A stretch of DNA of 64,000 nt from Candidatus Gastranaerophilales bacterium (GTDB lineage Bacteria > Cyanobacteriota > Vampirovibrionia > Gastranaerophilales > Gastranaerophilaceae): positions 1 to 64,000 of the forward strand of contig CALVEK010000014.1 of the NCBI GenBank assembly GCA_944326555.1, written 5' to 3'. The position numbers and the translations under genes are program-made. Below the pieces are notes generated by a model. The model searched no databases and was not told the origin of the DNA. It saw only the letters and a program-made list of their open reading frames with translations. Below, one piece after another: positions 1 to 64,000 of the stretch (the first letter of the stretch is position 1; each line of letters opens with the position of its first letter).

Positions 1-708
1 GCTCAGGAGTGTTCAAAGATATTAGAATCGCAAAATTCAGATAATTTGGATGAACTTTTTATCTTAGGAGGCTCATCTGGTGGTGCAAGACCAAAGATTT
101 TGACATCTATTGATAACGAGGATTGGATTATTAAGTTTCCATCATCCTCTGATTCTAAAAATATTGGTGAAAAAGAATATCAATATTCCCTATGTGCAAA
201 AGATTGCGGAATAAATATGACAGAAACAAGGCTTTTCCCTTCTAAAATTTGTTCAGGATATTTTGGGATAAAAAGGTTTGATCGTAAAAACGGTAAGAAA
301 ATTCATATGATATCAGCAAGCGGACTTTTAGAGACAAGTCATAGACTTCCTAATCTTGATTACAATACATTGATGAAATTAACACTTGAACTAACAAGAA
401 ACTATCAAGATATTGAACAATTATTCAGGCTAATGTGCTTTAATGTTTTTGCACACAACAGAGATGACCATTCAAAGAATTTTTCTTTTCTTTTTAATGA
501 TACAAAAAAAGAATGGCACATATCTCCTGCGTACGATTTAACTTACAGTTTTTCATTTAATGGGGAACATGCGACAACAATTAATGGCGAGGGCAAAAAT
601 CCGACTTTAGACGATATTCTAGCCGTGGCAAAAAATATAGGACTCAAGGAAAAATTTGCAAAAGATATTGCATCAGATATTCAAGAAAAGTGCTCGAAAT
701 TATTTTAA
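1..708 (+). CDS. HipA-type serine/threonine kinase toxin, 5'-partial
   Basis: The reading frame is open through the left edge of the window, so this is the C-terminal ~235 residues of a longer protein. It has the HipA C-terminal kinase fold signatures: a Gly-rich loop GGSSGGARPK followed by an invariant-type Lys (IIKFP), the KRFDR element, the catalytic loop NRDDHSKNF (general-base Asp, His, metal-binding Asn) and the metal-binding PAYDLTYS motif. HipA family kinases phosphorylate translation components such as glutamyl-tRNA synthetase and are normally neutralised by a HipB-type HTH partner, which would lie upstream outside the window. A TTG at 46 is an internal possible start but the homology begins at or before it. 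It is clearly distinct from the second HipA at 2696-3934. Family assignment is firm; toxicity is inferred. Confidence 0.85.
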   Translation, partial: AQECSKILESQNSDNLDELFILGGSSGGARPKILTSIDNEDWIIKFPSSSDSKNIGEKEYQYSLCAKDCGINMTETRLFPSKICSGYFGIKRFDRKNGKKIHMISASGLLETSHRLPNLDYNTLMKLTLELTRNYQDIEQLFRLMCFNVFAHNRDDHSKNFSFLFNDTKKEWHISPAYDLTYSFSFNGEHATTINGEGKNPTLDDILAVAKNIGLKEKFAKDIASDIQEKCSKLF

Positions 709-801
709 TTAATCTCATCCTTTTGCCTATTTAATCTTTAAATAGAAGCTTCTTTAAACTGGGAGATTGAGACGGAGAAAATTTAATAAAAAATCAAACA
801 G

Positions 802-825
802 ACAGCACGATTGAGGCTGTTTTTT
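802..825 (+). terminator. weak intrinsic terminator after the hipA-like gene
   Basis: A 5-bp stem ACAGC/GCTGT with a 9-nt loop is followed directly by a run of six T. It lies about 95 bp after the stop codon of the kinase fragment. The stem is short, so this is a modest candidate. Confidence 0.4.
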
Positions 826-850
826 AGTATTGAGATGTATGGGGCTTTTC

Positions 851-977
851 TTGCACTTAAGTACTCTTTTCTTGCACTCTTTTGCACTCCATTTGCAAAA
901 TTTTAAAACCACATTAGGCTAAAATCAGCTTGGTGTTTGGAGTTAATCCTAGTGCAATAAAGTGCAAAAAAGTGCAA
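851..977. repeat. array of six TTGCACT/AGTGCAA heptamers in helical phase
   Basis: Three copies of TTGCACT start at 851, 872 and 882, and three inverted copies AGTGCAA start at 951, 961 and 971. Spacings are 21 and 10 bp, then 10 and 10 bp, so copies on each side fall on the same helix face. The two sets point toward each other across a ~60-bp centre. Such phased arrays are typical of protein-binding sites (regulator or iteron-like), but no cognate protein can be named. Two more AGTGCAA copies, again 10 bp apart, occur at 1881 and 1891. The rest of the 709-1079 spacer holds no convincing gene. Confidence 0.6.
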
Positions 978-1025
978 TTTTATTTTTACTTACAAATTGA
1001 GATACACCAAATTATCAATGAGATT
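961..1025. repeat. 65-bp direct repeat, copy A (partner at 1881-1945)
   Basis: By eye 58 of 65 positions match the segment 1881-1945. The copy begins with the two AGTGCAA heptamers and ends in an AT-rich tail. It sits about 55 bp beyond the stop codon of the LOG gene (minus strand). Similarity continues more loosely further out, around 911-938 versus 1779-1800. Confidence 0.75.
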
Positions 1026-1079
1026 TGGATATTTACGCAAATTTTAATGCCTTGTTAAAAAAAATGAATTAATTTTCAT

Positions 1080-1721
1080 TTATTTCCTCAAAATTATCCT
1101 TAAAACTTCTTCTTTTGAATTAGCAATATGAAATAATTTCCCAATAGGATTTTCTTTTAAAAGATTCATTTCAAAAATCTTTTTGTATTGCAAAACAAGC
1201 CCCTCCCAGAAATCAGCCCCAAAAAGAACAACTTTTTTTACTTCACCTAATTTTGGATATCTGTTATTTTGTATAAGAGTTGATGCTTCTTGTAAAGTTG
1301 TTACACTACCTGGAAATATAACAAAATTATCAGCAACTTTAGTAAATTTAACAATTCTTTCTGCTTCACTGTTTGCTTTTCCAATAGGAATACAATCGTG
1401 AAGATTTTCGTCGCCCCAAAGCGGTTCAACTACAATTGCGAGATTTTGTAATGGTTTCCCTTTAGCATCTTTTATGGAAGCTTCTTTTGCCGCATCATAT
1501 ACTTTGCCCATAATACCATGACTACCGCAGCCATGGACTACATTAAAACCGTTTTCGATAAAATGTCGTGTAATATCAGAGCTCGCTTTTAGATATTTTT
1601 CAAGAAGCTCACTACTCACAGAGCTACCTAAAATTGCAACCGTTTTTTGTTTACTTTCAACACTTGTATAATTAGTATTTAAACTTGGAATTTTATTTAT
1701 TAAATCAATTGAATCTATCAT
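1080..1721 (-). CDS. LOG-family (cytokinin riboside 5'-monophosphate phosphoribohydrolase-like) Rossmann protein
   Basis: The 213-aa protein has the LOG/lysine-decarboxylase-like Rossmann layout: VAILGSS near residue 30 (normally the GxxS/G nucleotide loop), VVHGCGSHGIMG in the middle (counterpart of the V.GGG..GLMG loop), and a C-terminal VVLFGADFW. The family hallmark PGGxGTxxE appears as PGSVTTLQE, so two glycines of the phosphate loop are replaced while Thr and catalytic Glu remain. This makes nucleotide hydrolase activity uncertain. LOG proteins cleave nucleoside monophosphates to base plus ribose 5-phosphate. The gene stands alone, between two copies of a 65-bp repeat, in an accessory region rich in toxin-type genes. 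No strong Shine-Dalgarno precedes the ATG. Confidence 0.7.
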   Translation of the reverse strand: MIDSIDLINKIPSLNTNYTSVESKQKTVAILGSSVSSELLEKYLKASSDITRHFIENGFNVVHGCGSHGIMGKVYDAAKEASIKDAKGKPLQNLAIVVEPLWGDENLHDCIPIGKANSEAERIVKFTKVADNFVIFPGSVTTLQEASTLIQNNRYPKLGEVKKVVLFGADFWEGLVLQYKKIFEMNLLKENPIGKLFHIANSKEEVLRIILRK

Positions 1722-1880
1722 AACTACTTTAAAAGTTATAAATAAAAATTTTTGCTATCATAAAATATAAAAATTTTAGCCTAAAATCACATTAGTGTTT
1801 AAATTCAAGTCCAATGCTAGAGCGGCTGTCTACAGAGGGGTGAAGCGAAGCGTGTCCGTTTAACGCCGACAAACAAGAGA

Positions 1881-1945
1881 AGTGCAAAAAAGTGCAATTT
1901 TATTTTTGCTTGCAAATTGAGATAACCAAAATTATCTATTAGATT
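1881..1945. repeat. 65-bp direct repeat, copy B (partner at 961-1025)
   Basis: This copy lies 10 bp beyond the stop codon of the membrane-protein gene at 1956-2513. Just before it, 1818-1875 is a distinctly GC-richer stretch containing GAAGCGAAGCG that is absent from copy A. That stretch looks like an insertion into, or loss from, one copy. Confidence 0.75.
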
Positions 1946-1955
1946 GAATAATATT

Positions 1956-2513
1956 TTATTTTATATCTTCAATAATTGCTTTTTTTAATTTTTTATCTAA
2001 TTTAGCTACTATAAATTCTCCATTAGAAGTTCTAATTTTGAAACTTATAAAATTTAATAAAAATTTAGGATATTTATATTTTTGGATTAAATCATTTTTT
2101 AAATTTTTAATAAATTCTGAATAGTTACATAAAACAAAAGCTGCTGATTTGTATTGTAATAACTCAAAATCTTTATCTCTAAAAATTGGATTTAAAGGGT
2201 TTTGCATCCATCTCTGTTTTCTAAAAGGGAAGTACCAAGAAAAGCCCCCAAAATATGGTATATAAATTGGAATAATACCTTTATTACTAAGTGATAATGA
2301 TATATATGTTTCTTCTTCTTGAATTTCATAAGTATTATTGCCATTTTGAGGAAGCCATAATTCTGACCTGTATAAATAAGCTTGTATTTTGGGTTTAAGT
2401 GTTAGTTTTGAAAAATATAAAGATGATATAACAGCTCCTATAGTACCAATTGCTACTAAAAAATTTATTATATTAGGATAATCTGCTAAAAAATTTTCAA
2501 TCTCACTTAACAT
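1956..2513 (-). CDS. hypothetical single-pass membrane protein
   Basis: I do not recognise this 185-aa protein. From the chosen ATG (MLSEIENF) there is a short acidic N-terminus, one hydrophobic segment at about residues 15-36 (NIINFLVAIGTIGAVISSLY), then a mostly beta-type soluble domain containing EEETYISLSLSNKG. The pattern of an N-terminal anchor plus a cytoplasmic domain recalls small accessory proteins of defence or toxin loci, but nothing specific supports that. The frame is open 40 codons further upstream, but that extension runs through the inverted-repeat element at 2556-2611, so I prefer the internal ATG. The gene ends next to repeat copy B. Confidence 0.55.
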   Translation of the reverse strand: MLSEIENFLADYPNIINFLVAIGTIGAVISSLYFSKLTLKPKIQAYLYRSELWLPQNGNNTYEIQEEETYISLSLSNKGIIPIYIPYFGGFSWYFPFRKQRWMQNPLNPIFRDKDFELLQYKSAAFVLCNYSEFIKNLKNDLIQKYKYPKFLLNFISFKIRTSNGEFIVAKLDKKLKKAIIEDIK

Positions 2514-2555
2514 ATCAAAATCATAGCATAAAAATAACCTTCCCCACTTGACTTC

Positions 2556-2611
2556 TGTCTCAAAACGAGTGATGAATGTGTTGCACAAAGCATTACAAGG
2601 ATTTTGAGACA
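2556..2611. repeat. 56-bp MITE-like element with 10-bp perfect terminal inverted repeats
   Basis: TGTCTCAAAA at 2556-2565 is the exact reverse complement of TTTTGAGACA at 2602-2611. TTGAGACAAT recurs at 2625-2634, 21 bp from the copy at 2604-2613. The left end (22 bp) is repeated with 19 matches at 4883-4904. The structure fits a tiny non-autonomous insertion element or solo transposon ends. No transposase is present. Confidence 0.5.
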
Positions 2612-2695
2612 ATGGAAAACCACGTTGAGACAATCAAATACACCCCTGAGAAGGCAAAACAAAATTTCTTGCTAAAAATATGTTTGAAAAGTAAA

Positions 2696-3934
2696 CTAAA
2701 ACTCTTTTAATAATTTAGTACAATTTGTTTTTACAACAGATATAATATCTTTTCCTATTTTATTTTCAAAGCTATTTATAACACTACCCACAATATCTGG
2801 GAGGATTTCACATTGATTTTTGATAACTTTTTTTAATTGAGTAAAGCTGATATCATTTTCATTTGCTAATTTTTCAAAGTGTCTTAACAAAATCTCATCA
2901 TGTTTATAATGTCCGCCAATTTTCATAGCCATTTTCTTTGACAATTCAGGATAAACTTGTGAACAGAGAATATCGTATGCAGGTGCAAATTTTATTTCTC
3001 CATTGTCATAATGTAGAATAGAAAAATTCTTACCGTGTGCGTCATTATTTCCTATTAAATAATTAAAAATCATTAATTGAATAAACTGATTAATTGTAAC
3101 GGCAGGTTGAGATGTAGTTCTTAAAATTTCAAAACATCTTTTAAAATCAACTCCACCTTCTGTTTGGTATTTATACACACTTGGAATATTAGAAGCCTGA
3201 CAAAAATCTTCTTGGTGAATTCTCTTTATTTTTTTACCAATTATTTCTCTATCGTATCTTTGAATTAAAAAATATTTTGTTTTATTAGCATAACCGATTT
3301 TGACATTAGGAACTTTTATTCCTAGATTTTCAGCAGCTTTTATACATATAAATTCATTTTCAATTGTTTCATTAAATCCGTTTATTGCTGGTTTTATAAT
3401 ATGGCTTGTCGGCACGTTATTTTGGGGAATTCCAATTTGTCCGTCTACAACAATTACGGAGGTTTTATCCTGAGCTCCTGCTAAAGATAATCGCATATCC
3501 TCAATTCCTGTTGCTAAAGGCTTTTGTGGAAGTTCATTTATAAATTTTTCAAGTTCATCATCTGAAAATAGCGTATAATCAATTTCATAAGATTCTTGCA
3601 AGTATTTTGAAGGTGTTTGTTCATCATCACTATCAAAGAATGAAACAGCACCGGCACAATCATAGCCTATTGCGTACAGTATAGAAAAATCATTTTTAGG
3701 ATTAATCCCATATTTTTTTCCAATAGCAATTCTTGTATGTTCGCTTTCAGGTAATAATCCATTAAAAAAGCCTCTACATTGTTTGTTTTCAAAAGGCTCT
3801 TTTTGAATTGGCAAACTTAAAGATAAGATTCTATCAGTATTATTAGAATATCGGAAATTTATACCGCCGTAGCCGTCTTTTTCTAATATTCCGATATGTT
3901 TATCGTTTAAAAATACATTCAAAGAATTATTCAA
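2696..3934 (-). CDS. hipA: type II toxin HipA, serine/threonine kinase
   Basis: This is a full-length 412-aa HipA. The N-terminal subdomain (GYGGINFRYS, residues 21-30; GFFNGLLPES, 55-64) precedes the kinase core. RLSLAGAQDKT holds Ser150, matching the autophosphorylated Ser150 of E. coli HipA, in the ATP-loop region. The catalytic loop GNNDAHGKN (Asp298) and the metal-binding PAYD (Asp321) are intact. HipA kinases inactivate aminoacyl-tRNA synthetases and induce growth arrest unless bound by HipB. The start overlaps the end of hipB by 8 bp, so the pair is translationally coupled. It is unrelated at sequence level to the partial kinase at 1-708 beyond the family motifs. All catalytic residues are present, so I expect an active toxin. 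Confidence 0.92.
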   Translation of the reverse strand: MNNSLNVFLNDKHIGILEKDGYGGINFRYSNNTDRILSLSLPIQKEPFENKQCRGFFNGLLPESEHTRIAIGKKYGINPKNDFSILYAIGYDCAGAVSFFDSDDEQTPSKYLQESYEIDYTLFSDDELEKFINELPQKPLATGIEDMRLSLAGAQDKTSVIVVDGQIGIPQNNVPTSHIIKPAINGFNETIENEFICIKAAENLGIKVPNVKIGYANKTKYFLIQRYDREIIGKKIKRIHQEDFCQASNIPSVYKYQTEGGVDFKRCFEILRTTSQPAVTINQFIQLMIFNYLIGNNDAHGKNFSILHYDNGEIKFAPAYDILCSQVYPELSKKMAMKIGGHYKHDEILLRHFEKLANENDISFTQLKKVIKNQCEILPDIVGSVINSFENKIGKDIISVVKTNCTKLLKEF

Positions 3935-4166
3935 GATTTACCTCAAAAATTTCTTCCCAAATAGATTGCATCTCTATCGCAATTCCTAATGCGTTACAAA
4001 CATCTATGATTTTCCCAATTTGTGCAGTTTTTTTCCCGTTTTCCAAATCAACAAGAAATCTTACTCCAACATTAGCTGCAATTGCCAAATCAGCTTGAGT
4101 AAGTTGTTGCGCCTTACGCAATTTTTTTATATATTCACCTAATTTTTTAGTATCTGTAATATTCAT
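3927..4166 (-). CDS. hipB: HipB-type antitoxin, XRE-family HTH repressor
   Basis: The 79-aa protein is nearly all one HTH-XRE domain. LGEYIKKLRKAQQLTQADLA gives helices 1-2, IAANVGVRFLVDLENGKKTA gives the recognition helix and the conserved LENGK, and VCNALGI follows. HipB dimers bind HipA and repress the operon. The start ATG is preceded by AGGTAAAAA: the AGG Shine-Dalgarno is itself part of operator 1 (4167-4184). Bound antitoxin could therefore block both transcription and ribosome entry. It is transcribed first, with hipA overlapping its 3' end, the usual antitoxin-first order. Confidence 0.92.
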   Translation of the reverse strand: MNITDTKKLGEYIKKLRKAQQLTQADLAIAANVGVRFLVDLENGKKTAQIGKIIDVCNALGIAIEMQSIWEEIFEVNLE

Positions 4167-4283
4167 TTTTACCTATCGGTAAAATTTTACTATGTTTTTA
4201 TAAAAAAAACAACTTTTTTACCGAACGGTAAAAATCATAACTAAGCAAATCGATTTTGCGTGAAAGTTTCTCGATCGGTAAAA
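4167..4283 (-). promoter_or_regulatory. hipBA operator array: three inverted-repeat sites at 49/50-bp spacing
   Basis: Site 1 (4167-4184) is TTTTACC-TATC-GGTAAAA. Site 2 (4215-4234) is TTTTTACC-GAAC-GGTAAAAA, a perfect 8-bp inverted repeat. Site 3 (about 4266-4283) has one good half GGTAAAA and a degenerate left half. All share a 4-bp spacer, and their centres are 49 and 50 bp apart. Inverted repeats immediately before an antitoxin-first operon are the known arrangement for HipB operators. Assignment to this HipB is inference. Confidence 0.75.
4184..4212 (-). promoter_or_regulatory. predicted hipBA promoter
   Basis: On the minus strand TTGTTT (4212-4207) and TAAAAT (4189-4184) are separated by 17 bp. 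The predicted start of transcription falls inside operator 1, leaving a leader of only about 10 nt. Operator 2 lies immediately upstream of the -35. Confidence 0.5.
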
Positions 4284-4395
4284 TCAATGTCATCTTTTTG
4301 TACATTGAATCTTTATGCAAAATTTTTTTTTATATCAAGATATGCTAGCATAACAATATGGTTTGTATGTCTAGAATGTAAGTCTATTTGAAATT

Positions 4396-4424
4396 TTGAC
4401 TCTTATTAAAAACAATTATATAAT
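4396..4424 (+). promoter_or_regulatory. sigma-70-type promoter for the secreted-protein pseudogene
   Basis: TTGACT at 4396-4401 and a perfect TATAAT at 4419-4424 are separated by exactly 17 bp, 28 bp before the native ATG at 4453. Confidence 0.7.
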
Positions 4425-4452
4425 TAGGTTTATTAGTGGAAAGGGTTCTGTA

Positions 4453-4827
4453 TGAAAAAATTTATTTCTTTGTTGCTTTTTATTTTGTATCCTTACTTCC
4501 AGTTTTTGCCGCAGATTGGAAAGAAATTTGCCCTAAAAAATATGTAGATGTTACGTCTATAACTTGGGACAAAAATGTTGTTTCTTTTTGGATAAAATCA
4601 CTAAACCCTGGGGATTGGAAGCTAATAAATAACAAGAAAGTTTGGTATACGAATGAGTTCTTCTTGCTTAACTGTAAAAAGAAAAAATGGCTCTTCAAAG
4701 TGTTATTTTTTATGATTTACAAGGTAAAACCATTGATATACTAGAGCTCGATGAGGTATTTGTTCAATGGCATAATGTTGTTCCTGAGACTACAAGTGAT
4801 TTGTTTTATCGAGCTTTTTGTAGGTAG
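4453..4827 (+). pseudogene. small secreted protein with two frameshifts
   Basis: Three frame segments make up one gene. ATG 4453 (preceded by GGAAAGGG, a good ribosome binding site, and by a strong promoter) starts MKKFISLLLFIL, a signal peptide. Around 4480-4500 the coding frame moves by +1 to continue LLPVFAADWKEICPKK. At the A-rich tract 4676-4687 it returns by -1 to continue LQSVIFYDLQGKTIDI, ending RAFCR at 4827. The mature part has the spacing (W...C..yvD... near the start; C near residue 75; iYDlqGk; P...... C at the end) seen in small secreted proteins annotated as surface-adhesin-E-like, but that resemblance is from memory and weak. Decay is the simplest reading; sequencing error or slippage are alternatives. 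Confidence 0.6.
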
Positions 4828-4882
4828 AAATTTAAGCCTAAAAACTATCTATCCTATTTGCTCTAATTTCTACTTGATTTTT

Positions 4883-4904
4883 TGTCTCAAAACTGGTGCT
4901 GAAT
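4883..4904. repeat. 22-bp copy of the 2556-2577 repeat end
   Basis: TGTCTCAAAAC is identical to the element end at 2556-2566, and the following 11 bases match at 8 positions. The two copies bracket hipBA and the broken secreted gene (about 2.3 kb). Confidence 0.45.
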
Positions 4905-4934
4905 AGATAGAATTTTTTGAAAATTAAATTGTCA

Positions 4935-6188
4935 TTATTTATATTTTAATATTACATTAGCGGTATGTTCTATTATTTCGTCAGTATGAGCTACAGAAAC
5001 AAACATTGATTCAAATTGTGAAGGCGCAATGTATATTCCATTATTCAACATATAATTGAAATAATTTGCGAATTTATTTACATCACAAGTTGAAACGTCG
5101 TTATAATTTGAAATTGGTGTGTCTGTAAAAAAGACGGATAATAAAGAACCGACTCTTTTTGTTTGAAGTCCAACTGATTTGTACGCATTTTCTAATATTG
5201 AAGCCTTTTTATCAATTTCCAAATAAATCTTAGGATTTTCAATAAGAATTTTTAAAGTTTCAATCCCTGCAGTAACGGCAACAGGGTTGCCCGAAAGAGT
5301 TCCTGCCTGATATACCGGTCCTAGAGGAGCAACACAAGACATAATATCTTTTCTCCCTCCATATACAGCTAAAGGCATCCCTCCCCCTACAATTTTTCCA
5401 AAAGTAGAAAGATCCGGTTCTATTCCATAGTATTCTTGAGCTCCGCCAAGAGCAAGCCTAAAGCCTGTTATGACTTCATCAAAAATTAATAAAGAATTAT
5501 ATTGTTTAGTTATATCTCTTAAAAACTTTAAAAAATCTGGTTTAGGAGGAACAACACCCATATTAGCTGCAACAGGCTCTACAACAATACAAGCTACATC
5601 ATCTCCGTATTGTTCCATAATTTTTCTAACCGAATTTTCATCATTATAATTGGCAAGAAGTGTAAATTTGGAGTAATCTTTAGGAATTCCCGCACTATCA
5701 GGAATTGCATCAGTTAAAACGCCAGAACCCGCCTTCATTAATAATCCGTCTGAATGACCGTGGTAGCAGCCAATAAATTTTATTATTTTTTCTCGTTTTG
5801 TGTATCCTCTTGCAACTCTAACCGCACTCATAACTGCTTCAGTTCCTGAACTTACAAGTCTTAGCATTTGCATTGAAGGAACACACTTTTGTATTAATTC
5901 TGCTAAAATTATTTCTTTTTCGGTAGGAGCTCCAAATGTTAACCCGTTTTCACAAGCCTTTTTTACCGCTTCAATCACTTTAGGATGAGTATGTCCTAAA
6001 ATTCCGGGACCCCAAGAACAAACATAATCAATGTATTTATTTTCGTCAACATCATAAATATACGGACCTTGCGCCTTTTTAACAAAAAATGGAGTTTTCT
6101 TTACTGCATTAAATGCTCTTACTGGGCTATTTACTCCACCCGGCATTTTATTTAGTGCTTTTTTAAAAAGTTCTTCTGATTTTGTCAT
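4935..6188 (-). CDS. hemL: glutamate-1-semialdehyde 2,1-aminomutase
   Basis: The 417-aa protein is a class III PLP aminotransferase. It converts glutamate-1-semialdehyde to 5-aminolevulinate, the last C5-pathway step. Visible marks are the PGGVNSPVRAF N-terminus, SSGTEAVMSAVRVAR (PLP phosphate binding), FDEVITGFR (Asp binding the pyridine nitrogen) and TFGKIVGGGMP with the Schiff-base Lys near residue 260. Length is normal. It is the last gene of the siroheme operon, 20 bp after hemB, with AAAGGAG 5 bp before ATG. Confidence 0.97.
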   Translation of the reverse strand: MTKSEELFKKALNKMPGGVNSPVRAFNAVKKTPFFVKKAQGPYIYDVDENKYIDYVCSWGPGILGHTHPKVIEAVKKACENGLTFGAPTEKEIILAELIQKCVPSMQMLRLVSSGTEAVMSAVRVARGYTKREKIIKFIGCYHGHSDGLLMKAGSGVLTDAIPDSAGIPKDYSKFTLLANYNDENSVRKIMEQYGDDVACIVVEPVAANMGVVPPKPDFLKFLRDITKQYNSLLIFDEVITGFRLALGGAQEYYGIEPDLSTFGKIVGGGMPLAVYGGRKDIMSCVAPLGPVYQAGTLSGNPVAVTAGIETLKILIENPKIYLEIDKKASILENAYKSVGLQTKRVGSLLSVFFTDTPISNYNDVSTCDVNKFANYFNYMLNNGIYIAPSQFESMFVSVAHTDEIIEHTANVILKYK

Positions 6189-6208
6189 AATGCTCCTTTT
6201 TTAGGCTA

Positions 6209-7177
6209 TTATTCACTTAGCCATTTTGCCATTTCTAACGCATGGTATGTAATAATTATTTTTGCCCCTGCTCTTTTCATAGCAATTAGATTTTCTGTTA
6301 CTATTCTTTTTTCATCAATCCAACCTTGCATAGCAGCAGCTTTTACCATTGAATATTCACCGCTTACATTATAAACGGCAAAAGGGATATTGAAAGTAGC
6401 GGCAGCATTTTTTAAAACATCTAAATATGCCAAAGCAGGTTTTACCATAACAATATCTGCTCCTTCTTCAATATCCGCTTCAATTTCTCTTAAGGCTTCT
6501 TTTCCGTTTGAAAAATCCATTTGGTAGCTTCTTCTGTCGCCAAAACAAGGTGCAGAATTTGCCGCATCTCGGAATGGTCCATAATATGCAGATGCAAATT
6601 TGGCGCTGTACGCCATAATCGGAGTGTTTTTAAAACCTTCTGAATCGAGAGCTTTTCTTATTGCACTAATTCTACCATCCATCATATCAGATGGTGCAAC
6701 CATGTCTGCACCTGCTCTTGCAAGACTTACGGCCATTTTTGATAGCAATGGTAATGTTTCGTCGTTTAAAATTTCGGCATCTTTTACCATACCGCAATGA
6801 CCGTGCGATGTATATTCACATAGGCATACATCTGTTATGCATAAGATTTCAGGATAATTAGCTTTTATATATCTGACTGCTCTTTGGGTAATGCCGTTTT
6901 CCGAATATGCTTGAGTTGCAAGTTCGTCTTTATCTTCTATTTTGGGAATTCCAAATAGCATAATACCCGTTATTTTACTTCTTTTAACTTCCTCAAGTAT
7001 TTCAGGGAGTTTGTCAATTGAATATTGATAAATATTTGGCATTGATTTAACAGGCGCTTTTATATTTTCGCCATCTATAACAAAAATCGGGTAAATAAAA
7101 TCCTTTACGCTAAGTCTTGTTTCTTTTACTAAATCTCGTATTATTTCATTTTGTCTTAATCTTCTAAATCTTTTCAT
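6209..7177 (-). CDS. hemB: delta-aminolevulinic acid dehydratase (porphobilinogen synthase)
   Basis: The 322-aa enzyme condenses two 5-aminolevulinate molecules into porphobilinogen. The two substrate Schiff-base lysines are Lys193 in YSAKFASAYYGPF and Lys246 in VMVKPALAYLD. The catalytic-zinc cysteines are present as Cys118, Cys120 and Cys128 in DVCLCEYTSHGHCG, so this is a zinc-type enzyme. Gaps of 9 bp to cobA-hemD and 20 bp to hemL place it inside the operon. Confidence 0.97.
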   Translation of the reverse strand: MKRFRRLRQNEIIRDLVKETRLSVKDFIYPIFVIDGENIKAPVKSMPNIYQYSIDKLPEILEEVKRSKITGIMLFGIPKIEDKDELATQAYSENGITQRAVRYIKANYPEILCITDVCLCEYTSHGHCGMVKDAEILNDETLPLLSKMAVSLARAGADMVAPSDMMDGRISAIRKALDSEGFKNTPIMAYSAKFASAYYGPFRDAANSAPCFGDRRSYQMDFSNGKEALREIEADIEEGADIVMVKPALAYLDVLKNAAATFNIPFAVYNVSGEYSMVKAAAMQGWIDEKRIVTENLIAMKRAGAKIIITYHALEMAKWLSE

Positions 7178-7186
7178 TTTGAATCC

Positions 7187-8707
7187 TTATTTTTCGTTTT
7201 TTTCTAAGCACTCAATTATGCCATCTATATTGTATTTGTCTGCAATCAGAATTTCAGAAACATTGTAATTATTCAAAGCCTGAGCGCATTTTTGACCAAT
7301 ACATACAACTTTTATCTTGTTATCAAAATCTGTATTAAAGTTGTCAAAAAATGTTGTTACACCTTTTGCACTTCCAAACACTAAATAATCTACATCAAAA
7401 GATTTAATGTTTGAAGCTGATATAATGCTTTTTTTCTCAGTATTTTCTTTTAATTCATATAGTTGAAAATCCTGATACTTAATTTTTGCATCATTTAATG
7501 TGTTTATTAATAAGTCGCTACCTTCTTTTGCTCTAAAAATCAAAACCTTTTCATTTGTTTTTAGCTTTAGCAAGAGTTCTTTTGTTAATGTTTCAGAGTC
7601 AAAATTGTTTGGGATTAAGTCAGCATAAAAACCGTATTCTAAAAGTTTGTCTGCTGTTCCTGAGCCAATCACGGCAAATTTTAAATGTGAGAGTAATCTT
7701 ATATCTTTATGTTCTCTTTTTAATTTTAAGAAAAACTGTTCTATACCGTTTTGGCTTGTAAAAACTATCCAGTTAAACTCGCTAAAATCCGGTAACAGCT
7801 CATCACTGCATACAACATCCAAAAAACCCCAGTCTATAACTTTAGCGTTTTTTTGTTCAATTTTTGCACGGAGTTTTTCTACAAAGCTATTTGTTCCTGT
7901 TACAGCTATTTTTAAATCTTTAAAATTTTTATTCTCCAATGTTTGAGATTCTTCAATATTGTTTGTATTGCTTTTTAAATCAAAATTTACACATTCTCCT
8001 ATAACAATAACTATTGGTGCTTTTAAATTAGTACTTTCCGTTTTAATTGTAATATTACCTATGTTTCCCTTAATAGTTGTCTGTTCTTTTGTGCATCCCT
8101 TAGATATAATCGCACAAGGGGTATTTTCATTCATTCCTGCTGCTATAAAGTTATTCATAATTTCTGCAATATGATGATACCCCATTAAAAAGACAATTGT
8201 ACCGCCCAATTTTGTTAACGCTTGGTAATTAATGGGAGTAACATCTTCATCGTTATTAACTCCAACTGATGAGCCTGTTAAAACGGTAAAATTACGACTC
8301 AAATGTCTATGTGTAACAGGGATTCCTGCTAATTCCGGTACGGCAATTGCTGATGAGATTCCTGGAATAACTTCATATTCTATATTTTCTTGTTCTAAAA
8401 TTTGTGCTTCTTCTGAGCCTCTACCAAATACGAACGGATCGCCACCTTTTAAACGGGCAACAGTTTTCCCCTCTTTTGCGTATCGAACAAGAATTTCATT
8501 TATTTTTTCTTGAGGCATTGATTTTTGATTATAGCGTTTGCCAACATATATTTTTTCAACTGTTTGAGAAAGATTATTAATTATCTTTTCATCCACCAAA
8601 GCATCATAAAAGACAACATCAGAGTCTATAAGTTTTTTTAGACCTCTTAGCGTAATTAAATCTGCTTCGCCACAACCTGCACCAATTAAATAAACTTTAC
8701 CTGTCAT
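7187..8707 (-). CDS. cobA-hemD: fused uroporphyrinogen-III C-methyltransferase / uroporphyrinogen-III synthase
   Basis: The 506-aa protein joins two enzymes. Residues 1-245 are the SAM-dependent methyltransferase (GAGCGEADLITLRG at the start, ARLKGGDPFVFGRG near residue 85, PGISSAIAVPELAGIPVTHR), which makes precorrin-2. Residues ~262-506 are a low-similarity but recognisable HemD (VFTSQNGIEQFF, AVIGSGTADKL, VFGSAKGVTTFF), which closes hydroxymethylbilane to uroporphyrinogen III. Such fusions are common in Clostridia and some other anaerobes. Product flow is HemC to HemD to CobA to SirC, so the fusion couples ring closure directly to the siroheme branch. It sits 12 bp after hemC. Confidence 0.95.
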   Translation of the reverse strand: MTGKVYLIGAGCGEADLITLRGLKKLIDSDVVFYDALVDEKIINNLSQTVEKIYVGKRYNQKSMPQEKINEILVRYAKEGKTVARLKGGDPFVFGRGSEEAQILEQENIEYEVIPGISSAIAVPELAGIPVTHRHLSRNFTVLTGSSVGVNNDEDVTPINYQALTKLGGTIVFLMGYHHIAEIMNNFIAAGMNENTPCAIISKGCTKEQTTIKGNIGNITIKTESTNLKAPIVIVIGECVNFDLKSNTNNIEESQTLENKNFKDLKIAVTGTNSFVEKLRAKIEQKNAKVIDWGFLDVVCSDELLPDFSEFNWIVFTSQNGIEQFFLKLKREHKDIRLLSHLKFAVIGSGTADKLLEYGFYADLIPNNFDSETLTKELLLKLKTNEKVLIFRAKEGSDLLINTLNDAKIKYQDFQLYELKENTEKKSIISASNIKSFDVDYLVFGSAKGVTTFFDNFNTDFDNKIKVVCIGQKCAQALNNYNVSEILIADKYNIDGIIECLEKNEK

Positions 8708-8719
8708 TATCTGATTTTC

Positions 8720-9586
8720 CTATGATTTTATTTGTGATATGAGGTTTGGAATATTTTCTAAGATTTTTGAATAATCTCCATTTGTATTAATTTCCTTACC
8801 TTTGTACATTATTGTCAGCTCAACATTGTTTTTATCAGAAAAATTACTGTAGACACCATTAATATCACTACAGTTTACCTGTAGACATTTTAGAACTTTT
8901 CGCTCTAATTTATATTGCCTAAAAGTTTTATCATCATTAATTTGAGCAATTTCATTTTTATACTTAAAATCGTTTTTAGCCTCAACTGCAATTATACCTT
9001 GACATGCGGCAGGTACTATTTTGTCTGTATTAAAAATACGAAAATCAAATTTCTTATTCAAAGTTTCGGTTATTTTAAGTCTGTCTAATCCTGCTTTGGC
9101 CAATATTATTGCATCGTATTCTCCGTTTTCAAGTTTTTTTAATCTCGTATCAATATTCCCTCTAATCATTTTTATTTGAGCATTAGGAAAATATTTTTGC
9201 ATATAAAAAGATCTTCGAGGGCTGCTGGTACCAATAACTATAGGCTCCTTAATATCTTTTGGGGTAACCAATACATCTCTGGCATCAGCTCTGGTCGGTG
9301 TACAGATTATTTCCAGTCCATCTTTTAGCTCTGAAGGTAAATCTTTTGCACTGTGGACAGCTATGTCAATTTTATTTTGAGCAAGAGCATCTTCAAATTC
9401 ATTGATAAAAAGACCTTTGTCTCCAATTTCGCTTAGAGGTTTATCTAAAATCTTATCCCCAACAGTTCGAATAACAACAATTTCTGTTTGTAAATCAGGA
9501 AAATGTTCTTTCAATGACTTTTCAACTATTTGCGTTTGTTCAATTGCAAGTTTGCTGCCTCTTGTTCCAATTCTTATTGTCTGCAT
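8720..9586 (-). CDS. hemC: hydroxymethylbilane synthase (porphobilinogen deaminase)
   Basis: The 288-aa enzyme polymerises four porphobilinogens. It shows IRIGTRGSKLAIEQT at the N-terminus, VHSAKDLPSEL, GTSSPRRSFY and RGNIDTRLKKLENGEYDAI. The dipyrromethane-anchoring cysteine is probably Cys239 in VNCSDINGVY, aligned with the usual GGCQVPIG. Here the two Gly before the Cys and the following Pro are replaced, a diverged but plausible site. Operon member between sirC and cobA-hemD. Confidence 0.96.
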   Translation of the reverse strand: MQTIRIGTRGSKLAIEQTQIVEKSLKEHFPDLQTEIVVIRTVGDKILDKPLSEIGDKGLFINEFEDALAQNKIDIAVHSAKDLPSELKDGLEIICTPTRADARDVLVTPKDIKEPIVIGTSSPRRSFYMQKYFPNAQIKMIRGNIDTRLKKLENGEYDAIILAKAGLDRLKITETLNKKFDFRIFNTDKIVPAACQGIIAVEAKNDFKYKNEIAQINDDKTFRQYKLERKVLKCLQVNCSDINGVYSNFSDKNNVELTIMYKGKEINTNGDYSKILENIPNLISQIKS

Positions 9587-9607
9587 TAAATATCCGTTTC
9601 TTTTTGA

Positions 9608-10252
9608 TTAATTTTTTAAATATATATCATTAATTAAAACTGTTAACTCCGTTTTTAGTTCTTCTAAGCTGAGATTAAAATTGTGCTTTTGATAGTAGTC
9701 TAAAAGTAAGTGAATAATTTTTGCTCGTATATTTTGTTCTTCTATTTTTAGTTTTAATTCTTGTCTTAGTATCGCAATATTTTCAATAATTTCGTCAATG
9801 TTTTCAGGAATATCGTTTTCTATCATGTTTTTTAAACAAGCTGATAGGTAAGGTGCCTTGCCACTTGTTGTGCAACCTAAAACAAAAGAATCTCTTTTTA
9901 TTAATGCAGGAAAAAGAAAAGAACAATTGTCTACATCATCTACAGAATTCACAAATATATTATTATTTTTACAATTTTGAGCGACAAATTCATTTACAGC
10001 CGAGTCATCTGTTGCAGTAATTGCAATACAAGCGTTTTTAATATCATCGATATCAACCAGTTTTTGTTTGTAGGTTAAATTTTTATTTTGTTCTAAAAGC
10101 ATTGCTAAATCTGTACAAATTTTCGGTGCAACAATCGTTATTTTTGCTTCAAAAGGGATGAGTTTAACAATTTTTCTAAACGCTACATTGCCTCCACCGA
10201 CAACCAGTACATTTTTATCTTTTAAATCAATAAATAATGGAAAATATGACAT
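9608..10252 (-). CDS. precorrin-2 dehydrogenase / sirohydrochlorin ferrochelatase (CysG N-terminal/Met8 type)
   Basis: The 214-aa protein has an N-terminal NAD Rossmann fold (LVVGGGNVAFRKI, residues 16-28, preceded by FPLFIDLKDKN), the ATDDSAVNEFVA loop and VNSVDDVDNCSFLFPA. These are features of SirC/YlnF/CysG-N proteins that oxidise precorrin-2 to sirohydrochlorin. The Met8-type catalytic aspartate (ITATDDS) is present, and some family members also insert iron. No separate SirB chelatase is seen in the window, so this protein may perform both last steps; that is inference. Its ATG shares one base with the hemA stop (TAATG), implying coupling. Confidence 0.9.
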   Translation of the reverse strand: MSYFPLFIDLKDKNVLVVGGGNVAFRKIVKLIPFEAKITIVAPKICTDLAMLLEQNKNLTYKQKLVDIDDIKNACIAITATDDSAVNEFVAQNCKNNNIFVNSVDDVDNCSFLFPALIKRDSFVLGCTTSGKAPYLSACLKNMIENDIPENIDEIIENIAILRQELKLKIEEQNIRAKIIHLLLDYYQKHNFNLSLEELKTELTVLINDIYLKN

Positions 10253-11403
10253 TATATTATACCGTTTCCTTCCTTATCTATTGAGTCTACAACATTTTCA
10301 AAAGATTCTGCATCCAGTTTATTTTTTAATTTCAATAAAATCTTTTCTAATGAAAAATCTCTATGTTTCAAATCTTCTGCTTTAATTTTATCTAACGCAT
10401 TATGATAAATTACATTTTTATATGTTTTTTGTAATTCTTGATTCAAAATATTGTGTGCATCACAAACAGCCTTTTCTTTTTTTGAATTATTGTTTTTAAC
10501 TATTTCTTTAAAATAATCTATTGTAATCAGTCTGCAATTTTCAATTTTAGAAATTTCTCTATCAATATCATAGGGTGCAGCTAAATCAATAAAAAGCATT
10601 TTCTTTGACGACTTATTTAAAAGGGTGTCCTTGTAATTTAGCGTATAATGAGGGCTGTTTGTTGCTGAAATTACTACATCTGCATTTTTTAAACAGTCAA
10701 ATCTTTGTGAATAATCTATTACAGAAATTTTATCCGTAAAATTAACCGCATTACCGTGCGCTCTTTGTGTTGCGATAATTTTTATGTTCAAATTTTTACT
10801 TAAAATATTTTTTATAATAGATGAACCAATCTTTCCGCTGGCACCGATTATTAAAACACAAGGCGCACTAACATTATTCTCTTGTATAAAATTTTTAATT
10901 TCACTACAAGCTAAAGTTGCGTATGAAATTGCTGTTTTTGAAATTTCTGTTTGTGTTTTGATTTTTTTTGCACATGACAATGCACTTAGAAAAGAGGTGT
11001 TTAGTTCATATCCTGTTCTCTTTTCTTGTAATGAATCTAAATAGGTTTGCCTAACCTGTGAAAGTATTTCATTTTCACCCAAAATCATAGAATCAAGTCC
11101 GCAAGTTACTTTAAAAATATGCTCAATTGCGCTTTGTTTTTCGTAGTATCTTGCATATTTTCTTATTTCCGTAATAGAAAGATTCACCTTTTTTGATAGC
11201 AAATTCTCAAGAACATCAAATTTACAATTCTCTGCTTCAACGTAAATTTCTGTTCGATTGCAAGTTGTCAAAATAATACATTTTGCATCTGTTATAAATT
11301 CACTTAACTGAGATAAGAAATCTTGCTTTTCTGAATTTGTAAATGCAAATTTATTTCTAATTTCTTCCGGAGCCGTTTTGAAACTTATGCTTATGCATTT
11401 CAA
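10252..11403 (-). CDS. hemA: glutamyl-tRNA reductase
   Basis: The 383-aa enzyme reduces glutamyl-tRNA to glutamate-1-semialdehyde, the first committed C5 step. The active-site Cys48 is in TTCNRTEIYVEAE, followed by GLDSMILGENEILSQVRQ and the NADPH loop IGASGKIGSSII. The start is TTG: AAGGAG lies 9 bp upstream and the TTGA overlap with the reductase stop leaves no better start. The C-terminal dimerisation helix is shorter than in E. coli (418 aa) but present. Having hemA next to the siroheme-dependent reductase suggests pathway entry is co-regulated with the apoenzyme. Confidence 0.96.
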   Translation of the reverse strand: MKCISISFKTAPEEIRNKFAFTNSEKQDFLSQLSEFITDAKCIILTTCNRTEIYVEAENCKFDVLENLLSKKVNLSITEIRKYARYYEKQSAIEHIFKVTCGLDSMILGENEILSQVRQTYLDSLQEKRTGYELNTSFLSALSCAKKIKTQTEISKTAISYATLACSEIKNFIQENNVSAPCVLIIGASGKIGSSIIKNILSKNLNIKIIATQRAHGNAVNFTDKISVIDYSQRFDCLKNADVVISATNSPHYTLNYKDTLLNKSSKKMLFIDLAAPYDIDREISKIENCRLITIDYFKEIVKNNNSKKEKAVCDAHNILNQELQKTYKNVIYHNALDKIKAEDLKHRDFSLEKILLKLKNKLDAESFENVVDSIDKEGNGII

Positions 11404-12959
11404 ATTAAATACTCCTTGATAATGTCTATAAAACGACTTTCATTATCAGTTACCCAATTTTCAAAAGTAGAGTCTGAAGATTGAATTTCTTTTCCTAATT
11501 TTCTCAGCATTTCAGGAATATTGTCAGCTGCAACAGTACCAAGGACTTCGCCAAAACGTTCTTTTCCTTGTATTTCATTACCACCGTAAAAGACATCAAA
11601 AACGTCAGTGAGTACGTTATCTACTTTTTTCTTTCCGCCTTTAAAACCAATTCGTCCTGTTTGATGCGCTGCACATGATGATTGGCAACCTGAAATACAC
11701 AATTTAGGTAACACTCCGTTTTTAAAGTTTTCTTCTTTATCAACATCAATAATTTTTCTCAACAATCCGCTTGAATCAGCAATACCTTGTTGACAAATTG
11801 TTGCCCCAACACAGCTTACAGATTCTTGTAATTCTGTATGAGCATTATTGCTGTTTATTATATCCAAAACTTTATTTGCTTCATCTGCAGTGAGATTAAT
11901 GATGTACATTTCTTCTTTTGTTGAAAGTCTCACTTCAACATCTTCTAAAGATGAAATTAAGTTGTACAAATCCTTTAGTACTTGAACAGATGGATTGCCG
12001 AGAGGAGGATGGTATTTTACTGCATACAAACCATCTTGCTTTTGTTCTATTACATTATTTTCGATTTTTGCAAATTCTCCGTTACCTTGTTTTGTGATTG
12101 AAGTAGTTTCAACACTACATGTCAAATCTTCTGTTTGCTTTAAAGATTCTAAAATAGTGTTAAATTCTGATAAGTAAGTTTCTTCACCAATAGTTTTTGG
12201 CATATATCTTGTTCTTGCTTTAGCTCTGTTATCATAGTTGCCGTGTTTCATAAACATACGAACCATAGTTGCAATGTAATATAAAATATCTTGAGGTTCT
12301 ATATTCTCAGCAGTCTTAACTCCTAATTCCGGATTTACTCCCAAGCCTCCTGCTGTATATAAATCAAATTTACCGTTATCTTTTGCTACAAACCCCATAT
12401 CTCTGTATGTAGCGTGTACTATGTTTTTAGAAGTGTTAGAAAAACCAACTTTTAGTTTTCTTGGCAATTTAATTGTTCCAATCAAATTTAACAAAAAATT
12501 AGAAGCTGCTTTAGCGTATGGTATAACATCAAAAAATTCACCTTTTTCAACACCTGATAAGGGTGAACACAAGACATTTCTTGGGTTATCGCCGCCACCT
12601 CCTCGTGTGATAATATTGGCATCAAATGCTTCTAACATTAAAGCTGGTATTACTTGTGGTTCTAAATTATGAAGTTGTATTGATTGGTTTGTTGTTATAT
12701 GGACATTTTGTATATTGTATTTTTCTATGCTATCTATTAAGAATTTGAATTTTTCAAAATCTAATACCCCGGCAGGAATCCTTAACCTGAGCATACCTGT
12801 TTTGTGCCCGCGTTCAGAGTATGTTCCAAAACCACCTGATATTGATTTGTACTCTGCTATTGATAGTTCACCGTTGTAATATTTTTTGCAAATTTCTGCA
12901 AATTCTTTGATTTCGGTTCTCATATCTTTTTTTTCTTCGCAAGCAAAAGTTGATGTCAT
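11400..12959 (-). CDS. ferredoxin-type sulfite/nitrite reductase, siroheme [4Fe-4S] hemoprotein
   Basis: The 519-aa protein has two half-repeats of the nitrite/sulfite reductase fold. Siroheme-facing basic motifs lie in VHITTNQSIQLHN and TRGGGGDNPRNVLCSP. The siroheme-[4Fe-4S] ligands are CVGATIC (near residue 382) and CISGCQSSC (near 420), the C-x5-C and C-x3-C pattern. The family reduces sulfite to sulfide or nitrite to ammonia with six electrons from ferredoxin. Sequence alone does not settle which, but the neighbouring asr remnant favours sulfite. First gene of the operon that makes its own cofactor; it overlaps hemA by 4 bp. A second in-frame Met at residue 13 is an alternative start. 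Confidence 0.9.
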   Translation of the reverse strand: MTSTFACEEKKDMRTEIKEFAEICKKYYNGELSIAEYKSISGGFGTYSERGHKTGMLRLRIPAGVLDFEKFKFLIDSIEKYNIQNVHITTNQSIQLHNLEPQVIPALMLEAFDANIITRGGGGDNPRNVLCSPLSGVEKGEFFDVIPYAKAASNFLLNLIGTIKLPRKLKVGFSNTSKNIVHATYRDMGFVAKDNGKFDLYTAGGLGVNPELGVKTAENIEPQDILYYIATMVRMFMKHGNYDNRAKARTRYMPKTIGEETYLSEFNTILESLKQTEDLTCSVETTSITKQGNGEFAKIENNVIEQKQDGLYAVKYHPPLGNPSVQVLKDLYNLISSLEDVEVRLSTKEEMYIINLTADEANKVLDIINSNNAHTELQESVSCVGATICQQGIADSSGLLRKIIDVDKEENFKNGVLPKLCISGCQSSCAAHQTGRIGFKGGKKKVDNVLTDVFDVFYGGNEIQGKERFGEVLGTVAADNIPEMLRKLGKEIQSSDSTFENWVTDNESRFIDIIKEYLI

Positions 12960-13112
12960 AATATTAAAGCTCTATTACTGTATTATTAAATTTTACAGCA
13001 AATCAACAATATTTATATTAAATATTTCTAAAGATTAATATTGAATAAATATTTTGACGCAAAAAGATTTTAATATTAAACTCGTATAATAATATTATTT
13101 CTGGAGTTTGTT

Positions 13113-14401
13113 ATGGGTTATAAATTTAATACAGAAAATGCTGATAATCAGTTATTATCACTTTTTGATAAATATGACATATATGCGCCCAAAAGGTTTC
13201 CAAAGCAAGGAAGGTATTCTGATACAGATATAATCAGATATGCAAAAATTAAAAGCCTAAACGAGATAGAGTTTTTCAAAAAAGTGATTATTCTGCAAAA
13301 GAAGTGCTAACACCAATAAATGAAACTCTTTTTTATTTTGTAGAAAATGACTTTAAAGAAAGTTCTGCTCCTCAAAAACCGATTTTGTTGTTTGCCAGAC
13401 CTTGTGATATTAATGCAATTCAAGTACAAAGCAAAATCTATGAAGAAAACGGTGAATTTTTGGATATCTATTTTTCAAGAATTAAAAATAATTTAAAATT
13501 TGTATTGATGGATTGTAACGGCGGTGATGATACTTGCTTTTGTGTAAGTATGGACTCTAACACTACTAATAATTGGTCGATAGCTATTAAACGAGTTGAA
13601 AATGAATATTTGCTATGTGTTAAAGATAACGAGTTTTTACCCTGTTTCGAAAATTGCGAACAAGCTGAATACGAACCCGAATTTGTTCATCAAAACAGTA
13701 TTTCTGTTCATGTTAATGAAATTCCTAACAAAGATGTTTTGAACAAACTAAAACAGCACCCGTTATGGAATGAGTATGATAAAAGATGCATTGCTTGTGG
13801 AAGTTGCACTGTTTGTTGTCCAACTTGTACCTGTTTTACAACAAAAGACATTATTTTCAGTGAAAATCCAAAAGTAGGAGAAAGAAAAAGAGTCTACGCA
13901 TCTTGTCAGATAGAAGGCTTTGACAAAATGGCAGGTCAAAAAGAAATAAGAAATAAAGCGTCAGAAAGAATGCGCTACAAGCTGCTGCATAAATTCCACG
14001 ATTATAAAGAAAGATTTAAGATAAGGCACATGTGTGTTGGCTGTGGTGAGTGCGTAAGAGCCTGTCCGACAAGTGCTTGGACAAGGAAAGAAACACCTTT
14101 TTATCGAGTTATTCTCGGTGGAAGAACAGGTCGCCAAACTCCACGAGCAGGTAAAATGTTTTTAAACTGGGCAACAGAAGATGTTATTTTAAACACACTA
14201 AAAAATTGGCAAAAATTTTCAGCGTACGTAATGGATAACAAGCCTGAATACCTTCATGGCGGACATTTAATAGATAGAGCAGGATACAAAAAATTTAAGG
14301 AAATTATTTTAGATGGTGTAAAGTTAAATCCTGAATGTTTGGTTGCCGAAAATATTTTTTGGAATGAAACAGAGTATAGATCAAATTTTAATGTTAAATA
14401 A
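13113..14401 (+). pseudogene. asrA-asrC fusion remnant of anaerobic sulfite reductase, with frameshift
   Basis: The 5' part is anaerobic sulfite reductase subunit A: an N-terminal segment to about 13277 in one frame (KRFPKQGRYSDTDIIRY). After the A6 tract 13278-13283 the frame moves by -1 and continues as SDYSAKEVLTPINETLFYF, LLFARPCDINAIQ, then a first ferredoxin motif CIACGSCTVCCPTCTC near 13786. At the second ferredoxin motif (14030-14065, CVGCGECVRACP) the sequence stops matching AsrA. It becomes the C-terminus of AsrC: TSAW, GGRTGRQTPRAGK, FLNWATEDVI, YLHGGHLIDRAGY, GVKLNPECLVAE. The AsrA tail, all of AsrB and the siroheme-binding part of AsrC are absent. SD is GGAG 7 bp before ATG. From the ATG-less codon at 13304 on, 365 codons are intact. 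Confidence 0.85.
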
Positions 14402-14452
14402 TGGTAGATTAATAAATATCACTGAAATTTTTAATATAAATATTTGATTATA

Positions 14453-15397
14453 TTAAATTGATTTGTAAACCAATTCTAAGTTATCTATATCAATAAATTT
14501 TTTGTATTCATAAGGGATATTTACGCTTAATTCGCTTTTGTTTTCATAATTTTCCAGAGAATTTGAGTAAATAAAACTATCATCAAGTTTTATTTTATAA
14601 TTTCCGGGAGAAATTGTAGAATAGTTCCCAGTAATTAATTCTGTAACAGTTGGATTACCTTTAGCTATGACATATTGTTTGTTAGGCAAAATTTCTATTT
14701 GAGAAGACTCATATTCTGTTACATTTTTTGATACGCCTGTGATTTGGAAATAATATTTGCCAATTAAGTTTCCTAAATTGGATGTATCTAGTATTAATTT
14801 CTATTTATCATTTGATTTAATTAAAATCTGCGCAGAGGTAACGTTTGAAATATTTGTATTGGTTTCAAATATGTTATCAGGAGTTAATTTAATATTTACG
14901 GGATTTGTAATGCTCGAAACTTCTTGTTTTGTCGGTATTGTAAAAGACAAATTATAGACAGTATTATATGTAAATAAAGCCGTTTGAGTTTGGAATTGTA
15001 ACCTTGTGGAATAATTACCTGGTGGTAGAACTCCAATATTTTTGATTATACAATTATAGTTTTTTGTATATCCCCAAAATTGTAATCCAGATATAGACAA
15101 TAATGTAATTTGAGAATTCGGCTGCATTTGAAATTCATTTTCACCATCATTTAAATACAATTGATCTATAGGAATTCTATAATTTGGATTCGAACTATTT
15201 GAAATAAAAGAATCTAAGGTTCTAACCTTAATCAGAAATTGCAGACTTATAAACGAATCTTCTTGTACCTGAATTTGTCTTGCAATTTGATTAGCTGAAA
15301 TTATTGTGTCTCCCAGATTTTTGACTAATACATTTGCCAAAACCGGAGTTTTAATTTGAATTAATATAAAAAATAAAAGAATTAATATTTTTTTCAT
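14453..15397 (-). pseudogene. secreted protein gene interrupted by an in-frame amber codon
   Basis: The ATG at 15397 starts a signal peptide (KKILILLFFILIQ... PVLA, cleavage near residue 21) followed by a beta-rich domain of about 175 residues. A TAG at 14801-14803 stops it after 198 aa (QILIKSNDK). The same frame then continues without further stops for 115 codons to 14453 (starting KLILDTSNLGNLIGKYYFQI), so the undamaged protein would be about 314 aa. TAG is an ordinary stop here: lepA and others end with it. I do not recognise the family. It is divergent from two further secreted protein genes, suggesting one surface-structure locus. Nonsense mutation is the likely explanation; suppression is possible. 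Confidence 0.7.
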
Positions 15398-15533
15398 TTC
15401 GACCTCAACAAAAAAATTTATGAGGTTTGAATGTTTATTTATATTCTCCTAATGTATTATACTTGGGTTAAATTTTAAATATATTCATTGAGTTAATGGA
15501 AAAATTTTTCATTTTTTATAAAGTAACATTGTT

Positions 15534-16022
15534 ATGGATGTTTTAAAAAAAATAATAATTTTAAGTATATTACTAGGACAAATTAATTATGCAGTATTTG
15601 CAGCAAACCAAGCTCAGCAAATTTTAACAACTAATTTGCTTGAAGTTTTAGAAATTGAAAAAATTATAGTTGAGGATGTCGAACACGAAAGAGATGCTCC
15701 TCTTCCTAATGTTAAAATTACAGATACTAATTTTTTCAGTAATGAAAGTACGATTTTAACAATGACACCTTTACAGGTAAAAATTCATACAAATTTATCT
15801 ACACCAATTATCGTAAATGCGCAATTTACTGAATTAAAGCATATTGCAAATCCTTATAAATTTTCGGATTTCAATTTATCAATATCACCAACTTCATATA
15901 CTATAACTAATCCTTATGATCACGTTGTTTCCGATACATTTGTTCCTTATGCTGTAATAAAACCTGATACAGTTTTGGGAGATTATGTTGGAACCTTAAT
16001 TTTTACATTAGGTGTTTTATGA
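15534..16022 (+). CDS. hypothetical secreted protein, surface-locus subunit
   Basis: The 162-aa protein has a signal peptide (residues 1-24, ending VFAANQ) and a beta-rich mature part. The C-terminus ends VLGDYVGTLIFTLGVL, an alternating hydrophobic strand of the kind that ends many fimbrial-type and secreted beta-sandwich subunits. This is a structural resemblance only, and I do not recognise a named family. Its stop overlaps the next start (ATGA, 16019-16022), so the two are translationally coupled. No clear Shine-Dalgarno precedes the ATG. Confidence 0.6.
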   Translation: MDVLKKIIILSILLGQINYAVFAANQAQQILTTNLLEVLEIEKIIVEDVEHERDAPLPNVKITDTNFFSNESTILTMTPLQVKIHTNLSTPIIVNAQFTELKHIANPYKFSDFNLSISPTSYTITNPYDHVVSDTFVPYAVIKPDTVLGDYVGTLIFTLGVL

Positions 16023-16772
16023 AAAAATTTTCAATATTATTCATATGTTTGTTATTTATGTTAAATAATGCAAGTTATTCTGCAAATAATCAGAGTCAAA
16101 ATCAATTTGCAATACGTGTAGAATCTGTGCCAAGTGGAAATTCTCAAAAAGATAATGATGGATTAAGCGATGGTGCAATAACTGCCATAGCTTTAGGATC
16201 TACTTTTGGAGGTTTGGGAATTTTATCAGGAATCGGGTACTATTTTTATAAAAATTCAAAAGGTATACAAACCGGTTGTGCCTGCGGGCAAAAATGTCCT
16301 TACCAAACTATTGATAGTAAAACTTATCAAGATATTTTAGCGAATAAGAGAAAATATACTTATCTTATGAAAGCAAGTGAGAAAAGTATTATAAATTCAG
16401 ATTATCGTTATTTAATAATTCCTGATATGGAAATAAAACCAAAAACATTTAATACAGTATTCTTTGAATTGCCAAAGACAAATAGTTCAAATATTAATTT
16501 TAGAATAATTCAAGCATCGAAACCTTTCAATATTGAAAAAAAACTTCCCGATTTAGATTCAAATATTTTTACGAATCCAAAAGATAAAAATGTAAAAAAA
16601 AGTACCTACATATACAAAAGAGCTTAATTCTGATGAAGGATATTTAATAAAAAATGGTACTATTTCAAATTTAACTAATACAGTTTCAACAATAGTAACA
16701 GAAAATATATCAAGTAGAAAAAAACAGACCTATGCAATAATTGTTGAGCTTTGGGTAGAGCAAAATAAATAA
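16019..16772 (+). pseudogene. secreted/membrane protein gene with A8-tract frameshift
   Basis: The protein starts with a signal peptide (MKKFSILFICLLFML), then a hydrophobic helix at about residues 57-77 (GSTFGGLGILSGIGYYFYK), a Cys-cluster CACGQKC, and a soluble beta domain. At the A8 run 16594-16601 the coding frame should move +1. In the present frame it ends 202 aa in (STYIYKRA, stop 16625-16627), whereas the shifted frame continues VPTYTKELNSDEGYLIKN through EQNK to a TAA at 16770-16772. One A fewer would give an intact ~250-aa protein. An A8 tract is prone to replication and transcription slippage, so on/off switching of the C-terminal ~55 residues is possible. Confidence 0.65.
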
Positions 16773-17273
16773 AATTCCAATTTGGTATTGTAGTTATTAA
16801 ATTTGATGTCTGTATGTAATAATATTTTTTACTAATGACGTGAACAGATATGCTGTATATAATCTGTCGAACTTTTGGTTATCTGAAATATTTCTTAAAA
16901 GAATCTTTTTATCTTTGAATAGTCTGTTTAGAAAAATTTTTAACTTTTTTATGAAATATAAGGCTAAAAAGTTACTTATTTTTATTTTTGTTTTATAATC
17001 ATCATATATTTACACAAGTATTTTACATTAATACAAAAATTATTTGAGTCGTTCTTCACTTTTATTTGCAAACAACCTAGTGTTAGTCAGGTGAGTTTTG
17101 CGTTTGTGAGTGAGCTGTTGAAATAGGGATATTTCTTGCAATTTGCGATTTTAAATGATTTTTTGTTTAGAATAAATTCTTTTGGCAAATGATGCTGAAA
17201 GTCAGTTGGATGAGACAAAAGTTTCGTTCTTTATAACGTGTTATTGAAAACAGTTTTATGGGAGATTAAATAA
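16773..17273. other. 501-bp intergenic stretch without a recognisable gene
   Basis: The segment is very AT-rich. I see no open frame with a ribosome binding site, no tRNA, and no strong hairpin. It must carry the promoter of the gene at 17274, whose GGGAG lies 9 bp before its ATG. A non-coding RNA cannot be excluded. Confidence 0.5.
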
Positions 17274-17687
17274 ATGAAAATAGTGAATAATCAATCTTTT
17301 AATATTCAGAAACGAAATGCACAAATTTATAATAAACATTTGGATTCAGGATTCTCTATTACTAAAGAATCAGCAATGGATTCAATAAAACATATTAATG
17401 ATTGTATTGAAAATCCAACAATAGGATTGATTGCAAGAAAGCAATCTAGAACTCATAAACTCCCTTCATTTTGCTATGAGCAAAATTATCGTGATTTAAT
17501 GGCGTTTGATTCAATGAACGTCGCTGTTGGCGTATTTGAAAATAAGTTTGATAATCTTTATCCCAGAAGTGGAAAGGCAAGAAAATATTTAATTAATAGT
17601 AATAGTATAATGTTAGATTCTGTTAACCATATTAAAAAGACATTTTCAAGACAAATATTCAAATTTTTGGGGAAAATTTGTAAATAA
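17274..17687 (+). CDS. hypothetical protein
   Basis: The 137-aa basic, soluble protein is not recognised. It has GGGAG 9 bp before ATG and ends 42 bp before a strong terminator, so it is probably a monocistronic real gene. The N-terminus KIVNNQSFNIQKRN and the central PSFCYEQNYRDLMAFDSMN show no known motif. There is no signal peptide or membrane segment. Confidence 0.6.
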   Translation: MKIVNNQSFNIQKRNAQIYNKHLDSGFSITKESAMDSIKHINDCIENPTIGLIARKQSRTHKLPSFCYEQNYRDLMAFDSMNVAVGVFENKFDNLYPRSGKARKYLINSNSIMLDSVNHIKKTFSRQIFKFLGKICK

Positions 17688-17729
17688 TTATGTGTCTGTA
17701 TGTTTTGTATTTCAATAAGATGAGAAAAT

Positions 17730-17775
17730 AAAAGCCTTAGTGATTATAACTTCCCACTAAGGCTTTTGTTTTTAT
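17730..17775. terminator. strong bidirectional intrinsic terminator
   Basis: A perfect 13-bp stem (17730-17742 with 17755-17767, core AAGCCTTAGTG) and a 12-nt loop are followed by T-rich sequence on the plus strand and TTTTATTTT on the minus strand. It separates the convergent genes at 17274 and 17772. Confidence 0.9.
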
Positions 17776-18317
17776 TTTTTGTTTTTTATTTTTTTGTTAC
17801 CCTTTTTTATTTCGTTTTGTTTAATAAATTTTTTATTTTTTTCTTGTTTTATGTTTTTGTTTTGTTGTACAGCGTTACCTCTGTTTATATGATGAGGATT
17901 TTGGGCATTATTTAAGTTTCTTTTGTGTTTGCCGTGTCCTCTATGACCTTTTTGGGGTGCATTTTGAGAACGATTTTCTATAGCATTTTGTTTCCCTTGA
18001 AGTCTTCTTTCTATTGCTTTTTCCTTACCTTCTTGCCTTCTTTGGATAGCTTTTTCTTTGCCCTCAAGTCTTTTATTTACTCCAACATTTCCTCTGTTTT
18101 GTGCAGCTTTATTTGTATTTGCATTCGGATGTTTTTTGCCTTTTATTGAATTATTAACATCTTTATGATTAGTTCTTGCGGAAGGATGTTTTTTCCCTTT
18201 TATTGATTTTTCCTGTTTAACAACGACTTTACCGTTGCTGCCTTTTGCCTGAGAATTTTGTGCACTGGCAACAAATAATAAGGATAAAATCATCATTCCA
18301 ATAATAGATTTTTTCAT
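17772..18317 (-). CDS. small, extremely basic secreted repeat protein
   Basis: The 181-aa protein has a signal peptide (about residues 1-24, MMILSLLFVASAQNSQA). The rest is almost all Lys, Arg, Asn, Gln and His with no hydrophobic core. Short repeats are visible: SIKGKKHP twice (residues ~38 and ~57) and GKEKAIQRR / GKEKAIERR / GKQNAIENR (three 9-12-residue units). Such chains are likely disordered and could bind nucleic acid, acidic wall polymers or the cell surface; none of this is shown. AAAGGAG lies 7 bp before ATG. Confidence 0.7.
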   Translation of the reverse strand: MKKSIIGMMILSLLFVASAQNSQAKGSNGKVVVKQEKSIKGKKHPSARTNHKDVNNSIKGKKHPNANTNKAAQNRGNVGVNKRLEGKEKAIQRRQEGKEKAIERRLQGKQNAIENRSQNAPQKGHRGHGKHKRNLNNAQNPHHINRGNAVQQNKNIKQEKNKKFIKQNEIKKGNKKIKNKK

Positions 18318-18481
18318 TTAGATCTCCTTTTATTATGTCTTGTTTAATTATACAAATTTTGTTTTTTCTGAAAATATATTAAATATAGGTTTTTGAATTT
18401 TAAGATTTGTAAAAAGAGAAGAGAAGTATTTAAAGAAATTATGATTTTTTACCGATAAAACTACTGTTATCAAGTTGAAAT

Positions 18482-21400
18482 ATGTCAGGGAATGATTATC
18501 ATCCGGAGTGTAAGTTGAAATTAAAGTTAGAAAATGGCTCTCAAATTAATTTAAGTGATTTGGACAAGTTAGAAAACAAGTCTGATGATAATGCTCTATT
18601 GAAATTTTTTGATAGCATTGGTTTTGGTGGAAATAAAAATAATATTTTCGATAAAAAAGAGATAGAAAAGATAAAATCTTTTTTGATTGAGATGGCGGGT
18701 AGTGATGGTGTTATAGATCAAAAGGATATAAAAAATGCCAGATTAAAGTATTCAAGTATTTTTACAAATTACAGTGAAAAGAGCTTTGCAGATGATCTTT
18801 CACTTTTGTCTTTGCAAAATGAATCTTCAAGTGGGGGCATTGATTTCCCAAAGTATAAGGTAAAATCTGGAGATACTATTAATAAAATAGTAAAAAATCT
18901 TGGCTATACAGGCGATGACGCTAAAAAGTATGCGGATGCTTTAGAATCTCAACTCGAAGCAGATGGCTCATTTATGAATAGTAAAAAATGGCTTTTAGCA
19001 GGTTCTGAGATAAATCTTTTGGGCGAAGAGAAGTTAAAAGAACTTGGTATAAAAAAGAGTCAAATTTCTCCTACCATAACGAAAAAAAATGATAACAGCA
19101 GTACAGTTTCATCGCCTTCTTATAGAGTTCTTTCAGGAGACTCAATCCCTAAAATTGTTAAGAAATTAGGATACAGTGGCATTGATGCACAGAAATATGC
19201 TGATGCTTTAGATAAACAACTTGAAGCAGACGGTTCTTATATGAATGATAAGAAATGGTTAATGGCTGGTTCTAAAATAAAACTTTTAAGTGATGAAAAA
19301 TTAAAAGAACTTGGCATAAAAAAATCTGAAACCGATGACATTTCTGTTGAAAATGAACGTGACAATAAACCGATTTCTGAAGAAACTGTTAATTCTACCG
19401 AAGTCCCCGATACTGATGGTAATATGAGCGAAATTTCGTCTCAAAGACTTAAACATATAGATTCATCTCAGAAAGTTCCCCAAAAACCAAATGATGGGGT
19501 AGTTTCTGTAAAAAATTCTGCACAAAGAATTTTAGAAGTTATTAAAGAAAGTGGTCATAAAGGTCGTATTGTTGACGAAAATGAATTGAATGCGGAACAG
19601 AAAAATTTTGTAAGGTATCAAAAGCAACTTTATAAAGCAAATCCTACATTTATAAAAAATGACTCGACGGGTGAAGTTCACATATTTTTTGATACAGAGA
19701 ATTCATCTGTTGGTAAGAAAATGGGCTTAACATCAATTGAGCAGATTTATGGTAAAAATACTCAAGTAACCAACAGATACTATAAAAACGGTAAAATTGT
19801 TCAAGATTTAAAAAAATATGATGAAGATGATGGTGTGTGGAAAGAAGTCAGCAGCACTCTTATACAAAAACCAAAAACATCAGGGACGGAATCAAAAAAA
19901 CAAATTTTGACACCATTAGCTATTGATATAAAGGTTGACCCATCAGTTTATGAGGGCGCTAGTGATAGTCAAAAAGAAACAATAAATAATTTTGTTAATG
20001 CCTTGGAAAAAAACAAATCAACTCTAATGAGAGATTTAAATATTGATAATGATACATACAATAAATATGCGCAATTATCGTGTGCTATTGCAATGCAAGA
20101 AACTAATTTCGGTAAAGCAGATAGCTACAAATACTGGGATGGCACTGTCGGTACAACATTGCTCAAAGATACTGCTGCAGTGATTGGTATCGGGCTCAAA
20201 AAAATAGCTCCTTCGGGTATTGGAAAATCTGCTCCAACAGCCGTATCTAAAGGTTTGACCCAAATAAAAATAGGAGATTGGGATGATAATCCAAGAGTAG
20301 CTAAGTTGTTTGAAAAATACGGTATAAAAAGAGGCTATTATAATACCCTCACACCGGAACAATCTGCTGCGGCAACAGTTATTGTTTTGAATGAATTATC
20401 AAGAACCGTAAAAACGGAAGCTGTCCAAAACGGTATTGAAGCCTCCAAAAACAGATACTATTACAGTAAGAAAAAACTTGTTGATGGAGCACCTGTAGAA
20501 AGAACGGGTGGATATTTTATTTATAACAATGTTACGGATGAAGATGCAATGATGTACTTGTATAATGGTCGTTCGGGAACATTGAAGAAAGGTAATGCAA
20601 CACCAAGTCTGATGCTCTATACACATAACATACAAAGATACAAAAAACTCTTTAGTGTGTCAGAAAATCCGCAGCAAAGAGCAGATGCGCTAAAGAAAGC
20701 TCCTACTGTAACTATATCAAATGCCTCAAATAAAAGAAAAGAAATGTCATCTGATTTGGGTTGGGGTATTGGTCAAGTTGCTTTTAATACAAATCTTTAT
20801 ACAGGTGGAATATCTAAAAATAGTGAATCTGAAATTCAAACACTAAAACAATCTCTTGTTCAAAGAGGTTATGATATGAAATATGTCAACTCTGTTGTAT
20901 CTAAAATGAAAAGTGGTGAGATTAGTTTTTTAAATGGTCTAACCAACTCTGAGATTTCTGCGATGACAGAGGAAGACATTAAATTGTTGGTTGAACATTC
21001 TAATTCGCTAAACAAAAAATTGGCAGGAGTAACAAATTCTAAAAAGAAAAGACAAATAGCAACAGAGGCAGATAAAGAATTTAAAAAGATTTATTTGGCA
21101 TCTCATGCAAGACAAGTCTATTTGAATAAAGTTTCTGACTCTTCTGTCATATTAAATGACCAAGTTGAAAGCAATGTTAAAAAATATCCTCAAAACGGTT
21201 ATAATACAGGTGCTCAAAAACGCTGCAAAAAATATTTAACACAATTGCGCGGTTCTCATCAACCTGACAGCGGAATTTATATGTATTCGGACAGAGTTAA
21301 TAAAGGTTTGTACACAGGCTTTAATGTTGAAAGAGATAAAGGCATAAATTATGTTAATGCATCTGATGTTGATATTCTTTTAGCACAAAATGGTGCAGAT

Positions 21401-21865
21401 TCTGCCAATACTCTTAGAACGAGCGGAGCTTGCTTGACTGGTGCAAAACAGGCTTTGATTGGTTCGGGCTGTGTAGAACCTGAAGAAATGTCCACATTTA
21501 ATAATGCATTTCAATTAGCTAAATTTTTAGAAAAACATCCTGATAGATTCCAAGAAATAAAATATGTTCAAATAAGTGATGAAGTTGCAAGAGAAATTAC
21601 AGCAGGCGATATCTCATCTCTTCCAGCAGGTTGTATAGTTGTATTTGGCAACAAATCGAGAACGGATGTACCGGGACATGCAGGAATCACAAGTGGTAAC
21701 GGGCAAATTTATGCTGATGAGACAGATAACTCTAATTGGGACAATTTTGTAGCTAAATCAAAAAACCATAACGGAAAAGGTGAACATGGTTATGTAAGAG
21801 TCTTTAGATTGAATCCGGAATATTATACAATTGACCCTAAAACTCATAAAGTAATTGCGAAGTAA
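18482..21865 (+). CDS. giant cell-wall protein: two LysM-like repeats, lysozyme-like domain, C-terminal CHAP/NlpC-like cysteine peptidase
   Basis: The 1127-aa protein is modular. Residues ~1-100 include an EF-hand-like loop (AGSDGVIDQKDI). Two ~60-aa LysM-like repeats follow at ~122-180 (YKVKSGDTINKIVKNLGYTG) and ~210-270 (YRVLSGDSIPKIVKKLGYSG). A low-complexity linker leads to a lytic-transglycosylase-type domain near 530-660, with catalytic Glu in IAMQETNFG (~540) and SKGLTQIKIGDW (~589). A second SDLGWGIGQVAFN segment lies at ~757. The C-terminus (~975-1127) has a Cys in SGACLTGAKQAL (~980) and His in GHAGITSGNGQIYADE (~1065), the Cys/His pair of CHAP or NlpC/P60 amidases. No signal peptide is evident, so export must use another route. 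Confidence 0.75.
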   Translation: MSGNDYHPECKLKLKLENGSQINLSDLDKLENKSDDNALLKFFDSIGFGGNKNNIFDKKEIEKIKSFLIEMAGSDGVIDQKDIKNARLKYSSIFTNYSEKSFADDLSLLSLQNESSSGGIDFPKYKVKSGDTINKIVKNLGYTGDDAKKYADALESQLEADGSFMNSKKWLLAGSEINLLGEEKLKELGIKKSQISPTITKKNDNSSTVSSPSYRVLSGDSIPKIVKKLGYSGIDAQKYADALDKQLEADGSYMNDKKWLMAGSKIKLLSDEKLKELGIKKSETDDISVENERDNKPISEETVNSTEVPDTDGNMSEISSQRLKHIDSSQKVPQKPNDGVVSVKNSAQRILEVIKESGHKGRIVDENELNAEQKNFVRYQKQLYKANPTFIKNDSTGEVHIFFDTENSSVGKKMGLTSIEQIYGKNTQVTNRYYKNGKIVQDLKKYDEDDGVWKEVSSTLIQKPKTSGTESKKQILTPLAIDIKVDPSVYEGASDSQKETINNFVNALEKNKSTLMRDLNIDNDTYNKYAQLSCAIAMQETNFGKADSYKYWDGTVGTTLLKDTAAVIGIGLKKIAPSGIGKSAPTAVSKGLTQIKIGDWDDNPRVAKLFEKYGIKRGYYNTLTPEQSAAATVIVLNELSRTVKTEAVQNGIEASKNRYYYSKKKLVDGAPVERTGGYFIYNNVTDEDAMMYLYNGRSGTLKKGNATPSLMLYTHNIQRYKKLFSVSENPQQRADALKKAPTVTISNASNKRKEMSSDLGWGIGQVAFNTNLYTGGISKNSESEIQTLKQSLVQRGYDMKYVNSVVSKMKSGEISFLNGLTNSEISAMTEEDIKLLVEHSNSLNKKLAGVTNSKKKRQIATEADKEFKKIYLASHARQVYLNKVSDSSVILNDQVESNVKKYPQNGYNTGAQKRCKKYLTQLRGSHQPDSGIYMYSDRVNKGLYTGFNVERDKGINYVNASDVDILLAQNGADSANTLRTSGACLTGAKQALIGSGCVEPEEMSTFNNAFQLAKFLEKHPDRFQEIKYVQISDEVAREITAGDISSLPAGCIVVFGNKSRTDVPGHAGITSGNGQIYADETDNSNWDNFVAKSKNHNGKGEHGYVRVFRLNPEYYTIDPKTHKVIAK

Positions 21866-21883
21866 TAGTTTAAATTGTGTTTG

Positions 21884-22750
21884 TTATCGCAAAAAATTTG
21901 TAACCAACCTTTTTATTTTGCAAATAAAACAAGAATTGTTTTCTTTTAGTTTAGTAATCTCGTTGATTTTATATTGTTCGGGCAATGGTACTCTTTGATA
22001 CTTAACATCAGGAATTCCCAAAAGCATTACATAAACAGGTTTGTATCCGTCAGGGATATCCAAAGATTCACAAAGCTCCGGGTATAGCTTTAAGCAAGCC
22101 TGAGCAAAACCACACCAACAAGTACCTAATCCCAAGTGCTGTGCATATAGTTCAATATAGCTGAGTGCAATTATCGGATCTACATTTGCACAAGGCGCTG
22201 TAATAGATGAAGAAACTATAATCATGTGAGGTGCTCCCCTAAAAATAATATCCTCACCATTAATAAATGCATCTTTGTATTTTGAAAATTTATTAATGAT
22301 TGGCGACAAAAATTTGTAAGACAAACTTTTCAAAAGCATTTTTCTTACTCTCTCTCTTATTTCATCCATTGCAGATTTACTTTCTACAAGTGTAAAATGT
22401 AGGGAGTGTGAGTTACATCCTGTTGGAATATAAGGAAACATTGCTTTTAGATTTTTCCATAATTGGTGTGGTATTTCTTCATCCTTATATTGCCTTATGC
22501 TACGTCTTGATTTTATGAGTTGAAGAATATCATTGTATTCAACATTGCTTGATTCTGTAGGCTTTTTCCCATCAATTGAAATAGCTCCTGTGGGACAAAT
22601 GGAAAAACAATGTTGGCAAGATATGCATCTGTTTGCATCTTGCATATAAGGGTAATTTTCATTGTCAAATTCCAAACAACCTGTAACACAATCTTTTATG
22701 CATAATCCGCAGTTTATACATTTATCTTTATCAAAAATAATTTTATTCAT
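21884..22750 (-). CDS. ferredoxin-nitroreductase fusion
   Basis: The 288-aa protein has an N-terminal 2[4Fe-4S] ferredoxin (CINCGLCIKDC near residue 11; CISCQHCFSICP near 42) fused to an FMN nitroreductase domain. That domain begins RRSIRQYKDEEIP at ~83, with PTGCNSH and GLGTCWCGFAQ. Related fusions in anaerobes reduce nitroaromatics or unknown small molecules with ferredoxin electrons. The substrate is unknown. The C-terminus ends CFICKIKR with two extra Cys. AGGA precedes ATG. It converges with the giant wall-protein gene. Confidence 0.88.
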   Translation of the reverse strand: MNKIIFDKDKCINCGLCIKDCVTGCLEFDNENYPYMQDANRCISCQHCFSICPTGAISIDGKKPTESSNVEYNDILQLIKSRRSIRQYKDEEIPHQLWKNLKAMFPYIPTGCNSHSLHFTLVESKSAMDEIRERVRKMLLKSLSYKFLSPIINKFSKYKDAFINGEDIIFRGAPHMIIVSSSITAPCANVDPIIALSYIELYAQHLGLGTCWCGFAQACLKLYPELCESLDIPDGYKPVYVMLLGIPDVKYQRVPLPEQYKINEITKLKENNSCFICKIKRLVTNFLR

Positions 22751-22868
22751 TGTTTTTCCTGTCGTTGTTTAAAATATCTTTTCTTATATTTTAGAACAAA
22801 GTTTAGAAAAACATATAATCTTGGTGTCTGTTTGTTTAAAAGAATATTTTATATAAATTAAAAATTAT

Positions 22869-23780
22869 TTATGTATCTTGGTTATATCTTGGTATAGGAT
22901 ATATTTTAGTAGGCACAGAGCTATTGTTAGGCAATTTGTACTGATTTCCGCAATATTCACTTAAAGCTAATCTTGTGTTACCTTTTTTTCTGCTAAGTTT
23001 TCCTTTGTAAGCAATTATTCCGACTTCAAGTCCAAGTACTACATCTTCTGCTATAGCTTTATGCAGTGATTCGGGGGTTGGATATTCTTTTTTGAGTTCG
23101 GCAATTCTTTTTTCATCAGATACATAGTGTCTGTGATCGTAGGAGTATATTGCTTCAGGTGTGCCTGATTTTAGCTTTTTCCAAGCGTTGCCGTCAGCAT
23201 ACATACATTCTATAGTTGTTTTGTCAACTTGCATAACTCCTTTATATTTCTTTTTTGTTGGATTCATTGTCGATTCAGAAAAGACAAACCCACCTGTTTC
23301 GTGGTCTAAAATAGAAGCTGTTATTTCCGGATCAATACCATATTTTTCTGATAAAGAACAAACCATATTGGTTATTGGCATAGCCCTTTTTATATCAGTT
23401 TTTTGTAAGTTTGATTGCACGTATTGCATAACTTTGCGATATTTTTTAGGGTCTTTGGGTATATAGTTGTTAAATTCTGTAAGATAGTCTGTCATTCCGT
23501 TTTTTTGTGTTTTTTCTTGTGTTTCAGACTTCTCTATTGAATCTCCATTCTGGGGTTTAATTTTTTCAATAATTATAGGTTTATCAGTTCTTATTCCGTC
23601 TTGTTTGCATTCAAACAAGGGTTGTTCTTTTAGAGTAGTTTTATACTTTTGTGATTCAGGATGCCAAATATCAATGTCTCTTTTTAGGTTTGTATTATTT
23701 GTTGTACTTTGGCTTTCTTCATTCTTGTAGTTAAAAAATAATGAGCCGTTATTATTTTCTGTACCTGATACACTAGGCAT
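22869..23780 (-). CDS. lytic-transglycosylase-type (SLT) protein
   Basis: The 303-aa protein has a Ser/Thr/Lys-rich, probably disordered N-terminus (residues 1-105). An SLT-like domain follows: YGIDPEITASILDHETGGF gives the catalytic Glu, followed by KYKGVMQVDKTTI (the G-V/L-M-Q motif) and a C-terminal ALSEYCGN (the A.YNaG helix). These enzymes cleave peptidoglycan glycan strands. No signal peptide is visible, as with the giant protein at 18482. Both may share an export route or function in an injectosome-like context; that is speculative. Confidence 0.78.
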   Translation of the reverse strand: MPSVSGTENNNGSLFFNYKNEESQSTTNNTNLKRDIDIWHPESQKYKTTLKEQPLFECKQDGIRTDKPIIIEKIKPQNGDSIEKSETQEKTQKNGMTDYLTEFNNYIPKDPKKYRKVMQYVQSNLQKTDIKRAMPITNMVCSLSEKYGIDPEITASILDHETGGFVFSESTMNPTKKKYKGVMQVDKTTIECMYADGNAWKKLKSGTPEAIYSYDHRHYVSDEKRIAELKKEYPTPESLHKAIAEDVVLGLEVGIIAYKGKLSRKKGNTRLALSEYCGNQYKLPNNSSVPTKIYPIPRYNQDT

Positions 23781-23911
23781 TCTTTTTACTCACTTTCATA
23801 TACTCACATACTTTTATAAAAACATTTTGTAATCTCGTATTTCATAATAAGAAAATGTCTTAACATTTGTTAATCATAGATTATGAAGTTAATCGTAAAG
23901 GAATGTGTATA

Positions 23912-23939
23912 TTGTATAAAATTCGATATATGCTACAAT
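23912..23939 (+). promoter_or_regulatory. candidate promoter of the GH57 gene
   Basis: TTGTAT (23912-23917) and TACAAT (23934-23939) with a 16-bp spacer lie 27 bp before the ATG. Confidence 0.4.
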
Positions 23940-23966
23940 ATTTCCATAGATTGTTGAGTTTGTAGT

Positions 23967-26234
23967 ATGCGTAAAAAATTATCGATTGCTTTTATCTGGC
24001 ATATGCACCAGCCTGTGTACAAGTCTGATATGAATGGTATTCACTTAATGCCTTGGGTAAGACTGCACGCCGTTAAGGATTATTTGGATATGTTATTTAT
24101 TATGGACAAGTTTCCGGGGCTCAAACTCAATTTTAACCTTGTTCCTATGCTGGTTTCATCTATTTATGATTACGCATATAACGGTGCACACGATATACTT
24201 TCAAAGTTAACTATTACTCCTGTTGAAGAACTTTCAGATGATGAAAAAGAGTTTATATTAAACCACTTTTTTGATGTTAATTATCAGAATATGGTCTTGC
24301 CTTACGAGGAATATAAAAAGTTGTATGACAAGAGATTCCAAAATGGAAATTGCGATATAAATGATTTTTCTCCGCAAGAATATTCTGATATTATGTCTTG
24401 GTTCAATCTTGTTTGGTTTGATCCTATGTGGAGAGATAACCCCGAAATAAAAGAACTTTTCAATAAAAAAAATGGGGAGTTTACTCAACATGATAGGGAA
24501 AAGATAATACAGCTTCAGAGAGATTTGATAAAGAAAATTATACCGGCATACAAAAAATATCAGGAAGACGGTAAGATTGAAATTTCAACAAGTCCTTATT
24601 ATCACCCTATAACCCCATTGCTATTGGATATGCAAGATGCTAGAAAAGCAAATCCTAATGCAGAATATCCGGAAATAAAGTCGGATATGTCTAAGGATGC
24701 AAGACTCAATGTAGAGCTTGCTTTGGATACTTTTGAAGAGATATTTGGAAAAAGACCATCCGGTATATGGCCATCAGAGCAATGTATAAGTGAAAAAACA
24801 CTTCAGCTTTTTATGGAACAGGGCATTAAATGGACGGTTACTGATGAGGGGATACTGGAAAAAACATTAAAAAAAGAATTTATAAGGGATTTTAGAGGAT
24901 ATTTAGAGGACCCTTATGAATTGTGTCATAGCTATAGGTATAATCATGATGGTAAACAAATTGGTTTACTGTTTAGAGATGCCGTTATTCCAAATTTAAT
25001 AGGTTTTGAATATCCTCATCATGATCCTGTTAAGGCGGCAAATGACCTGTATGACAGAATTAAGACAAAACAAAAGAAGCTATTTTCATCTCCTGACAAG
25101 ATGCATTTGCTGACAATAGCTATGGATGGTGAAAACTGCTGGGAAAATTACCAAAATGACGGGCATGAGTTCTTGGAAACTCTTTATCGTTTGATTATGG
25201 AAGATGATGATTTGGAAACGGTAAAGGTTTCAGATTATATTGATGCAGTAAACAATCTGGATTGGACCGGTGCTCCATTTGAACTTGATACAATTTGTTC
25301 GGGTTCTTGGATTAATAGAGATTTCTTACTTTGGATTGGTGAGCCTACAAAAAATCTGGCTTGGACATATATGGATAATGCGAGACAAGAACTTGTGGAG
25401 TATCAAAAGAAATATCCAAATGATGAAAACCTCGAGTTTGCTTGGCATGAATTGCTTGTAAGCCAAAGCAGTGATTGGTATTGGTGGTATGGTGAACCAA
25501 ATGATTCAGGTCAGGATGATATTTTTGATCATCTTTTTAGAGAACACCTAAAAAATATATATAGAGCAATTAAAAAGCCAATTCCTTCCTACCTTGAAAC
25601 CCCATTGGCTGAGTTTATAGAATCACGTTCAAGATACCCTCAGGCTGTTTTTGAAGGATTTAAACTAACGGGTAAAGATCCTGATGATAAGTGGGAAAAT
25701 GGTGGGTGTATTGATATACCTGCGCCACCTACCATGCAGGAAAAACGCTTTTTAAATAAAATTTGTTTTGGTTATGACTATGACAACTTGTATTTGCGTT
25801 TTGATATAAATAAATTCTTATTGGATAAAGATAACGGTTATCAGGGATTCAATCAGATATATATGTATTTTAAAAATAACTCTGATAGAAAATTCCATAA
25901 TGCACCAATAAGAGTTGTTAATAAAACCGAATCAGTTATTCCTATTATCAAAGAACGCTATAACAGTGAAGTTAAATTAACCATAGTAAAGAATATCCAT
26001 TTGGCCGCACAATTAGCACAGGCTTCTCGAGACAGTCTTTGGGTTCTTCAGCTGAATAACAAAATAGAGTATGTTATGGAAGACTTTTTGGAAATAAAAA
26101 TACCTTTTGATGACCTGAGAGTCGAAGAGGGAGATTCTGTTGAATTTTTTGTAATACAAGGACCATTAGGCTTGGTCGATGATTTTTATCCTCAAAACTC
26201 TCTTTTACCTGTCCTTAGGCCTGTAAGGATATAA
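23967..26234 (+). CDS. glycoside hydrolase family 57 (alpha-amylase / glucanotransferase type)
   Basis: The 755-aa protein begins with the GH57 signature LSIAFIWHMHQPVYKS. IWPSEQCISEKTL near residue 270 carries the nucleophile Glu of conserved block 3. Block 4 is AMDGENCWENY near ~390 with the acid/base Asp. The last ~200 residues form a beta-rich accessory domain with GYDYDNLYLRFDINKF, of the type called DUF1926 or a carbohydrate-binding-like sandwich. GH57 enzymes act on alpha-glucans, so storage glycogen or imported starch are candidates. There is no signal peptide, so a cytoplasmic role is likely. No other glycogen gene lies nearby. Confidence 0.93.
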   Translation: MRKKLSIAFIWHMHQPVYKSDMNGIHLMPWVRLHAVKDYLDMLFIMDKFPGLKLNFNLVPMLVSSIYDYAYNGAHDILSKLTITPVEELSDDEKEFILNHFFDVNYQNMVLPYEEYKKLYDKRFQNGNCDINDFSPQEYSDIMSWFNLVWFDPMWRDNPEIKELFNKKNGEFTQHDREKIIQLQRDLIKKIIPAYKKYQEDGKIEISTSPYYHPITPLLLDMQDARKANPNAEYPEIKSDMSKDARLNVELALDTFEEIFGKRPSGIWPSEQCISEKTLQLFMEQGIKWTVTDEGILEKTLKKEFIRDFRGYLEDPYELCHSYRYNHDGKQIGLLFRDAVIPNLIGFEYPHHDPVKAANDLYDRIKTKQKKLFSSPDKMHLLTIAMDGENCWENYQNDGHEFLETLYRLIMEDDDLETVKVSDYIDAVNNLDWTGAPFELDTICSGSWINRDFLLWIGEPTKNLAWTYMDNARQELVEYQKKYPNDENLEFAWHELLVSQSSDWYWWYGEPNDSGQDDIFDHLFREHLKNIYRAIKKPIPSYLETPLAEFIESRSRYPQAVFEGFKLTGKDPDDKWENGGCIDIPAPPTMQEKRFLNKICFGYDYDNLYLRFDINKFLLDKDNGYQGFNQIYMYFKNNSDRKFHNAPIRVVNKTESVIPIIKERYNSEVKLTIVKNIHLAAQLAQASRDSLWVLQLNNKIEYVMEDFLEIKIPFDDLRVEEGDSVEFFVIQGPLGLVDDFYPQNSLLPVLRPVRI

Positions 26235-26384
26235 ATTAAGATTATCTGTTTGGGTTGAAGTTTATTACTCTTAACAATTCTACAAAGTATCATGACAAAA
26301 TATTTCTACTGATATAATATAAAAAATAAGGGATTTTCTCTTTTTTATTATGAGGATGGGACGATAAAGGATAAATTTTTTAAA

Positions 26385-26858
26385 ATGACAAATAATGCAG
26401 AAAAGATGACTTCTCCACTTACAAAATTGAGCTCGTTATCGGAGGAGGGAGATAAGTTTAGTTCTTTAAGTACGTCTTCTTTGTTGGCAAGAGCAAATGT
26501 TCCTTTGTCTCATAGTTTGGCTGCTGATAACTATATGGTTATAAAAAAAATATATGGTACACCTGTTGTAAAAAGTAGAATTACAAATAAAGAGAAAACT
26601 CTGCTTGCTAAGTATGATTTTAATCAATTAGAGTATTCTACTATAAAGCAGATTAATGAAGAGCTCGCATTGTTGAAAAAATGGTCTATGTCTTTGGATG
26701 AAAATCTTAAAAGTGATGCGGATAAAATTATAGACATTAGATTGAAAGAGCTTAAATATTTGGCTGCGTGCAGATATACACTTATTTCCAACGAAATATA
26801 TAACGGTTATTTGGCTTTAGAAAAATACTTTGAAGATATTTCTAAATATTCTATATAA
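26385..26858 (+). CDS. hypothetical helical protein
   Basis: The 157-aa soluble protein is not recognised. It has a Ser/Thr-rich N-terminus (LTKLSSLSEEGDKFSSL) and is helical after residue ~65 (YSTIKQINEELALLKKW, SDADKIIDIRLKELKYL). AAAGGA lies about 13 bp before ATG. It lies 86 bp before the next small gene and may be co-transcribed with it. Confidence 0.55.
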   Translation: MTNNAEKMTSPLTKLSSLSEEGDKFSSLSTSSLLARANVPLSHSLAADNYMVIKKIYGTPVVKSRITNKEKTLLAKYDFNQLEYSTIKQINEELALLKKWSMSLDENLKSDADKIIDIRLKELKYLAACRYTLISNEIYNGYLALEKYFEDISKYSI

Positions 26859-26944
26859 ATATTTGTAAATAATGGTGTAATCTTATGGCAATTATTGTCA
26901 TCCGCATGTTTTATAATGGTATGTGTGAAATATAAGGAAGTGTT

Positions 26945-27382
26945 ATGTCGAAAGTTTTATTTTTAGTTTCTCCAACATTAAATTCTTTTGTTGATAGCAG
27001 AAAAGGTACAACAGGTAACAAAATAGACTGCGCAATGAATCATGCTGGAAATGCCATTGTTACACATACAATTGCAGGAGCAGCGATAGCCGGTGCCGGT
27101 TTGGCCGGACGTTCAGCACTTAAGGCAAAGGCTGCTGCTACCCCTGAATTTGCAAAAGAGTTGTTGGCTATGAACCCTATAAAAAAAGCGTTTAAATATT
27201 TGAATGCAGCTCCAAAGGCTTTGAAAGTTGCAGCTGCTGCCGTTACCGGCCTTATGGCTCTTATTTATACATATAAAGCAGGAAGAATTGAACAGAAATA
27301 TCTTGATAGAGCTCAATTTGTTGACCATACATTCAATCTGGATGGTGAGGGTTCTAAAGCATCTTCAGCTTTGAAGAAATAG
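26945..27382 (+). CDS. hypothetical small membrane-associated protein
   Basis: The 145-aa protein has two Ala/Gly-rich hydrophobic stretches, AIVTHTIAGAAIAGAGLAG (about residues 37-56) and VAAAAVTGLMALIYTYKAG (97-117), between basic segments. The family is unknown. AAGGAAG lies 5 bp before ATG, a good ribosome binding site. Confidence 0.6.
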   Translation: MSKVLFLVSPTLNSFVDSRKGTTGNKIDCAMNHAGNAIVTHTIAGAAIAGAGLAGRSALKAKAAATPEFAKELLAMNPIKKAFKYLNAAPKALKVAAAAVTGLMALIYTYKAGRIEQKYLDRAQFVDHTFNLDGEGSKASSALKK

Positions 27383-27390
27383 AATAATAT

Positions 27391-28596
27391 TTATTCAAAT
27401 TCTTTTATATATTCTTGCAATTCTATACATCTCTCAAGTACATCATTGTATAGATTGGTCAAGTAGAATTCTACTTGGCGTTTGTCTTTGAGTTTTGTGT
27501 GGTGAAAGAATATACTTGTTGTTACGCAAGAGAAGAAATAGTTTTTAAATTCGACAGCACTTTCGTATATTTTTGAGTCAATGTAGCGTTTTGCTTCACA
27601 AAGATACATAAATAGGTCGCATATTTGTTCTTTTGTTTCTATTATTTTGTCTTGAGAAATATTGTTCTTTATTTTTATAAGATGGTCGAGAATTATTGTA
27701 TAGTGAGGTAAAATTTCTTTCTTCTTTGCAACAAGTGTCTTTGAGAAATATTCTATCGTTGTATTATAACCAAGTTCGATGAGCTTTTCTCTTTCTTTTT
27801 GAGGAAGAGTAAATTGAACAGGTAAAATGTGATCTGTGTCAATTTTTATATAATCAAATTTGTCTTTTGGTTGATATGTTTGCATGATGTATTCTGTTGC
27901 AAAGTTAGAAAGTGTTGCAAAAACCGCGTTTAAATATTCAACTGAATTTTTTACATTCGGCCAACATTTTGCGCCTTCAAGTCTAAATTCTATTACTCTG
28001 CAATCATCAGGGCACAACATTGGATTTATCCTCCAAGTAGGCCAACTTTTCATCATATCTCCGTCAATCAAGACATTGTTTTGATATTCAAAAGGCTCAA
28101 GCAATCCAGGTAGTGCGGTTGAAATTCTAACCGCCTGCGCTACCTCAAAATCAGGTGTTGTGTATTTTGAAAAAATATATGGTGTGCAGCCGTTTATATT
28201 ACTCGTTATTATAAAAATATCTTTATTTATATCTTTGAAAGTAACTGGTGGGTTTTTCCCTTTTTCATATTTTTCATTGTAGTATTTTTTTTCTATACCG
28301 TTTCTAATCCAATTTAGGAAGTGTTCACCTTTGCTAATGGCAAAGTTTTTTGCCAGATTTAGTTGTACGTCTCTGAATAAGTCAAAGTTAACTTCGTTAA
28401 ATAAATCCTCAAATTCTTCGTATGAGTAATCTAAAGAGGCAAATACTGCAAAAACAGCCCCTACAGAAGATCCTGCATAGGACTTTATATTGATGCCAAT
28501 TTCCTTCATCGCTTTTAGTGCGCCAAGATAAGAAAGTCCTCTTATTGCACCTCCGCCAAATATGCACAAATACTGTTTTGAGCCTATTTTACTCAT
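27391..28596 (-). CDS. patatin-like phospholipase
   Basis: The 401-aa protein has a patatin domain. The oxyanion hole is GGGAIRGLSYLGAL (residues 14-27), the nucleophile elbow GSSVG (42-46) and the catalytic Asp in LIDGDMMKSW. Family members hydrolyse acyl chains from phospholipids or neutral lipids. The C-terminal ~150 residues are helical (FMYLCEAKRYIDSKIY) and do not match a domain I can name. No signal peptide. GAGGAA precedes ATG. Confidence 0.92.
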   Translation of the reverse strand: MSKIGSKQYLCIFGGGAIRGLSYLGALKAMKEIGINIKSYAGSSVGAVFAVFASLDYSYEEFEDLFNEVNFDLFRDVQLNLAKNFAISKGEHFLNWIRNGIEKKYYNEKYEKGKNPPVTFKDINKDIFIITSNINGCTPYIFSKYTTPDFEVAQAVRISTALPGLLEPFEYQNNVLIDGDMMKSWPTWRINPMLCPDDCRVIEFRLEGAKCWPNVKNSVEYLNAVFATLSNFATEYIMQTYQPKDKFDYIKIDTDHILPVQFTLPQKEREKLIELGYNTTIEYFSKTLVAKKKEILPHYTIILDHLIKIKNNISQDKIIETKEQICDLFMYLCEAKRYIDSKIYESAVEFKNYFFSCVTTSIFFHHTKLKDKRQVEFYLTNLYNDVLERCIELQEYIKEFE

Positions 28597-28688
28597 AAAT
28601 GGGATTCCTCGTTTATCACCATTTAATCATAAAATATTTTTTTATGAAAATACAACCACCAAATATAGTCTTTCTGAACTATATGTAT

Positions 28689-28922
28689 TTAGTCCATGTT
28701 ATACTTTGCTTTACATTGTTTTGTAATATACGAACAAAGCTCCTTTGACGGTTTTTCAATTATTTTATTTCCAATCTTAAGATTTACAGAATGATTTTTT
28801 GTTGTTTCGGGGGTTATCCATTTTTTATATAATTTATAAGAACCTGCAAAGATTATTATAATAAGAAAGAATAATACAACATATTCTATTGCTGTTTGAG
28901 TTGATTCTTGCAGGTCTTTCAT
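28689..28922 (-). CDS. Flp/TadE-like prepilin-type small protein
   Basis: The 77-aa protein has a short polar leader (MKDLQESTQ), then TAIEYVVLFFLIIIIF with the glutamate-5-like Glu and a Tyr right before the hydrophobic helix, as in Flp pilins and TadE pseudopilins. A soluble tail contains two Cys (LCSYITKQC). The canonical Gly before the mature N-terminus is not obvious. GAGGAGA lies 8 bp before ATG. No tad/cpa machinery lies in the window, so a pilin role is suggestive only. Confidence 0.6.
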   Translation of the reverse strand: MKDLQESTQTAIEYVVLFFLIIIIFAGSYKLYKKWITPETTKNHSVNLKIGNKIIEKPSKELCSYITKQCKAKYNMD

Positions 28923-28953
28923 TTTTCATCTCCTCTATATTTTTGTTATTTAA

Positions 28954-29952
28954 TTATACAATATTGGCACTTTGTTTTAAAATATCAAGCATTGTTTTTA
29001 CGCGAGCTGTAAAACTGTAGCTTTTGACTATTCCTGCAAAGCCTATTGTTGCAATTTTTTGTGCAATCGTAATGTTTTTTAGATAAAAGGATATTTTGTC
29101 TATTAGTTCATCTTCATTTGTGAATGTTTCTAACTCTTTTCCGATTATAAAATTCTTTTTTATATCATCTGTTTCGTTAGTTATAACAAAACCTCTTGAG
29201 GCTAATATTTCCAGCAGGTGATAGTTTGTTGCTGATTTTTCCTGATTTGTTATGTTTATATTAACCTTTGAATATGCGCAGATACTTGCAATTTCATTTT
29301 CTGTGCTCAGAAACTTTTTGTATGATTTTTTGTATATTTCAAGTTCTTCTTCGTTTAAAAGAGAGCTTTTTTGTAGGCGATCAATGCTATTTAAAAAATC
29401 ATTTTCTTCACAGAAAATATTTAACTTGTTTCCAAAGTTTTTGATGATTATGCTTAAAAGCCTTTGTCTTGTTTCACCTATAGGGCTACCTATAAATGAA
29501 ATATCTAATATCGGAACTTCTTCAGTTCTGTATTTTTTGTAGTTAACTGCCAAAGGAACAAATTTTGCGTTAGGAATGTTTGTAAGATATTTTTTATCCC
29601 AGATAAAAGAATAAATATTTCTATTTGAGTCTGACAGGGTTTTATATTTTTCATACAATTTTTTATTTTTGAATAGAGTCTTGTTTTGGGGATTATCTCC
29701 AAAATAATTTACAATTTTAATTTTGTCATTACCTTGTAAATACTCTAATATGCTTTTATTAAGACTTTCAAATATTCCATAATTGTAGTTAAAGATAATA
29801 TCGGGCTTGAATTTTGTTATGTCTTCTATTTTTATATCCTTGAATTCTAATAATTTGACAAAGCATCCGTTTTTTCTAAAACCCGATGCGAAGCCTTTTG
29901 TTATCAATTTATCTTTTTGTCTGTTATTTACTACTATTAAAACTTTAAGCAT
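28954..29952 (-). CDS. CgeB-like glycosyltransferase, copy 2
   Basis: The 332-aa protein from MLKVLIVVNNRQ is Rossmann-type: an N-terminal DIIFNYNYGIFES segment, the DISFIGSPIGETRQRLL nucleotide loop, and a C-terminal TNYHLLEILASRGFVITN. This is the LxExxAsG sugar-nucleotide region of CgeB-type (GT-B, glyco_trans_1_2) transferases. It overlaps the preceding related gene by 8 bp, and the longer reading frame upstream would overlap it further without purpose. Both have the same layout and probably arose by duplication. They may add sugars to the wall, surface proteins or the nearby pilin; the substrate is unknown. Confidence 0.8.
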   Translation of the reverse strand: MLKVLIVVNNRQKDKLITKGFASGFRKNGCFVKLLEFKDIKIEDITKFKPDIIFNYNYGIFESLNKSILEYLQGNDKIKIVNYFGDNPQNKTLFKNKKLYEKYKTLSDSNRNIYSFIWDKKYLTNIPNAKFVPLAVNYKKYRTEEVPILDISFIGSPIGETRQRLLSIIIKNFGNKLNIFCEENDFLNSIDRLQKSSLLNEEELEIYKKSYKKFLSTENEIASICAYSKVNINITNQEKSATNYHLLEILASRGFVITNETDDIKKNFIIGKELETFTNEDELIDKISFYLKNITIAQKIATIGFAGIVKSYSFTARVKTMLDILKQSANIV

Positions 29953-30916
29953 AAAATATACTATACACTTTCTCTTGTATCTTTTTTGCTCCTGCAATAT
30001 GCGAAAAATCTTTTTCTATTATCTTTCTTAGTTCTTCCTCTATGTAGTTTCTTTGTTTATTATTTTGCAAAAAGTAGCTGACTTTGTCTACCATGTCATT
30101 AAAATTTTTGTAGTATATGAAATTTTTTCCAAAATAATCAATACCATCTTCTCTGTAATCACTGATAATGAGTGTTTGACAAGCCATTGATTGTATAGTT
30201 CTGTAGTTTATGGATGATATTCCTTGCTCGTTGAAATTTATGACAATTTTACTTTGATTCAGAACCTTGGACATATCTTTTTCGTTATCAATAAAATATT
30301 GATATGTCTTTTCAATAAGAGATTTATCGCAAATGTTACACCTGTTTAGAGCATCTTCATAATGTCTTTTTATCGCAAACCATCCAAATTTAACTTTCGG
30401 CATAGCTTTAATTAAGTTAATAAAGGTATTTAGTCTATAGTCTGTATCAAGTCTACCCGTAAAAATAACATCAAAAATTTTTTCTATATTTTGTTTTCTA
30501 TAAATTTCTGTATTTACAAAGTGTGGCAGATAAAAAATGTTCTTTATTTGGGGTTTGATTTGTTCGGTAAGATGTTTGTCCCAGTAGAATGACAAAGATT
30601 CTTTTTTTGATAACAATGGCAAATATTTCTGCCAGTCTTTGCCGGAATGGTTGTCTTCTATTACATCAGAGAAATAATTGATTGTTTTTTTTCTGCGAAT
30701 ATTATGTTTCTCACAAAATTCGTAAGCGCTAAAGTCATATCCGAGCAAAAAATCATATTTTTCCGGATTGTTTACCTCATGAGTGTCTTTAAGTAAATCA
30801 TATATATCTGTTTTAAATGATGTTGCATTAAATCCATCAATAATGCTGGATAAAGTCAATCTTCCGCCAATACTATGTGGCAATATAGCAAGAACTTTTT
30901 TTTCTTTGTCATTCAT
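29945..30916 (-). CDS. CgeB-like glycosyltransferase, copy 1
   Basis: The 323-aa GT-B-type protein has KVLAILPHSIGGRLTLSSII at the N-terminus, VIFTGRLDTDYRLNTF in the middle, and SSINYRTIQSMACQTLIISD (the fold-2 nucleotide site) with KDFSHIAGAKKIQE at the end. It shows the same architecture as the downstream gene. The -10-like TAAAAT ends 9 bp before ATG and there is no ribosome binding site, so initiation may be nearly leaderless. Confidence 0.8.
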   Translation of the reverse strand: MNDKEKKVLAILPHSIGGRLTLSSIIDGFNATSFKTDIYDLLKDTHEVNNPEKYDFLLGYDFSAYEFCEKHNIRRKKTINYFSDVIEDNHSGKDWQKYLPLLSKKESLSFYWDKHLTEQIKPQIKNIFYLPHFVNTEIYRKQNIEKIFDVIFTGRLDTDYRLNTFINLIKAMPKVKFGWFAIKRHYEDALNRCNICDKSLIEKTYQYFIDNEKDMSKVLNQSKIVINFNEQGISSINYRTIQSMACQTLIISDYREDGIDYFGKNFIYYKNFNDMVDKVSYFLQNNKQRNYIEEELRKIIEKDFSHIAGAKKIQEKVYSIFYA

Positions 30917-30963
30917 AATACTTATATTTTACTTGGTACAGGTTATATTGACCAGATTTTTAA

Positions 30964-30997
30964 TAAAAAAAAACCGCCTAACAAATCGTTTGGCGGC
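30964..30997 (-). terminator. intrinsic terminator of rpsP
   Basis: On the minus strand a CCGCC/GGCGG stem extended by AAC/GTT across one mismatch is followed by a run of about eight T (30964-30973). It ends 33 bp beyond the rpsP stop. Confidence 0.85.
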
Positions 30998-31029
30998 TTA
31001 ATAAGTGTTCTTTTCCCCTGTTAATATAC

Positions 31030-31419
31030 TTATGCTTCAGCAGATTCAGCAGGTGCTTCTTGAGCAGCTTCTGCAGCTTGTGCGGCTTCAGCTTCTGCTT
31101 GAGCTTTTGCTTCTTTTTCTGCTTCTAATTTAGCCAGAGCTTTTTTAGACAATTTCTTTTCTGTTTTTTGTTTGTAGATTAATTTACCTTCGTCATCACA
31201 GTTGTTGATAAGGTATTGAACAGTTTCAGTCGGTTTTGCACCTTTAGAAATCCAGTCTAAAGCTGTAGCTTTGTCCAATTTCATTTCTTTTGTTTTAGGA
31301 TTGTAATGACCTAATTCGCAGATAGGTTTACCTTCTCTTTTTTGTAAATCATTGATAACAACAATTCTATATGTTGGATTTTTCTTGTATCCGAGTCTTT
31401 TTAATCTTATTTTAACCAT
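31030..31419 (-). CDS. rpsP: 30S ribosomal protein S16 with Ala/Glu-rich extension
   Basis: The first ~82 residues are canonical S16 (MVKIRLKRLGYKKNPTYRIV, LGHYNPKTKE, KGAKPTETVQYLI). They are followed by a ~45-residue tail of Lys, Ala, Glu and Gln repeats that most bacterial S16 proteins lack. AGGAG lies 11 bp before ATG. A hairpin leader sits upstream. The gene is on its own here, whereas in many bacteria rpsP is with rimM and trmD. Confidence 0.98.
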   Translation of the reverse strand: MVKIRLKRLGYKKNPTYRIVVINDLQKREGKPICELGHYNPKTKEMKLDKATALDWISKGAKPTETVQYLINNCDDEGKLIYKQKTEKKLSKKALAKLEAEKEAKAQAEAEAAQAAEAAQEAPAESAEA

Positions 31420-31459
31420 GAGGTTTTTTCTCCTGTACTTATACTTTTCTTCATCGGTG

Positions 31460-31477
31460 GTCTTTCAGCCCAAAGAC
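31460..31477 (-). promoter_or_regulatory. leader hairpin upstream of rpsP
   Basis: On the minus strand GTCTTT-GGGCTG-AAAGAC forms a 6-bp stem with a 6-nt loop, about 40 nt before the rpsP ATG. It could act in translational feedback, but there is no known match. Confidence 0.35.
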
Positions 31478-31701
31478 ACTTTTTCAAGAGGATAATACCG
31501 TGAAGTTTGCCTTTTCTTAACTCTATGAAAACACAACAATATTTAATAATCAAGAGAAATGTAAAGATATTTCATATGAGAAGTTCGGTTTTCTTTTTTT
31601 GTTTTGTTAAATTTTGTAACGATATATATAAAATATGAAATTAGTATATAAAAAGTTGGTTTTATATACATGTGTATGTAATTGTAAATAGGTGTGAAAT
31701 T

Positions 31702-32037
31702 ATGGGTGCAGCTTTTGCTCGGGATGATAATGATTATACATTAGAATTAGTAAGAAATATCAGATCAAATACAATAAAAAACGCGGATGAAATTATGGAT
31801 GCAATTAAAGAATACAGAATTGAGATAGCAGAACAAATTGAAAACTTGGAAGCAGCAGTTCCGTATACAGAAGATGTTGAAAAACAGATTGCGGTATTGA
31901 TAAGACAAGATCAATATTTGAAAGTTTTGGAATCAAAGCAAAAATATGAGCTTGCAGAAATTTTCTTTGAAACAAAAGAAGAAGATAACTGTATTGTTCC
32001 CGAAATTTTGCAATGGTATCAGCCTCCTCAAGAGTGA
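31702..32037 (+). CDS. hypothetical acidic helical protein
   Basis: The 111-aa protein is acidic and largely helical: NADEIMDAIKEYRIEIAEQIENL gives a coiled-coil-like heptad pattern. I choose the ATG at 31702 because AGGTG lies 6 bp upstream. A start 30 bp earlier would have no ribosome binding site. Function unknown. It ends 17 bp before a strong terminator. Confidence 0.65.
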   Translation: MGAAFARDDNDYTLELVRNIRSNTIKNADEIMDAIKEYRIEIAEQIENLEAAVPYTEDVEKQIAVLIRQDQYLKVLESKQKYELAEIFFETKEEDNCIVPEILQWYQPPQE

Positions 32038-32054
32038 TAATCTAAAGCAATAAT

Positions 32055-32092
32055 AAAAGACCTGACTATATACTGTCAGGTCTTTTTTGTAT
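32055..32092. terminator. strong intrinsic terminator
   Basis: The 12-bp stem AAAAGACCTGAC / GTCAGGTCTTTT has an 8-nt loop. It is followed by further T on the plus strand, and the AAAA side gives T on the minus strand. It serves the convergent genes at 31702 and 32106. Confidence 0.9.
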
Positions 32093-32105
32093 CTAATAAC
32101 TTAAA

Positions 32106-33119
32106 TTAGCCTTTGGGTACAGAATCCAGCATTTGTTTTATTCCATCAACAGAACTCAAGATACCTGTTGCTTCGTAAGGCATATAGACAACTTTGTTAT
32201 TTTGTCCTTCAACCATTTGTTTGAGTGTTTCGAGATATCTGACAGCAATAAGATATTTATCCGGTTGCCCGTGATTTTGAATTGCTTCTATAGTTTTGCT
32301 GATAGCAGTGGCTTCTGCTTCGGCCTGCTTTATTCTGGCTGCTGCTTGCCCGTCAGCCACAAGTTTTGCTGCTTCTTTTTCACCCTCTGCTTCGAGTATA
32401 GCAGCTTGTTTTTGACCTTCTGCTTTATTGATTGCAGATGCTTTTTCACCTTCTGCTTTTAATATTGCTGCTTGTTTTAATCCTTCTGCTTCATAGATTG
32501 CCGCACGTTTTTCTCTTTCTGCTTTTACTTGTTTTTCCATTGATGCTTGAACATCTGCAGGAGGTGTTATTTCTTGTAATTCAATTCGGTTTACCTTAAC
32601 TCCCCACTTATTTGATGCTTCATCAAGTGTTTCTCTTAATTTTGCATTTATTGTATCTCTTGATGACAACGTTTCATCAAGAACCATATCGCCTATGACA
32701 TTTCTCATTGTTGTCAGGGTTAGTTTTTCAATTGCTTCTGGTAAATTTTGTATACGGTACACAGCACTTTTTGCATCCATTATCTGAAAATAGATTAACG
32801 CATTTATTGAGATAGAAACGTTATCCTTTGTAATTACGTTCTGTCTTGGAATATCCATTACAGATTCTCTTAAATCAATAAGTGTCCTTTCACTGTAGCT
32901 GGAATATGTTCTTCCGTCAGGAGTGTTCATCGTGTATTTCCACTGAATTTTTCGTGGATATTCGAAAAACGGGATTATTATATGGAATCCTGCATATAGA
33001 ACTTTTTCAAAAACTCCCAGTCTTTCTATAATCATTGCTTCTTCTTGTTGAACGATTTTTATGCCGGAGATAAAGTATATCACCACAAGTGCAACAATAA
33101 TGAGTAGTAAAAACAACAT
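32106..33119 (-). CDS. SPFH/band-7 (stomatin/QmcA-type) membrane protein
   Basis: The 337-aa protein has an N-terminal membrane helix (LLLIIVALVVIYFISG), the SPFH domain (QQEEAMIIERLGVFEKVL, LRESVMDIPRQNVITKDNVSI), and a long coiled-coil region of tandem AEGEKxAA units (residues ~215-270). Such proteins assemble into membrane microdomain cages. It is followed upstream by a second SPFH gene and an NfeD gene. SPFH-NfeD operons are widely conserved and the two proteins interact. Confidence 0.93.
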   Translation of the reverse strand: MLFLLLIIVALVVIYFISGIKIVQQEEAMIIERLGVFEKVLYAGFHIIIPFFEYPRKIQWKYTMNTPDGRTYSSYSERTLIDLRESVMDIPRQNVITKDNVSISINALIYFQIMDAKSAVYRIQNLPEAIEKLTLTTMRNVIGDMVLDETLSSRDTINAKLRETLDEASNKWGVKVNRIELQEITPPADVQASMEKQVKAEREKRAAIYEAEGLKQAAILKAEGEKASAINKAEGQKQAAILEAEGEKEAAKLVADGQAAARIKQAEAEATAISKTIEAIQNHGQPDKYLIAVRYLETLKQMVEGQNNKVVYMPYEATGILSSVDGIKQMLDSVPKG

Positions 33120-33149
33120 ATTTTCTCCTTTTATTTTGTAATACTTATC

Positions 33150-33731
33150 TTAGTTTTCAAAATTGTGTCTTATTCCTTTATCGTCAATAATCTGGTTTAT
33201 TTGGATTTCATTAATGTTAATCCCCCAATTATTAGAATATTCATTGCATATTTCAAGTATACCGTCGGAAATTTCTTTAATTTCGCCAACTGGGTTTATG
33301 TTTTTATCTTTTTCTATAAGTCTTTTTTGTATAACACTTGCAACAAGTTGGTTAACGGAGTCTAAAATATAATCAATCTTATAAACAGCCTTGTATGTAT
33401 CTGTTATAGTGTAGTATATTTCACCTTTGACTTTTAATTGTTCATGGTTTGGCGCAAAAAATATTCGGTCATCATTAGGAAATTTTAGTTTTTGAGTGCT
33501 TAATTTTACTTTGTTTTTGTTGATTAGTGAGTTAAAGCTGCAAGTTCTTTCTATACCTCTTAGTGTTTCAATAAACGGAATAATAAAATGCGTTCCTTTT
33601 TCCAATATTCTGGAAAATTTGCCAAAACGTTCTACCACAGCTTGCTCATCTTTGTCTATGATAACAAGACTTTTTAGGAAAACAACTATAAAACACAGTA
33701 TTGCAAAGATAAATGTTGTAAATTGCACCAT
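33150..33731 (-). CDS. short SPFH/band-7 paralogue
   Basis: The 193-aa protein has a membrane helix (FAILCFIVVFLKSLVII) and an SPFH domain (DKDEQAVVERFGKFSRILEKG, GTHFIIPFIE) like its neighbour. It lacks the coiled-coil tail, ending at GINVNEIQINQIIDDKGIRH-type sequence (IDDKGIRHNFEN). It could be a truncated or accessory cage subunit. Members this short are not rare, so truncation is not certain. Gap of 30 bp to the long SPFH gene. Confidence 0.85.
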   Translation of the reverse strand: MVQFTTFIFAILCFIVVFLKSLVIIDKDEQAVVERFGKFSRILEKGTHFIIPFIETLRGIERTCSFNSLINKNKVKLSTQKLKFPNDDRIFFAPNHEQLKVKGEIYYTITDTYKAVYKIDYILDSVNQLVASVIQKRLIEKDKNINPVGEIKEISDGILEICNEYSNNWGININEIQINQIIDDKGIRHNFEN

Positions 33732-33746
33732 TTCTATATCCTTATT

Positions 33747-34175
33747 TTAAGGTTTTTCGACAAACATTACTATACTTTCATTTTTGACAATTTTAACATT
33801 GTTCCCAACTTCGAAGACTTCGTCATTGATTGATTTTGCCTGCCATTCTTCACCAAAAATGGCAATTTTTCCATTATCTTTGGTTACTTTTTCAATAACT
33901 TTTGCGGTTTTGCCAATGTACATTTCTATAGTTTCAGGTTTTTCTGATTGTTTTTGTTTAAGTAATAGAGGTCTTAACCATATCAAAAAAATGGCAGAAA
34001 AGAGTCCAAATATGATAACTTGCCATATTCCTGCAAAACCAAGTGCTGCAATAATTGAAGCAATAAAACAAGCAAGGCCTATATTTAGAAAAAACATTGC
34101 AGGTGTAAATATTTCAACAATACACAAAATGACACCGGCGATAACCCATATTTGCCATAAATTTAATATTTCCAT
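33747..34175 (-). CDS. NfeD-like membrane protein with OB-fold tail
   Basis: The 142-aa protein has three hydrophobic segments (WVIAGVILCIVEIFTPAMFF, ACFIASIIAALGFAGIW, VIIFGLFSAIFLIWLRP) and a C-terminal OB-fold-like beta domain (YIGKTAKVIEKV, FEVGNNVKIVK). It is the short NfeD type without serine protease domain. First gene of the NfeD-SPFH-SPFH operon, 15 bp before the short SPFH gene. Confidence 0.9.
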   Translation of the reverse strand: MEILNLWQIWVIAGVILCIVEIFTPAMFFLNIGLACFIASIIAALGFAGIWQVIIFGLFSAIFLIWLRPLLLKQKQSEKPETIEMYIGKTAKVIEKVTKDNGKIAIFGEEWQAKSINDEVFEVGNNVKIVKNESIVMFVEKP

Positions 34176-34253
34176 TAGATTTTTCCTTAATTCCTATAAT
34201 CTGAGATTATATATTTTTTTAGTAATGGTTGCAATACTTAATCTACCGTATTC

Positions 34254-34283
34254 AAAGACGACTCAATCGTTTGAGTCGTCTTT
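34254..34283. terminator. perfect hairpin, intrinsic terminator candidate
   Basis: The 13-bp stem AAAGACGACTCAA / TTGAGTCGTCTTT has a 4-nt loop. T-runs on both sides are short (TTT), so termination efficiency is uncertain. It separates the genes at 34308 and 33747 on the minus strand. Confidence 0.65.
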
Positions 34284-34307
34284 GCTTAAATAATATTTTG
34301 TTTGTGT

Positions 34308-34589
34308 TTAGTGAAAACCGCCATCTACTATACAGTAATGTCCGTCTTCCAGGTCATATTTATCGTGAACACGGCAAACATTGCACAAACAGCCTTTATC
34401 TTCATCTATACATCTGCTTTTTGTGTATGCACAGAATAGATTTTCCAGTCCTTCAATATTTTCAATACCTTTTAACATATCCATCATGTTATGCGGCATT
34501 TCTTTTATCTTGCAAGAAGTGGTGTAAGAGGGGCATTTTAGGCAGTTGCACATTTCAAGATTTTCTTTTGTCTTTTCTACTTGTTTCAT
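34308..34589 (-). CDS. Cys-rich small protein (DUF2769-like)
   Basis: The 93-aa protein has a cysteine pattern MCNCLKCPSYTTSC (residues ~13-26), then FCAYTKSRC and GCLCNVCRVH, and a C-terminal YCIVDGGFH. This spacing resembles the DUF2769 family of small metal-binding-type proteins of anaerobes; the name is from memory. The chosen ATG at 34589 has AAGGAG 6 bp upstream. A start 15 codons earlier lies inside a palindrome. Function unknown. Confidence 0.7.
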   Translation of the reverse strand: MKQVEKTKENLEMCNCLKCPSYTTSCKIKEMPHNMMDMLKGIENIEGLENLFCAYTKSRCIDEDKGCLCNVCRVHDKYDLEDGHYCIVDGGFH

Positions 34590-34622
34590 TTTTTCTCCTT
34601 GGTAACTTGTTTTTGCAACCAA

Positions 34623-34644
34623 AAATTTCAACATATTGAAATTT
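34623..34644. promoter_or_regulatory. 9-bp perfect inverted repeat with 4-bp spacer
   Basis: AAATTTCAA-CATA-TTGAAATTT lies 34 bp upstream of the start of the Cys-rich gene, in its promoter or leader. It resembles an operator in form (compare the 4-bp-spaced sites of hipBA) but with a different sequence. Confidence 0.4.
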
Positions 34645-34773
34645 GTTGATTGTATTTTTATTTTGACTTTTATAGAGATATTTTAATCGTAAAAATGCAG
34701 CAACAAATTGCACAATATTACTAACTTGTATTGTAATAAATTCTAATATCAATTTGGGTAGGTTAAAAATGTA

Positions 34774-35298
34774 TTATTGAGCCTGTGTAGAGCTTGATGC
34801 TTGATTGTCTGCTGCTTGAGTTGATTCTTCTGTAGAAGCAGCTTGTCCTGTTGTTTCACCATCTTCTTGTGCATTAGGATCAACTACTGCTACACCCATT
34901 GCAGACAGAGCTTGTCTCGATTTTGGCGCAAGTGCCGTATCAGGGAAGTTTTCGAGAATTGTTTGATAGCAGTCAATGGCTTCTTGTTTGTATTCTCTTG
35001 CTTTATAAAGATTAGCTGCTTTGTAGTACAAAGGAGCAAGTGATGCATCAGGGGCAATGAGCATTTGATTATCAAGTTTTATTTTTATCTGAATCATTGA
35101 TGCATTGTCTTGAGGAGAGAACAAAGAGTTTGAATAAACTTTTTGCGTCAGTTTATCAATTGTATCAGACATTGCGGTCATATCTTCCTGTGAAATGGCG
35201 CCGGCAGTTTTTTTTGACTTTTTAGCAGCCAATGAATCTTTTGATGCCATCATAAAAACCAGCATTCCAATTATTAATAAGATTAAAGTCTTTTTCAT
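34774..35298 (-). CDS. secreted TPR-like protein
   Basis: From the chosen ATG (GGGGAG 9 bp upstream) the 174-aa protein has a signal peptide (MKKTLILLIIGMLVFMMASK) and a helical middle. That middle contains a TPR-type unit YYKAANLYKAREYKQEAIDCYQ extended by ILENFPDTALAPKSRQAL. The tail of Gln, Ser, Thr and Ala is probably disordered. Proteins of this form (compare the YbgF/CpoB kind) often scaffold envelope complexes. No lipobox. Confidence 0.7.
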   Translation of the reverse strand: MKKTLILLIIGMLVFMMASKDSLAAKKSKKTAGAISQEDMTAMSDTIDKLTQKVYSNSLFSPQDNASMIQIKIKLDNQMLIAPDASLAPLYYKAANLYKAREYKQEAIDCYQTILENFPDTALAPKSRQALSAMGVAVVDPNAQEDGETTGQAASTEESTQAADNQASSSTQAQ

Positions 35299-35460
35299 TT
35301 TGTTATACTCCCCTGACAATATCTTATAATATAAATTTTTTTTTGCACTCGACCAAGTGGTTTAGAAAAATGTAAATCACTGGTATAATTTCTTGTGTGG
35401 CACTTAAAAATACAAGGATACCTGAAACATTTTGTGTCTAAGTAAATTCTTGGAGAAATT

Positions 35461-36447
35461 ATGAAAGATTTGACATTAAGACAAAAACTAAATCAAATGT
35501 TCATATTGGGATATGATGGAACTTCGCCGGAAACTTGTGAGGGGTTTTATTCTTTGCTTGAAAACGGTCTGGGCGGTGTTATATTTTTTACTCAAAATAT
35601 TGTAGATAGGTATAAATTTTCTTTGAGTGTTGATGATATAAAAAAGCATTCATTAATAACGCCTTTTTTGAGTATAGACCAAGAAGGCGGCAGGGTAGAA
35701 AGAACTTTGAATCTTTATGGTGGTTCTCATTACCTCAGCGCAAGAGAATCGGCAAAAAAAGGCGAAAATTTTGTCAAAACGCAGACGGAGCAAATAGCAA
35801 AAGAACTTAAAAACTTTGGCTTAAATATGAACTTTGCTCCTGTCTTGGATGTTGATACGAATCCTATGAATCCTATTATTGCAGAGCGTTCTTATTCTTC
35901 AAATCCTGATGATGTTATTAAGTTTGGTCAAATAGCGATTGAAACTTATTTAAAAAATGGAATTATTCCTGTAGGCAAACATTTTCCGGGACATGGCGAG
36001 ACCTCTGTAGATTCTCATGTTGATATGCCGGAACTAGATTTGTCTTTGGCTGAGTTGGAAAATATACATATAAAGCCTTTTAAAACATTGTTACATCTTT
36101 TGCCTGCTATGATGGTTGCTCATATTCACTATACGGCTTTCGATGGTGAAAAAATTCCCGCATCTATATCTGAAAATATTATAAAACACTATTTAAGGGA
36201 TAAATTGAACTATGAAGGCTTGGTTATATCTGATGATATGGTTATGGGTGGCATTAAGGGCTTTTCTTCTTTAGACGCTTGCATTAGAGGAATAAATGCG
36301 GGTATAAATATGTTTATTTTTAGAACTTGTACTTTGGAAATTCTTGATTTAATCTCAGAGCTTGAAAAAGCTGCAAAAAAAGGACTGGTTAATCTTGAAA
36401 ATATGGATAAATCTGTTGAAATTATAACTCGTGTCAAATGTTTCTAA
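35461..36447 (+). CDS. nagZ: beta-N-acetylhexosaminidase, GH3 (NagZ type)
   Basis: The 328-aa protein shows LSIDQEGGRVERT (residues ~70-83) and the NagZ hallmark KHFPGHGETSVDSH (173-186), whose His/Asp supplies the acid/base. The nucleophile Asp is in VISDDMVMGG (~257). NagZ removes N-acetylglucosamine from muropeptides during wall recycling. The predicted protein has no signal, so it acts in the cytoplasm. GGAGA precedes ATG. It fits with the transglycosylases at 18.5 and 22.9 kb as a wall-turnover set. Confidence 0.93.
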   Translation: MKDLTLRQKLNQMFILGYDGTSPETCEGFYSLLENGLGGVIFFTQNIVDRYKFSLSVDDIKKHSLITPFLSIDQEGGRVERTLNLYGGSHYLSARESAKKGENFVKTQTEQIAKELKNFGLNMNFAPVLDVDTNPMNPIIAERSYSSNPDDVIKFGQIAIETYLKNGIIPVGKHFPGHGETSVDSHVDMPELDLSLAELENIHIKPFKTLLHLLPAMMVAHIHYTAFDGEKIPASISENIIKHYLRDKLNYEGLVISDDMVMGGIKGFSSLDACIRGINAGINMFIFRTCTLEILDLISELEKAAKKGLVNLENMDKSVEIITRVKCF

Positions 36448-36533
36448 TCGTTAAGAGAAAATTTGCGGAAATACTTGATATGTAACTATGTTTTTATTAA
36501 GATTTATTTATTGTCATCAAAATGACTAAAAAC

Positions 36534-36561
36534 TTGACTAAATTTTGGGTCAAAATATAAA
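36534..36561 (+). promoter_or_regulatory. candidate rplS promoter
   Basis: TTGACT (36534-36539) and TATAAA (36556-36561) with a 16-bp spacer lie 37 bp before the ATG. Confidence 0.5.
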
Positions 36562-36597
36562 AAGAGTTAAAAATATAAGATATAAAGGAATAAGAAG

Positions 36598-36954
36598 ATG
36601 AATCCGATAGTTGAAGCATTAGGAAAAAAACACATCGAAAACAATAATCTTCCTGAATTGAACCCGGGAGATACTGTAAAAGTTTTCGTTAGAATTATCG
36701 AAGGTAACAAAGAAAGAACACAGGCTTTCGAAGGTATCATTATTAAAAAACGCGGTTCAGGCGTTGGCAAAACAATTACAGTAAGAAAAACTTTCCAAGG
36801 TGTTGGTGTAGAACGTGTATTCCCTGTTTACTCTCCACGTCTTGAAAAAATTCAAGTAGTTAGACGCGGTGATGTAAGAAGAGCAAAACTCTACTACCTT
36901 AGAGAACGTTCAGGTAAAGCTACAAGAATTAAAGAAAAAATTGAAAAACGTTAA
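36598..36954 (+). CDS. rplS: 50S ribosomal protein L19
   Basis: The 118-aa protein is canonical: [74 protein letters not shown]. It is at the subunit interface near helix 14. AAAGGAATAAGAAG precedes ATG with AAGGAA 9 bp upstream. It is monocistronic, with promoter and terminator both visible. Confidence 0.99.
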
Positions 36955-36977
36955 TCTGTTTTATCAAATTAAAAAAA

Positions 36978-37006
36978 AGGGACCTTTTTATAAGGTCTCT
37001 TTTTTT
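36978..37006. terminator. bidirectional terminator between rplS and mazG
   Basis: A 9-bp stem (AGGGACCTT / AAGGTCTCT, one G-T pair), TTTAT loop, then seven T. The A-run on the left gives the T-run for the minus strand. The mazG stop codon lies in the loop. Confidence 0.85.
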
Positions 37007-37755
37007 GCTTGTTTCCACAAATTGTCGTATTCTGCAAAAGAATATTCTTCAAGCGGTTTTGTTGCCAGTTCTTCCATTTTTCTGAATCTGGCCATAAACT
37101 TTCTGTTTGCTTTTAAAAGAGCTTGTTCAGCATCAATTTTGTGCCATCGTGCAAGATTTACTGTAGCAAAGAGCATATCACCAAGTTCTTCTTCTGCATG
37201 TTCTTTATCATGCTGTTCTATGGCTTCTTTAAATTCTCCTATTTCTGAGTTAAAACATTCCCATAGAGATTCTTCATTTGGCCATTCAAACCCTTTTTTT
37301 ACGGCATTTTTGCTGATTTTTTGAGCACTCATTAGTGCAGATTGAGCTTTTGATATTCCATCCATTGCAGACTTGCGGTGTTTTTTCTCTTCGGCTTTTA
37401 GTTTTTCCCAATTGTCCAGTATATCTTTTGTTCCGTTTACTTGGACATTGCCAAATACGTGTGGGTGTCTGTGTACTAACTTATCCGAAATACCCTTTGC
37501 AACATCTTCGATAGTAAATTCATTGTCTTCTTTTGCTATTTGAGAATGCAAGACAACTTGCAAAAGTACATCGCCCAATTCTTCTTTTAGATGCTCGCAA
37601 TCGCCGTCTTCTATCGCATCTACGGCTTCGTAGGCTTCTTCTATCATATTTTTTTTGAGAGAATAATGCGTTTGCTCTTTGTCCCAAGCACAACCGTTTT
37701 CTCCTCTTAAGGTTTCAAGTATTTTTATCAATCTTTCTATTTGAGGGTAATTCAT
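36988..37755 (-). CDS. mazG: nucleoside triphosphate pyrophosphohydrolase
   Basis: The 255-aa protein has two MazG repeats. Residues ~17-95 contain GCAWDKEQTH, EEAYEAVDAI and EELGDVLLQVVLHSQIA (the EExxE..ExxD metal site). Residues ~150-220 contain EFKEAIEQ and EEELGDMLFATVNLARW. MazG hydrolyses NTPs to NMP and pyrophosphate and clears damaged or signalling nucleotides. Length is typical. Confidence 0.97.
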   Translation of the reverse strand: MNYPQIERLIKILETLRGENGCAWDKEQTHYSLKKNMIEEAYEAVDAIEDGDCEHLKEELGDVLLQVVLHSQIAKEDNEFTIEDVAKGISDKLVHRHPHVFGNVQVNGTKDILDNWEKLKAEEKKHRKSAMDGISKAQSALMSAQKISKNAVKKGFEWPNEESLWECFNSEIGEFKEAIEQHDKEHAEEELGDMLFATVNLARWHKIDAEQALLKANRKFMARFRKMEELATKPLEEYSFAEYDNLWKQAKKETL

Positions 37756-37783
37756 CCTATTATCTCTTTATTTGTTCTGTTGT

Positions 37784-39028
37784 TTATTTATCTTCTTTTC
37801 TCAAAAACTCAGGGATTTGGCAGGCTTCTATTGTTCCTACTACAATATTCCATTCTGGCATTACTTCTTGCAGCTCTTCTTTCATATGTGAAAGAAGACC
37901 CGGTATTATGATTGAGCGAGTTTTTACTTTGTTTAATAAATCATAATTTTTTACGGATTTTGCAACAATCTCTGCCGTAAATTTGTCAGCGGACCAAGCT
38001 GTAAGAACACTCATTCCGTCAGATGGTGTTACCACTAAATACGTTCCAAATGGTAGCGATTCAAGTTCTCCTGCAACTGCAAAATATGTTAGAGCGAAAT
38101 TTGTTGTTAAAAGTATTGGTGAATTTTCGTCAGGTTCATTGAATTCATATACCTTTGCTTCGACTTGCAATGGCTTTTGCGGATTAGTGTAAATGCTTTG
38201 TCTTAGAGTAAAAATAGTTGATAAAAGTGCGTTATCAAACCCTTGTTCTTCGTTTAATACAACAATATTTGCGTATCTGCAAACGAGTAAAGATAATACA
38301 GCACAAGCCTCAAGATTTGTTTTTGTCTTTGGCATTTTTACCATAACAGGATAGGTAAGTGGTGCAAAACGATTTATTATTGCGGCACGTCTTATATATG
38401 TCAGTTCCTGAATTAATTCTTGTACACATTTGTTTTCGACATCGATATTGAGTATTATATTCTCTTCTTTAGCTTCTAAAATCTTTTGTGATTTTTCTGC
38501 TAATTCATTGAAGTCTTTTCCTGTAATAATTTTGTATTCTGTGCTGTTATTACTAATTACACAAAATCCATATTCCATAACCTTTTTTACCGCATCTTCA
38601 AAAAGCTCAGGGGCTATGTTTGCATCCAAAAAAACAGCATCGATTTTGAATATTTCACCAATTCTTTCTGTATGATAATCTGTGATTTTTTTGAGCTTGT
38701 CTTCAAAATCTTTGTTTGAATAATCAAGTTCAACAGCAATTACTGTTTTATTCACGAAAGTTTTGTCGTGTCGAAACATAACAGTTTCCCCACCGGTAAC
38801 AATTTCATCTGATAATTTTACAGTATGCTGTTGGATTTTTGATGCTTCAGAGAATTTCTCTTTAAGTTCTGTTGGAATATATGGGCATTTATCTATATCT
38901 GCTTGCTTTTTTGCAAGTTTTAGAGCATAAGCCATACAAGTTGGACATCCGCATTTTTTGCAGTTAGCTTCCGGTAATTTTTTTGCTCCCGGGAGATATT
39001 TGAATATTTGAAGTCCCGTAAGTTCCAT
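37784..39028 (-). CDS. acsC: corrinoid iron-sulfur protein large (gamma) subunit
   Basis: The 414-aa protein, from MELTGLQIFKYLPG, has the N-terminal [4Fe-4S] motif (Cys23, Cys26, Cys31, Cys48; an extra Cys28). A TIM-barrel-like middle (AVELDYSNKDFEDKLKK, NIDVENKCVQELIQEL) and a C-terminal corrinoid-binding region (IIPGLLSHMKEEL, VVGTIEA) follow. AcsC/CdhE carries methyl groups on cobalamin in the Wood-Ljungdahl pathway. It shares a base with the acsD stop (TAATG). The rest of the pathway (acsA/B/E) is not in the window, so its acceptor is unknown. The earlier in-frame start would overlap acsD by 100 bp and lacks the family N-terminus. Confidence 0.9.
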   Translation of the reverse strand: MELTGLQIFKYLPGAKKLPEANCKKCGCPTCMAYALKLAKKQADIDKCPYIPTELKEKFSEASKIQQHTVKLSDEIVTGGETVMFRHDKTFVNKTVIAVELDYSNKDFEDKLKKITDYHTERIGEIFKIDAVFLDANIAPELFEDAVKKVMEYGFCVISNNSTEYKIITGKDFNELAEKSQKILEAKEENIILNIDVENKCVQELIQELTYIRRAAIINRFAPLTYPVMVKMPKTKTNLEACAVLSLLVCRYANIVVLNEEQGFDNALLSTIFTLRQSIYTNPQKPLQVEAKVYEFNEPDENSPILLTTNFALTYFAVAGELESLPFGTYLVVTPSDGMSVLTAWSADKFTAEIVAKSVKNYDLLNKVKTRSIIIPGLLSHMKEELQEVMPEWNIVVGTIEACQIPEFLRKEDK

Positions 39029-39924
39029 TACAAAAGCCCTTTCAATGTTTCTATACTCATTGGATTCCACAAAACAACTATATTTGCTCCTGCACTTATC
39101 ATTGCAGAGGCTCCTGATATTTCCCACATTGCTGCTCTTTGTTCATAATTGCCCCATTGTTTGTCGAATGTGTTTGATTTTGCTTCTTTTGCTCTGTAGG
39201 ATTCTTCTCCAATAAATGCTATTATTGGCATGTTTAACATTGTATCGCCGTCGAATGCAGCCATTCGTATTTTTTCTATAATGCTGTATCCGTAATCAAG
39301 CCCATATCCTAAACCTCCCATATCAGGATCAATGAGAATTTTGTTTGGTGCTAAACCTTTATCTATCGTTAATATATTTAGCTCTTTTGCAATATTTATA
39401 TCAATCGGAGTTCTTAGAACAAGGATATGTTCGTTTTTAATGATATGATGGACTATTTCTTCATACGTATCTTCTTCTGCAAATGCAATAATGCTTTGCT
39501 TGGGCGCATATTCACATAAAAGTGGTATCAACTTTTTATCTAAAGCACTATTGTTTGCACCTCTTAAAATGAATGGTTTGTTAATTTCTTTTATTTTATT
39601 TAGAAAATCTTTTATATTTTCTTTTTCTTCTTCAAATTTATCTTCTTTAATATTAAATTTAACAGATATTAAATCGGTATTTATATTTTGGGCTTTTTTT
39701 AGTGCGTCAAAAGCTGATGCACTTTGCCAGAGCCTTTTTAAAACATCCGGATATGCTTCATCAAAATGATAGGGTATTTCTATCGCAAGCAATGCCTTAG
39801 AACAGTTTTCGTTTTCTTTCATAAATGGGACAGAAGCATCTCCACCTATTTTTAGATTGTCCAGTTCGCTTACTCTTATTTTTTCTTTTACTAAAAAAGA
39901 TAGGTCTAAGTTTTTATTTTGCAT
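39028..39924 (-). CDS. acsD: corrinoid iron-sulfur protein small (delta) subunit
   Basis: The 298-aa protein is a TIM-barrel AcsD/CdhD. It has IPYHFDEAYPDVLK near residue 50, PFILRGANNSALDK, KILIDPDMGGLGYGLDYGYS and NMPIIAFIGEESYRAKEA. It forms a heterodimer with AcsC and positions the corrinoid. The gene precedes acsC with an overlap, so the two are made stoichiometrically. Other copies of this pair in Wood-Ljungdahl organisms sit with acsE and acsB, which are not seen here. Confidence 0.9.
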   Translation of the reverse strand: MQNKNLDLSFLVKEKIRVSELDNLKIGGDASVPFMKENENCSKALLAIEIPYHFDEAYPDVLKRLWQSASAFDALKKAQNINTDLISVKFNIKEDKFEEEKENIKDFLNKIKEINKPFILRGANNSALDKKLIPLLCEYAPKQSIIAFAEEDTYEEIVHHIIKNEHILVLRTPIDINIAKELNILTIDKGLAPNKILIDPDMGGLGYGLDYGYSIIEKIRMAAFDGDTMLNMPIIAFIGEESYRAKEAKSNTFDKQWGNYEQRAAMWEISGASAMISAGANIVVLWNPMSIETLKGLL

Positions 39925-39960
39925 AGACCTATCTTAAAAATTAATTACTATATTGTCAAA

Positions 39961-40287
39961 TTATCCAATGAACATGCTTGCATGAACTACTTCATTAGCA
40001 GCAGCTTCTTCATTTAAAAAGCCCATTGGTTGTCTTTGTACAAATTCTTGAGCTTGTTTTTGTTGATATGCTTCAGTTGCCAATTTTTTATTTATTTCAT
40101 TAATAGTATTAGTTAATTTTGCGTTATTAAAGAATGGAATTTCTCCCTTTGCAGCCATGAATGATGCAGCGATAGGATCTTTTTTAGTTTCTTTTAAAAG
40201 TAATTGTCTTTCTTTTCTAGCTGCTGCTCTGAGTTTTTGTGGAATAGTATCAATCATTGTTTGAGCTGCTATTCTGTTGATTGCCAT
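39961..40287 (-). CDS. hypothetical helical protein
   Basis: The 108-aa protein, rich in Ala, Lys and Gln, is not recognised. It has a long basic helix at residues 15-35 (QKLRAAARKERQLLLKETKK) and a Gln-rich one near the C-terminus (YQQKQAQEFVQRQ). AAAGGAG lies 6 bp before ATG. A terminator follows gpmI upstream, so it is transcribed separately. Confidence 0.65.
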   Translation of the reverse strand: MAINRIAAQTMIDTIPQKLRAAARKERQLLLKETKKDPIAASFMAAKGEIPFFNNAKLTNTINEINKKLATEAYQQKQAQEFVQRQPMGFLNEEAAANEVVHASMFIG

Positions 40288-40339
40288 TTTTTTCTCCTTT
40301 GTAATTTAATTGTGGTGTATTTAGTGTTTGTATAGTTGG

Positions 40340-40372
40340 TAAAAGACGTCAATTTTTTATTTTGACGTCTTT
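40340..40372. terminator. intrinsic terminator after gpmI
   Basis: A 12-bp perfect stem AAAAGACGTCAA / TTGACGTCTTTT with a 9-nt T-rich loop, beyond the gpmI stop on the minus strand. The flanking T-run is TTTT in both orientations. Confidence 0.8.
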
Positions 40373-40407
40373 TAAACGTATTGTTTACAATTATTAATAA
40401 TTGTTTG

Positions 40408-41943
40408 CTATTTTATTAAAGAATGACCTGTCATTTCTTCAGGTTGTTTGATGCCTAGAATTTCAAGAACTGTAGGTGCAACATCACATAGTGCACCTGT
40501 TTCTTTTAGTTCATAGGCGTTGTTACCGTTTATCAAAATAAACGGAACAGGATTTGTTGTATGAGCTGTAAATGGTGTGTGTGTATTTGGGTCTTCCATG
40601 CACTCTGCGTTGCCATGGTCAGCTGTAAGTAACATTATCACACCATTTTCTTTTGCTTTTTGTGCAATTTGTCCGACACAATTATCAACTGTTTCACATG
40701 CTTTAACTGCTGCATCAAAAACACCGGTGTGTCCAACCATATCAGGGTTTGCAAAGTTAACAAGAATAAATCCGTATTGTGGGTCTTCTAATGCTTTTAA
40801 TACATTTTCACAAACTTGAGGTGCGCTCATTTGTGGTTGCATGTCATAAGTAGCAACTTTAGGTGAAGCAACTAAAGCTCTTGTTTCTAATTTACCGGAC
40901 TTTTCTTCTCCTCCATTAAAGAAGAATGTGATGTGAGCATACTTTTCTGTTTCTGCTGTTCTAAATTGTTTTACGTTATTTGCATCAAGAACATCTCCCA
41001 GAATGTTTGTAAGTTTTTCAGGCGGGAATGCAATTGTAAGTGGGAATGTTTCATCATATTGAGTAAAACATACGTAGAAAAGATTATTTCTTTTTGCTTT
41101 TCTTGCAAAACCGTCGAAATCTTCAAAAGTCATTGCTCTTGTTATTTCTCTTGCTCTATCAGGTCTGTAATTAAAGAATATAATTGCGTCGTTATCTTTG
41201 ATTCTTGAGTTAGGATCATCATTTGTAATTGTTGGTTCAACAAACTCGTCTGTTATATCTTTTGCATAAGATTCCTTGATTGCTTCATCAGAATTTTTTG
41301 CTTTTTCTCCTTCTCCAAAAAGAAGTGCATTATAGGCTTTTTCTACTCTTTCCCAACGATTATCTCTATCCATAGCCCAATATCTTCCTGATATTGTAGC
41401 TATTTGCGGCAAATTATATTTTTGTAACTCTTTTTCAAGTTCTGCAAGAAAATCTATAGCACTTTTTGGAGGAGTATCTCTTCCATCTAAAAATGCGTGT
41501 ACGTATACCTTTTTGAGTCCTTTGTCAGCAGCCAATTTGACAAGTGCTTTTAAATGGTCAAAAGAGCTGTGTACACCACCTGTGGAAACCAAGCCATAAA
41601 GATGAAGAGATGAATCATTTTTCTTTGCGTGTTCAACAGCTTCATTAAGCGCTTTGTTTTCAAAGAATGAGCCTTCTCTAATTGCTTTATTTATTCTTGT
41701 TAAGTCTTGGTATACAATTCTACCAGCACCGAGGTTTAGGTGCCCTACTTCACTGTTGCCCATTTGTCCGTCAGGTAATCCTACATATTCTCCTGATGCA
41801 TTGATTGTTGTATATTTTTCTTCTTTTTTTAATTTATCAAAATTTGGAGTATTGGCTGTTGTAACAGCATCTTTAGGGCATTTGTTGTTTAATCCCCAAC
41901 CGTCCATGATACATAGCAAAACTCTTTTGTTGTCTTTTGTCAT
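40408..41943 (-). CDS. gpmI: 2,3-bisphosphoglycerate-independent phosphoglycerate mutase
   Basis: The 511-aa enzyme has VLLCIMDGWGLN (metal Asp), DGQMGNSEVGHLNLGAGR with the phosphorylated Ser, HAFLDGRDTPPKSA, FFNYRPDRAREITR and LLTADHGNAECM. It interconverts 3- and 2-phosphoglycerate in glycolysis. Length is typical, and GAGGAG lies 8 bp before ATG. Confidence 0.98.
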   Translation of the reverse strand: MTKDNKRVLLCIMDGWGLNNKCPKDAVTTANTPNFDKLKKEEKYTTINASGEYVGLPDGQMGNSEVGHLNLGAGRIVYQDLTRINKAIREGSFFENKALNEAVEHAKKNDSSLHLYGLVSTGGVHSSFDHLKALVKLAADKGLKKVYVHAFLDGRDTPPKSAIDFLAELEKELQKYNLPQIATISGRYWAMDRDNRWERVEKAYNALLFGEGEKAKNSDEAIKESYAKDITDEFVEPTITNDDPNSRIKDNDAIIFFNYRPDRAREITRAMTFEDFDGFARKAKRNNLFYVCFTQYDETFPLTIAFPPEKLTNILGDVLDANNVKQFRTAETEKYAHITFFFNGGEEKSGKLETRALVASPKVATYDMQPQMSAPQVCENVLKALEDPQYGFILVNFANPDMVGHTGVFDAAVKACETVDNCVGQIAQKAKENGVIMLLTADHGNAECMEDPNTHTPFTAHTTNPVPFILINGNNAYELKETGALCDVAPTVLEILGIKQPEEMTGHSLIK

Positions 41944-41992
41944 AATTTTCTCCTCACTTATTTATTCGTAATTTAATTATATTACAAATAAA

Positions 41993-42024
41993 ACAGGAGC
42001 CGAAATTGATTTTCACGCTCCTGT
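41993..42024 (-). terminator. intrinsic terminator of the SLH-protein gene
   Basis: An 8-bp stem ACAGGAGC / GCTCCTGT with a 16-nt loop, followed on the minus strand by TTTTATTTG. It lies 28 bp beyond the SLH-protein stop. Confidence 0.75.
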
Positions 42025-42051
42025 CTTTATTAAACAATTGATTTTTGTATT

Positions 42052-43203
42052 CTACTCAAGAATCATACCGTTAGTAAGGTCAATTCTAACCGGCTTTTTA
42101 AGTTTTAGGTTAAGAATATCACCTTCTTTTATTTGGATTTTGTGTCCTTTGAATAATTTCAAATACAATGTCTTCCAGAATCCTTCAGGTCTGTATCCGC
42201 CAAGTGCATCACCGCAGAATGCTGCTGTTTGGTTTCTGTCAGTTGTGATTGTATGAGTTTCCATTGTTACTTCGCCATTACGGATAAATAATCTTCCAAC
42301 TTTTACGCTGGATATTTTTCCGTTTAGAGCATCATTTTCTACAAGCAACAAGTATCTTTCGGGTGTAACCAAATTTTTGGGCAATTTAGATAAAAATTCA
42401 TCGCCAACTTTAGATTTTTTACAAGTAATTTGTTTGTTTAAAACCATAATAGGAATAACTGTTCCTGCAGGAATTGTTGCAATATAACCGTCAAGGTCTG
42501 CGTTGATAACAATACCATCTGCAGTTCTTGGGCTCATTGCTTCTTTAAGTTTTGCATTTGGATTGAGCTTTGCTTGTTCAAGCATTTTTACAAGAAAAGC
42601 AGCTAATTCAGCTCTTGTTGCAGGTCTATTTGCATTTATTACAGTTTCTTCACCGGGGGCTTTTACAACCATTCCAAGAATTTCTGCTTTACCTGCTGCA
42701 ATAATCAACCAGTCAGGAATTTCTTGGTAATCTGTATAACTGTTTTCCAAAATCTCTGTTGCTTTTCTGTTGGAAATGGTTTCTGTAGTTAGTGCATTAA
42801 CTGTTGTAGAGATAACATGACCTCTGGAAACTGTTCCATAAGGATCAAAATGTCCGTCAGGATATCCTTTCAATAAGTCAAACATTACAGCTCTTTGAAC
42901 CATGCCATAAAACCAATCTTTTTCTTTAACATCCGAAAACTTTGCAGGTTTTATAATCTGAGCATTTTGTTGTTCAAATGCCTTTACCACCATTGTTGCG
43001 AATTCAGCTCTTGTTACATTTTGATCAGGACGATAATTTCCATCTGGGTATCCTACTACAACATTAAAATCAGTCAAAATTTGTATCTGCTTGTAAGCCC
43101 AGTGGTCTTTTGGTAAGTCATTATAGTCTTTTGCTAATGTAGCCATAGAGGTGAAACCCAATATCGCTACAAGCGAAAGAGCTTTTGCAAAAAATTTCTT
43201 CAT
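42052..43203 (-). CDS. secreted SLH-domain surface protein
   Basis: The 383-aa protein, starting at an ATG with AAAGGAG 6 bp upstream, has a signal peptide (MKKFFAKALSLVAILGFTSM... LAKD). Three SLH repeats follow: residues ~26-70 (HWAYKQIQILTDFNVVVGYP), ~88-135 (DWFYGMVQRAVMFDLLKGYP) and ~150-205 (WLIIAAGKAEILGMV). The C-terminal ~170 residues are beta-rich and contain VPVIPIMV-type strands and FIRNGEVTMET. SLH domains bind secondary wall polymer or, in Cyanobacteria, link the outer membrane to peptidoglycan. The rest is probably a surface or anchoring domain. Confidence 0.88.
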   Translation of the reverse strand: MKKFFAKALSLVAILGFTSMATLAKDYNDLPKDHWAYKQIQILTDFNVVVGYPDGNYRPDQNVTRAEFATMVVKAFEQQNAQIIKPAKFSDVKEKDWFYGMVQRAVMFDLLKGYPDGHFDPYGTVSRGHVISTTVNALTTETISNRKATEILENSYTDYQEIPDWLIIAAGKAEILGMVVKAPGEETVINANRPATRAELAAFLVKMLEQAKLNPNAKLKEAMSPRTADGIVINADLDGYIATIPAGTVIPIMVLNKQITCKKSKVGDEFLSKLPKNLVTPERYLLLVENDALNGKISSVKVGRLFIRNGEVTMETHTITTDRNQTAAFCGDALGGYRPEGFWKTLYLKLFKGHKIQIKEGDILNLKLKKPVRIDLTNGMILE

Positions 43204-43309
43204 AACAATCTCCTTTATCACTAAGAACCATCTAATCTCTTTGTTGTCTTGATTCTATCAGTCCTAAAGATAAGTTGCAATAAAAGATTATATAATTGTT
43301 ACGCTTTGT

Positions 43310-44173
43310 CTATTTATTTTTATCTTTTTCAACAAGGATTCTGTATGCTTGAGAGTTAATTTCACCACCAACCAACATAATCAAAGATGTGTAATACAGC
43401 CATACCATAAGCATTACAAATGCACCAATAGAACCGTAAACTCTGTTGTAAGTATGTAGGTTGTTAATATATATAGAAAAACACCAAGAACCGAACATCC
43501 AACAGAAACTAAAAAACAATGTTCCCGGTAAAGCACTTTTGCTTTTGATTTTTTCTGAACCTTCTGACGCAGGTAATAAGAAGTAATTGAGGTATGCCAT
43601 AACATAAAGAGCAATGAATGACACAAACCATCTGCTTATTAACAGTACGTTGATAAAGACAGAAGATAAATTTATGAAATTTAGGACAAATTGTAAGATT
43701 ATCTTTCCGAAAATTATTAAGTTTATAGTTATAAACATGACAAAAACATTAACAAAAACCATTAAAATGGAAAGCATTCTTGTTGTGATAAGGCTACGGT
43801 GTTCATCAATGCCAAGAGCTCTGTTTAATCCTTTTATGATTACAAATATTGCGTTTGAAGACAAAAATACCGTAACGATAAAACCAAAAACAGCAACAAT
43901 TCCACCATGCTGAAAAATCATTACTTCATTTAAAACTTCTTTTATCAGGTTGACAGAATCAGTCGGTGCAACTGTATCAAGAAAGTGTATGATTGGCATG
44001 AATAATGATTTCTTTCCAAGCCAACTGAAGCAAGACATCATAAAAAGCATAAAAGGGAAAATTCCAATCGCGAACCAAAAACCCATTTCTGCAGCCATAC
44101 CAAGAAAATCATCAATGATGATTCTGTTAATTAAATTGCAAAGGTAATTTTTTGTGCCTTCTAAAATTTTCAT
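43310..44173 (-). CDS. YihY/BrkB-family inner-membrane protein
   Basis: The 287-aa protein has six hydrophobic segments and the family features MAAEMGFWFAIGIFPFMLF, LSSNAIFVIIKGLNRALG and YGSIGAFVMLMVWLYYTSLIML near the C-terminus. The family was once called ribonuclease BN; that activity is not supported for YihY. Its function in transport or envelope integrity is unclear. Its start shares a base with the nrnA stop (TAATG). Confidence 0.92.
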   Translation of the reverse strand: MKILEGTKNYLCNLINRIIIDDFLGMAAEMGFWFAIGIFPFMLFMMSCFSWLGKKSLFMPIIHFLDTVAPTDSVNLIKEVLNEVMIFQHGGIVAVFGFIVTVFLSSNAIFVIIKGLNRALGIDEHRSLITTRMLSILMVFVNVFVMFITINLIIFGKIILQFVLNFINLSSVFINVLLISRWFVSFIALYVMAYLNYFLLPASEGSEKIKSKSALPGTLFFSFCWMFGSWCFSIYINNLHTYNRVYGSIGAFVMLMVWLYYTSLIMLVGGEINSQAYRILVEKDKNK

Positions 44174-45135
44174 TAAATAATCTTTTTTACCTCTTCAATC
44201 ATTTTATCGCAAGCTATTTTTAACGGTTTTTTTATCGTACAACCTGCTGCAAAAGTGTGCCCGCCTCCGCCAAAGACTGTCGCAACCTTACTAACATCTG
44301 CTTTTTTGCTTCTTAGGCTTGCTTTGGTTGTGTTTTCATCAACCTCTTTTAATACAAATGAAATTTCTGTTGTATTAATTTGTCTTAAAGCCTCTACGAT
44401 ACCTTCTGTATGGTCATTTTGAGCTTTATATTTTTCCATGTCTTTATTTGTGATACATACGTATGCAATTTTGTTTTCTTCCAAAAATTTTGCGTTAATT
44501 AAGCTGTTAGCTTGAAGCATTACCATTGGCTTTGGCTTTGACTCGTAACAGTATCTTGAAATTAGAGCTGGATTTGCTCCATATTCAATTATTTTTGCAG
44601 CTTTTTTTAAAACCTCTGCTGTAGTGTTGTCAAATCTGAAACCGCCTGTGTCCGTTAGTATTGCTGTATAAAGAGCAGTTGCTGTATCTTTGTCGGGTTC
44701 TAGTCCCAAATTCTCGAGTATATCGAACAATACTTCACCGGCACTGGACGCATCACCTCTGACAATTGCTAAATCACCATACTCATTGTTTGTTTTATGG
44801 TGGTCTATATTTATTTTTGTTTTTGCTTTTTCAAATAAAGGTAATGAATCAGCCATTCTGTCTTTTGCCGCAATATCAACAGCTATTGCCAAATCAAAAT
44901 CAGATGATTGTGCTATATCAATTGGAGTTTTTACTTTTTTTATATAAGGAATAAACTCATATATGTCAGGTATTTTCCCGACTGTAATCATTACAGCTTC
45001 TTTGTTAAAATAGTTCTTTATCGTTTGATAAAGAGCGCTCATCGTTCCAAGTGTGTCTCCATCGGGATTAACGTGAGAAAATATTACTATGCTGTTAGCT
45101 TTTTCTATCGTTTCTTTAAATGATACAAATTTCAT
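44173..45135 (-). CDS. nrnA: DHH-family bifunctional oligoribonuclease/pAp phosphatase
   Basis: The 320-aa protein from MKFVSFKETIEKANSI has VIFSHVNPDGDTLG (metal site), DIAAKDRM, the DHH motif INIDHHKTN, TDTGGFRFDNTT and the DHHA1 GGGGHTFAAGC near the C-terminus. NrnA degrades 2-5-nt RNAs to mononucleotides and pAp to AMP. The ATG chosen is the first with homology. The open frame 29 codons upstream would overlap the divergent CaCA promoter. Confidence 0.93.
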   Translation of the reverse strand: MKFVSFKETIEKANSIVIFSHVNPDGDTLGTMSALYQTIKNYFNKEAVMITVGKIPDIYEFIPYIKKVKTPIDIAQSSDFDLAIAVDIAAKDRMADSLPLFEKAKTKINIDHHKTNNEYGDLAIVRGDASSAGEVLFDILENLGLEPDKDTATALYTAILTDTGGFRFDNTTAEVLKKAAKIIEYGANPALISRYCYESKPKPMVMLQANSLINAKFLEENKIAYVCITNKDMEKYKAQNDHTEGIVEALRQINTTEISFVLKEVDENTTKASLRSKKADVSKVATVFGGGGHTFAAGCTIKKPLKIACDKMIEEVKKII

Positions 45136-45191
45136 AAAACTATTATAGTATAAAAATTGATTGATGTAGTAAATTAAGTAAGGATAATGAT

Positions 45192-46223
45192 ATGGATGCG
45201 GTTTTTCATGGAATTTTAACACTATTGAATTTATTCTTGATTGTTGGGTGTTGTGTTGTATTCACTAATGCCGTCGAACACTTAGGAAAAATTTATAATC
45301 TTAATGAGGGGGCAGTCGGTAGTATTTTGGCTGCTGTCGGTACCGCATTGCCGGAAACAATAGTTCCTTTAGTTGCTATACTGGGTGCTTATTTGGCGCA
45401 TACTGATGTAAATGTCGGGAAAGAAATCGGCATAGGTGCAATATTGGGGGCGCCATTTCTTCTTTCAACACTTGCAATGTTTGTAACAGGATTGGCTGTT
45501 GTTGCATTTTGGAAGCTGGGAAAACGTGAACGAAAGATGAGTGCGAATTATGTTGTAATGTTTCGTGATTTGAAGTTTTTCTTTTTTAGCTACACTTTGG
45601 CAATTGTTGCAGGATTTATTCCTTTTAAGCCTTTAAAATATGCATGCGCTGTTTTCTTATTAGCTTATTATCTTTTATATGTTTTTAGAACTTTAAACTG
45701 TTCTCATTCTGCTTGCGGTGAATCTTCTGAGGTAGACGAACTTTTATTTGAAAAGATTTTTAAGAAGTATAATACATTCTTGGTTTGGTTACAGGTTTTG
45801 CTTTCTATTGCTGCTTTGATTTGTTTTGCACACATGTTTGTCGGACAAATCAGATTCTTTGCAAGCCTATTTAGCATAAATCCACTTGTTTTAAGTTTGA
45901 TACTTGCTCCTATCGCAACAGAACTGCCTGAAAAATTCAATAGCGTTTTATGGGTAAGTCAAAATAAAGATACACTTGCTTTGGGCAATATTACCGGCGC
46001 AATGGTTTTTCAAAGCTGTATACCCACTGCAATAGGTATTTTACTTACACCTTGGGTGTTTGGTATGGAATCTGTTGTTAATATTGTTCTTGTCTATTTA
46101 TCAACATTGATTCTATTTATTAATCTGTACAGAGATAAGGCATTTAGTGCTCATATCCTCGTTACGTGCGGTTTGTTCTATTTGATTTATTTGGTTTACA
46201 TTTTGTATGATGTCATTTTTTAA
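45192..46223 (+). CDS. CaCA-family (Na+/Ca2+ exchanger-like) cation antiporter
   Basis: The 343-aa protein has ~10 hydrophobic segments. The two inverted alpha-repeats are NEGAVGSILAAVGTALPETI (residues ~34-53) and SLILAPIATELPEKFNSVLW (~235-255), each with the E-x-x ion-binding Glu in LPET / LPEK. These are the signature of YrbG-type Ca2+/cation antiporters. AAGGA lies 8 bp before ATG. It is divergent from nrnA by 56 bp. Confidence 0.9.
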   Translation: MDAVFHGILTLLNLFLIVGCCVVFTNAVEHLGKIYNLNEGAVGSILAAVGTALPETIVPLVAILGAYLAHTDVNVGKEIGIGAILGAPFLLSTLAMFVTGLAVVAFWKLGKRERKMSANYVVMFRDLKFFFFSYTLAIVAGFIPFKPLKYACAVFLLAYYLLYVFRTLNCSHSACGESSEVDELLFEKIFKKYNTFLVWLQVLLSIAALICFAHMFVGQIRFFASLFSINPLVLSLILAPIATELPEKFNSVLWVSQNKDTLALGNITGAMVFQSCIPTAIGILLTPWVFGMESVVNIVLVYLSTLILFINLYRDKAFSAHILVTCGLFYLIYLVYILYDVIF

Positions 46224-46322
46224 TAAATCTTAAAAACTCTCCCTCATTCAATCTAAATAATTAAAGTTTATTGGATTTTGTTCGATATGTCATTGTAATG
46301 GAACCAAATATGGAGAGACTGT

Positions 46323-46952
46323 ATGCTTTTTAAAAGAAAATGTAAAATAACATTTATCGCCCACGGTGCTACTATATATACGGAAGAAAACAGAATTTGT
46401 GATAAAGAAAGTCATCCTCCGTTAAATGAAATCGGGCAAGAAGAAGCTGAAAGAATAGCTAAGTGGGTTATTTTACGTTCCCCTCAGGTTGATAAAATAT
46501 ATACCGGTGCCTCTTTAAGTTGTATACAAACCGCTAAATTTATTGCAAAAGAATATGGGCAAGAGTTTGAAATTCGCCCTGAATTGAAAAATCAGGATTT
46601 TGGAGTTTGGAAAGGTCTTAATTATACAGAAATTGAAGAACGTTATCCTGAAATGCTACAGAAATATCATGATTTGACTTCAAGTTATGCACCAGATGGA
46701 GGGGAAACCCTTTTGGAATTTGATGAAAGAGTTGAGCAAACTGTTTCTAATTTGATTGAAGAAAATCTTAGTAAACGTATTGTTGTTGTTACTCATTCGA
46801 ATTTTATTAGGGCTGCTATAAGGAACGCTTTGGAGCTTCCAGTGGAATATCAAAACAGAGTTTTTATACCAACAGGTAGTGCAACTCAGATAAAATATTA
46901 TAAAGGTTGGAATATTTTAATGTATAGCGGGCATGTTCCTGTTGTTTGTTAA
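46323..46952 (+). CDS. histidine-phosphatase-superfamily protein with altered phosphate pocket
   Basis: The 209-aa protein follows the phosphoglycerate-mutase-like layout: ITFIAHGATIYT, NEIGQEEAERIA, GASLSCIQTAKFIA, LKNQDFGVWKGLNY (the acidic ...DfG.WeG), PDGGETLLEFDERV and VVTHSNFIRAA. Both catalytic His are present (AHG, THS), but the Arg of RHG is Ala and the R of SPLxRaxQTA is Ser/Cys. These two Arg bind the phosphate. Catalysis may be lost or shifted to another substrate. GGAGAG precedes ATG. Confidence 0.85.
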   Translation: MLFKRKCKITFIAHGATIYTEENRICDKESHPPLNEIGQEEAERIAKWVILRSPQVDKIYTGASLSCIQTAKFIAKEYGQEFEIRPELKNQDFGVWKGLNYTEIEERYPEMLQKYHDLTSSYAPDGGETLLEFDERVEQTVSNLIEENLSKRIVVVTHSNFIRAAIRNALELPVEYQNRVFIPTGSATQIKYYKGWNILMYSGHVPVVC

Positions 46953-46955
46953 TAT

Positions 46956-47585
46956 TTATCTGGCAACCCTACCCCACCATCTGACTTCTCCAATGACCTG
47001 AAAATCAAAAGTTTTTTCCTTTGAAAGGTCTATTTCAAAGCTGCGGTATTTGCTGTTGTCCGAAACTATCCTTACAGTATTTGGCGGGATTTTTTGTAAT
47101 CTTTTTGCGTATAATTGACCGTCTATTCTTACGCAATATATTTTCCCGTCATAGATTTCGGTTCTTGTATGGTCAACAAGCAAGCTGTCTCCGCCTTCTA
47201 TTGTTGGAAGCATGCTGTCTCCTTGTGCAAAAATTATTTCGGTTTTATTCTTGCTTATTCCTAAATCTTCGACTAGTTTTCTGCTTATAGAATAGGTCGC
47301 TGTTTGTCTTTCATCGTAAACTGTTACTCCGTATCCCATGCTGGCAAAAACTTCTCCTTTAACCGGTATACTTATACAATCATCATCAATTGTTGTAATA
47401 ATATTGTTTGACAGTTTTGTTTCGAAATATTTTTCGATTTTTTCTATTTGTGCTGTTGTTAACTCTTTTTCTTTAATTTGGTTTATATATTGTCTTGATA
47501 CGTTGAGCGCTTTTGCAATATCTGAGTAAGATACATTTTTTGACAGTATTCCTCGCAGTTCTGTCATTAAATCAGCAAGATACAT
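46956..47585 (-). CDS. phage-type HTH/S24 (LexA-like) repressor
   Basis: The 209-aa protein has an N-terminal HTH (YSDIAKALNVSRQYINQIKEK, residues 20-40) and a C-terminal S24 self-cleaving domain. The catalytic Ser124 is in FAQGDSMLPTIEGGDSLLVD and Lys161 in LYAKRLQK. This is the layout of CI/C2-like prophage repressors that are inactivated by RecA-stimulated autocleavage. The classic Ala-Gly cleavage pair is not obvious. AAGGAGAG precedes ATG. The upstream region carries a palindromic operator and overlapping promoter; autorepression is inferred. Confidence 0.93.
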   Translation of the reverse strand: MYLADLMTELRGILSKNVSYSDIAKALNVSRQYINQIKEKELTTAQIEKIEKYFETKLSNNIITTIDDDCISIPVKGEVFASMGYGVTVYDERQTATYSISRKLVEDLGISKNKTEIIFAQGDSMLPTIEGGDSLLVDHTRTEIYDGKIYCVRIDGQLYAKRLQKIPPNTVRIVSDNSKYRSFEIDLSKEKTFDFQVIGEVRWWGRVAR

Positions 47586-47619
47586 ATACTCTCCTTATAT
47601 TTAGCCTTAAATTTCTGTT

Positions 47620-47656
47620 GTTTACAATTGTAAACCATTACTTGACAAATGTAAAG
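47620..47656 (-). promoter_or_regulatory. repressor operators overlapping the repressor promoter
   Basis: GTTTACAATTGTAAAC (47620-47635) is a perfect 16-bp palindrome. 47641-47656 matches it at 12 of 16 positions, with centres 21 bp apart (two helical turns). On the minus strand TTTACA (47655-47650) and TACAAT (47632-47627), 17 bp apart, form a -35/-10 pair built from the two sites. A bound repressor would cover its own promoter. Confidence 0.75.
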
Positions 47657-47707
47657 TATTTTCTTACAATTAAATATGTAAATATTTTGATTTTGTTACG
47701 TCTAACC

Positions 47708-47738
47708 TAAAAAAATGCCTGACCCCCGAGATCAGGCA
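47708..47738 (-). terminator. orphan minus-strand intrinsic terminator
   Basis: On the minus strand a 7-bp stem TGCCTGA / TCAGGCA with a 9-nt CCCCCGAGA loop is followed by seven T (47715-47709). No annotated minus-strand gene lies upstream of it, so it must end or attenuate a transcript starting near 47752. Confidence 0.75.
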
Positions 47739-47752
47739 AGATATATACTTCA
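47708..47752 (-). ncRNA. candidate ~45-nt small RNA or repressor leader attenuator
   Basis: TTGTGC (47787-47782) and TATTAT (47764-47759), 17 bp apart on the minus strand, predict a start near 47752, 14 nt before the terminator stem. The transcript would be mostly the hairpin. Reading through would enter the repressor gene. No transcript data are available. Confidence 0.4.
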
Positions 47753-47821
47753 GTGGATATAATATCACAAAATATTTTCATGCACAAATATTTGACTTAG
47801 CCCGATTGGATGTGCGTTTTT

Positions 47822-48070
47822 ATGAAATTCACGAAAAATATTTATTCAAAAAATGTTCTGCTTGGCATGCTGGATATAGCAATGGATTGTATGATTGAAC
47901 ATTCTTTGTGTGATTATTGTTCAAATAATGTACAAACCAATCCTTTGTATTGTAATGATGTTGATTTGTGCAAAAGTGCTTTATTTGAGGGAATTTTAGA
48001 TAAATTTTATTGTGGGAGCGATGATTATGCAATTAACAGAGGAGCAAAAACAGATAATAAGGTATGTTAA
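47822..48070 (+). CDS. small Cys-rich protein
   Basis: The 82-aa protein (MKFTKNIYSKN start) has a helical N-terminus and a Cys-rich middle, CDYCSNNVQTNPLYCN and DVDLCK, then FYCG. C-x2-C...C-x5-C spacing suggests a small zinc-binding fold. The 3' end overlaps the following LuxR-type gene by 44 bp in another frame, common for phage-type genes. No clear ribosome binding site; modest support as a real gene. Confidence 0.45.
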   Translation: MKFTKNIYSKNVLLGMLDIAMDCMIEHSLCDYCSNNVQTNPLYCNDVDLCKSALFEGILDKFYCGSDDYAINRGAKTDNKVC

Positions 48071-48212
48071 ACAAGGTTTGACAAATATCGAAATAGCTGA
48101 AGAAATGGGTTATAGCCCTGATACGATAAAGAAAAGGTTATGGCTTATATATAAACTTTTAAACGTGAAAAACAGAATTGATTTAATCAGCAAAATTGTT
48201 CATGCTCTGTGA
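48027..48212 (+). CDS. stand-alone LuxR/GerE-type HTH protein
   Basis: The 61-aa protein is just a GerE HTH domain: LTEEQKQIIRYVKQGLTNIE, IAEEMGYSPDTIKKRLWLIY, KLLNVKNRIDL. GGGAG lies 8 bp before the ATG at 48027. Without a receiver or sensing domain it is a small DNA-binding regulator like GerE itself. It lies opposite the S24 repressor, so the two might form a switch. Confidence 0.75.
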   Translation: MQLTEEQKQIIRYVKQGLTNIEIAEEMGYSPDTIKKRLWLIYKLLNVKNRIDLISKIVHAL

Positions 48213-48235
48213 TAGAATACTTTGGGGGAACAATT

Positions 48236-48886
48236 ATGCTTGATACTGTAATTTTTGATTTAGACGGGACACTTTTGTATACACTTGAGGATTTGGCTGC
48301 CAGTACCAATTTTGCGTTAAAAAATTTCGGCTATAGTCCTCGTTCTATGCAAGAGATTCGCTCTTTTGTCGGTAATGGGGTAAAGCTGCTTATAGAAAGA
48401 GCCATTCCTGATGGAATTAATAACAAAGATTTTGATGAATGTTTGGCTGTTTTTAAAAAGCATTATTCTTTGAATATGTACAATAATACACGTCCTTATG
48501 ACGGTGTTATGGATCTGTTGCGGGAACTAAAAAAATGCGGGTACAAAACTGCTGTTGTTTCAAATAAATTTGATGCTGCGGTAAAAGACTTATGTAATAA
48601 ATTTTTTGCGGATAAAATAGATGTTGCAGTTGGTGAGTCTTCTGATGTTAGAAAAAAACCGTTTCCCGACAGTGTCCTTTCTGTAATAAAACATTTAGAA
48701 ACTGTTCCTGAAAATTGCGTTTATGTTGGCGATTCGGAAGTTGATATTCAAACGGCTCGTAATGCTGGTATAAGGTGTGTTAGTGTTGATTGGGGATATA
48801 AAGACAGAGATTTTTTACTTAAAAACGGTGCAAGTTTAGTTGTATCTGGCACACGAGAGCTGTTAAGCGAATTGTATAAATTGTAA
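48236..48886 (+). CDS. gph: HAD-family phosphatase, phosphoglycolate-phosphatase type
   Basis: The 216-aa protein has [15 protein letters not shown] (Asp8 nucleophile, Asp10), the cap domain [32 protein letters not shown] (motif II), RKKPFPDSV (motif III Lys) and [16 protein letters not shown] (motif IV). Phosphoglycolate is the usual substrate but not shown. GGGGGAACAATT precedes ATG. A longer start overlaps the HTH gene and lacks a ribosome binding site. Confidence 0.88.
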
Positions 48887-48900
48887 TTTTTGCATATACT
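48872..48900 (+). promoter_or_regulatory. lepA promoter predicting a leaderless mRNA
   Basis: TTGTAT (48872-48877) and TATACT (48895-48900) are 17 bp apart. The -10 ends 6 bp before the lepA ATG, so transcription would start at about the A of ATG. No ribosome binding site is present. The promoter overlaps the end of gph. Confidence 0.5.
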
Positions 48901-48906
48901 GTTTTT

Positions 48907-50718
48907 ATGAGTGGAAAAAGAAATATTGAAAAAGTAAGAAATTTTTGCATAATTGCACATATCGACCACGGTAAATCGACTTTGGCTGACAGATTGTTGG
49001 AGTATACAGGTACTGTTGCCCAAAGAGATATGCAGAATCAGTTGCTTGATTCTATGGATATTGAGCGTGAACGTGGTATTACTATCAAATTGAATGCTGC
49101 AAGAATGAAATATAAAGCAAAAGATGGCGAGGAGTATGAACTGAATTTAATTGATACTCCGGGGCACGTTGATTTTTCTTATGAGGTTTCAAGATCTCTT
49201 GCTGCTTGCGAGGGAGCATTGTTAATAGTTGACTCTACTCAGGGCGTTGAAGCACAGACGTTAGCTAATGCTTATCTTGCTATAGATCAAAATTTGGAGA
49301 TTATTCCCGTAATAAATAAAATAGATTTGCCATCTGCTGATGTTGATAGGGTTAAAGATGAAATAGAAGAGATTTTGGGCATAGATGCCGAACATGCCAT
49401 ACCTGCAAGTGCAAAGGCCGGTATTGGTATAGAAGATATTCTTGAGGCTATTGTTAAGTTTGTTCCTCCGCCTCAAGATACGTCCGATAAACCATTGCGT
49501 GCATTGGTTTTTGATAGTGCTTATGACCCATATCTTGGGACTTTATGCTTTTTTAAGATTGTTGATGGAAGTGTTAAAGTTGGCGATAAAATCAAGTTTA
49601 TGGCATCAGGAAATAAATACGAGGTTGTAGAACTCGGGTATTTAAATCCGAACAGAGTGCCTGTAAATGAGTTAAGAACAGGTGATGTAGGGTATATGGC
49701 TTGTTCTATTAAAGAATTAACAAGATTTGTAGGTGATACGGTTACAAATGCAGAGATTCCTGCAGCAGAACCGCTGCCAGGGTATAAAGAAGCATTGCCT
49801 GTCGTATTTTCCGGTTTGTATCCTGTTGATAATGATGATTATCAGGATTTGAAAGAATCGTTGGAAAAATTAAAACTTAACGATTCCTCTATTACTTTTG
49901 AACCAGAAACATCTTCAGCTTTAGGTTTTGGGTTCAGATGCGGTTTCTTGGGAATGTTACACATGGAAATTGCTCAAGAAAGATTAGAAAGAGAGTATGA
50001 TCTTTCTTTGGTAACAACTGCACCGTCTGTAATATATAAAGTTCACAAAACGGATGGAAGTATCGTTGAGATTGACAACCCTGCAAATCTTCCGGACCCT
50101 CAGTATCGTGAGTATATAGAAGAGCCTTACGTTAAAGTCAATATAATTGCACCTAATGATTATGTAGGTACGTTGATGGACTTGTGTCAGACTAAGCGTG
50201 GTATTTTTATCAACATGCATTACATTGACAAGGTGCGTGTCGATTTGGAATATGAAATGCCTTTAAGTGAAGTAATTGTTGACTTCTATGATCAACTGAA
50301 ATCGAGAACAAAAGGCTATGCAAGTATGGATTATGAGTTTAAGGAATATAAACGTTCTGATTTGGTCAAACTTGATGTTATGCTTGCAGGTGAAGTTGTC
50401 GATGCATTGAGTGCGATAGTTCACAAGGATAATGCTTTTTATGTCGGTCAAAAACTTACGGCAAAATTAAAAGATATAATTCCTCGTCAAATGTTTGAAG
50501 TTCCTATTCAGGCTGCTGTTGGGGGTCGAATTATTGCAAGGACAAACATAAAAGCATTAAGAAAAAGTGTTTTGGATAAATGCTATGGTGGAGACATCTC
50601 TCGTAAACGTAAACTGTTAGAAAAACAGAAAAAAGGTAAAAAACGAATGAAAGCCGTAGGTCGTGTAGAAGTACCGCAAGAAGCGTTTATGGCTGTATTG
50701 AGTCTTAGTGAAGATTAG
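48907..50718 (+). CDS. lepA: elongation factor 4 (ribosome back-translocase)
   Basis: The 603-aa GTPase has [15 protein letters not shown] (P-loop), [23 protein letters not shown], and the LepA-specific C-terminal [21 protein letters not shown] and [16 protein letters not shown]4 promotes back-translocation or late 50S maturation under ionic stress. Length matches. The stop overlaps the convergent dprA end by 14 bp. Confidence 0.99.
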
Positions 50719-51829
50719 TTGCTAAAAGATATCTACCGCCGTCGGCTTGTTTTATGTAGCCATTTAATTCAAGGTTCATAAGGGCAACGGTTAAGTCTGA
50801 AAAATCAATGCCGGTAGCTGCGCATAATTCGTCTGTTGTTGAATCTTGTTTTGCTATATATTCAAGAATTATTTTTTCTTGTTCGTTTATGTTTTCTATT
50901 TGTGAGAAATCAGTTTCTTTAGAGGTAGAAGGATTTTGTTTGATTTCCCAATCAAGCGCATCAAGTATATCTTGGGCTTTTGTTATTACGGCTGCACCGT
51001 TTTTTATTAATTTATAAATTCCTTCCGTATTCGGGTTTGTAATAAGCCCAGGCAGACACATCAGTTCTCTGCCTTGTTCAAGACAGTAGTTAGCGCTAAT
51101 TAAAGCTCCGCTTTTGATTGCAGCTTCGGCAACCAACGTTCCTTTTGACAGACCTGTTACTATTCTGTTTCTATGAGGAAAACGCCATGTCAAAGGTTGG
51201 AAACTCGGCCAATATTCACTGAATATAACTCCGCCGCCGTTTTCTATTTGTTTGTACAGGTCTTTGTTTTGTGTCGGATATATGTAATCAAATCCGCTTG
51301 CTATTACACCTATTGTTTTTAGCCCGTTTTTTAGAGCAGCTTTGTGAGCACAACTGTCAATGCCTGTTGCAAGTCCTGAAACTATACACAAGTCTGTGTC
51401 TTTAAATTCTGATATGATACTGGAAAGTATTGTTTTTGCGCTTTCACTTGCTTTTCTTGAGCCTACTATTGATAAGGTTCTTTCAAAATTGCAGGAGGAT
51501 AAATCACCTTTATAAAAGAGAGTAACAGGTGCTGCTGGTATATTTTTTAGTAATTCCGGGAAATCTTTATCTGTGTAATTGATGTATTTGATTCCTTTTT
51601 CTTCTATATATTCCAAGCAATCATCAGGATTTGTTTTTTCTCTGGCTTTTAAAAAGTCATTGACCTGCCTTGGGGTAAATTTTTCTATTCTTAAGAGGTC
51701 GTCTGCTCCGGCACACCACGCTGATTTTATTGAACCGTAATAATCAAAAAGAGTTTTAACAAAGACGCTGCCGACTTTCTCAATCGATGCAAAAGCAAGC
51801 CAGTATTTTGATGAATCTTCAGCAACCAT
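50705..51829 (-). CDS. dprA: DNA-processing protein A
   Basis: The 374-aa protein has an N-terminal HTH-like segment, then the Rossmann domain: [64 protein letters not shown] and the SGALI loop. The C-terminal winged helix is [20 protein letters not shown]. DprA loads RecA onto incoming single-stranded DNA, so natural transformation is possible though no com genes are in the window. AGAGG precedes ATG. Confidence 0.97.
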
Positions 51830-51851
51830 TGTTAACCTCTTTTTTGTTTTT

Positions 51852-53414
51852 TTATGAATTATCTCTAAAGTTATTCAAGTCAATTATTTTGTTTACTTCT
51901 TGCGGAACGTAGTATGGGCAAGAATTCCACAAAATAGTATCCAAAGGCATATCTGATTCTTTTTGTAGTATAAGTCTGTTGCAGTAACCTTTTACCATGT
52001 TTGTCGAACCGTCCATTTTTAGGTTAAAGTAGCCGCAAGACTGGCAAATTTTTATTCTAAATCCATGCTCGTTGAGTTTATCTGATACTTCTTTTATCGC
52101 ATCAACCATACGAATTTGAGAAGATGAAGAGTATTTTTTCTTTTTGAATCTGAAAACTGCTTTTACAAGACCGCTTTCGGATATCAAGTCAAGTTTACAA
52201 GCCAAATTGTTTCTACCATCTGTTACATAAACGTCAACAGTTGAGCATTCTCTATTTTCATCTTTTTTATTATTGATTTTATCAATTATCGTCCCAATTA
52301 CAGGAACATGGAAAAATATCTTTAATAGTGAATAAAACGGGTATAGTAACAAATATAATATGTTTTCTTTTCCGATTTTTGATGTGAAAAGAGATGTTAT
52401 AAATGCAACAAAAAGTATAACCCCCATTGCAAATACAAATGAGTAGTCAAAGAAGAAATAATAGTTATATGTAAAAGCAAATATGCTAAAGTATATCAAC
52501 ATCAAAAACCAGAAGTTTGGTGCCAGTATACTAAACATAAATTCTCCAAATTTTAGATTTGATTTGAATATTAATCCCAAACAGTGCCATACAAGAGACA
52601 GTTTGAATGATATAGAAGGTTTTCTGTCATTGAAATTGTCTATGGATGTATAAGTTTTTACAAGCGGGCAAAATTTTGGTATAAAGCCGTTTCTGACTAG
52701 TAATGTTGTATATTTAAGTTCGCTGTTAATATCTTTAAAATCTACACATTTTATCTTATCAAGCACATCTTTTCTAACAATAAAAACATCAGAATCTACA
52801 ACAGAAGCGAGCCCCATAAGCGAGCGGCCGCAATTGAATATTCTGTCTATATAAGAGTGAGATGTTGTTTTGATTTTGTTCAATAAAGATTTTGTTCTTA
52901 CAATGTAATCTGTTGAACCAATCAGTATATTTTCTCCTGAGAGATTTGCATTAATTGATGCCAAGAAATTTTCATCTATGTATCTGTTAGCATTTAAGAA
53001 CACGAATGCATCAACATTTTGATAAGAAAGAAGGCCTTCTAACAACCATGATACAGCTTCGTCTCTGCCGACAGGTGCATTTTCTCCGACTCTCCATATT
53101 TTTGCACCGCCAATAAATTCAAGTATGTTTGAGGAATTGTCTGTGCAGTGGTCCAGTATGATATGTGTTTGATAATTATCTTTGGGGTAGTTTTGTTTAT
53201 TTAATGCTTCCAATAATGGAACAATAGTTGCTTCATTATTTCTTGCATAGATTATCAATATCATATTGTTTGGTTTTGATGCAGCATTATATTTTTGTTT
53301 TATCAAAAATTTCTTTGCTTTGGTGCTGTTAAATACACAAACTGCATAGTACAGGATGTAAACAATTACATATACAAAAAGTATAATCAGTAAATTAAGT
53401 AAAAAGTTAACCAT
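51852..53414 (-). CDS. membrane GT2-like protein with altered metal site
   Basis: The 520-aa protein has an N-terminal membrane helix, a GT2 domain (MILIIYARNNEATIVPLLEA, DHCTDNS), and a middle with three to four membrane helices (MLIYFSIFAFTYNYYFFFDY, AMGVILFVAFITSLF, LYPFYSLLKIFFHVPVIGTI). The DxD site expected near residue 145 reads FLNANRYI, i.e. N-x-N. The later ED motif reads INSEL, and the QxxRW helix is not seen. It may be inactive or use a different metal mechanism. The tail contains a Cys pair (CQSC), perhaps zinc-binding. GAGGAA precedes ATG. Confidence 0.72.
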   Translation of the reverse strand: MVNFLLNLLIILFVYVIVYILYYAVCVFNSTKAKKFLIKQKYNAASKPNNMILIIYARNNEATIVPLLEALNKQNYPKDNYQTHIILDHCTDNSSNILEFIGGAKIWRVGENAPVGRDEAVSWLLEGLLSYQNVDAFVFLNANRYIDENFLASINANLSGENILIGSTDYIVRTKSLLNKIKTTSHSYIDRIFNCGRSLMGLASVVDSDVFIVRKDVLDKIKCVDFKDINSELKYTTLLVRNGFIPKFCPLVKTYTSIDNFNDRKPSISFKLSLVWHCLGLIFKSNLKFGEFMFSILAPNFWFLMLIYFSIFAFTYNYYFFFDYSFVFAMGVILFVAFITSLFTSKIGKENILYLLLYPFYSLLKIFFHVPVIGTIIDKINNKKDENRECSTVDVYVTDGRNNLACKLDLISESGLVKAVFRFKKKKYSSSSQIRMVDAIKEVSDKLNEHGFRIKICQSCGYFNLKMDGSTNMVKGYCNRLILQKESDMPLDTILWNSCPYYVPQEVNKIIDLNNFRDNS

Positions 53415-53671
53415 TTTATTCCTCGTTATGAGCCTTTATCTTGATAAGATGTTTATATACGGTTGGGGGTGTGGCTCATTTTATCTTTATGAGTAAAATT
53501 CTATAAAAAAAATATTCAAAAATCCAGTAAAAGCGAAAAACTCGTACATAAAGACTAATTTATAATTCTTAATAAATCTGATAATATTATTAAGTTAATA
53601 AAAATAATACCGATAATAATTAGTGTGTTATTTTGTAGAAATCTTGTGTTTTTGTGTTTGAGGGTTAATCT

Positions 53672-54739
53672 ATGGAAAATCAGGAATTTAATCAAAAGTC
53701 TTCAATTATGCAAAAGGAAATTTTTGAGCAACCGGGTGTTGTGAAGAATTTGCTTGAGAGATACATTGGACCTGATGAGCGGATAAAAATAGATTTGCCG
53801 GAAAAAATTGACAACATAGTAATAGTTGCAAGCGGTTCTTCTTACAACTGTGCAGCCATAGCGGCACCTTTGTTTATTGAATTTGCTGATATTCCTTGTG
53901 AGTACGAGTATTCCAGTGAGTTTGTTCTTCAAAAAAAACATTTTATTACACCTGATTCTCTTTATATTTTTGTATCTCAGTCAGGAGAAACTTCTGACAC
54001 ACTTAACGCATTAAAGATGATTAAGCAAAAGGGTGTAAAAACCATGTGTATAACAAACGCACAAAATTCTACAATGTGGAATCTTTGTGATTATAGAGTT
54101 CTTTCTGATGCTGGGGAGGAAAAAAGCATTGCCTCTACAAAGGCCCTGACTGCACAAATTTTGTGTTCTATTCTTATTCTTCTGAAAATAAAAGCTAAAG
54201 ATGGAGAAGATATTTCAGGATATTTAAATACAATGCGCAGATTACCTGCCTACCTTGAGAGAATAAAATGTGATTTTGACAAAATAAAAGCGGCTGCTCA
54301 ATTGGTTTCGCAATTTAATAATATTTCGATTCTTGGCAACAAAAACTATTATCCCGTTGCAAAAGAAGGGGCTTTAAAGATTAAAGAAACTTGCTATCTA
54401 AATGTAATGGCATATCCTTTTGGTGAATTTATGCACGGGCATGTTGCTGTTTTAAACCAAAAGTCAATAGTTATTGCCATTATTGATGAAGAAAATGCCG
54501 AGTTTGCTCAAAGAAATTTAAAGAAAATAAGACAAGATTATAATCCTCAAATTGTTTGCATAACAAGTGTTCAGGATGTAAAATCAGGGGATTTGAATAT
54601 ATATATAAAAACAAAAAGAAAGCTCAAGGCAATCTTCGGTTCTCTTTTAACTTTACAATTGATTGCCTGTGAATTGGCTTCTATACTTAAAAAGAATCCC
54701 GACAAACCACATGGACTTAAAAAGGTTGTTAAGGATTAA
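53672..54739 (+). CDS. GlmS-like SIS-domain isomerase without glutaminase
   Basis: The 355-aa protein has two SIS domains as in the isomerase half of glucosamine-6-phosphate synthase: MQKEIFEQPGVVKNLL, VASGSSYNCAAIAAP, FVSQSGETSDTLNALKM, GEEKSIASTKALTAQI, GNKNYYPVAKEGALKIKETC, AYPFGEFMHGHVAVL and a C-terminal NPDKPHGLKKVVKD. The N-terminal Gln-amidotransferase domain is absent. Homologues of this type include the deaminase NagB-II and fructoselysine deglycase. Glucosamine-6-phosphate as substrate fits the nearby wall enzymes but is unproven. GAGGG precedes ATG. Confidence 0.88.
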   Translation: MENQEFNQKSSIMQKEIFEQPGVVKNLLERYIGPDERIKIDLPEKIDNIVIVASGSSYNCAAIAAPLFIEFADIPCEYEYSSEFVLQKKHFITPDSLYIFVSQSGETSDTLNALKMIKQKGVKTMCITNAQNSTMWNLCDYRVLSDAGEEKSIASTKALTAQILCSILILLKIKAKDGEDISGYLNTMRRLPAYLERIKCDFDKIKAAAQLVSQFNNISILGNKNYYPVAKEGALKIKETCYLNVMAYPFGEFMHGHVAVLNQKSIVIAIIDEENAEFAQRNLKKIRQDYNPQIVCITSVQDVKSGDLNIYIKTKRKLKAIFGSLLTLQLIACELASILKKNPDKPHGLKKVVKD

Positions 54740-54796
54740 GTTACTCGAAAAATTTTTGCTAATGTCCTTGTCGCAAATTTTTAATTAAAAAATATC

Positions 54797-54810
54797 TCCA
54801 AGACATTGGA
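54797..54810 (-). terminator. intrinsic terminator of the 58-aa gene
   Basis: TCCAA-TGTC-TTGGA on the minus strand, followed by GATATTTTTT, 6 bp beyond the small gene's stop. Confidence 0.6.
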
Positions 54811-54815
54811 AGTTA

Positions 54816-54992
54816 TTAACATGCTCTGCTTCTTCTCATCAAATCAGAAAGTTTTACTTCTTTGTTAACCCTTTTTTTCGGTTTGCTAATAATAGTTCTT
54901 GTAGTCTTTTTAAAGCCTGAAAGACCAACCATTGTTGAACGTTCTTCTTTTAGCATGCACAGCTCTTTTACAAAATTAATAAGTTCTCTCAC
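54816..54992 (-). CDS. small basic protein, 58 aa, GTG start
   Basis: The small protein begins MRELINFVKELCMLKEERST and continues with a basic segment KKTTRTIISKPKKRVNK, ending LMRRSRAC. It is supported by AAAGGA 6 bp before the GTG and by a terminator right after the stop. Function unknown; the charge suggests RNA, DNA or ribosome binding. Confidence 0.65.
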   Translation of the reverse strand: MRELINFVKELCMLKEERSTMVGLSGFKKTTRTIISKPKKRVNKEVKLSDLMRRSRAC

Positions 54993-55094
54993 GATAATTC
55001 CTTTCTTATGCGGTTGATAACCGGACTTATGTTAATAATAAGTTAATACGTAATTATTCTTTTTTTAACCTCCTCTTATGGTATATTGTTGACT

Positions 55095-55805
55095 ATGACA
55101 GAAGAACTTCAAATAATAAACGAAATTGAAAAAGCCGCAAAGTTATGCGAAAAATCATACGAACACGATGAAATTATAAACGTAATAAGTGGTGAGAATG
55201 ATTTTGAAAAACAAATTTGTCTTTTAAAATTGGATTATTTAGCCGATGAAAAAGAGTGTAATTTACTTGTGTTTCAATTAACGGAACACCATGGACTGAT
55301 AAGAGAAGCTGCGGCTATAAAAATTAGTGAATTTTTAAATGATGGAAAATATAAGCATCTCTTTTTAAATAATTATTGTGTAGAGTCTTTTTTAAAGGCT
55401 GTTAATGATATAAATCCAAATATCTGTCGTTTGATATGCTCTGTTCTTCACACCCTTCTTTCTTCTGAAGAAGAATACAAAAAAATGTTCCTTAACCTTT
55501 TATATAAAAGGTTTGATACTATTTTTTGTGAACTGGAAAAACTCAAAAGAAGTAACTGGTACACAAAAAAACTTTTTAATCTCTACTGGTGTCTTGAGGC
55601 TCTTGCGATGCTTAATGTTTGTGTTGATGAGAATCTGGAATTCGTTCTTACACAGGCATGCAAGGTTAGAGACTATACTATAAGAGAAAAAGCTGCTATG
55701 GTTATTTCTTCATTAAACGGCACATCAGAAGCTGTCAATGATTTAAAAACCAAACTTAAACAAGATGATAATTTTTATGTAAAACGATATGCCGCTTATT
55801 TTTAG
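55095..55805 (+). CDS. HEAT-like helical repeat protein
   Basis: The 236-aa protein is made of helical pairs. Units are visible at ~50-110 (CNLLVFQLTEHHGLIREAAA, LFLNNYCVESFLKAV) and ~180-236 (QACKVRDYTIREKAAMVIS, LKQDDNFYVKRYAAYF), in HEAT/PBS-lyase-like style. It probably binds another protein. ATG at 55095 lies 7 bp after a TATATT, with no ribosome binding site, so leaderless start is likely. It runs directly into rimI. Confidence 0.7.
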   Translation: MTEELQIINEIEKAAKLCEKSYEHDEIINVISGENDFEKQICLLKLDYLADEKECNLLVFQLTEHHGLIREAAAIKISEFLNDGKYKHLFLNNYCVESFLKAVNDINPNICRLICSVLHTLLSSEEEYKKMFLNLLYKRFDTIFCELEKLKRSNWYTKKLFNLYWCLEALAMLNVCVDENLEFVLTQACKVRDYTIREKAAMVISSLNGTSEAVNDLKTKLKQDDNFYVKRYAAYF

Positions 55806-55823
55806 TATTTTATGTTTTTAAGT

Positions 55824-55829
55824 TAAAAT
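55824..55829 (+). promoter_or_regulatory. -10-like element directly before rimI
   Basis: TAAAAT ends 6 bp before the rimI ATG, the same distance as at lepA; -35 is weak (TTTAGT, 17 bp away). Suggests a leaderless start. Confidence 0.35.
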
Positions 55830-55835
55830 GGTTTT

Positions 55836-56360
55836 ATGCAGATAAAGATAAGAAATATGGACAAAAAAGATGTCGATGATGTTGTGAGATTGGAGGCTCT
55901 TTCTTATGGAGAACATCATTGGTCAAAAGAGTCTTTTTATAATGAGTTGGCAAATAATCTTGCTCATTACTATTGTGCCGTAAATTCAGAAACCAACGAA
56001 TTGCTTGGATATACTGGATGTTGGCATATCTTTGATGAAGCCCATATTACAACACTTTCTGTTCACCCCGATTACAGAAAAAAAGGCGTTGCTCAGAGGC
56101 TTTTGTTCTCTGTGATTGATGATTGTTATAAAAAAAAGATTAAATACATAACGTTGGAAGTTAGAGAATCAAATGTTCCTGCGATTTCTCTGTACGAAAA
56201 AAACGGTTTTAAATCCATCGGAACCAGAAAAAATTATTATCAGGATAATAATGAGAATGCATTGATAATGTTTACCGAAAATATTTGGTACGAAAAGTTT
56301 AAAACATTGTATAATAAATTACACAGCGAATTTCACCAAAGAGAGGGCTGTAATGATTAA
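55836..56360 (+). CDS. rimI: ribosomal-protein-alanine N-acetyltransferase-like GNAT
   Basis: The 174-aa GNAT protein has RNMDKKDVDDVVRLEALSYG, the acetyl-CoA loop THLSVHPDYRKKGVAQRLL-type sequence (TTLSVHPDYRKKGVAQRLL), LEVRESNVPAISLYEKNGFK and IGTRKNYYQDNNENALIM. RimI acetylates the N-terminal Ala of S18; substrate here inferred. Overlaps bioY by 8 bp. Confidence 0.9.
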   Translation: MQIKIRNMDKKDVDDVVRLEALSYGEHHWSKESFYNELANNLAHYYCAVNSETNELLGYTGCWHIFDEAHITTLSVHPDYRKKGVAQRLLFSVIDDCYKKKIKYITLEVRESNVPAISLYEKNGFKSIGTRKNYYQDNNENALIMFTENIWYEKFKTLYNKLHSEFHQREGCND

Positions 56361-57009
56361 TACAAAAAGATTAAAAGAAGAACTCGATGCATTTAACGCT
56401 GAAAACAAGAAACTGAGAATTACAATGGGGACTCTTGTTGTAATGGGTTGGTGTGTTTTTCTTATAATAATTGCCACCTTCACCCAACTGGATTTTAATC
56501 ATTACATTTTGTCTATCCCTCCTCACAATGGATCTTGGTTAAAGATGAAACATTGTGTTTATATTCCACAGGTCCCTGTAATATTTTTTATTGCAGCTTT
56601 GATAGGAAAAAGGTTTGGAATGACTGCTGTATCCATATATATTTTACTTGGACTTACTTTTTTCCCTATTTTTGCTTTAGGTGGTGGCCTCGGATACATT
56701 TTTCAGTATAATTTCGGGTATATTTTGGCTTATTTACCGGCTGTGTTTATTGTTTCTTTTATGCTAAAGGATAAATTTAATTATTTATCGATACTCAAAG
56801 CTGATATTATGGGGCTTTTGACCATTCACATTGTTGGAATTTTTTATTTGATACTTATGGCAATTATACATCAGGATTCGTTTTCTAATGTAATTGGGTG
56901 GATAGTTATGCAAAGTGGACCAAAGATGATTTATGACTTTGTTTTTGGCTATTTTGCTATACTTCTATCAAAACCTGTAAAACAAGTATTGTGGTTATCC
57001 ATGGGTTAA
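56353..57009 (+). CDS. bioY: BioY-type biotin uptake S component
   Basis: The 218-aa membrane protein has five to six helices. PQVPVIFFIAALIGKRFG, SIYILLGLTFFPIFALGGGLG and YNFGYILAYLPAVFIVSF match BioY (alGkr.G, LGl...PvFa.GGG, p.tGYilgf). It binds biotin at the outer face and works with the EcfTAA' module or alone. The N-terminal 30 residues (KRLKEELDAFNAENKKL) form an extra basic helix. A biotin auxotroph is suggested but not proven. Confidence 0.88.
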   Translation: MINTKRLKEELDAFNAENKKLRITMGTLVVMGWCVFLIIIATFTQLDFNHYILSIPPHNGSWLKMKHCVYIPQVPVIFFIAALIGKRFGMTAVSIYILLGLTFFPIFALGGGLGYIFQYNFGYILAYLPAVFIVSFMLKDKFNYLSILKADIMGLLTIHIVGIFYLILMAIIHQDSFSNVIGWIVMQSGPKMIYDFVFGYFAILLSKPVKQVLWLSMG

Positions 57010-57017
57010 CAATTATT

Positions 57018-58373
57018 TTATTTTAGTCTTGTGTATGATACAAGTTTGCTTACGTCTGAATTCCATTCGTTTTGCCATTTGTGGATAATAACATCTGCAG
57101 GAGTTTTGCCTTTTTCTACTAATTCAATTATTGGATTCAAAAATTTTTCTTCGTTATTTTGATTTTGTTTTAAAGATTCATAAGATATATTTATAATTTC
57201 TTTTGCTATGTCTCTTAGCTTATGGTTTTTAATTTTTATATCCAACCCTTTTTGTGGCGTTTGGGATCTCAAATACGCAAAATCAAAGAAAGAGAAATCT
57301 TTTAAAACACAATCAACTTCATCCATAGCGGAATTATTATATATTATTCCTTTCCAAAATGCAGGTATAGAGCTAATTAAGTCTGAACATTGGTTGTCGT
57401 GGTTTCTTATTTCTATATAATTTTTAAATCTGACATCAGGAAAATATAAGCTCAGATGAAGATGCCAATCTTTGATTGTTGCGTGGTAATCTTCATATCC
57501 GTTTTTTAAAAATTGTCTAAATGTTGTGTTTTCAACTTTAATTGCTTTTTTTTGCCCGTTTTGGCTGCGTTCAATAAATATCATAGGTACGTCCAAGAGT
57601 ATTTGGGCGTAATTATTGAAAGAAAAGTCATTTTTTTGAAATGCTTTTGCACTTACAAGCCCGCATCTTGAATTGTCTGTTTCTAGCCAAGCTGCAGCTC
57701 TGTTTGATTTTAGTTTTGTTAATCTTCCGTTTCTAATTGGAGAGTTTGAAAATACGGCACTTATTATTGGTGATAGCTTTAATGCTGTTGAAAATTTTTT
57801 CATAGCATCACTTTCACTGCTGTAATCCAAACTTACTTGGATTCCTGCGGATTCTCTCATCATCACAAGCGGTTTTTTCGCTACGGTAGGAAGATATTTT
57901 GTCATATATTCATATCTTTTTTTGGGGATTATGTTTATGTTTCTGTATGTAGAAACTGGCTGTATTCCATAACCAAGCCAGTATATTCCGTATTTTTCTG
58001 CAGAGATAGATGTTGTTCTATTGTAATTTTCAACATATTGTTTTATATCTTTTATATTAGATTTTGGGTTTAGGCTTAACTCTGTTTGAGACCCGGGTTC
58101 AAGTGTTATTGTCCCATCAGTTCCGTCCAGTCCTATTAGTGCATTGTTTTCGTATATGCCCTGCCATTTGCCGTTTTTATATTCCGATAAAAACCTTGCA
58201 ATATCCTGGTAACTTGCTGCTTTATAGGTGTCTTTTCGGACAGGGATTTTTTCAAATTCTAATCCTACATTTTTATCTTTGCAGGATTTAATGCCGGAAT
58301 AAAATATTTCACAAAGTTGTGCTTCATTTGTTATTAAATTTTCTTCAGTTTCAATATTAATATGTTTTAACAT
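57018..58373 (-). CDS. gshA: glutamate-cysteine ligase, plant/cyanobacterial type (GCS2)
   Basis: The 451-aa enzyme has VGLEFEKIPV (ATP-grasp-like Glu), GLDGTDGTITLEPGSQTELS (substrate loop), YGIQPVSTYRNINIIPKKRY, MMRESAGIQVSLDYSSE and AVFSNSPIRNGRLTKLKSNR. This is the GCS2/EgtA-like family of Cyanobacteria, plants and Proteobacteria. It makes gamma-glutamylcysteine. The start overlaps the gshB end by 7 bp, so both are coupled. Of anaerobes few keep glutathione synthesis, so this is a lineage marker. Confidence 0.92.
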   Translation of the reverse strand: MLKHINIETEENLITNEAQLCEIFYSGIKSCKDKNVGLEFEKIPVRKDTYKAASYQDIARFLSEYKNGKWQGIYENNALIGLDGTDGTITLEPGSQTELSLNPKSNIKDIKQYVENYNRTTSISAEKYGIYWLGYGIQPVSTYRNINIIPKKRYEYMTKYLPTVAKKPLVMMRESAGIQVSLDYSSESDAMKKFSTALKLSPIISAVFSNSPIRNGRLTKLKSNRAAAWLETDNSRCGLVSAKAFQKNDFSFNNYAQILLDVPMIFIERSQNGQKKAIKVENTTFRQFLKNGYEDYHATIKDWHLHLSLYFPDVRFKNYIEIRNHDNQCSDLISSIPAFWKGIIYNNSAMDEVDCVLKDFSFFDFAYLRSQTPQKGLDIKIKNHKLRDIAKEIINISYESLKQNQNNEEKFLNPIIELVEKGKTPADVIIHKWQNEWNSDVSKLVSYTRLK

Positions 58374-59374
58374 AAAGATGCAGGTATTTTTCCTTGTTTT
58401 AATTCAATAAGTGATATGATTTTATCCATTAGAATGTCTTGGAAACGCTCATTATTGTGGGCATTTATTTCTCTTATGAAGTAGCAAGGACTTGTAACAT
58501 TAATTTCTATTATCTTTCCGTCAATGACATCAAGGCCTGCCATGTATAACTCTACTGCATTAAGTCTTTTTGCAACTTCTTGAGCCATTTGTTTTTCTTC
58601 TTCCGTAAGAGTTGCTGTTTTAAAATATTTGTCAGAATGTTCATTGAATTTAAAATCATCCTTACCCGGGAGTTTTATAATACATTCATCAAATACATGT
58701 TCGCCCAATATCAAAATTCTTTTGTCGCCGCCTATGGCACCATCCAGATATTTTTGTACCATTACCATCGTTTTGCCGTTGTTTGTAAGGTTTTTGACAA
58801 TTGTATTTATGTTTTTTTCGTGTGTGTCAACGTAATATACTCCTCCGCCAAAACACATGTTTAACGGTTTTATTATTGCTTTTTTATGCTCCTTGATAAA
58901 AGATTTTATTTCTTCTGCATTGGTTGTAACTATATTTTCAGGAACATGTTCGGGAAAATAATTGATGTGAAATTTTTCGTTAAAATTTTTGACCGCAATA
59001 GGATTGTTAATTACTATCGTTGTTTCTGAATTAACGTAGTCAAATACGTTGCAAGCATTTATGTAGTCAATATCAACAGGAGGATCTGGACGGAAGAATA
59101 CAACATCAAAATGGTCAATTATGTGTTTTTTCGGTTCTTCTTTTTTGTAGAAAATGTTTCCGTCTTTTAGATATGCTTCATAGCAATTAGCCATTGCCAC
59201 ATTGCCTTCTGTCATTAGGCCGCTTTTTATACAAACAAAAACTTCAAAATCTCTTTCCAATAATCCTTTTATCATCCAAAAGTTTGTAACAAGATCATTG
59301 AATTCGAAGTATTTTAACTCTAAATCGTCTATAACAAAGAGTACCGTTTGTGTCAAATTTGTATTTATTGTCAT
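58367..59374 (-). CDS. gshB: glutathione synthetase
   Basis: The 335-aa protein from MTINTNLTQT is an ATP-grasp enzyme: VFFRPDPPVDIDYINA, VINNPIAVKNFNEKFHINYF, AIIKPLNMCFGGGVYYV (ATP loop), VQKYLDGAIGGDKRILILG and EINVTSPCYFIREINAHNN. It adds glycine to gamma-glutamylcysteine. GGGGGAC lies 5 bp before ATG; a start 6 codons earlier lacks this. First gene of the pair. It is divergent from gloA by 173 bp. Confidence 0.95.
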   Translation of the reverse strand: MTINTNLTQTVLFVIDDLELKYFEFNDLVTNFWMIKGLLERDFEVFVCIKSGLMTEGNVAMANCYEAYLKDGNIFYKKEEPKKHIIDHFDVVFFRPDPPVDIDYINACNVFDYVNSETTIVINNPIAVKNFNEKFHINYFPEHVPENIVTTNAEEIKSFIKEHKKAIIKPLNMCFGGGVYYVDTHEKNINTIVKNLTNNGKTMVMVQKYLDGAIGGDKRILILGEHVFDECIIKLPGKDDFKFNEHSDKYFKTATLTEEEKQMAQEVAKRLNAVELYMAGLDVIDGKIIEINVTSPCYFIREINAHNNERFQDILMDKIISLIELKQGKIPASLC

Positions 59375-59547
59375 AATGTCCCCCATAGTCATGAATAACT
59401 ATATATCAGTCTGACTAAAAAATACAATGCCATGGTATGATTAATTCATAAGGCTGATTGCAAAAAATTGTTTAGGTGAAATTTTTTGATTGGCTTTGTT
59501 CACAAAATACAATGATAAAAAAACAAATAAGTAAAAAGGAGTCTATT

Positions 59548-59928
59548 ATGAAAATATTACACGCAATGATAAGAGTTAAAGATATAGATAAATCAATGAA
59601 ATTTTATACTGAATTGTTGGGGCTAAAAAAAACACATGAAATAAAATTGGAAGATTGTATTTTACATTTTTTAAAAGGTGAAGATAGTGATTTTGAAATT
59701 GAGTTAACACAAAATTTTGAAAATCCTGAATCCGGTTATACAAATGGTAATGCTTTTGGACACTTTGCCGTTGAAACAAAAAATATGGATGATTTTGTTA
59801 AAAAAGTAGAGTTTATGGGGTTAGAGTTTTTGTATGAGCCATTTGTAATGGAAGAAGCAGCTTCTAAAATTGCATTTATCAAAGACCCTGATGGTAATGA
59901 AATAGAGATTATAGAAAAGTTGAATTAA
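59548..59928 (+). CDS. gloA: lactoylglutathione lyase (glyoxalase I)
   Basis: The 126-aa protein has the four metal ligands His5, Glu52, His72 and Glu120 (LHAMIRVKD, ELTQNF, GHFAVETKN, DPDGNEIEIIE). Glyoxalase I isomerises the hemithioacetal of methylglyoxal and glutathione. AAGGAG lies 8 bp before the ATG at 59548. The open frame 24 codons upstream has no ribosome binding site. It neighbours gshAB, which makes its cofactor. Confidence 0.93.
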   Translation: MKILHAMIRVKDIDKSMKFYTELLGLKKTHEIKLEDCILHFLKGEDSDFEIELTQNFENPESGYTNGNAFGHFAVETKNMDDFVKKVEFMGLEFLYEPFVMEEAASKIAFIKDPDGNEIEIIEKLN

Positions 59929-59943
59929 AGATTTGGAGAAACT

Positions 59944-60804
59944 ATGGCTCATATTCATTGGTATCCGGGACATATTGCAAAGGCAGAAAAAAAGTTAAAA
60001 GAGTTGATAAACTTAGTCGATGTTGTGATTGAAGTTATTGACGCTCGTATCCCTCAAAGTTCTGTGTATCCGAATATAGAAAAATTGCTTGGTGAAAAAC
60101 CAAGACTGATTGTTCTTAATAAGTCAGACTTGGCGGACGATGCACAAACAAAAATCTGGAAGAAGTATTTTGAAGCCAAAACAGGTTACCCTGTGATATC
60201 TTCTTGTGCATCAAAGAACAATGATATTTCGATAATTGTGAATAAAGTCATAGAATTGGCAAAACCCAAAATAGATAAATTGGTTGCAAAAGGTCTGCTG
60301 CCAAGGCCTGCAAGGGTTGTTGTGGTTGGTATGCCAAATGTAGGGAAATCCAGCATAATAAATAAGTTAATTAAAAAAGGAAAAACAAAGGTAGGTGCCA
60401 AAGCCGGCGTAACAAGACAACAGCAGTGGGTGAGAGTTAATCCTAAAATCGATTTGCTTGATACTCCCGGTATAATTCCTCTAAAACAAGAAGATCAACT
60501 AAAGGCAGGCAAGTTGGCGATGGTTAATTCGGTTAGCGAAAATGCTTACGAAAATGAGGAAGTCGCTCAAGAATTACTTGATATTCTAAAAGATAAATAC
60601 CCAGATGAAGTAAAATCTTATTATAAGCTGGAAGACGACTTTTCTTTGAGTGCCGTTGCCAAAAGTAGAAATTGGATAGTGAAAAATAACGAACCTGATA
60701 TTCCAAGGACTGCAGTTATGGTGCTTACTGATTTTAGAGACGGTCGTATAGGCAAATTTACGCTTGATGAAACAGAAATTCTAGAAAACAAAGATGCAAA
60801 CTAA
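59944..60804 (+). CDS. rbgA: ribosome biogenesis GTPase A
   Basis: The 286-aa circularly permuted GTPase has HIHWYPGHIAKAEKKLKEL at the N-terminus, NKSDL (G4), VGMPNVGKSSIINKL (G1) and DTPGI (G3) in the order G4-G1-G3 expected of YlqF/RbgA. It matures the 50S subunit. GGAGA lies 6 bp before ATG. Overlaps rnhB by 11 bp. Confidence 0.97.
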   Translation: MAHIHWYPGHIAKAEKKLKELINLVDVVIEVIDARIPQSSVYPNIEKLLGEKPRLIVLNKSDLADDAQTKIWKKYFEAKTGYPVISSCASKNNDISIIVNKVIELAKPKIDKLVAKGLLPRPARVVVVGMPNVGKSSIINKLIKKGKTKVGAKAGVTRQQQWVRVNPKIDLLDTPGIIPLKQEDQLKAGKLAMVNSVSENAYENEEVAQELLDILKDKYPDEVKSYYKLEDDFSLSAVAKSRNWIVKNNEPDIPRTAVMVLTDFRDGRIGKFTLDETEILENKDAN

Positions 60805-61480
60805 AGTTCAAGAACTTTTTGATTATGATGTAAATAATTCTCAAAGCTGTGATTATGTAATAGGCACAGATGAGGCAGGGCGTGGTCCCGGTGCCGGTCC
60901 TGTGTTCGCTGCAGCCGTTTGTTTCCGCAAAAACTTGGAGAACGATGTTCTTCAGCAGCTTGCCTGCCTTAATGATTCAAAGCAGTTAACGGAAAAGAAA
61001 AGAGAAGAACTTTTTGAAACACTGCAGGAGCTTGAAAAATCAGGGAAATGTATTTGTTCTGTTCAAGAAGGTAGTGTCGAGCAGATAGATAAAATAAACA
61101 TACTAAATACGTCTTTACTTTGCATGAAACTTGCTTGTGAGACTGTTATTTCAAAATTATCATCCGAGTCTATTCAGGTGCTTGTTGATGGTAACAAAAT
61201 AATAAAAAATTTTTCTTACGCTCAAAAAACAGTAGTAAAGGGCGATTCAAAATCTGCTGCAATTGCTGCTGCAAGTATATTGGCAAAAGTTAGCAGAGAC
61301 AGGTTTATGATAGAACTTTCCCAAAAATATCCCGAATATAAATGGGATAAAAACAAAGGATATTTGAGTTCAGAGCACATTTCTGCAATAAAAGAATATG
61401 GTGTTACAAAATGGCATCGAAAAAAATTCTTAAGAAATATTCTAGATAAACAGAAAGAAGAACAGCTTACTCTTTTTTAA
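60794..61480 (+). CDS. rnhB: ribonuclease HII
   Basis: The 228-aa enzyme has YVIGTDEAGRGPGAGPVFAA (Asp26, Glu27), VLVDGNKII and VKGDSKSAAIAAASILAKVSRDRFM with the conserved Asp. It removes RNA primers and single ribonucleotides from DNA. The last residues overlap the convergent vWA gene by 4 bp. Confidence 0.97.
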   Translation: MQTKVQELFDYDVNNSQSCDYVIGTDEAGRGPGAGPVFAAAVCFRKNLENDVLQQLACLNDSKQLTEKKREELFETLQELEKSGKCICSVQEGSVEQIDKINILNTSLLCMKLACETVISKLSSESIQVLVDGNKIIKNFSYAQKTVVKGDSKSAAIAAASILAKVSRDRFMIELSQKYPEYKWDKNKGYLSSEHISAIKEYGVTKWHRKKFLRNILDKQKEEQLTLF

Positions 61481-62220
61481 TGTGTTACAATGACACCTTG
61501 GACTTCCTTAGAAATGTTTAGAGAATTTGAAAGACTTTTCATAAGTTCTGCTGCAGTATTTGCACTGTAGAACTTTCCGCTTGTAACTAATGCTGTGCAT
61601 TTTAATTGATTATTTGCTTCCTGATCATAAATATTAAAAGCAATTACATCTATAAATATATCCTGTCTAGTTTTTTGTAATTCCATAACATAATCACAAG
61701 GGCTTTCATCACAGTTTTCTCCACCGTCTGTTAATAGAATTATTCTCTTTTTGCCTGTAACGCCTGCAAAATCAGAGTTTACAGCTTGTTTTAAAGAATA
61801 TGTAATAGGCGTCCAACCAGTGGGTTGCAATGCAAAGAGAGCACTTTGAATTGCTGCTGTCGAGTTCTTTGTCATTGGTACAATTAATGAGCTGGCTTTG
61901 CAAGCAAGCCCCGGAACCAGATAACCTCCTTTGTGCCCGTATACTCTTAAACCGACTCTTTTATTAGGCGGTAACTGTGGTAACAGGATTTGCATTGTAT
62001 CAAGGACCATATTAATTTTTTTTGTACCGTGAAGTTTTTCTGTCATGCTGTTTGAAAAATCTACTATAAACAGTACAAATTCTTCATCATCATTTTGTAC
62101 GTAACATTCTTGAGGTTTAGATGCGGCCTTTTGGCTAAAATCTCCTTTTATATTGTTTACAAGTCCAAATAAAATTAGTAAAATTATAACGGTTATAATT
62201 TTGTGTTTTTTAGTTTTCAT
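61477..62220 (-). CDS. secreted von Willebrand factor A-domain protein
   Basis: The 247-aa protein has an N-terminal membrane/signal helix (IITVIILLILFGLVNNIKG) and a vWA domain with an intact MIDAS: FIVDFSNSM (D-x-S-x-S), Thr in PTGWTPI and Asp in LLTDGGENC. Four Cys (ACKAS, NCDESPCD, LKCTA) could form disulfides in the periplasm or outside. vWA proteins bind ligands through a divalent ion; target unknown. No chaperone-type MoxR gene is near. Confidence 0.9.
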   Translation of the reverse strand: MKTKKHKIITVIILLILFGLVNNIKGDFSQKAASKPQECYVQNDDEEFVLFIVDFSNSMTEKLHGTKKINMVLDTMQILLPQLPPNKRVGLRVYGHKGGYLVPGLACKASSLIVPMTKNSTAAIQSALFALQPTGWTPITYSLKQAVNSDFAGVTGKKRIILLTDGGENCDESPCDYVMELQKTRQDIFIDVIAFNIYDQEANNQLKCTALVTSGKFYSANTAAELMKSLSNSLNISKEVQGVIVTH

Positions 62221-62234
62221 AATGAGGCTCCAAG

Positions 62235-62894
62235 GTGTTTGATTTCGAGAAAGTTAAAGAGAAAAATTTTTTTGATGTAATTAATACAAGAAAAACTATC
62301 AGAAAATATACTAATGCTCTACCCCCCATAGAGGCAATAAAGATGATAGCCGATGCGGGCAGGTTGGCACCCAGTGCTACTAACACACAAAACTGGGAGT
62401 TTATTGCTATATATGATGAAGATATAAAACAGAAGATGGCAAATGCCGTAGAAAATGAATTTGAAAAACTTAAAAAATTTGTTAAATCAGAAGATGATGA
62501 AATAAAGTTGAATGGATATAAATATTATTCAATGTTTTTCAATAAAGCACCTGTAGTGTTTGCAATTGTCGAAAAAAAACGTATATCAACAATGCTGGGA
62601 ATACTAGAAAAAAACGGAATGGGCAAAGAAGAACTGATTCGATACGATAATAGGTCATCCATACTTAGTATGGGAGCAGCAATAGAAAATATGTCCCTGT
62701 GTGCGCATGCTCTCGGATTAGGTACTTGTTGGATGTGTGCTCCTCTTGTTGCAGGAAAAGCATTTAATGAGATTTTGTCATTAAATCAGGATGACAAGGT
62801 TGTTACTCTTTTAACTGTGGGTTACCCTCAGGAGTCTACACCTGCAAGACCTCCCAAAAAGACTATTGATGAAGTCTTTAGGATTGTTCGGTAA
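62235..62894 (+). CDS. nitroreductase-family protein
   Basis: The 219-aa FMN protein has RKTIRKYTNALPP at residues ~19-31, GRLAPSATNTQNWEF, MGAAIENMSLCAHALGLGTCWM and a C-terminal VGYPQESTPARPPKK. The start is GTG with GAGG 7 bp upstream. It resembles the nitroreductase domain at 21884 in layout but lacks the ferredoxin domain. Electron donor and substrate unknown. Confidence 0.9.
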   Translation: MFDFEKVKEKNFFDVINTRKTIRKYTNALPPIEAIKMIADAGRLAPSATNTQNWEFIAIYDEDIKQKMANAVENEFEKLKKFVKSEDDEIKLNGYKYYSMFFNKAPVVFAIVEKKRISTMLGILEKNGMGKEELIRYDNRSSILSMGAAIENMSLCAHALGLGTCWMCAPLVAGKAFNEILSLNQDDKVVTLLTVGYPQESTPARPPKKTIDEVFRIVR

Positions 62895-62909
62895 ATTTTT
62901 TACTAAAAA

Positions 62910-62929
62910 AAGAGGGCTAATGCCCTCTT
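62910..62929 (-). terminator. intrinsic terminator of the 52-aa gene
   Basis: AAGAGGGC-ATTA-GCCCTCTT on the minus strand, an 8-bp stem, is followed by a T-run, 23 bp beyond the small gene's stop. Confidence 0.85.
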
Positions 62930-62952
62930 AATTATTTTGTGTAACTCCGTCT

Positions 62953-63111
62953 TTAAACGAGACCCAACATTTTTTTGTACCAGCTGAATGTTTCCAGTTC
63001 AAGACCGTTGAATGTTGTTTTTAGACATTGTCTTTTGAGGTAAGAGTCAAATTCATCATTAAATTTTGATTTAACTTCTTTAACTTCCTTTGATGCAGTG
63101 TTAGTAGACAT
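62953..63111 (-). CDS. small acidic/basic protein, 52 aa
   Basis: The protein reads MSTNTASKEVKEVKSKFNDE and continues through SYLKRQCLKTTFNG to end YKKMLGLV. It has an excellent AAAGGAGG 5 bp before ATG and its own terminator, both evidence for a real gene. Function unknown; it is probably a short helical protein. Confidence 0.75.
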   Translation of the reverse strand: MSTNTASKEVKEVKSKFNDEFDSYLKRQCLKTTFNGLELETFSWYKKMLGLV

Positions 63112-63471
63112 AGAGCCTCCTTTTAAAAGAATTGTAAAATATATATGAAATCAACCTTAGTCTTATTGAGATAATTATATCACATTTAAGACAAGTTTGC
63201 TACAAGATTTACTATAAATGTAAAACATGTAAAGGTAAACTTTTGCTAAAAATCAATACATTTTTAAGAAATATATCTTTACTTGTTGTTACACATATAG
63301 CAAGATTCTTTCGAGACAAGTGTTTTGACTACAATTAAATTTTGGGGATTTTTTGTTTTTGCCAATTAGTCAACTTATTTTTTATTGTAAACTTTTTAAA
63401 ACAAAAAGTAATTTTTGTTTTTTGTATAAATTGTTACTAATAATTGTGGTATTAACATTCAATTTAGGAAA
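63112..63471. other. 360-bp intergenic stretch without a recognised gene
   Basis: AT-rich sequence with no convincing open frame, tRNA or strong hairpin. It must hold the promoter of the 52-aa gene on the minus strand and the 3' end region of the next minus-strand gene. Confidence 0.5.
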
Positions 63472-64000
63472 TCATCTTTTGATGGCTCTGGCAATGGCCC
63501 CAGGGGGATGCATTCTGTCTCCTGACGGTAAATCGCCGTATTTTTCTTTGATTCTTTCTATTAATCTTCGTTTATCCGGATCCGGATCAAAGAACAATTC
63601 TTCATAAAGACTTACACCATCTCTTATGATAGGTTCACGAGCATCAGAAAAAATGTTTCCGTACTTCTTTAGAAAAGCACGATGTGCGACTGCATTCATC
63701 CCCAAGAAGTCTAACTCCTCTTGTACAGAACTATCTCCATCATTGTCATTTGCATGACCTGCTTCGTGTAAAATAGCTTCTCCTATTGCTAAAATTACAG
63801 CAAAATCTTTGGTGTTTTTGTATTTTTCGTTAATTATAATTATGTTTTTTCCAAAGTCGTATTGTGCATGAATACTTTTTTCTGTTGGTTTGTCAAACAT
63901 AATCCTTATATTTTGTTTTTCAATTTTTTTTACCGCATCGGCTCCAGATTTGTATGGTATATTGATTCCCATGTTTTTTAAATACTTTATATCATCAGGG
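63472..64000 (-). CDS. putative HExxH metallopeptidase-like protein, 5'-partial
   Basis: The frame stays open to the right edge (…PDDIKYLKN before the first Met in the window), so the N-terminus is probably outside. The 166+ residues include AIGEAILHEAGHANDNDGDSS: HEAGH is the zinc-binding HExxH motif, with D/E-rich sequence after it (SSVQEELDFLG supplies a possible third ligand Glu). This is typical of gluzincin-like peptidases. The C-terminus SGDRMHPPGAIARAIKR is Pro/Arg-rich. Substrate unknown. Confidence 0.65.
   Translation of the reverse strand, partial: PDDIKYLKNMGINIPYKSGADAVKKIEKQNIRIMFDKPTEKSIHAQYDFGKNIIIINEKYKNTKDFAVILAIGEAILHEAGHANDNDGDSSVQEELDFLGMNAVAHRAFLKKYGNIFSDAREPIIRDGVSLYEELFFDPDPDKRRLIERIKEKYGDLPSGDRMHPPGAIARAIKR

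Follow-up and report, generated by a model that had tools for sequence, protein, structure and literature searches.

Organization of the locus

The window, a stretch of 64,000 nucleotides, contains a siroheme gene island with remnants of asrA and asrC at its edge. The features of the island are as follows.

4935-11403, reverse strand: the island's siroheme and tetrapyrrole genes, namely hemL, hemB, cobA-hemD, hemC, a cysG-N-like gene (sirC) and hemA.
11400-12959, reverse strand: NirA-like siroheme sulfite/nitrite reductase, intact and divergent, 153 bp from the asrA remnant (NIR_SIR and NIR_SIR_ferr profiles).
13113-13310, forward strand: first 65 codons of the asrA remnant, read in the frame of its original start (ATG 13113), with a TGGAG ribosome-binding-like site upstream and the stop codon at 13308-13310.
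13270-13285, forward strand: tract of a single-nucleotide frameshift, a T run followed by an A run (alignment with the intact G031 and with G017, G001 and G150).
13277-14032, forward strand: remainder of asrA, read in the frame that follows the frameshift, where GTG 13304 is the earliest candidate start (profile and protein matches).
13784-14071, forward strand: Fer4_22 match crossing the junction (profile search).
14033-14046, forward strand: deletion junction inside the CVGCG codons, a short repeat of asrA and asrC (alignment with relatives).
14047-14401, forward strand: terminal part of asrC, beginning at its final ferredoxin motif and including the stop codon; the cysteines that bind siroheme are absent (profile and alignment with relatives).

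Read by eye, two frames resembling HipA-type kinases (1-708 and 2696-3934) lie beside the hem island, and a close relative of the first, with similar C-terminal residues, precedes the island remnant of G150 (L022, 1194-2297). Elsewhere in the window, 21884-22750 appears by eye to encode a protein with a nitroreductase-like domain after two ferredoxin motifs.

An asrA-asrC hybrid frame formed by deletion

The hybrid sequence is real. Within 13277-14401 the translation is AsrA-like up to a CVGCG motif and continues beyond it as the C-terminus of AsrC. The frame 13253-14398 has no stop codon throughout, and its profile matches divide at this motif, as the original prediction had proposed, with the AsrA part covering positions 56-315 of 334 in TIGR02910 (E 2e-92) and the AsrC part positions 197-314 of 314 in TIGR02912 (E 4.8e-37). 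Alignment with asrA and asrC of the relatives places the changeover within the CVGCG codons, where 14033-14046 can be aligned to both genes, and the residues at the junction are RFKIRHMCVGCGECVR. The hybrid retains the ferredoxin-type cysteine motifs of AsrA (Fer4_22, PF17179, 96.6 bits against a cut-off of 27), the last of them being the asrC copy. It falls short of a full-length AsrA in one frame, scoring 310 bits against the curated TIGR02910 cut-off of 323.15, and scores 127.6 against the TIGR02912 cut-off of 324.1. The siroheme/4Fe-4S cysteines of AsrC (CX5C and CX3C) are absent; the corresponding motifs, CIGNYHC (residue 123) and GCPNDC (residue 160) in G031 numbering, both lie inside the deleted part.

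The window thus holds no contiguous asrA-asrB-asrC operon: asrB is absent and both asrA and asrC are truncated. The claimed absence of asrB and of the AsrC siroheme domain extends to the whole genome (G000; 2.08 Mb, 45 contigs, 99.6% complete). No match to asrB was found there at E<=1, nor a second asrA copy at the Fer4_22 level, and searches for the siroheme part of asrC returned only weak matches to the NirA-like gene and other proteins, none of them full.

Relative to intact operons, about 1.6 kb is absent between two short CVGCG-encoding repeats of asrA and asrC. Measured between equivalent points, the missing length is 1,608 bp in G001 and 1,611 bp in G031; both are multiples of three, so asrA and asrC are joined in frame. 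Compared with the 14-bp stretch of the window, the two repeats of G001 show 1 and 2 mismatches. Recombination between the CxGCG-coding motifs of the two genes, suggested from the window alone, is supported by the intact syntenic operons of relatives.

A short-read assembler could also have joined asrA to asrC at the shared repeat and, with an added base-call error, hidden an operon that is intact in the cell. The assembly's 45 contigs, the metagenomic origin of the nameable relatives and the position of the junction in a 14-bp stretch common to both genes would all allow this. However, an imperfect repeat of 14 bp is shorter than usual assembly k-mers, a nearly complete genome yields no asrB elsewhere, and independent genomes show other deletions and frameshifts of the same operon. 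We regard misassembly as highly improbable.

A frameshift separates the asrA start from the hybrid frame

The region 13113-14401 had been described as one gene. Instead, the frame of ATG 13113 stops at 13310, and the remainder is reached only across a frameshift that the original prediction did not see and that emerged from alignment with relatives. One nucleotide has been lost at about 13270-13285, near codon 55 of asrA, so that RYSDTD and TPINETLFYF are read in different frames. ATG 13113 aligns with the asrA start in all relatives, and the residues encoded by 13113-13310 match AsrA residues 1-70 of G031 at 61%. The deletion and the frameshift together have removed asrB, two thirds of asrC and the part of asrA that encodes the C-terminus, and have left the asrA start out of frame. 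From GTG 13304 a frame of 365 aa is still uninterrupted across the junction. No good ribosome-binding site precedes this GTG, and the upstream 65-codon frame overlaps it; the stop codon of that frame, at 13308-13310, lies 2 nt beyond the GTG (13304-13306).

The operon is broken in most relatives that carry it

We compared the locus with genomes of the same family, which are Candidatus Gastranaerophilales metagenome-assembled genomes. asrA is present in 3/23 genus genomes and in 8/383 of the family genomes sampled. G031 and G298 carry intact asrA (345 codons), asrB (267 codons) and asrC with the NirA-like gene divergent at 177 bp, and their order hemA, sirC, hemC, cobA-hemD, hemB (and hemL, where the stretch extends that far) is that of the window. 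The G031 products score above all three NCBIfam Asr cut-offs.

The operon is broken in seven further Gastranaerophilales genomes. In G001, asrA carries a +1 indel and a TGA, while in G150 it carries a +1 indel, a TAA and a TGA; asrB and asrC are open in both. G150 has also lost hemB through nirA, and hemL adjoins asrA. In G017, asrA has a -1 indel and a TGA, and a deletion has produced an in-frame fusion of asrB with the end of asrC. The 5' part of asrA is gone from G207 and G366, where about codon 225 is joined to the last asrC codons. A frameshifted asrC lies beside a truncated hemL in G216, and in G189 the last 67 asrC codons adjoin the 3' end of hemB. The asrA-asrC hybrid of the window, a junction that the original prediction had proposed to look for in related genomes, occurs in none of the other loci recovered. 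One candidate carrier, L060 (query 235-382 matched), was rejected as a damaged ordinary asrC.

Several further observations concern these loci. In G150 (L022, 4587-7495) and G001 (L019), asrA has several lesions beside open asrB and asrC, as if asrA were lost first. G001 alone has an insertion of ~180 bp with inverted-repeat pieces, which separates the promoter region from the asrA start (L019, reverse strand, about 5130-5325); Rfam gave no match in the asr region of G001, including this insertion, or in that of the window. A 14.8-kb stretch with the whole hem-nirA-asr remnant island is shared at 98.9% identity by G207 (L068) and G366 (L069), which are placed in different genera; the stretch may have passed recently from one genus to the other, or a contig may have been assigned to the wrong bin. 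In G001 and G017 the TGA codons stand at Cys positions, but selenocysteine or stop-codon reassignment was rejected: frameshifts occur in the same genes, and G150 has a TAA.

The four single-nucleotide indels (in the window genome, G001, G017 and G150) are all different, yet all cluster in asrA codons 54-76. They sit in short homopolymer-rich tracts, and similar homopolymers are common elsewhere in the operon. Such a placement would suit a phase-variation switch or a programmed frameshift turning the locus on and off. However, the tracts measure just 5-8 nt, many others of equal length in the operon are undamaged, asrA is also interrupted by in-frame stops in three of the four genomes, and the window has no classical slippery heptamer in the right frame. 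This makes a switch of either kind extremely improbable.

As a control, asr loci from Lachnospiraceae, Oscillospiraceae and other groups were inspected, and about 13/16 have no stop or frameshift in the covered part, compared with 2/9 distinct Gastranaerophilales cases that are intact (Fisher p about 0.01, a rough value as retrieval was non-random). The control loci are also mostly metagenome assemblies, and the lesions are therefore not a general property of such assemblies. Among other groups, the unrelated named strain Anaerostipes hominis BG01 (L067, 3467-4282) has a degenerate asr remnant comprising the asrB end and parts of asrC.

Selection on the remnant

Between the window and G001, dN/dS (Nei-Gojobori) is 0.046 for AsrA 62-306 and 0.031 for the AsrC tail, and the neighbouring NirA, HemA, SirC and HemC give 0.073-0.164. 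We assigned changes to branches using G031, G298 and G150. After the frameshift, the window branch has 10 nonsynonymous and 23 synonymous changes over both halves, and the G001/G017 side 5 and 22, which are small numbers. The piece before the frameshift has 3 and 5 on the window branch and 3 and 4 on the sister branch. Neutral drift over the whole branch is expected to give roughly three nonsynonymous changes per synonymous change. Thus, either the lesions arose late compared with the divergence from G001 or selection still acts on the product; dN/dS around the junction, a comparison suggested beforehand, is low on both sides and fits both. The absence of a replacement excess in the cut-off N-terminal piece favours young lesions.

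These values bear on whether the hybrid could be a functional ferredoxin-type protein that carries electrons for the divergent NirA-like reductase, with translation starting at GTG 13304 or coupled to the overlapping 65-codon frame. Its 365-codon frame is open, both ferredoxin motifs are intact, dN/dS is low, and a stop codon 2 nt past the GTG could permit re-initiation. However, the hybrid is missing roughly the first 60 residues of AsrA, the GTG lacks a good ribosome-binding site, and the pattern in the N-terminal piece makes the frameshift look young rather than part of a settled gene structure. Moreover, the hybrid is absent from all other loci recovered, and G298 and G031 have the NirA-like enzyme alongside a normal AsrABC. 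A functional carrier therefore seems very unlikely, and so does its more specific form, a deletion scar reused as redox partner of the NirA-like reductase after re-initiation at GTG 13304.

A probable pseudogene scar in an eroding island

We propose that the feature is very probably a recent pseudogene scar of the asrABC operon for NADH-linked anaerobic sulfite reductase, left by the 1.6-kb deletion and the loss of one nucleotide in asrA. Both are disabling lesions relative to the intact orthologues of G031 and G298. The open 365-codon frame and the low dN/dS on both sides, like that of intact neighbours, are the counterpoint to this reading. On this reading the locus would represent ordinary gene loss, not a new protein. 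Of the two fates originally envisaged for the fused sequence, a fresh remnant is the better one; recruitment for electron transfer is unsupported, because of the frameshift near codon 55, the independent breaks in most operon-bearing relatives and the lack of a shared hybrid.

Across the Gastranaerophilales, the island is decaying piecemeal. The 3' end of asrC is left in the window genome, G017, G207/G366, G216 and G189, and is kept by position, at the distal, outer edge of the island. Retention for function was rejected because this end is the distal edge and the other edge (hemL/hemB) is also left in G216 and G189.

The divergent NirA-like arrangement recurs in G001, G017, G031, G298, G207 and G366. 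asrA/asrC and the NirA-like reductase occur together in the same 3/23 genus genomes, and the NirA gene alone is intact in all three. Among the 383 family genomes sampled, 17 have a NirA-like gene, which is broken in G126 and G282. AsrABC and NirA-like enzymes both use siroheme and have overlapping substrates, and our best guess is that redundancy lies behind the loss. With a NirA-like enzyme present, which may be able to take over its reaction, AsrABC would become redundant and could then be lost through homopolymer indels, nonsense changes and short-repeat deletions. However, redundancy fails to explain G150, where hemB to nirA are gone at the locus and asrB and asrC are open, and loss of the whole pathway through dispensability is for this reason the more general reading.

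The locus illustrates that an apparently designed hybrid gene can be what a deletion leaves behind. Within the Gastranaerophilales, the loci range from an intact operon to its last remnant and document how gut bacteria lose a sulfite reductase step by step, and surveys that score asrA or asrC matches as sulfide-producing capacity would include broken copies. In the literature searched, we found nothing linking Gastranaerophilales or Melainabacteria to asrABC.

Comparison with known systems

The intact relatives G031 and G298 have regular asrA-asrB-asrC operons, as known for AsrABC of Salmonella and Clostridia (TIGR02910, TIGR02911 and TIGR02912). The window retains recognisable asrA and asrC parts but differs in the loss of asrB, of the asrC portion with both siroheme motifs and of the asrA C-terminus, and in a start that is out of frame.

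The product of 11400-12959 shares the two-repeat sulfite/nitrite reductase architecture of the NirA family but does not reach the curated cut-off of any NCBIfam NirA/CysI model in the profile search, and its substrate may be sulfite or nitrite. In Acididesulfobacillus acetoxydans, a NirA homologue and AsrABC have both been proposed for the same nitrite reduction (PMC10949509), a pairing that fits redundancy in the window genome.

The best PDB match of AsrC is 7np8. The F420-dependent sulfite reductase Fsr is a known, real and natural fusion of FrhB-like and AsrC-like parts that includes the AsrC-like siroheme domain (PMC11237513). Whereas Fsr keeps the siroheme domain in one continuous gene, the hybrid of the window has lost this domain and is frameshifted.
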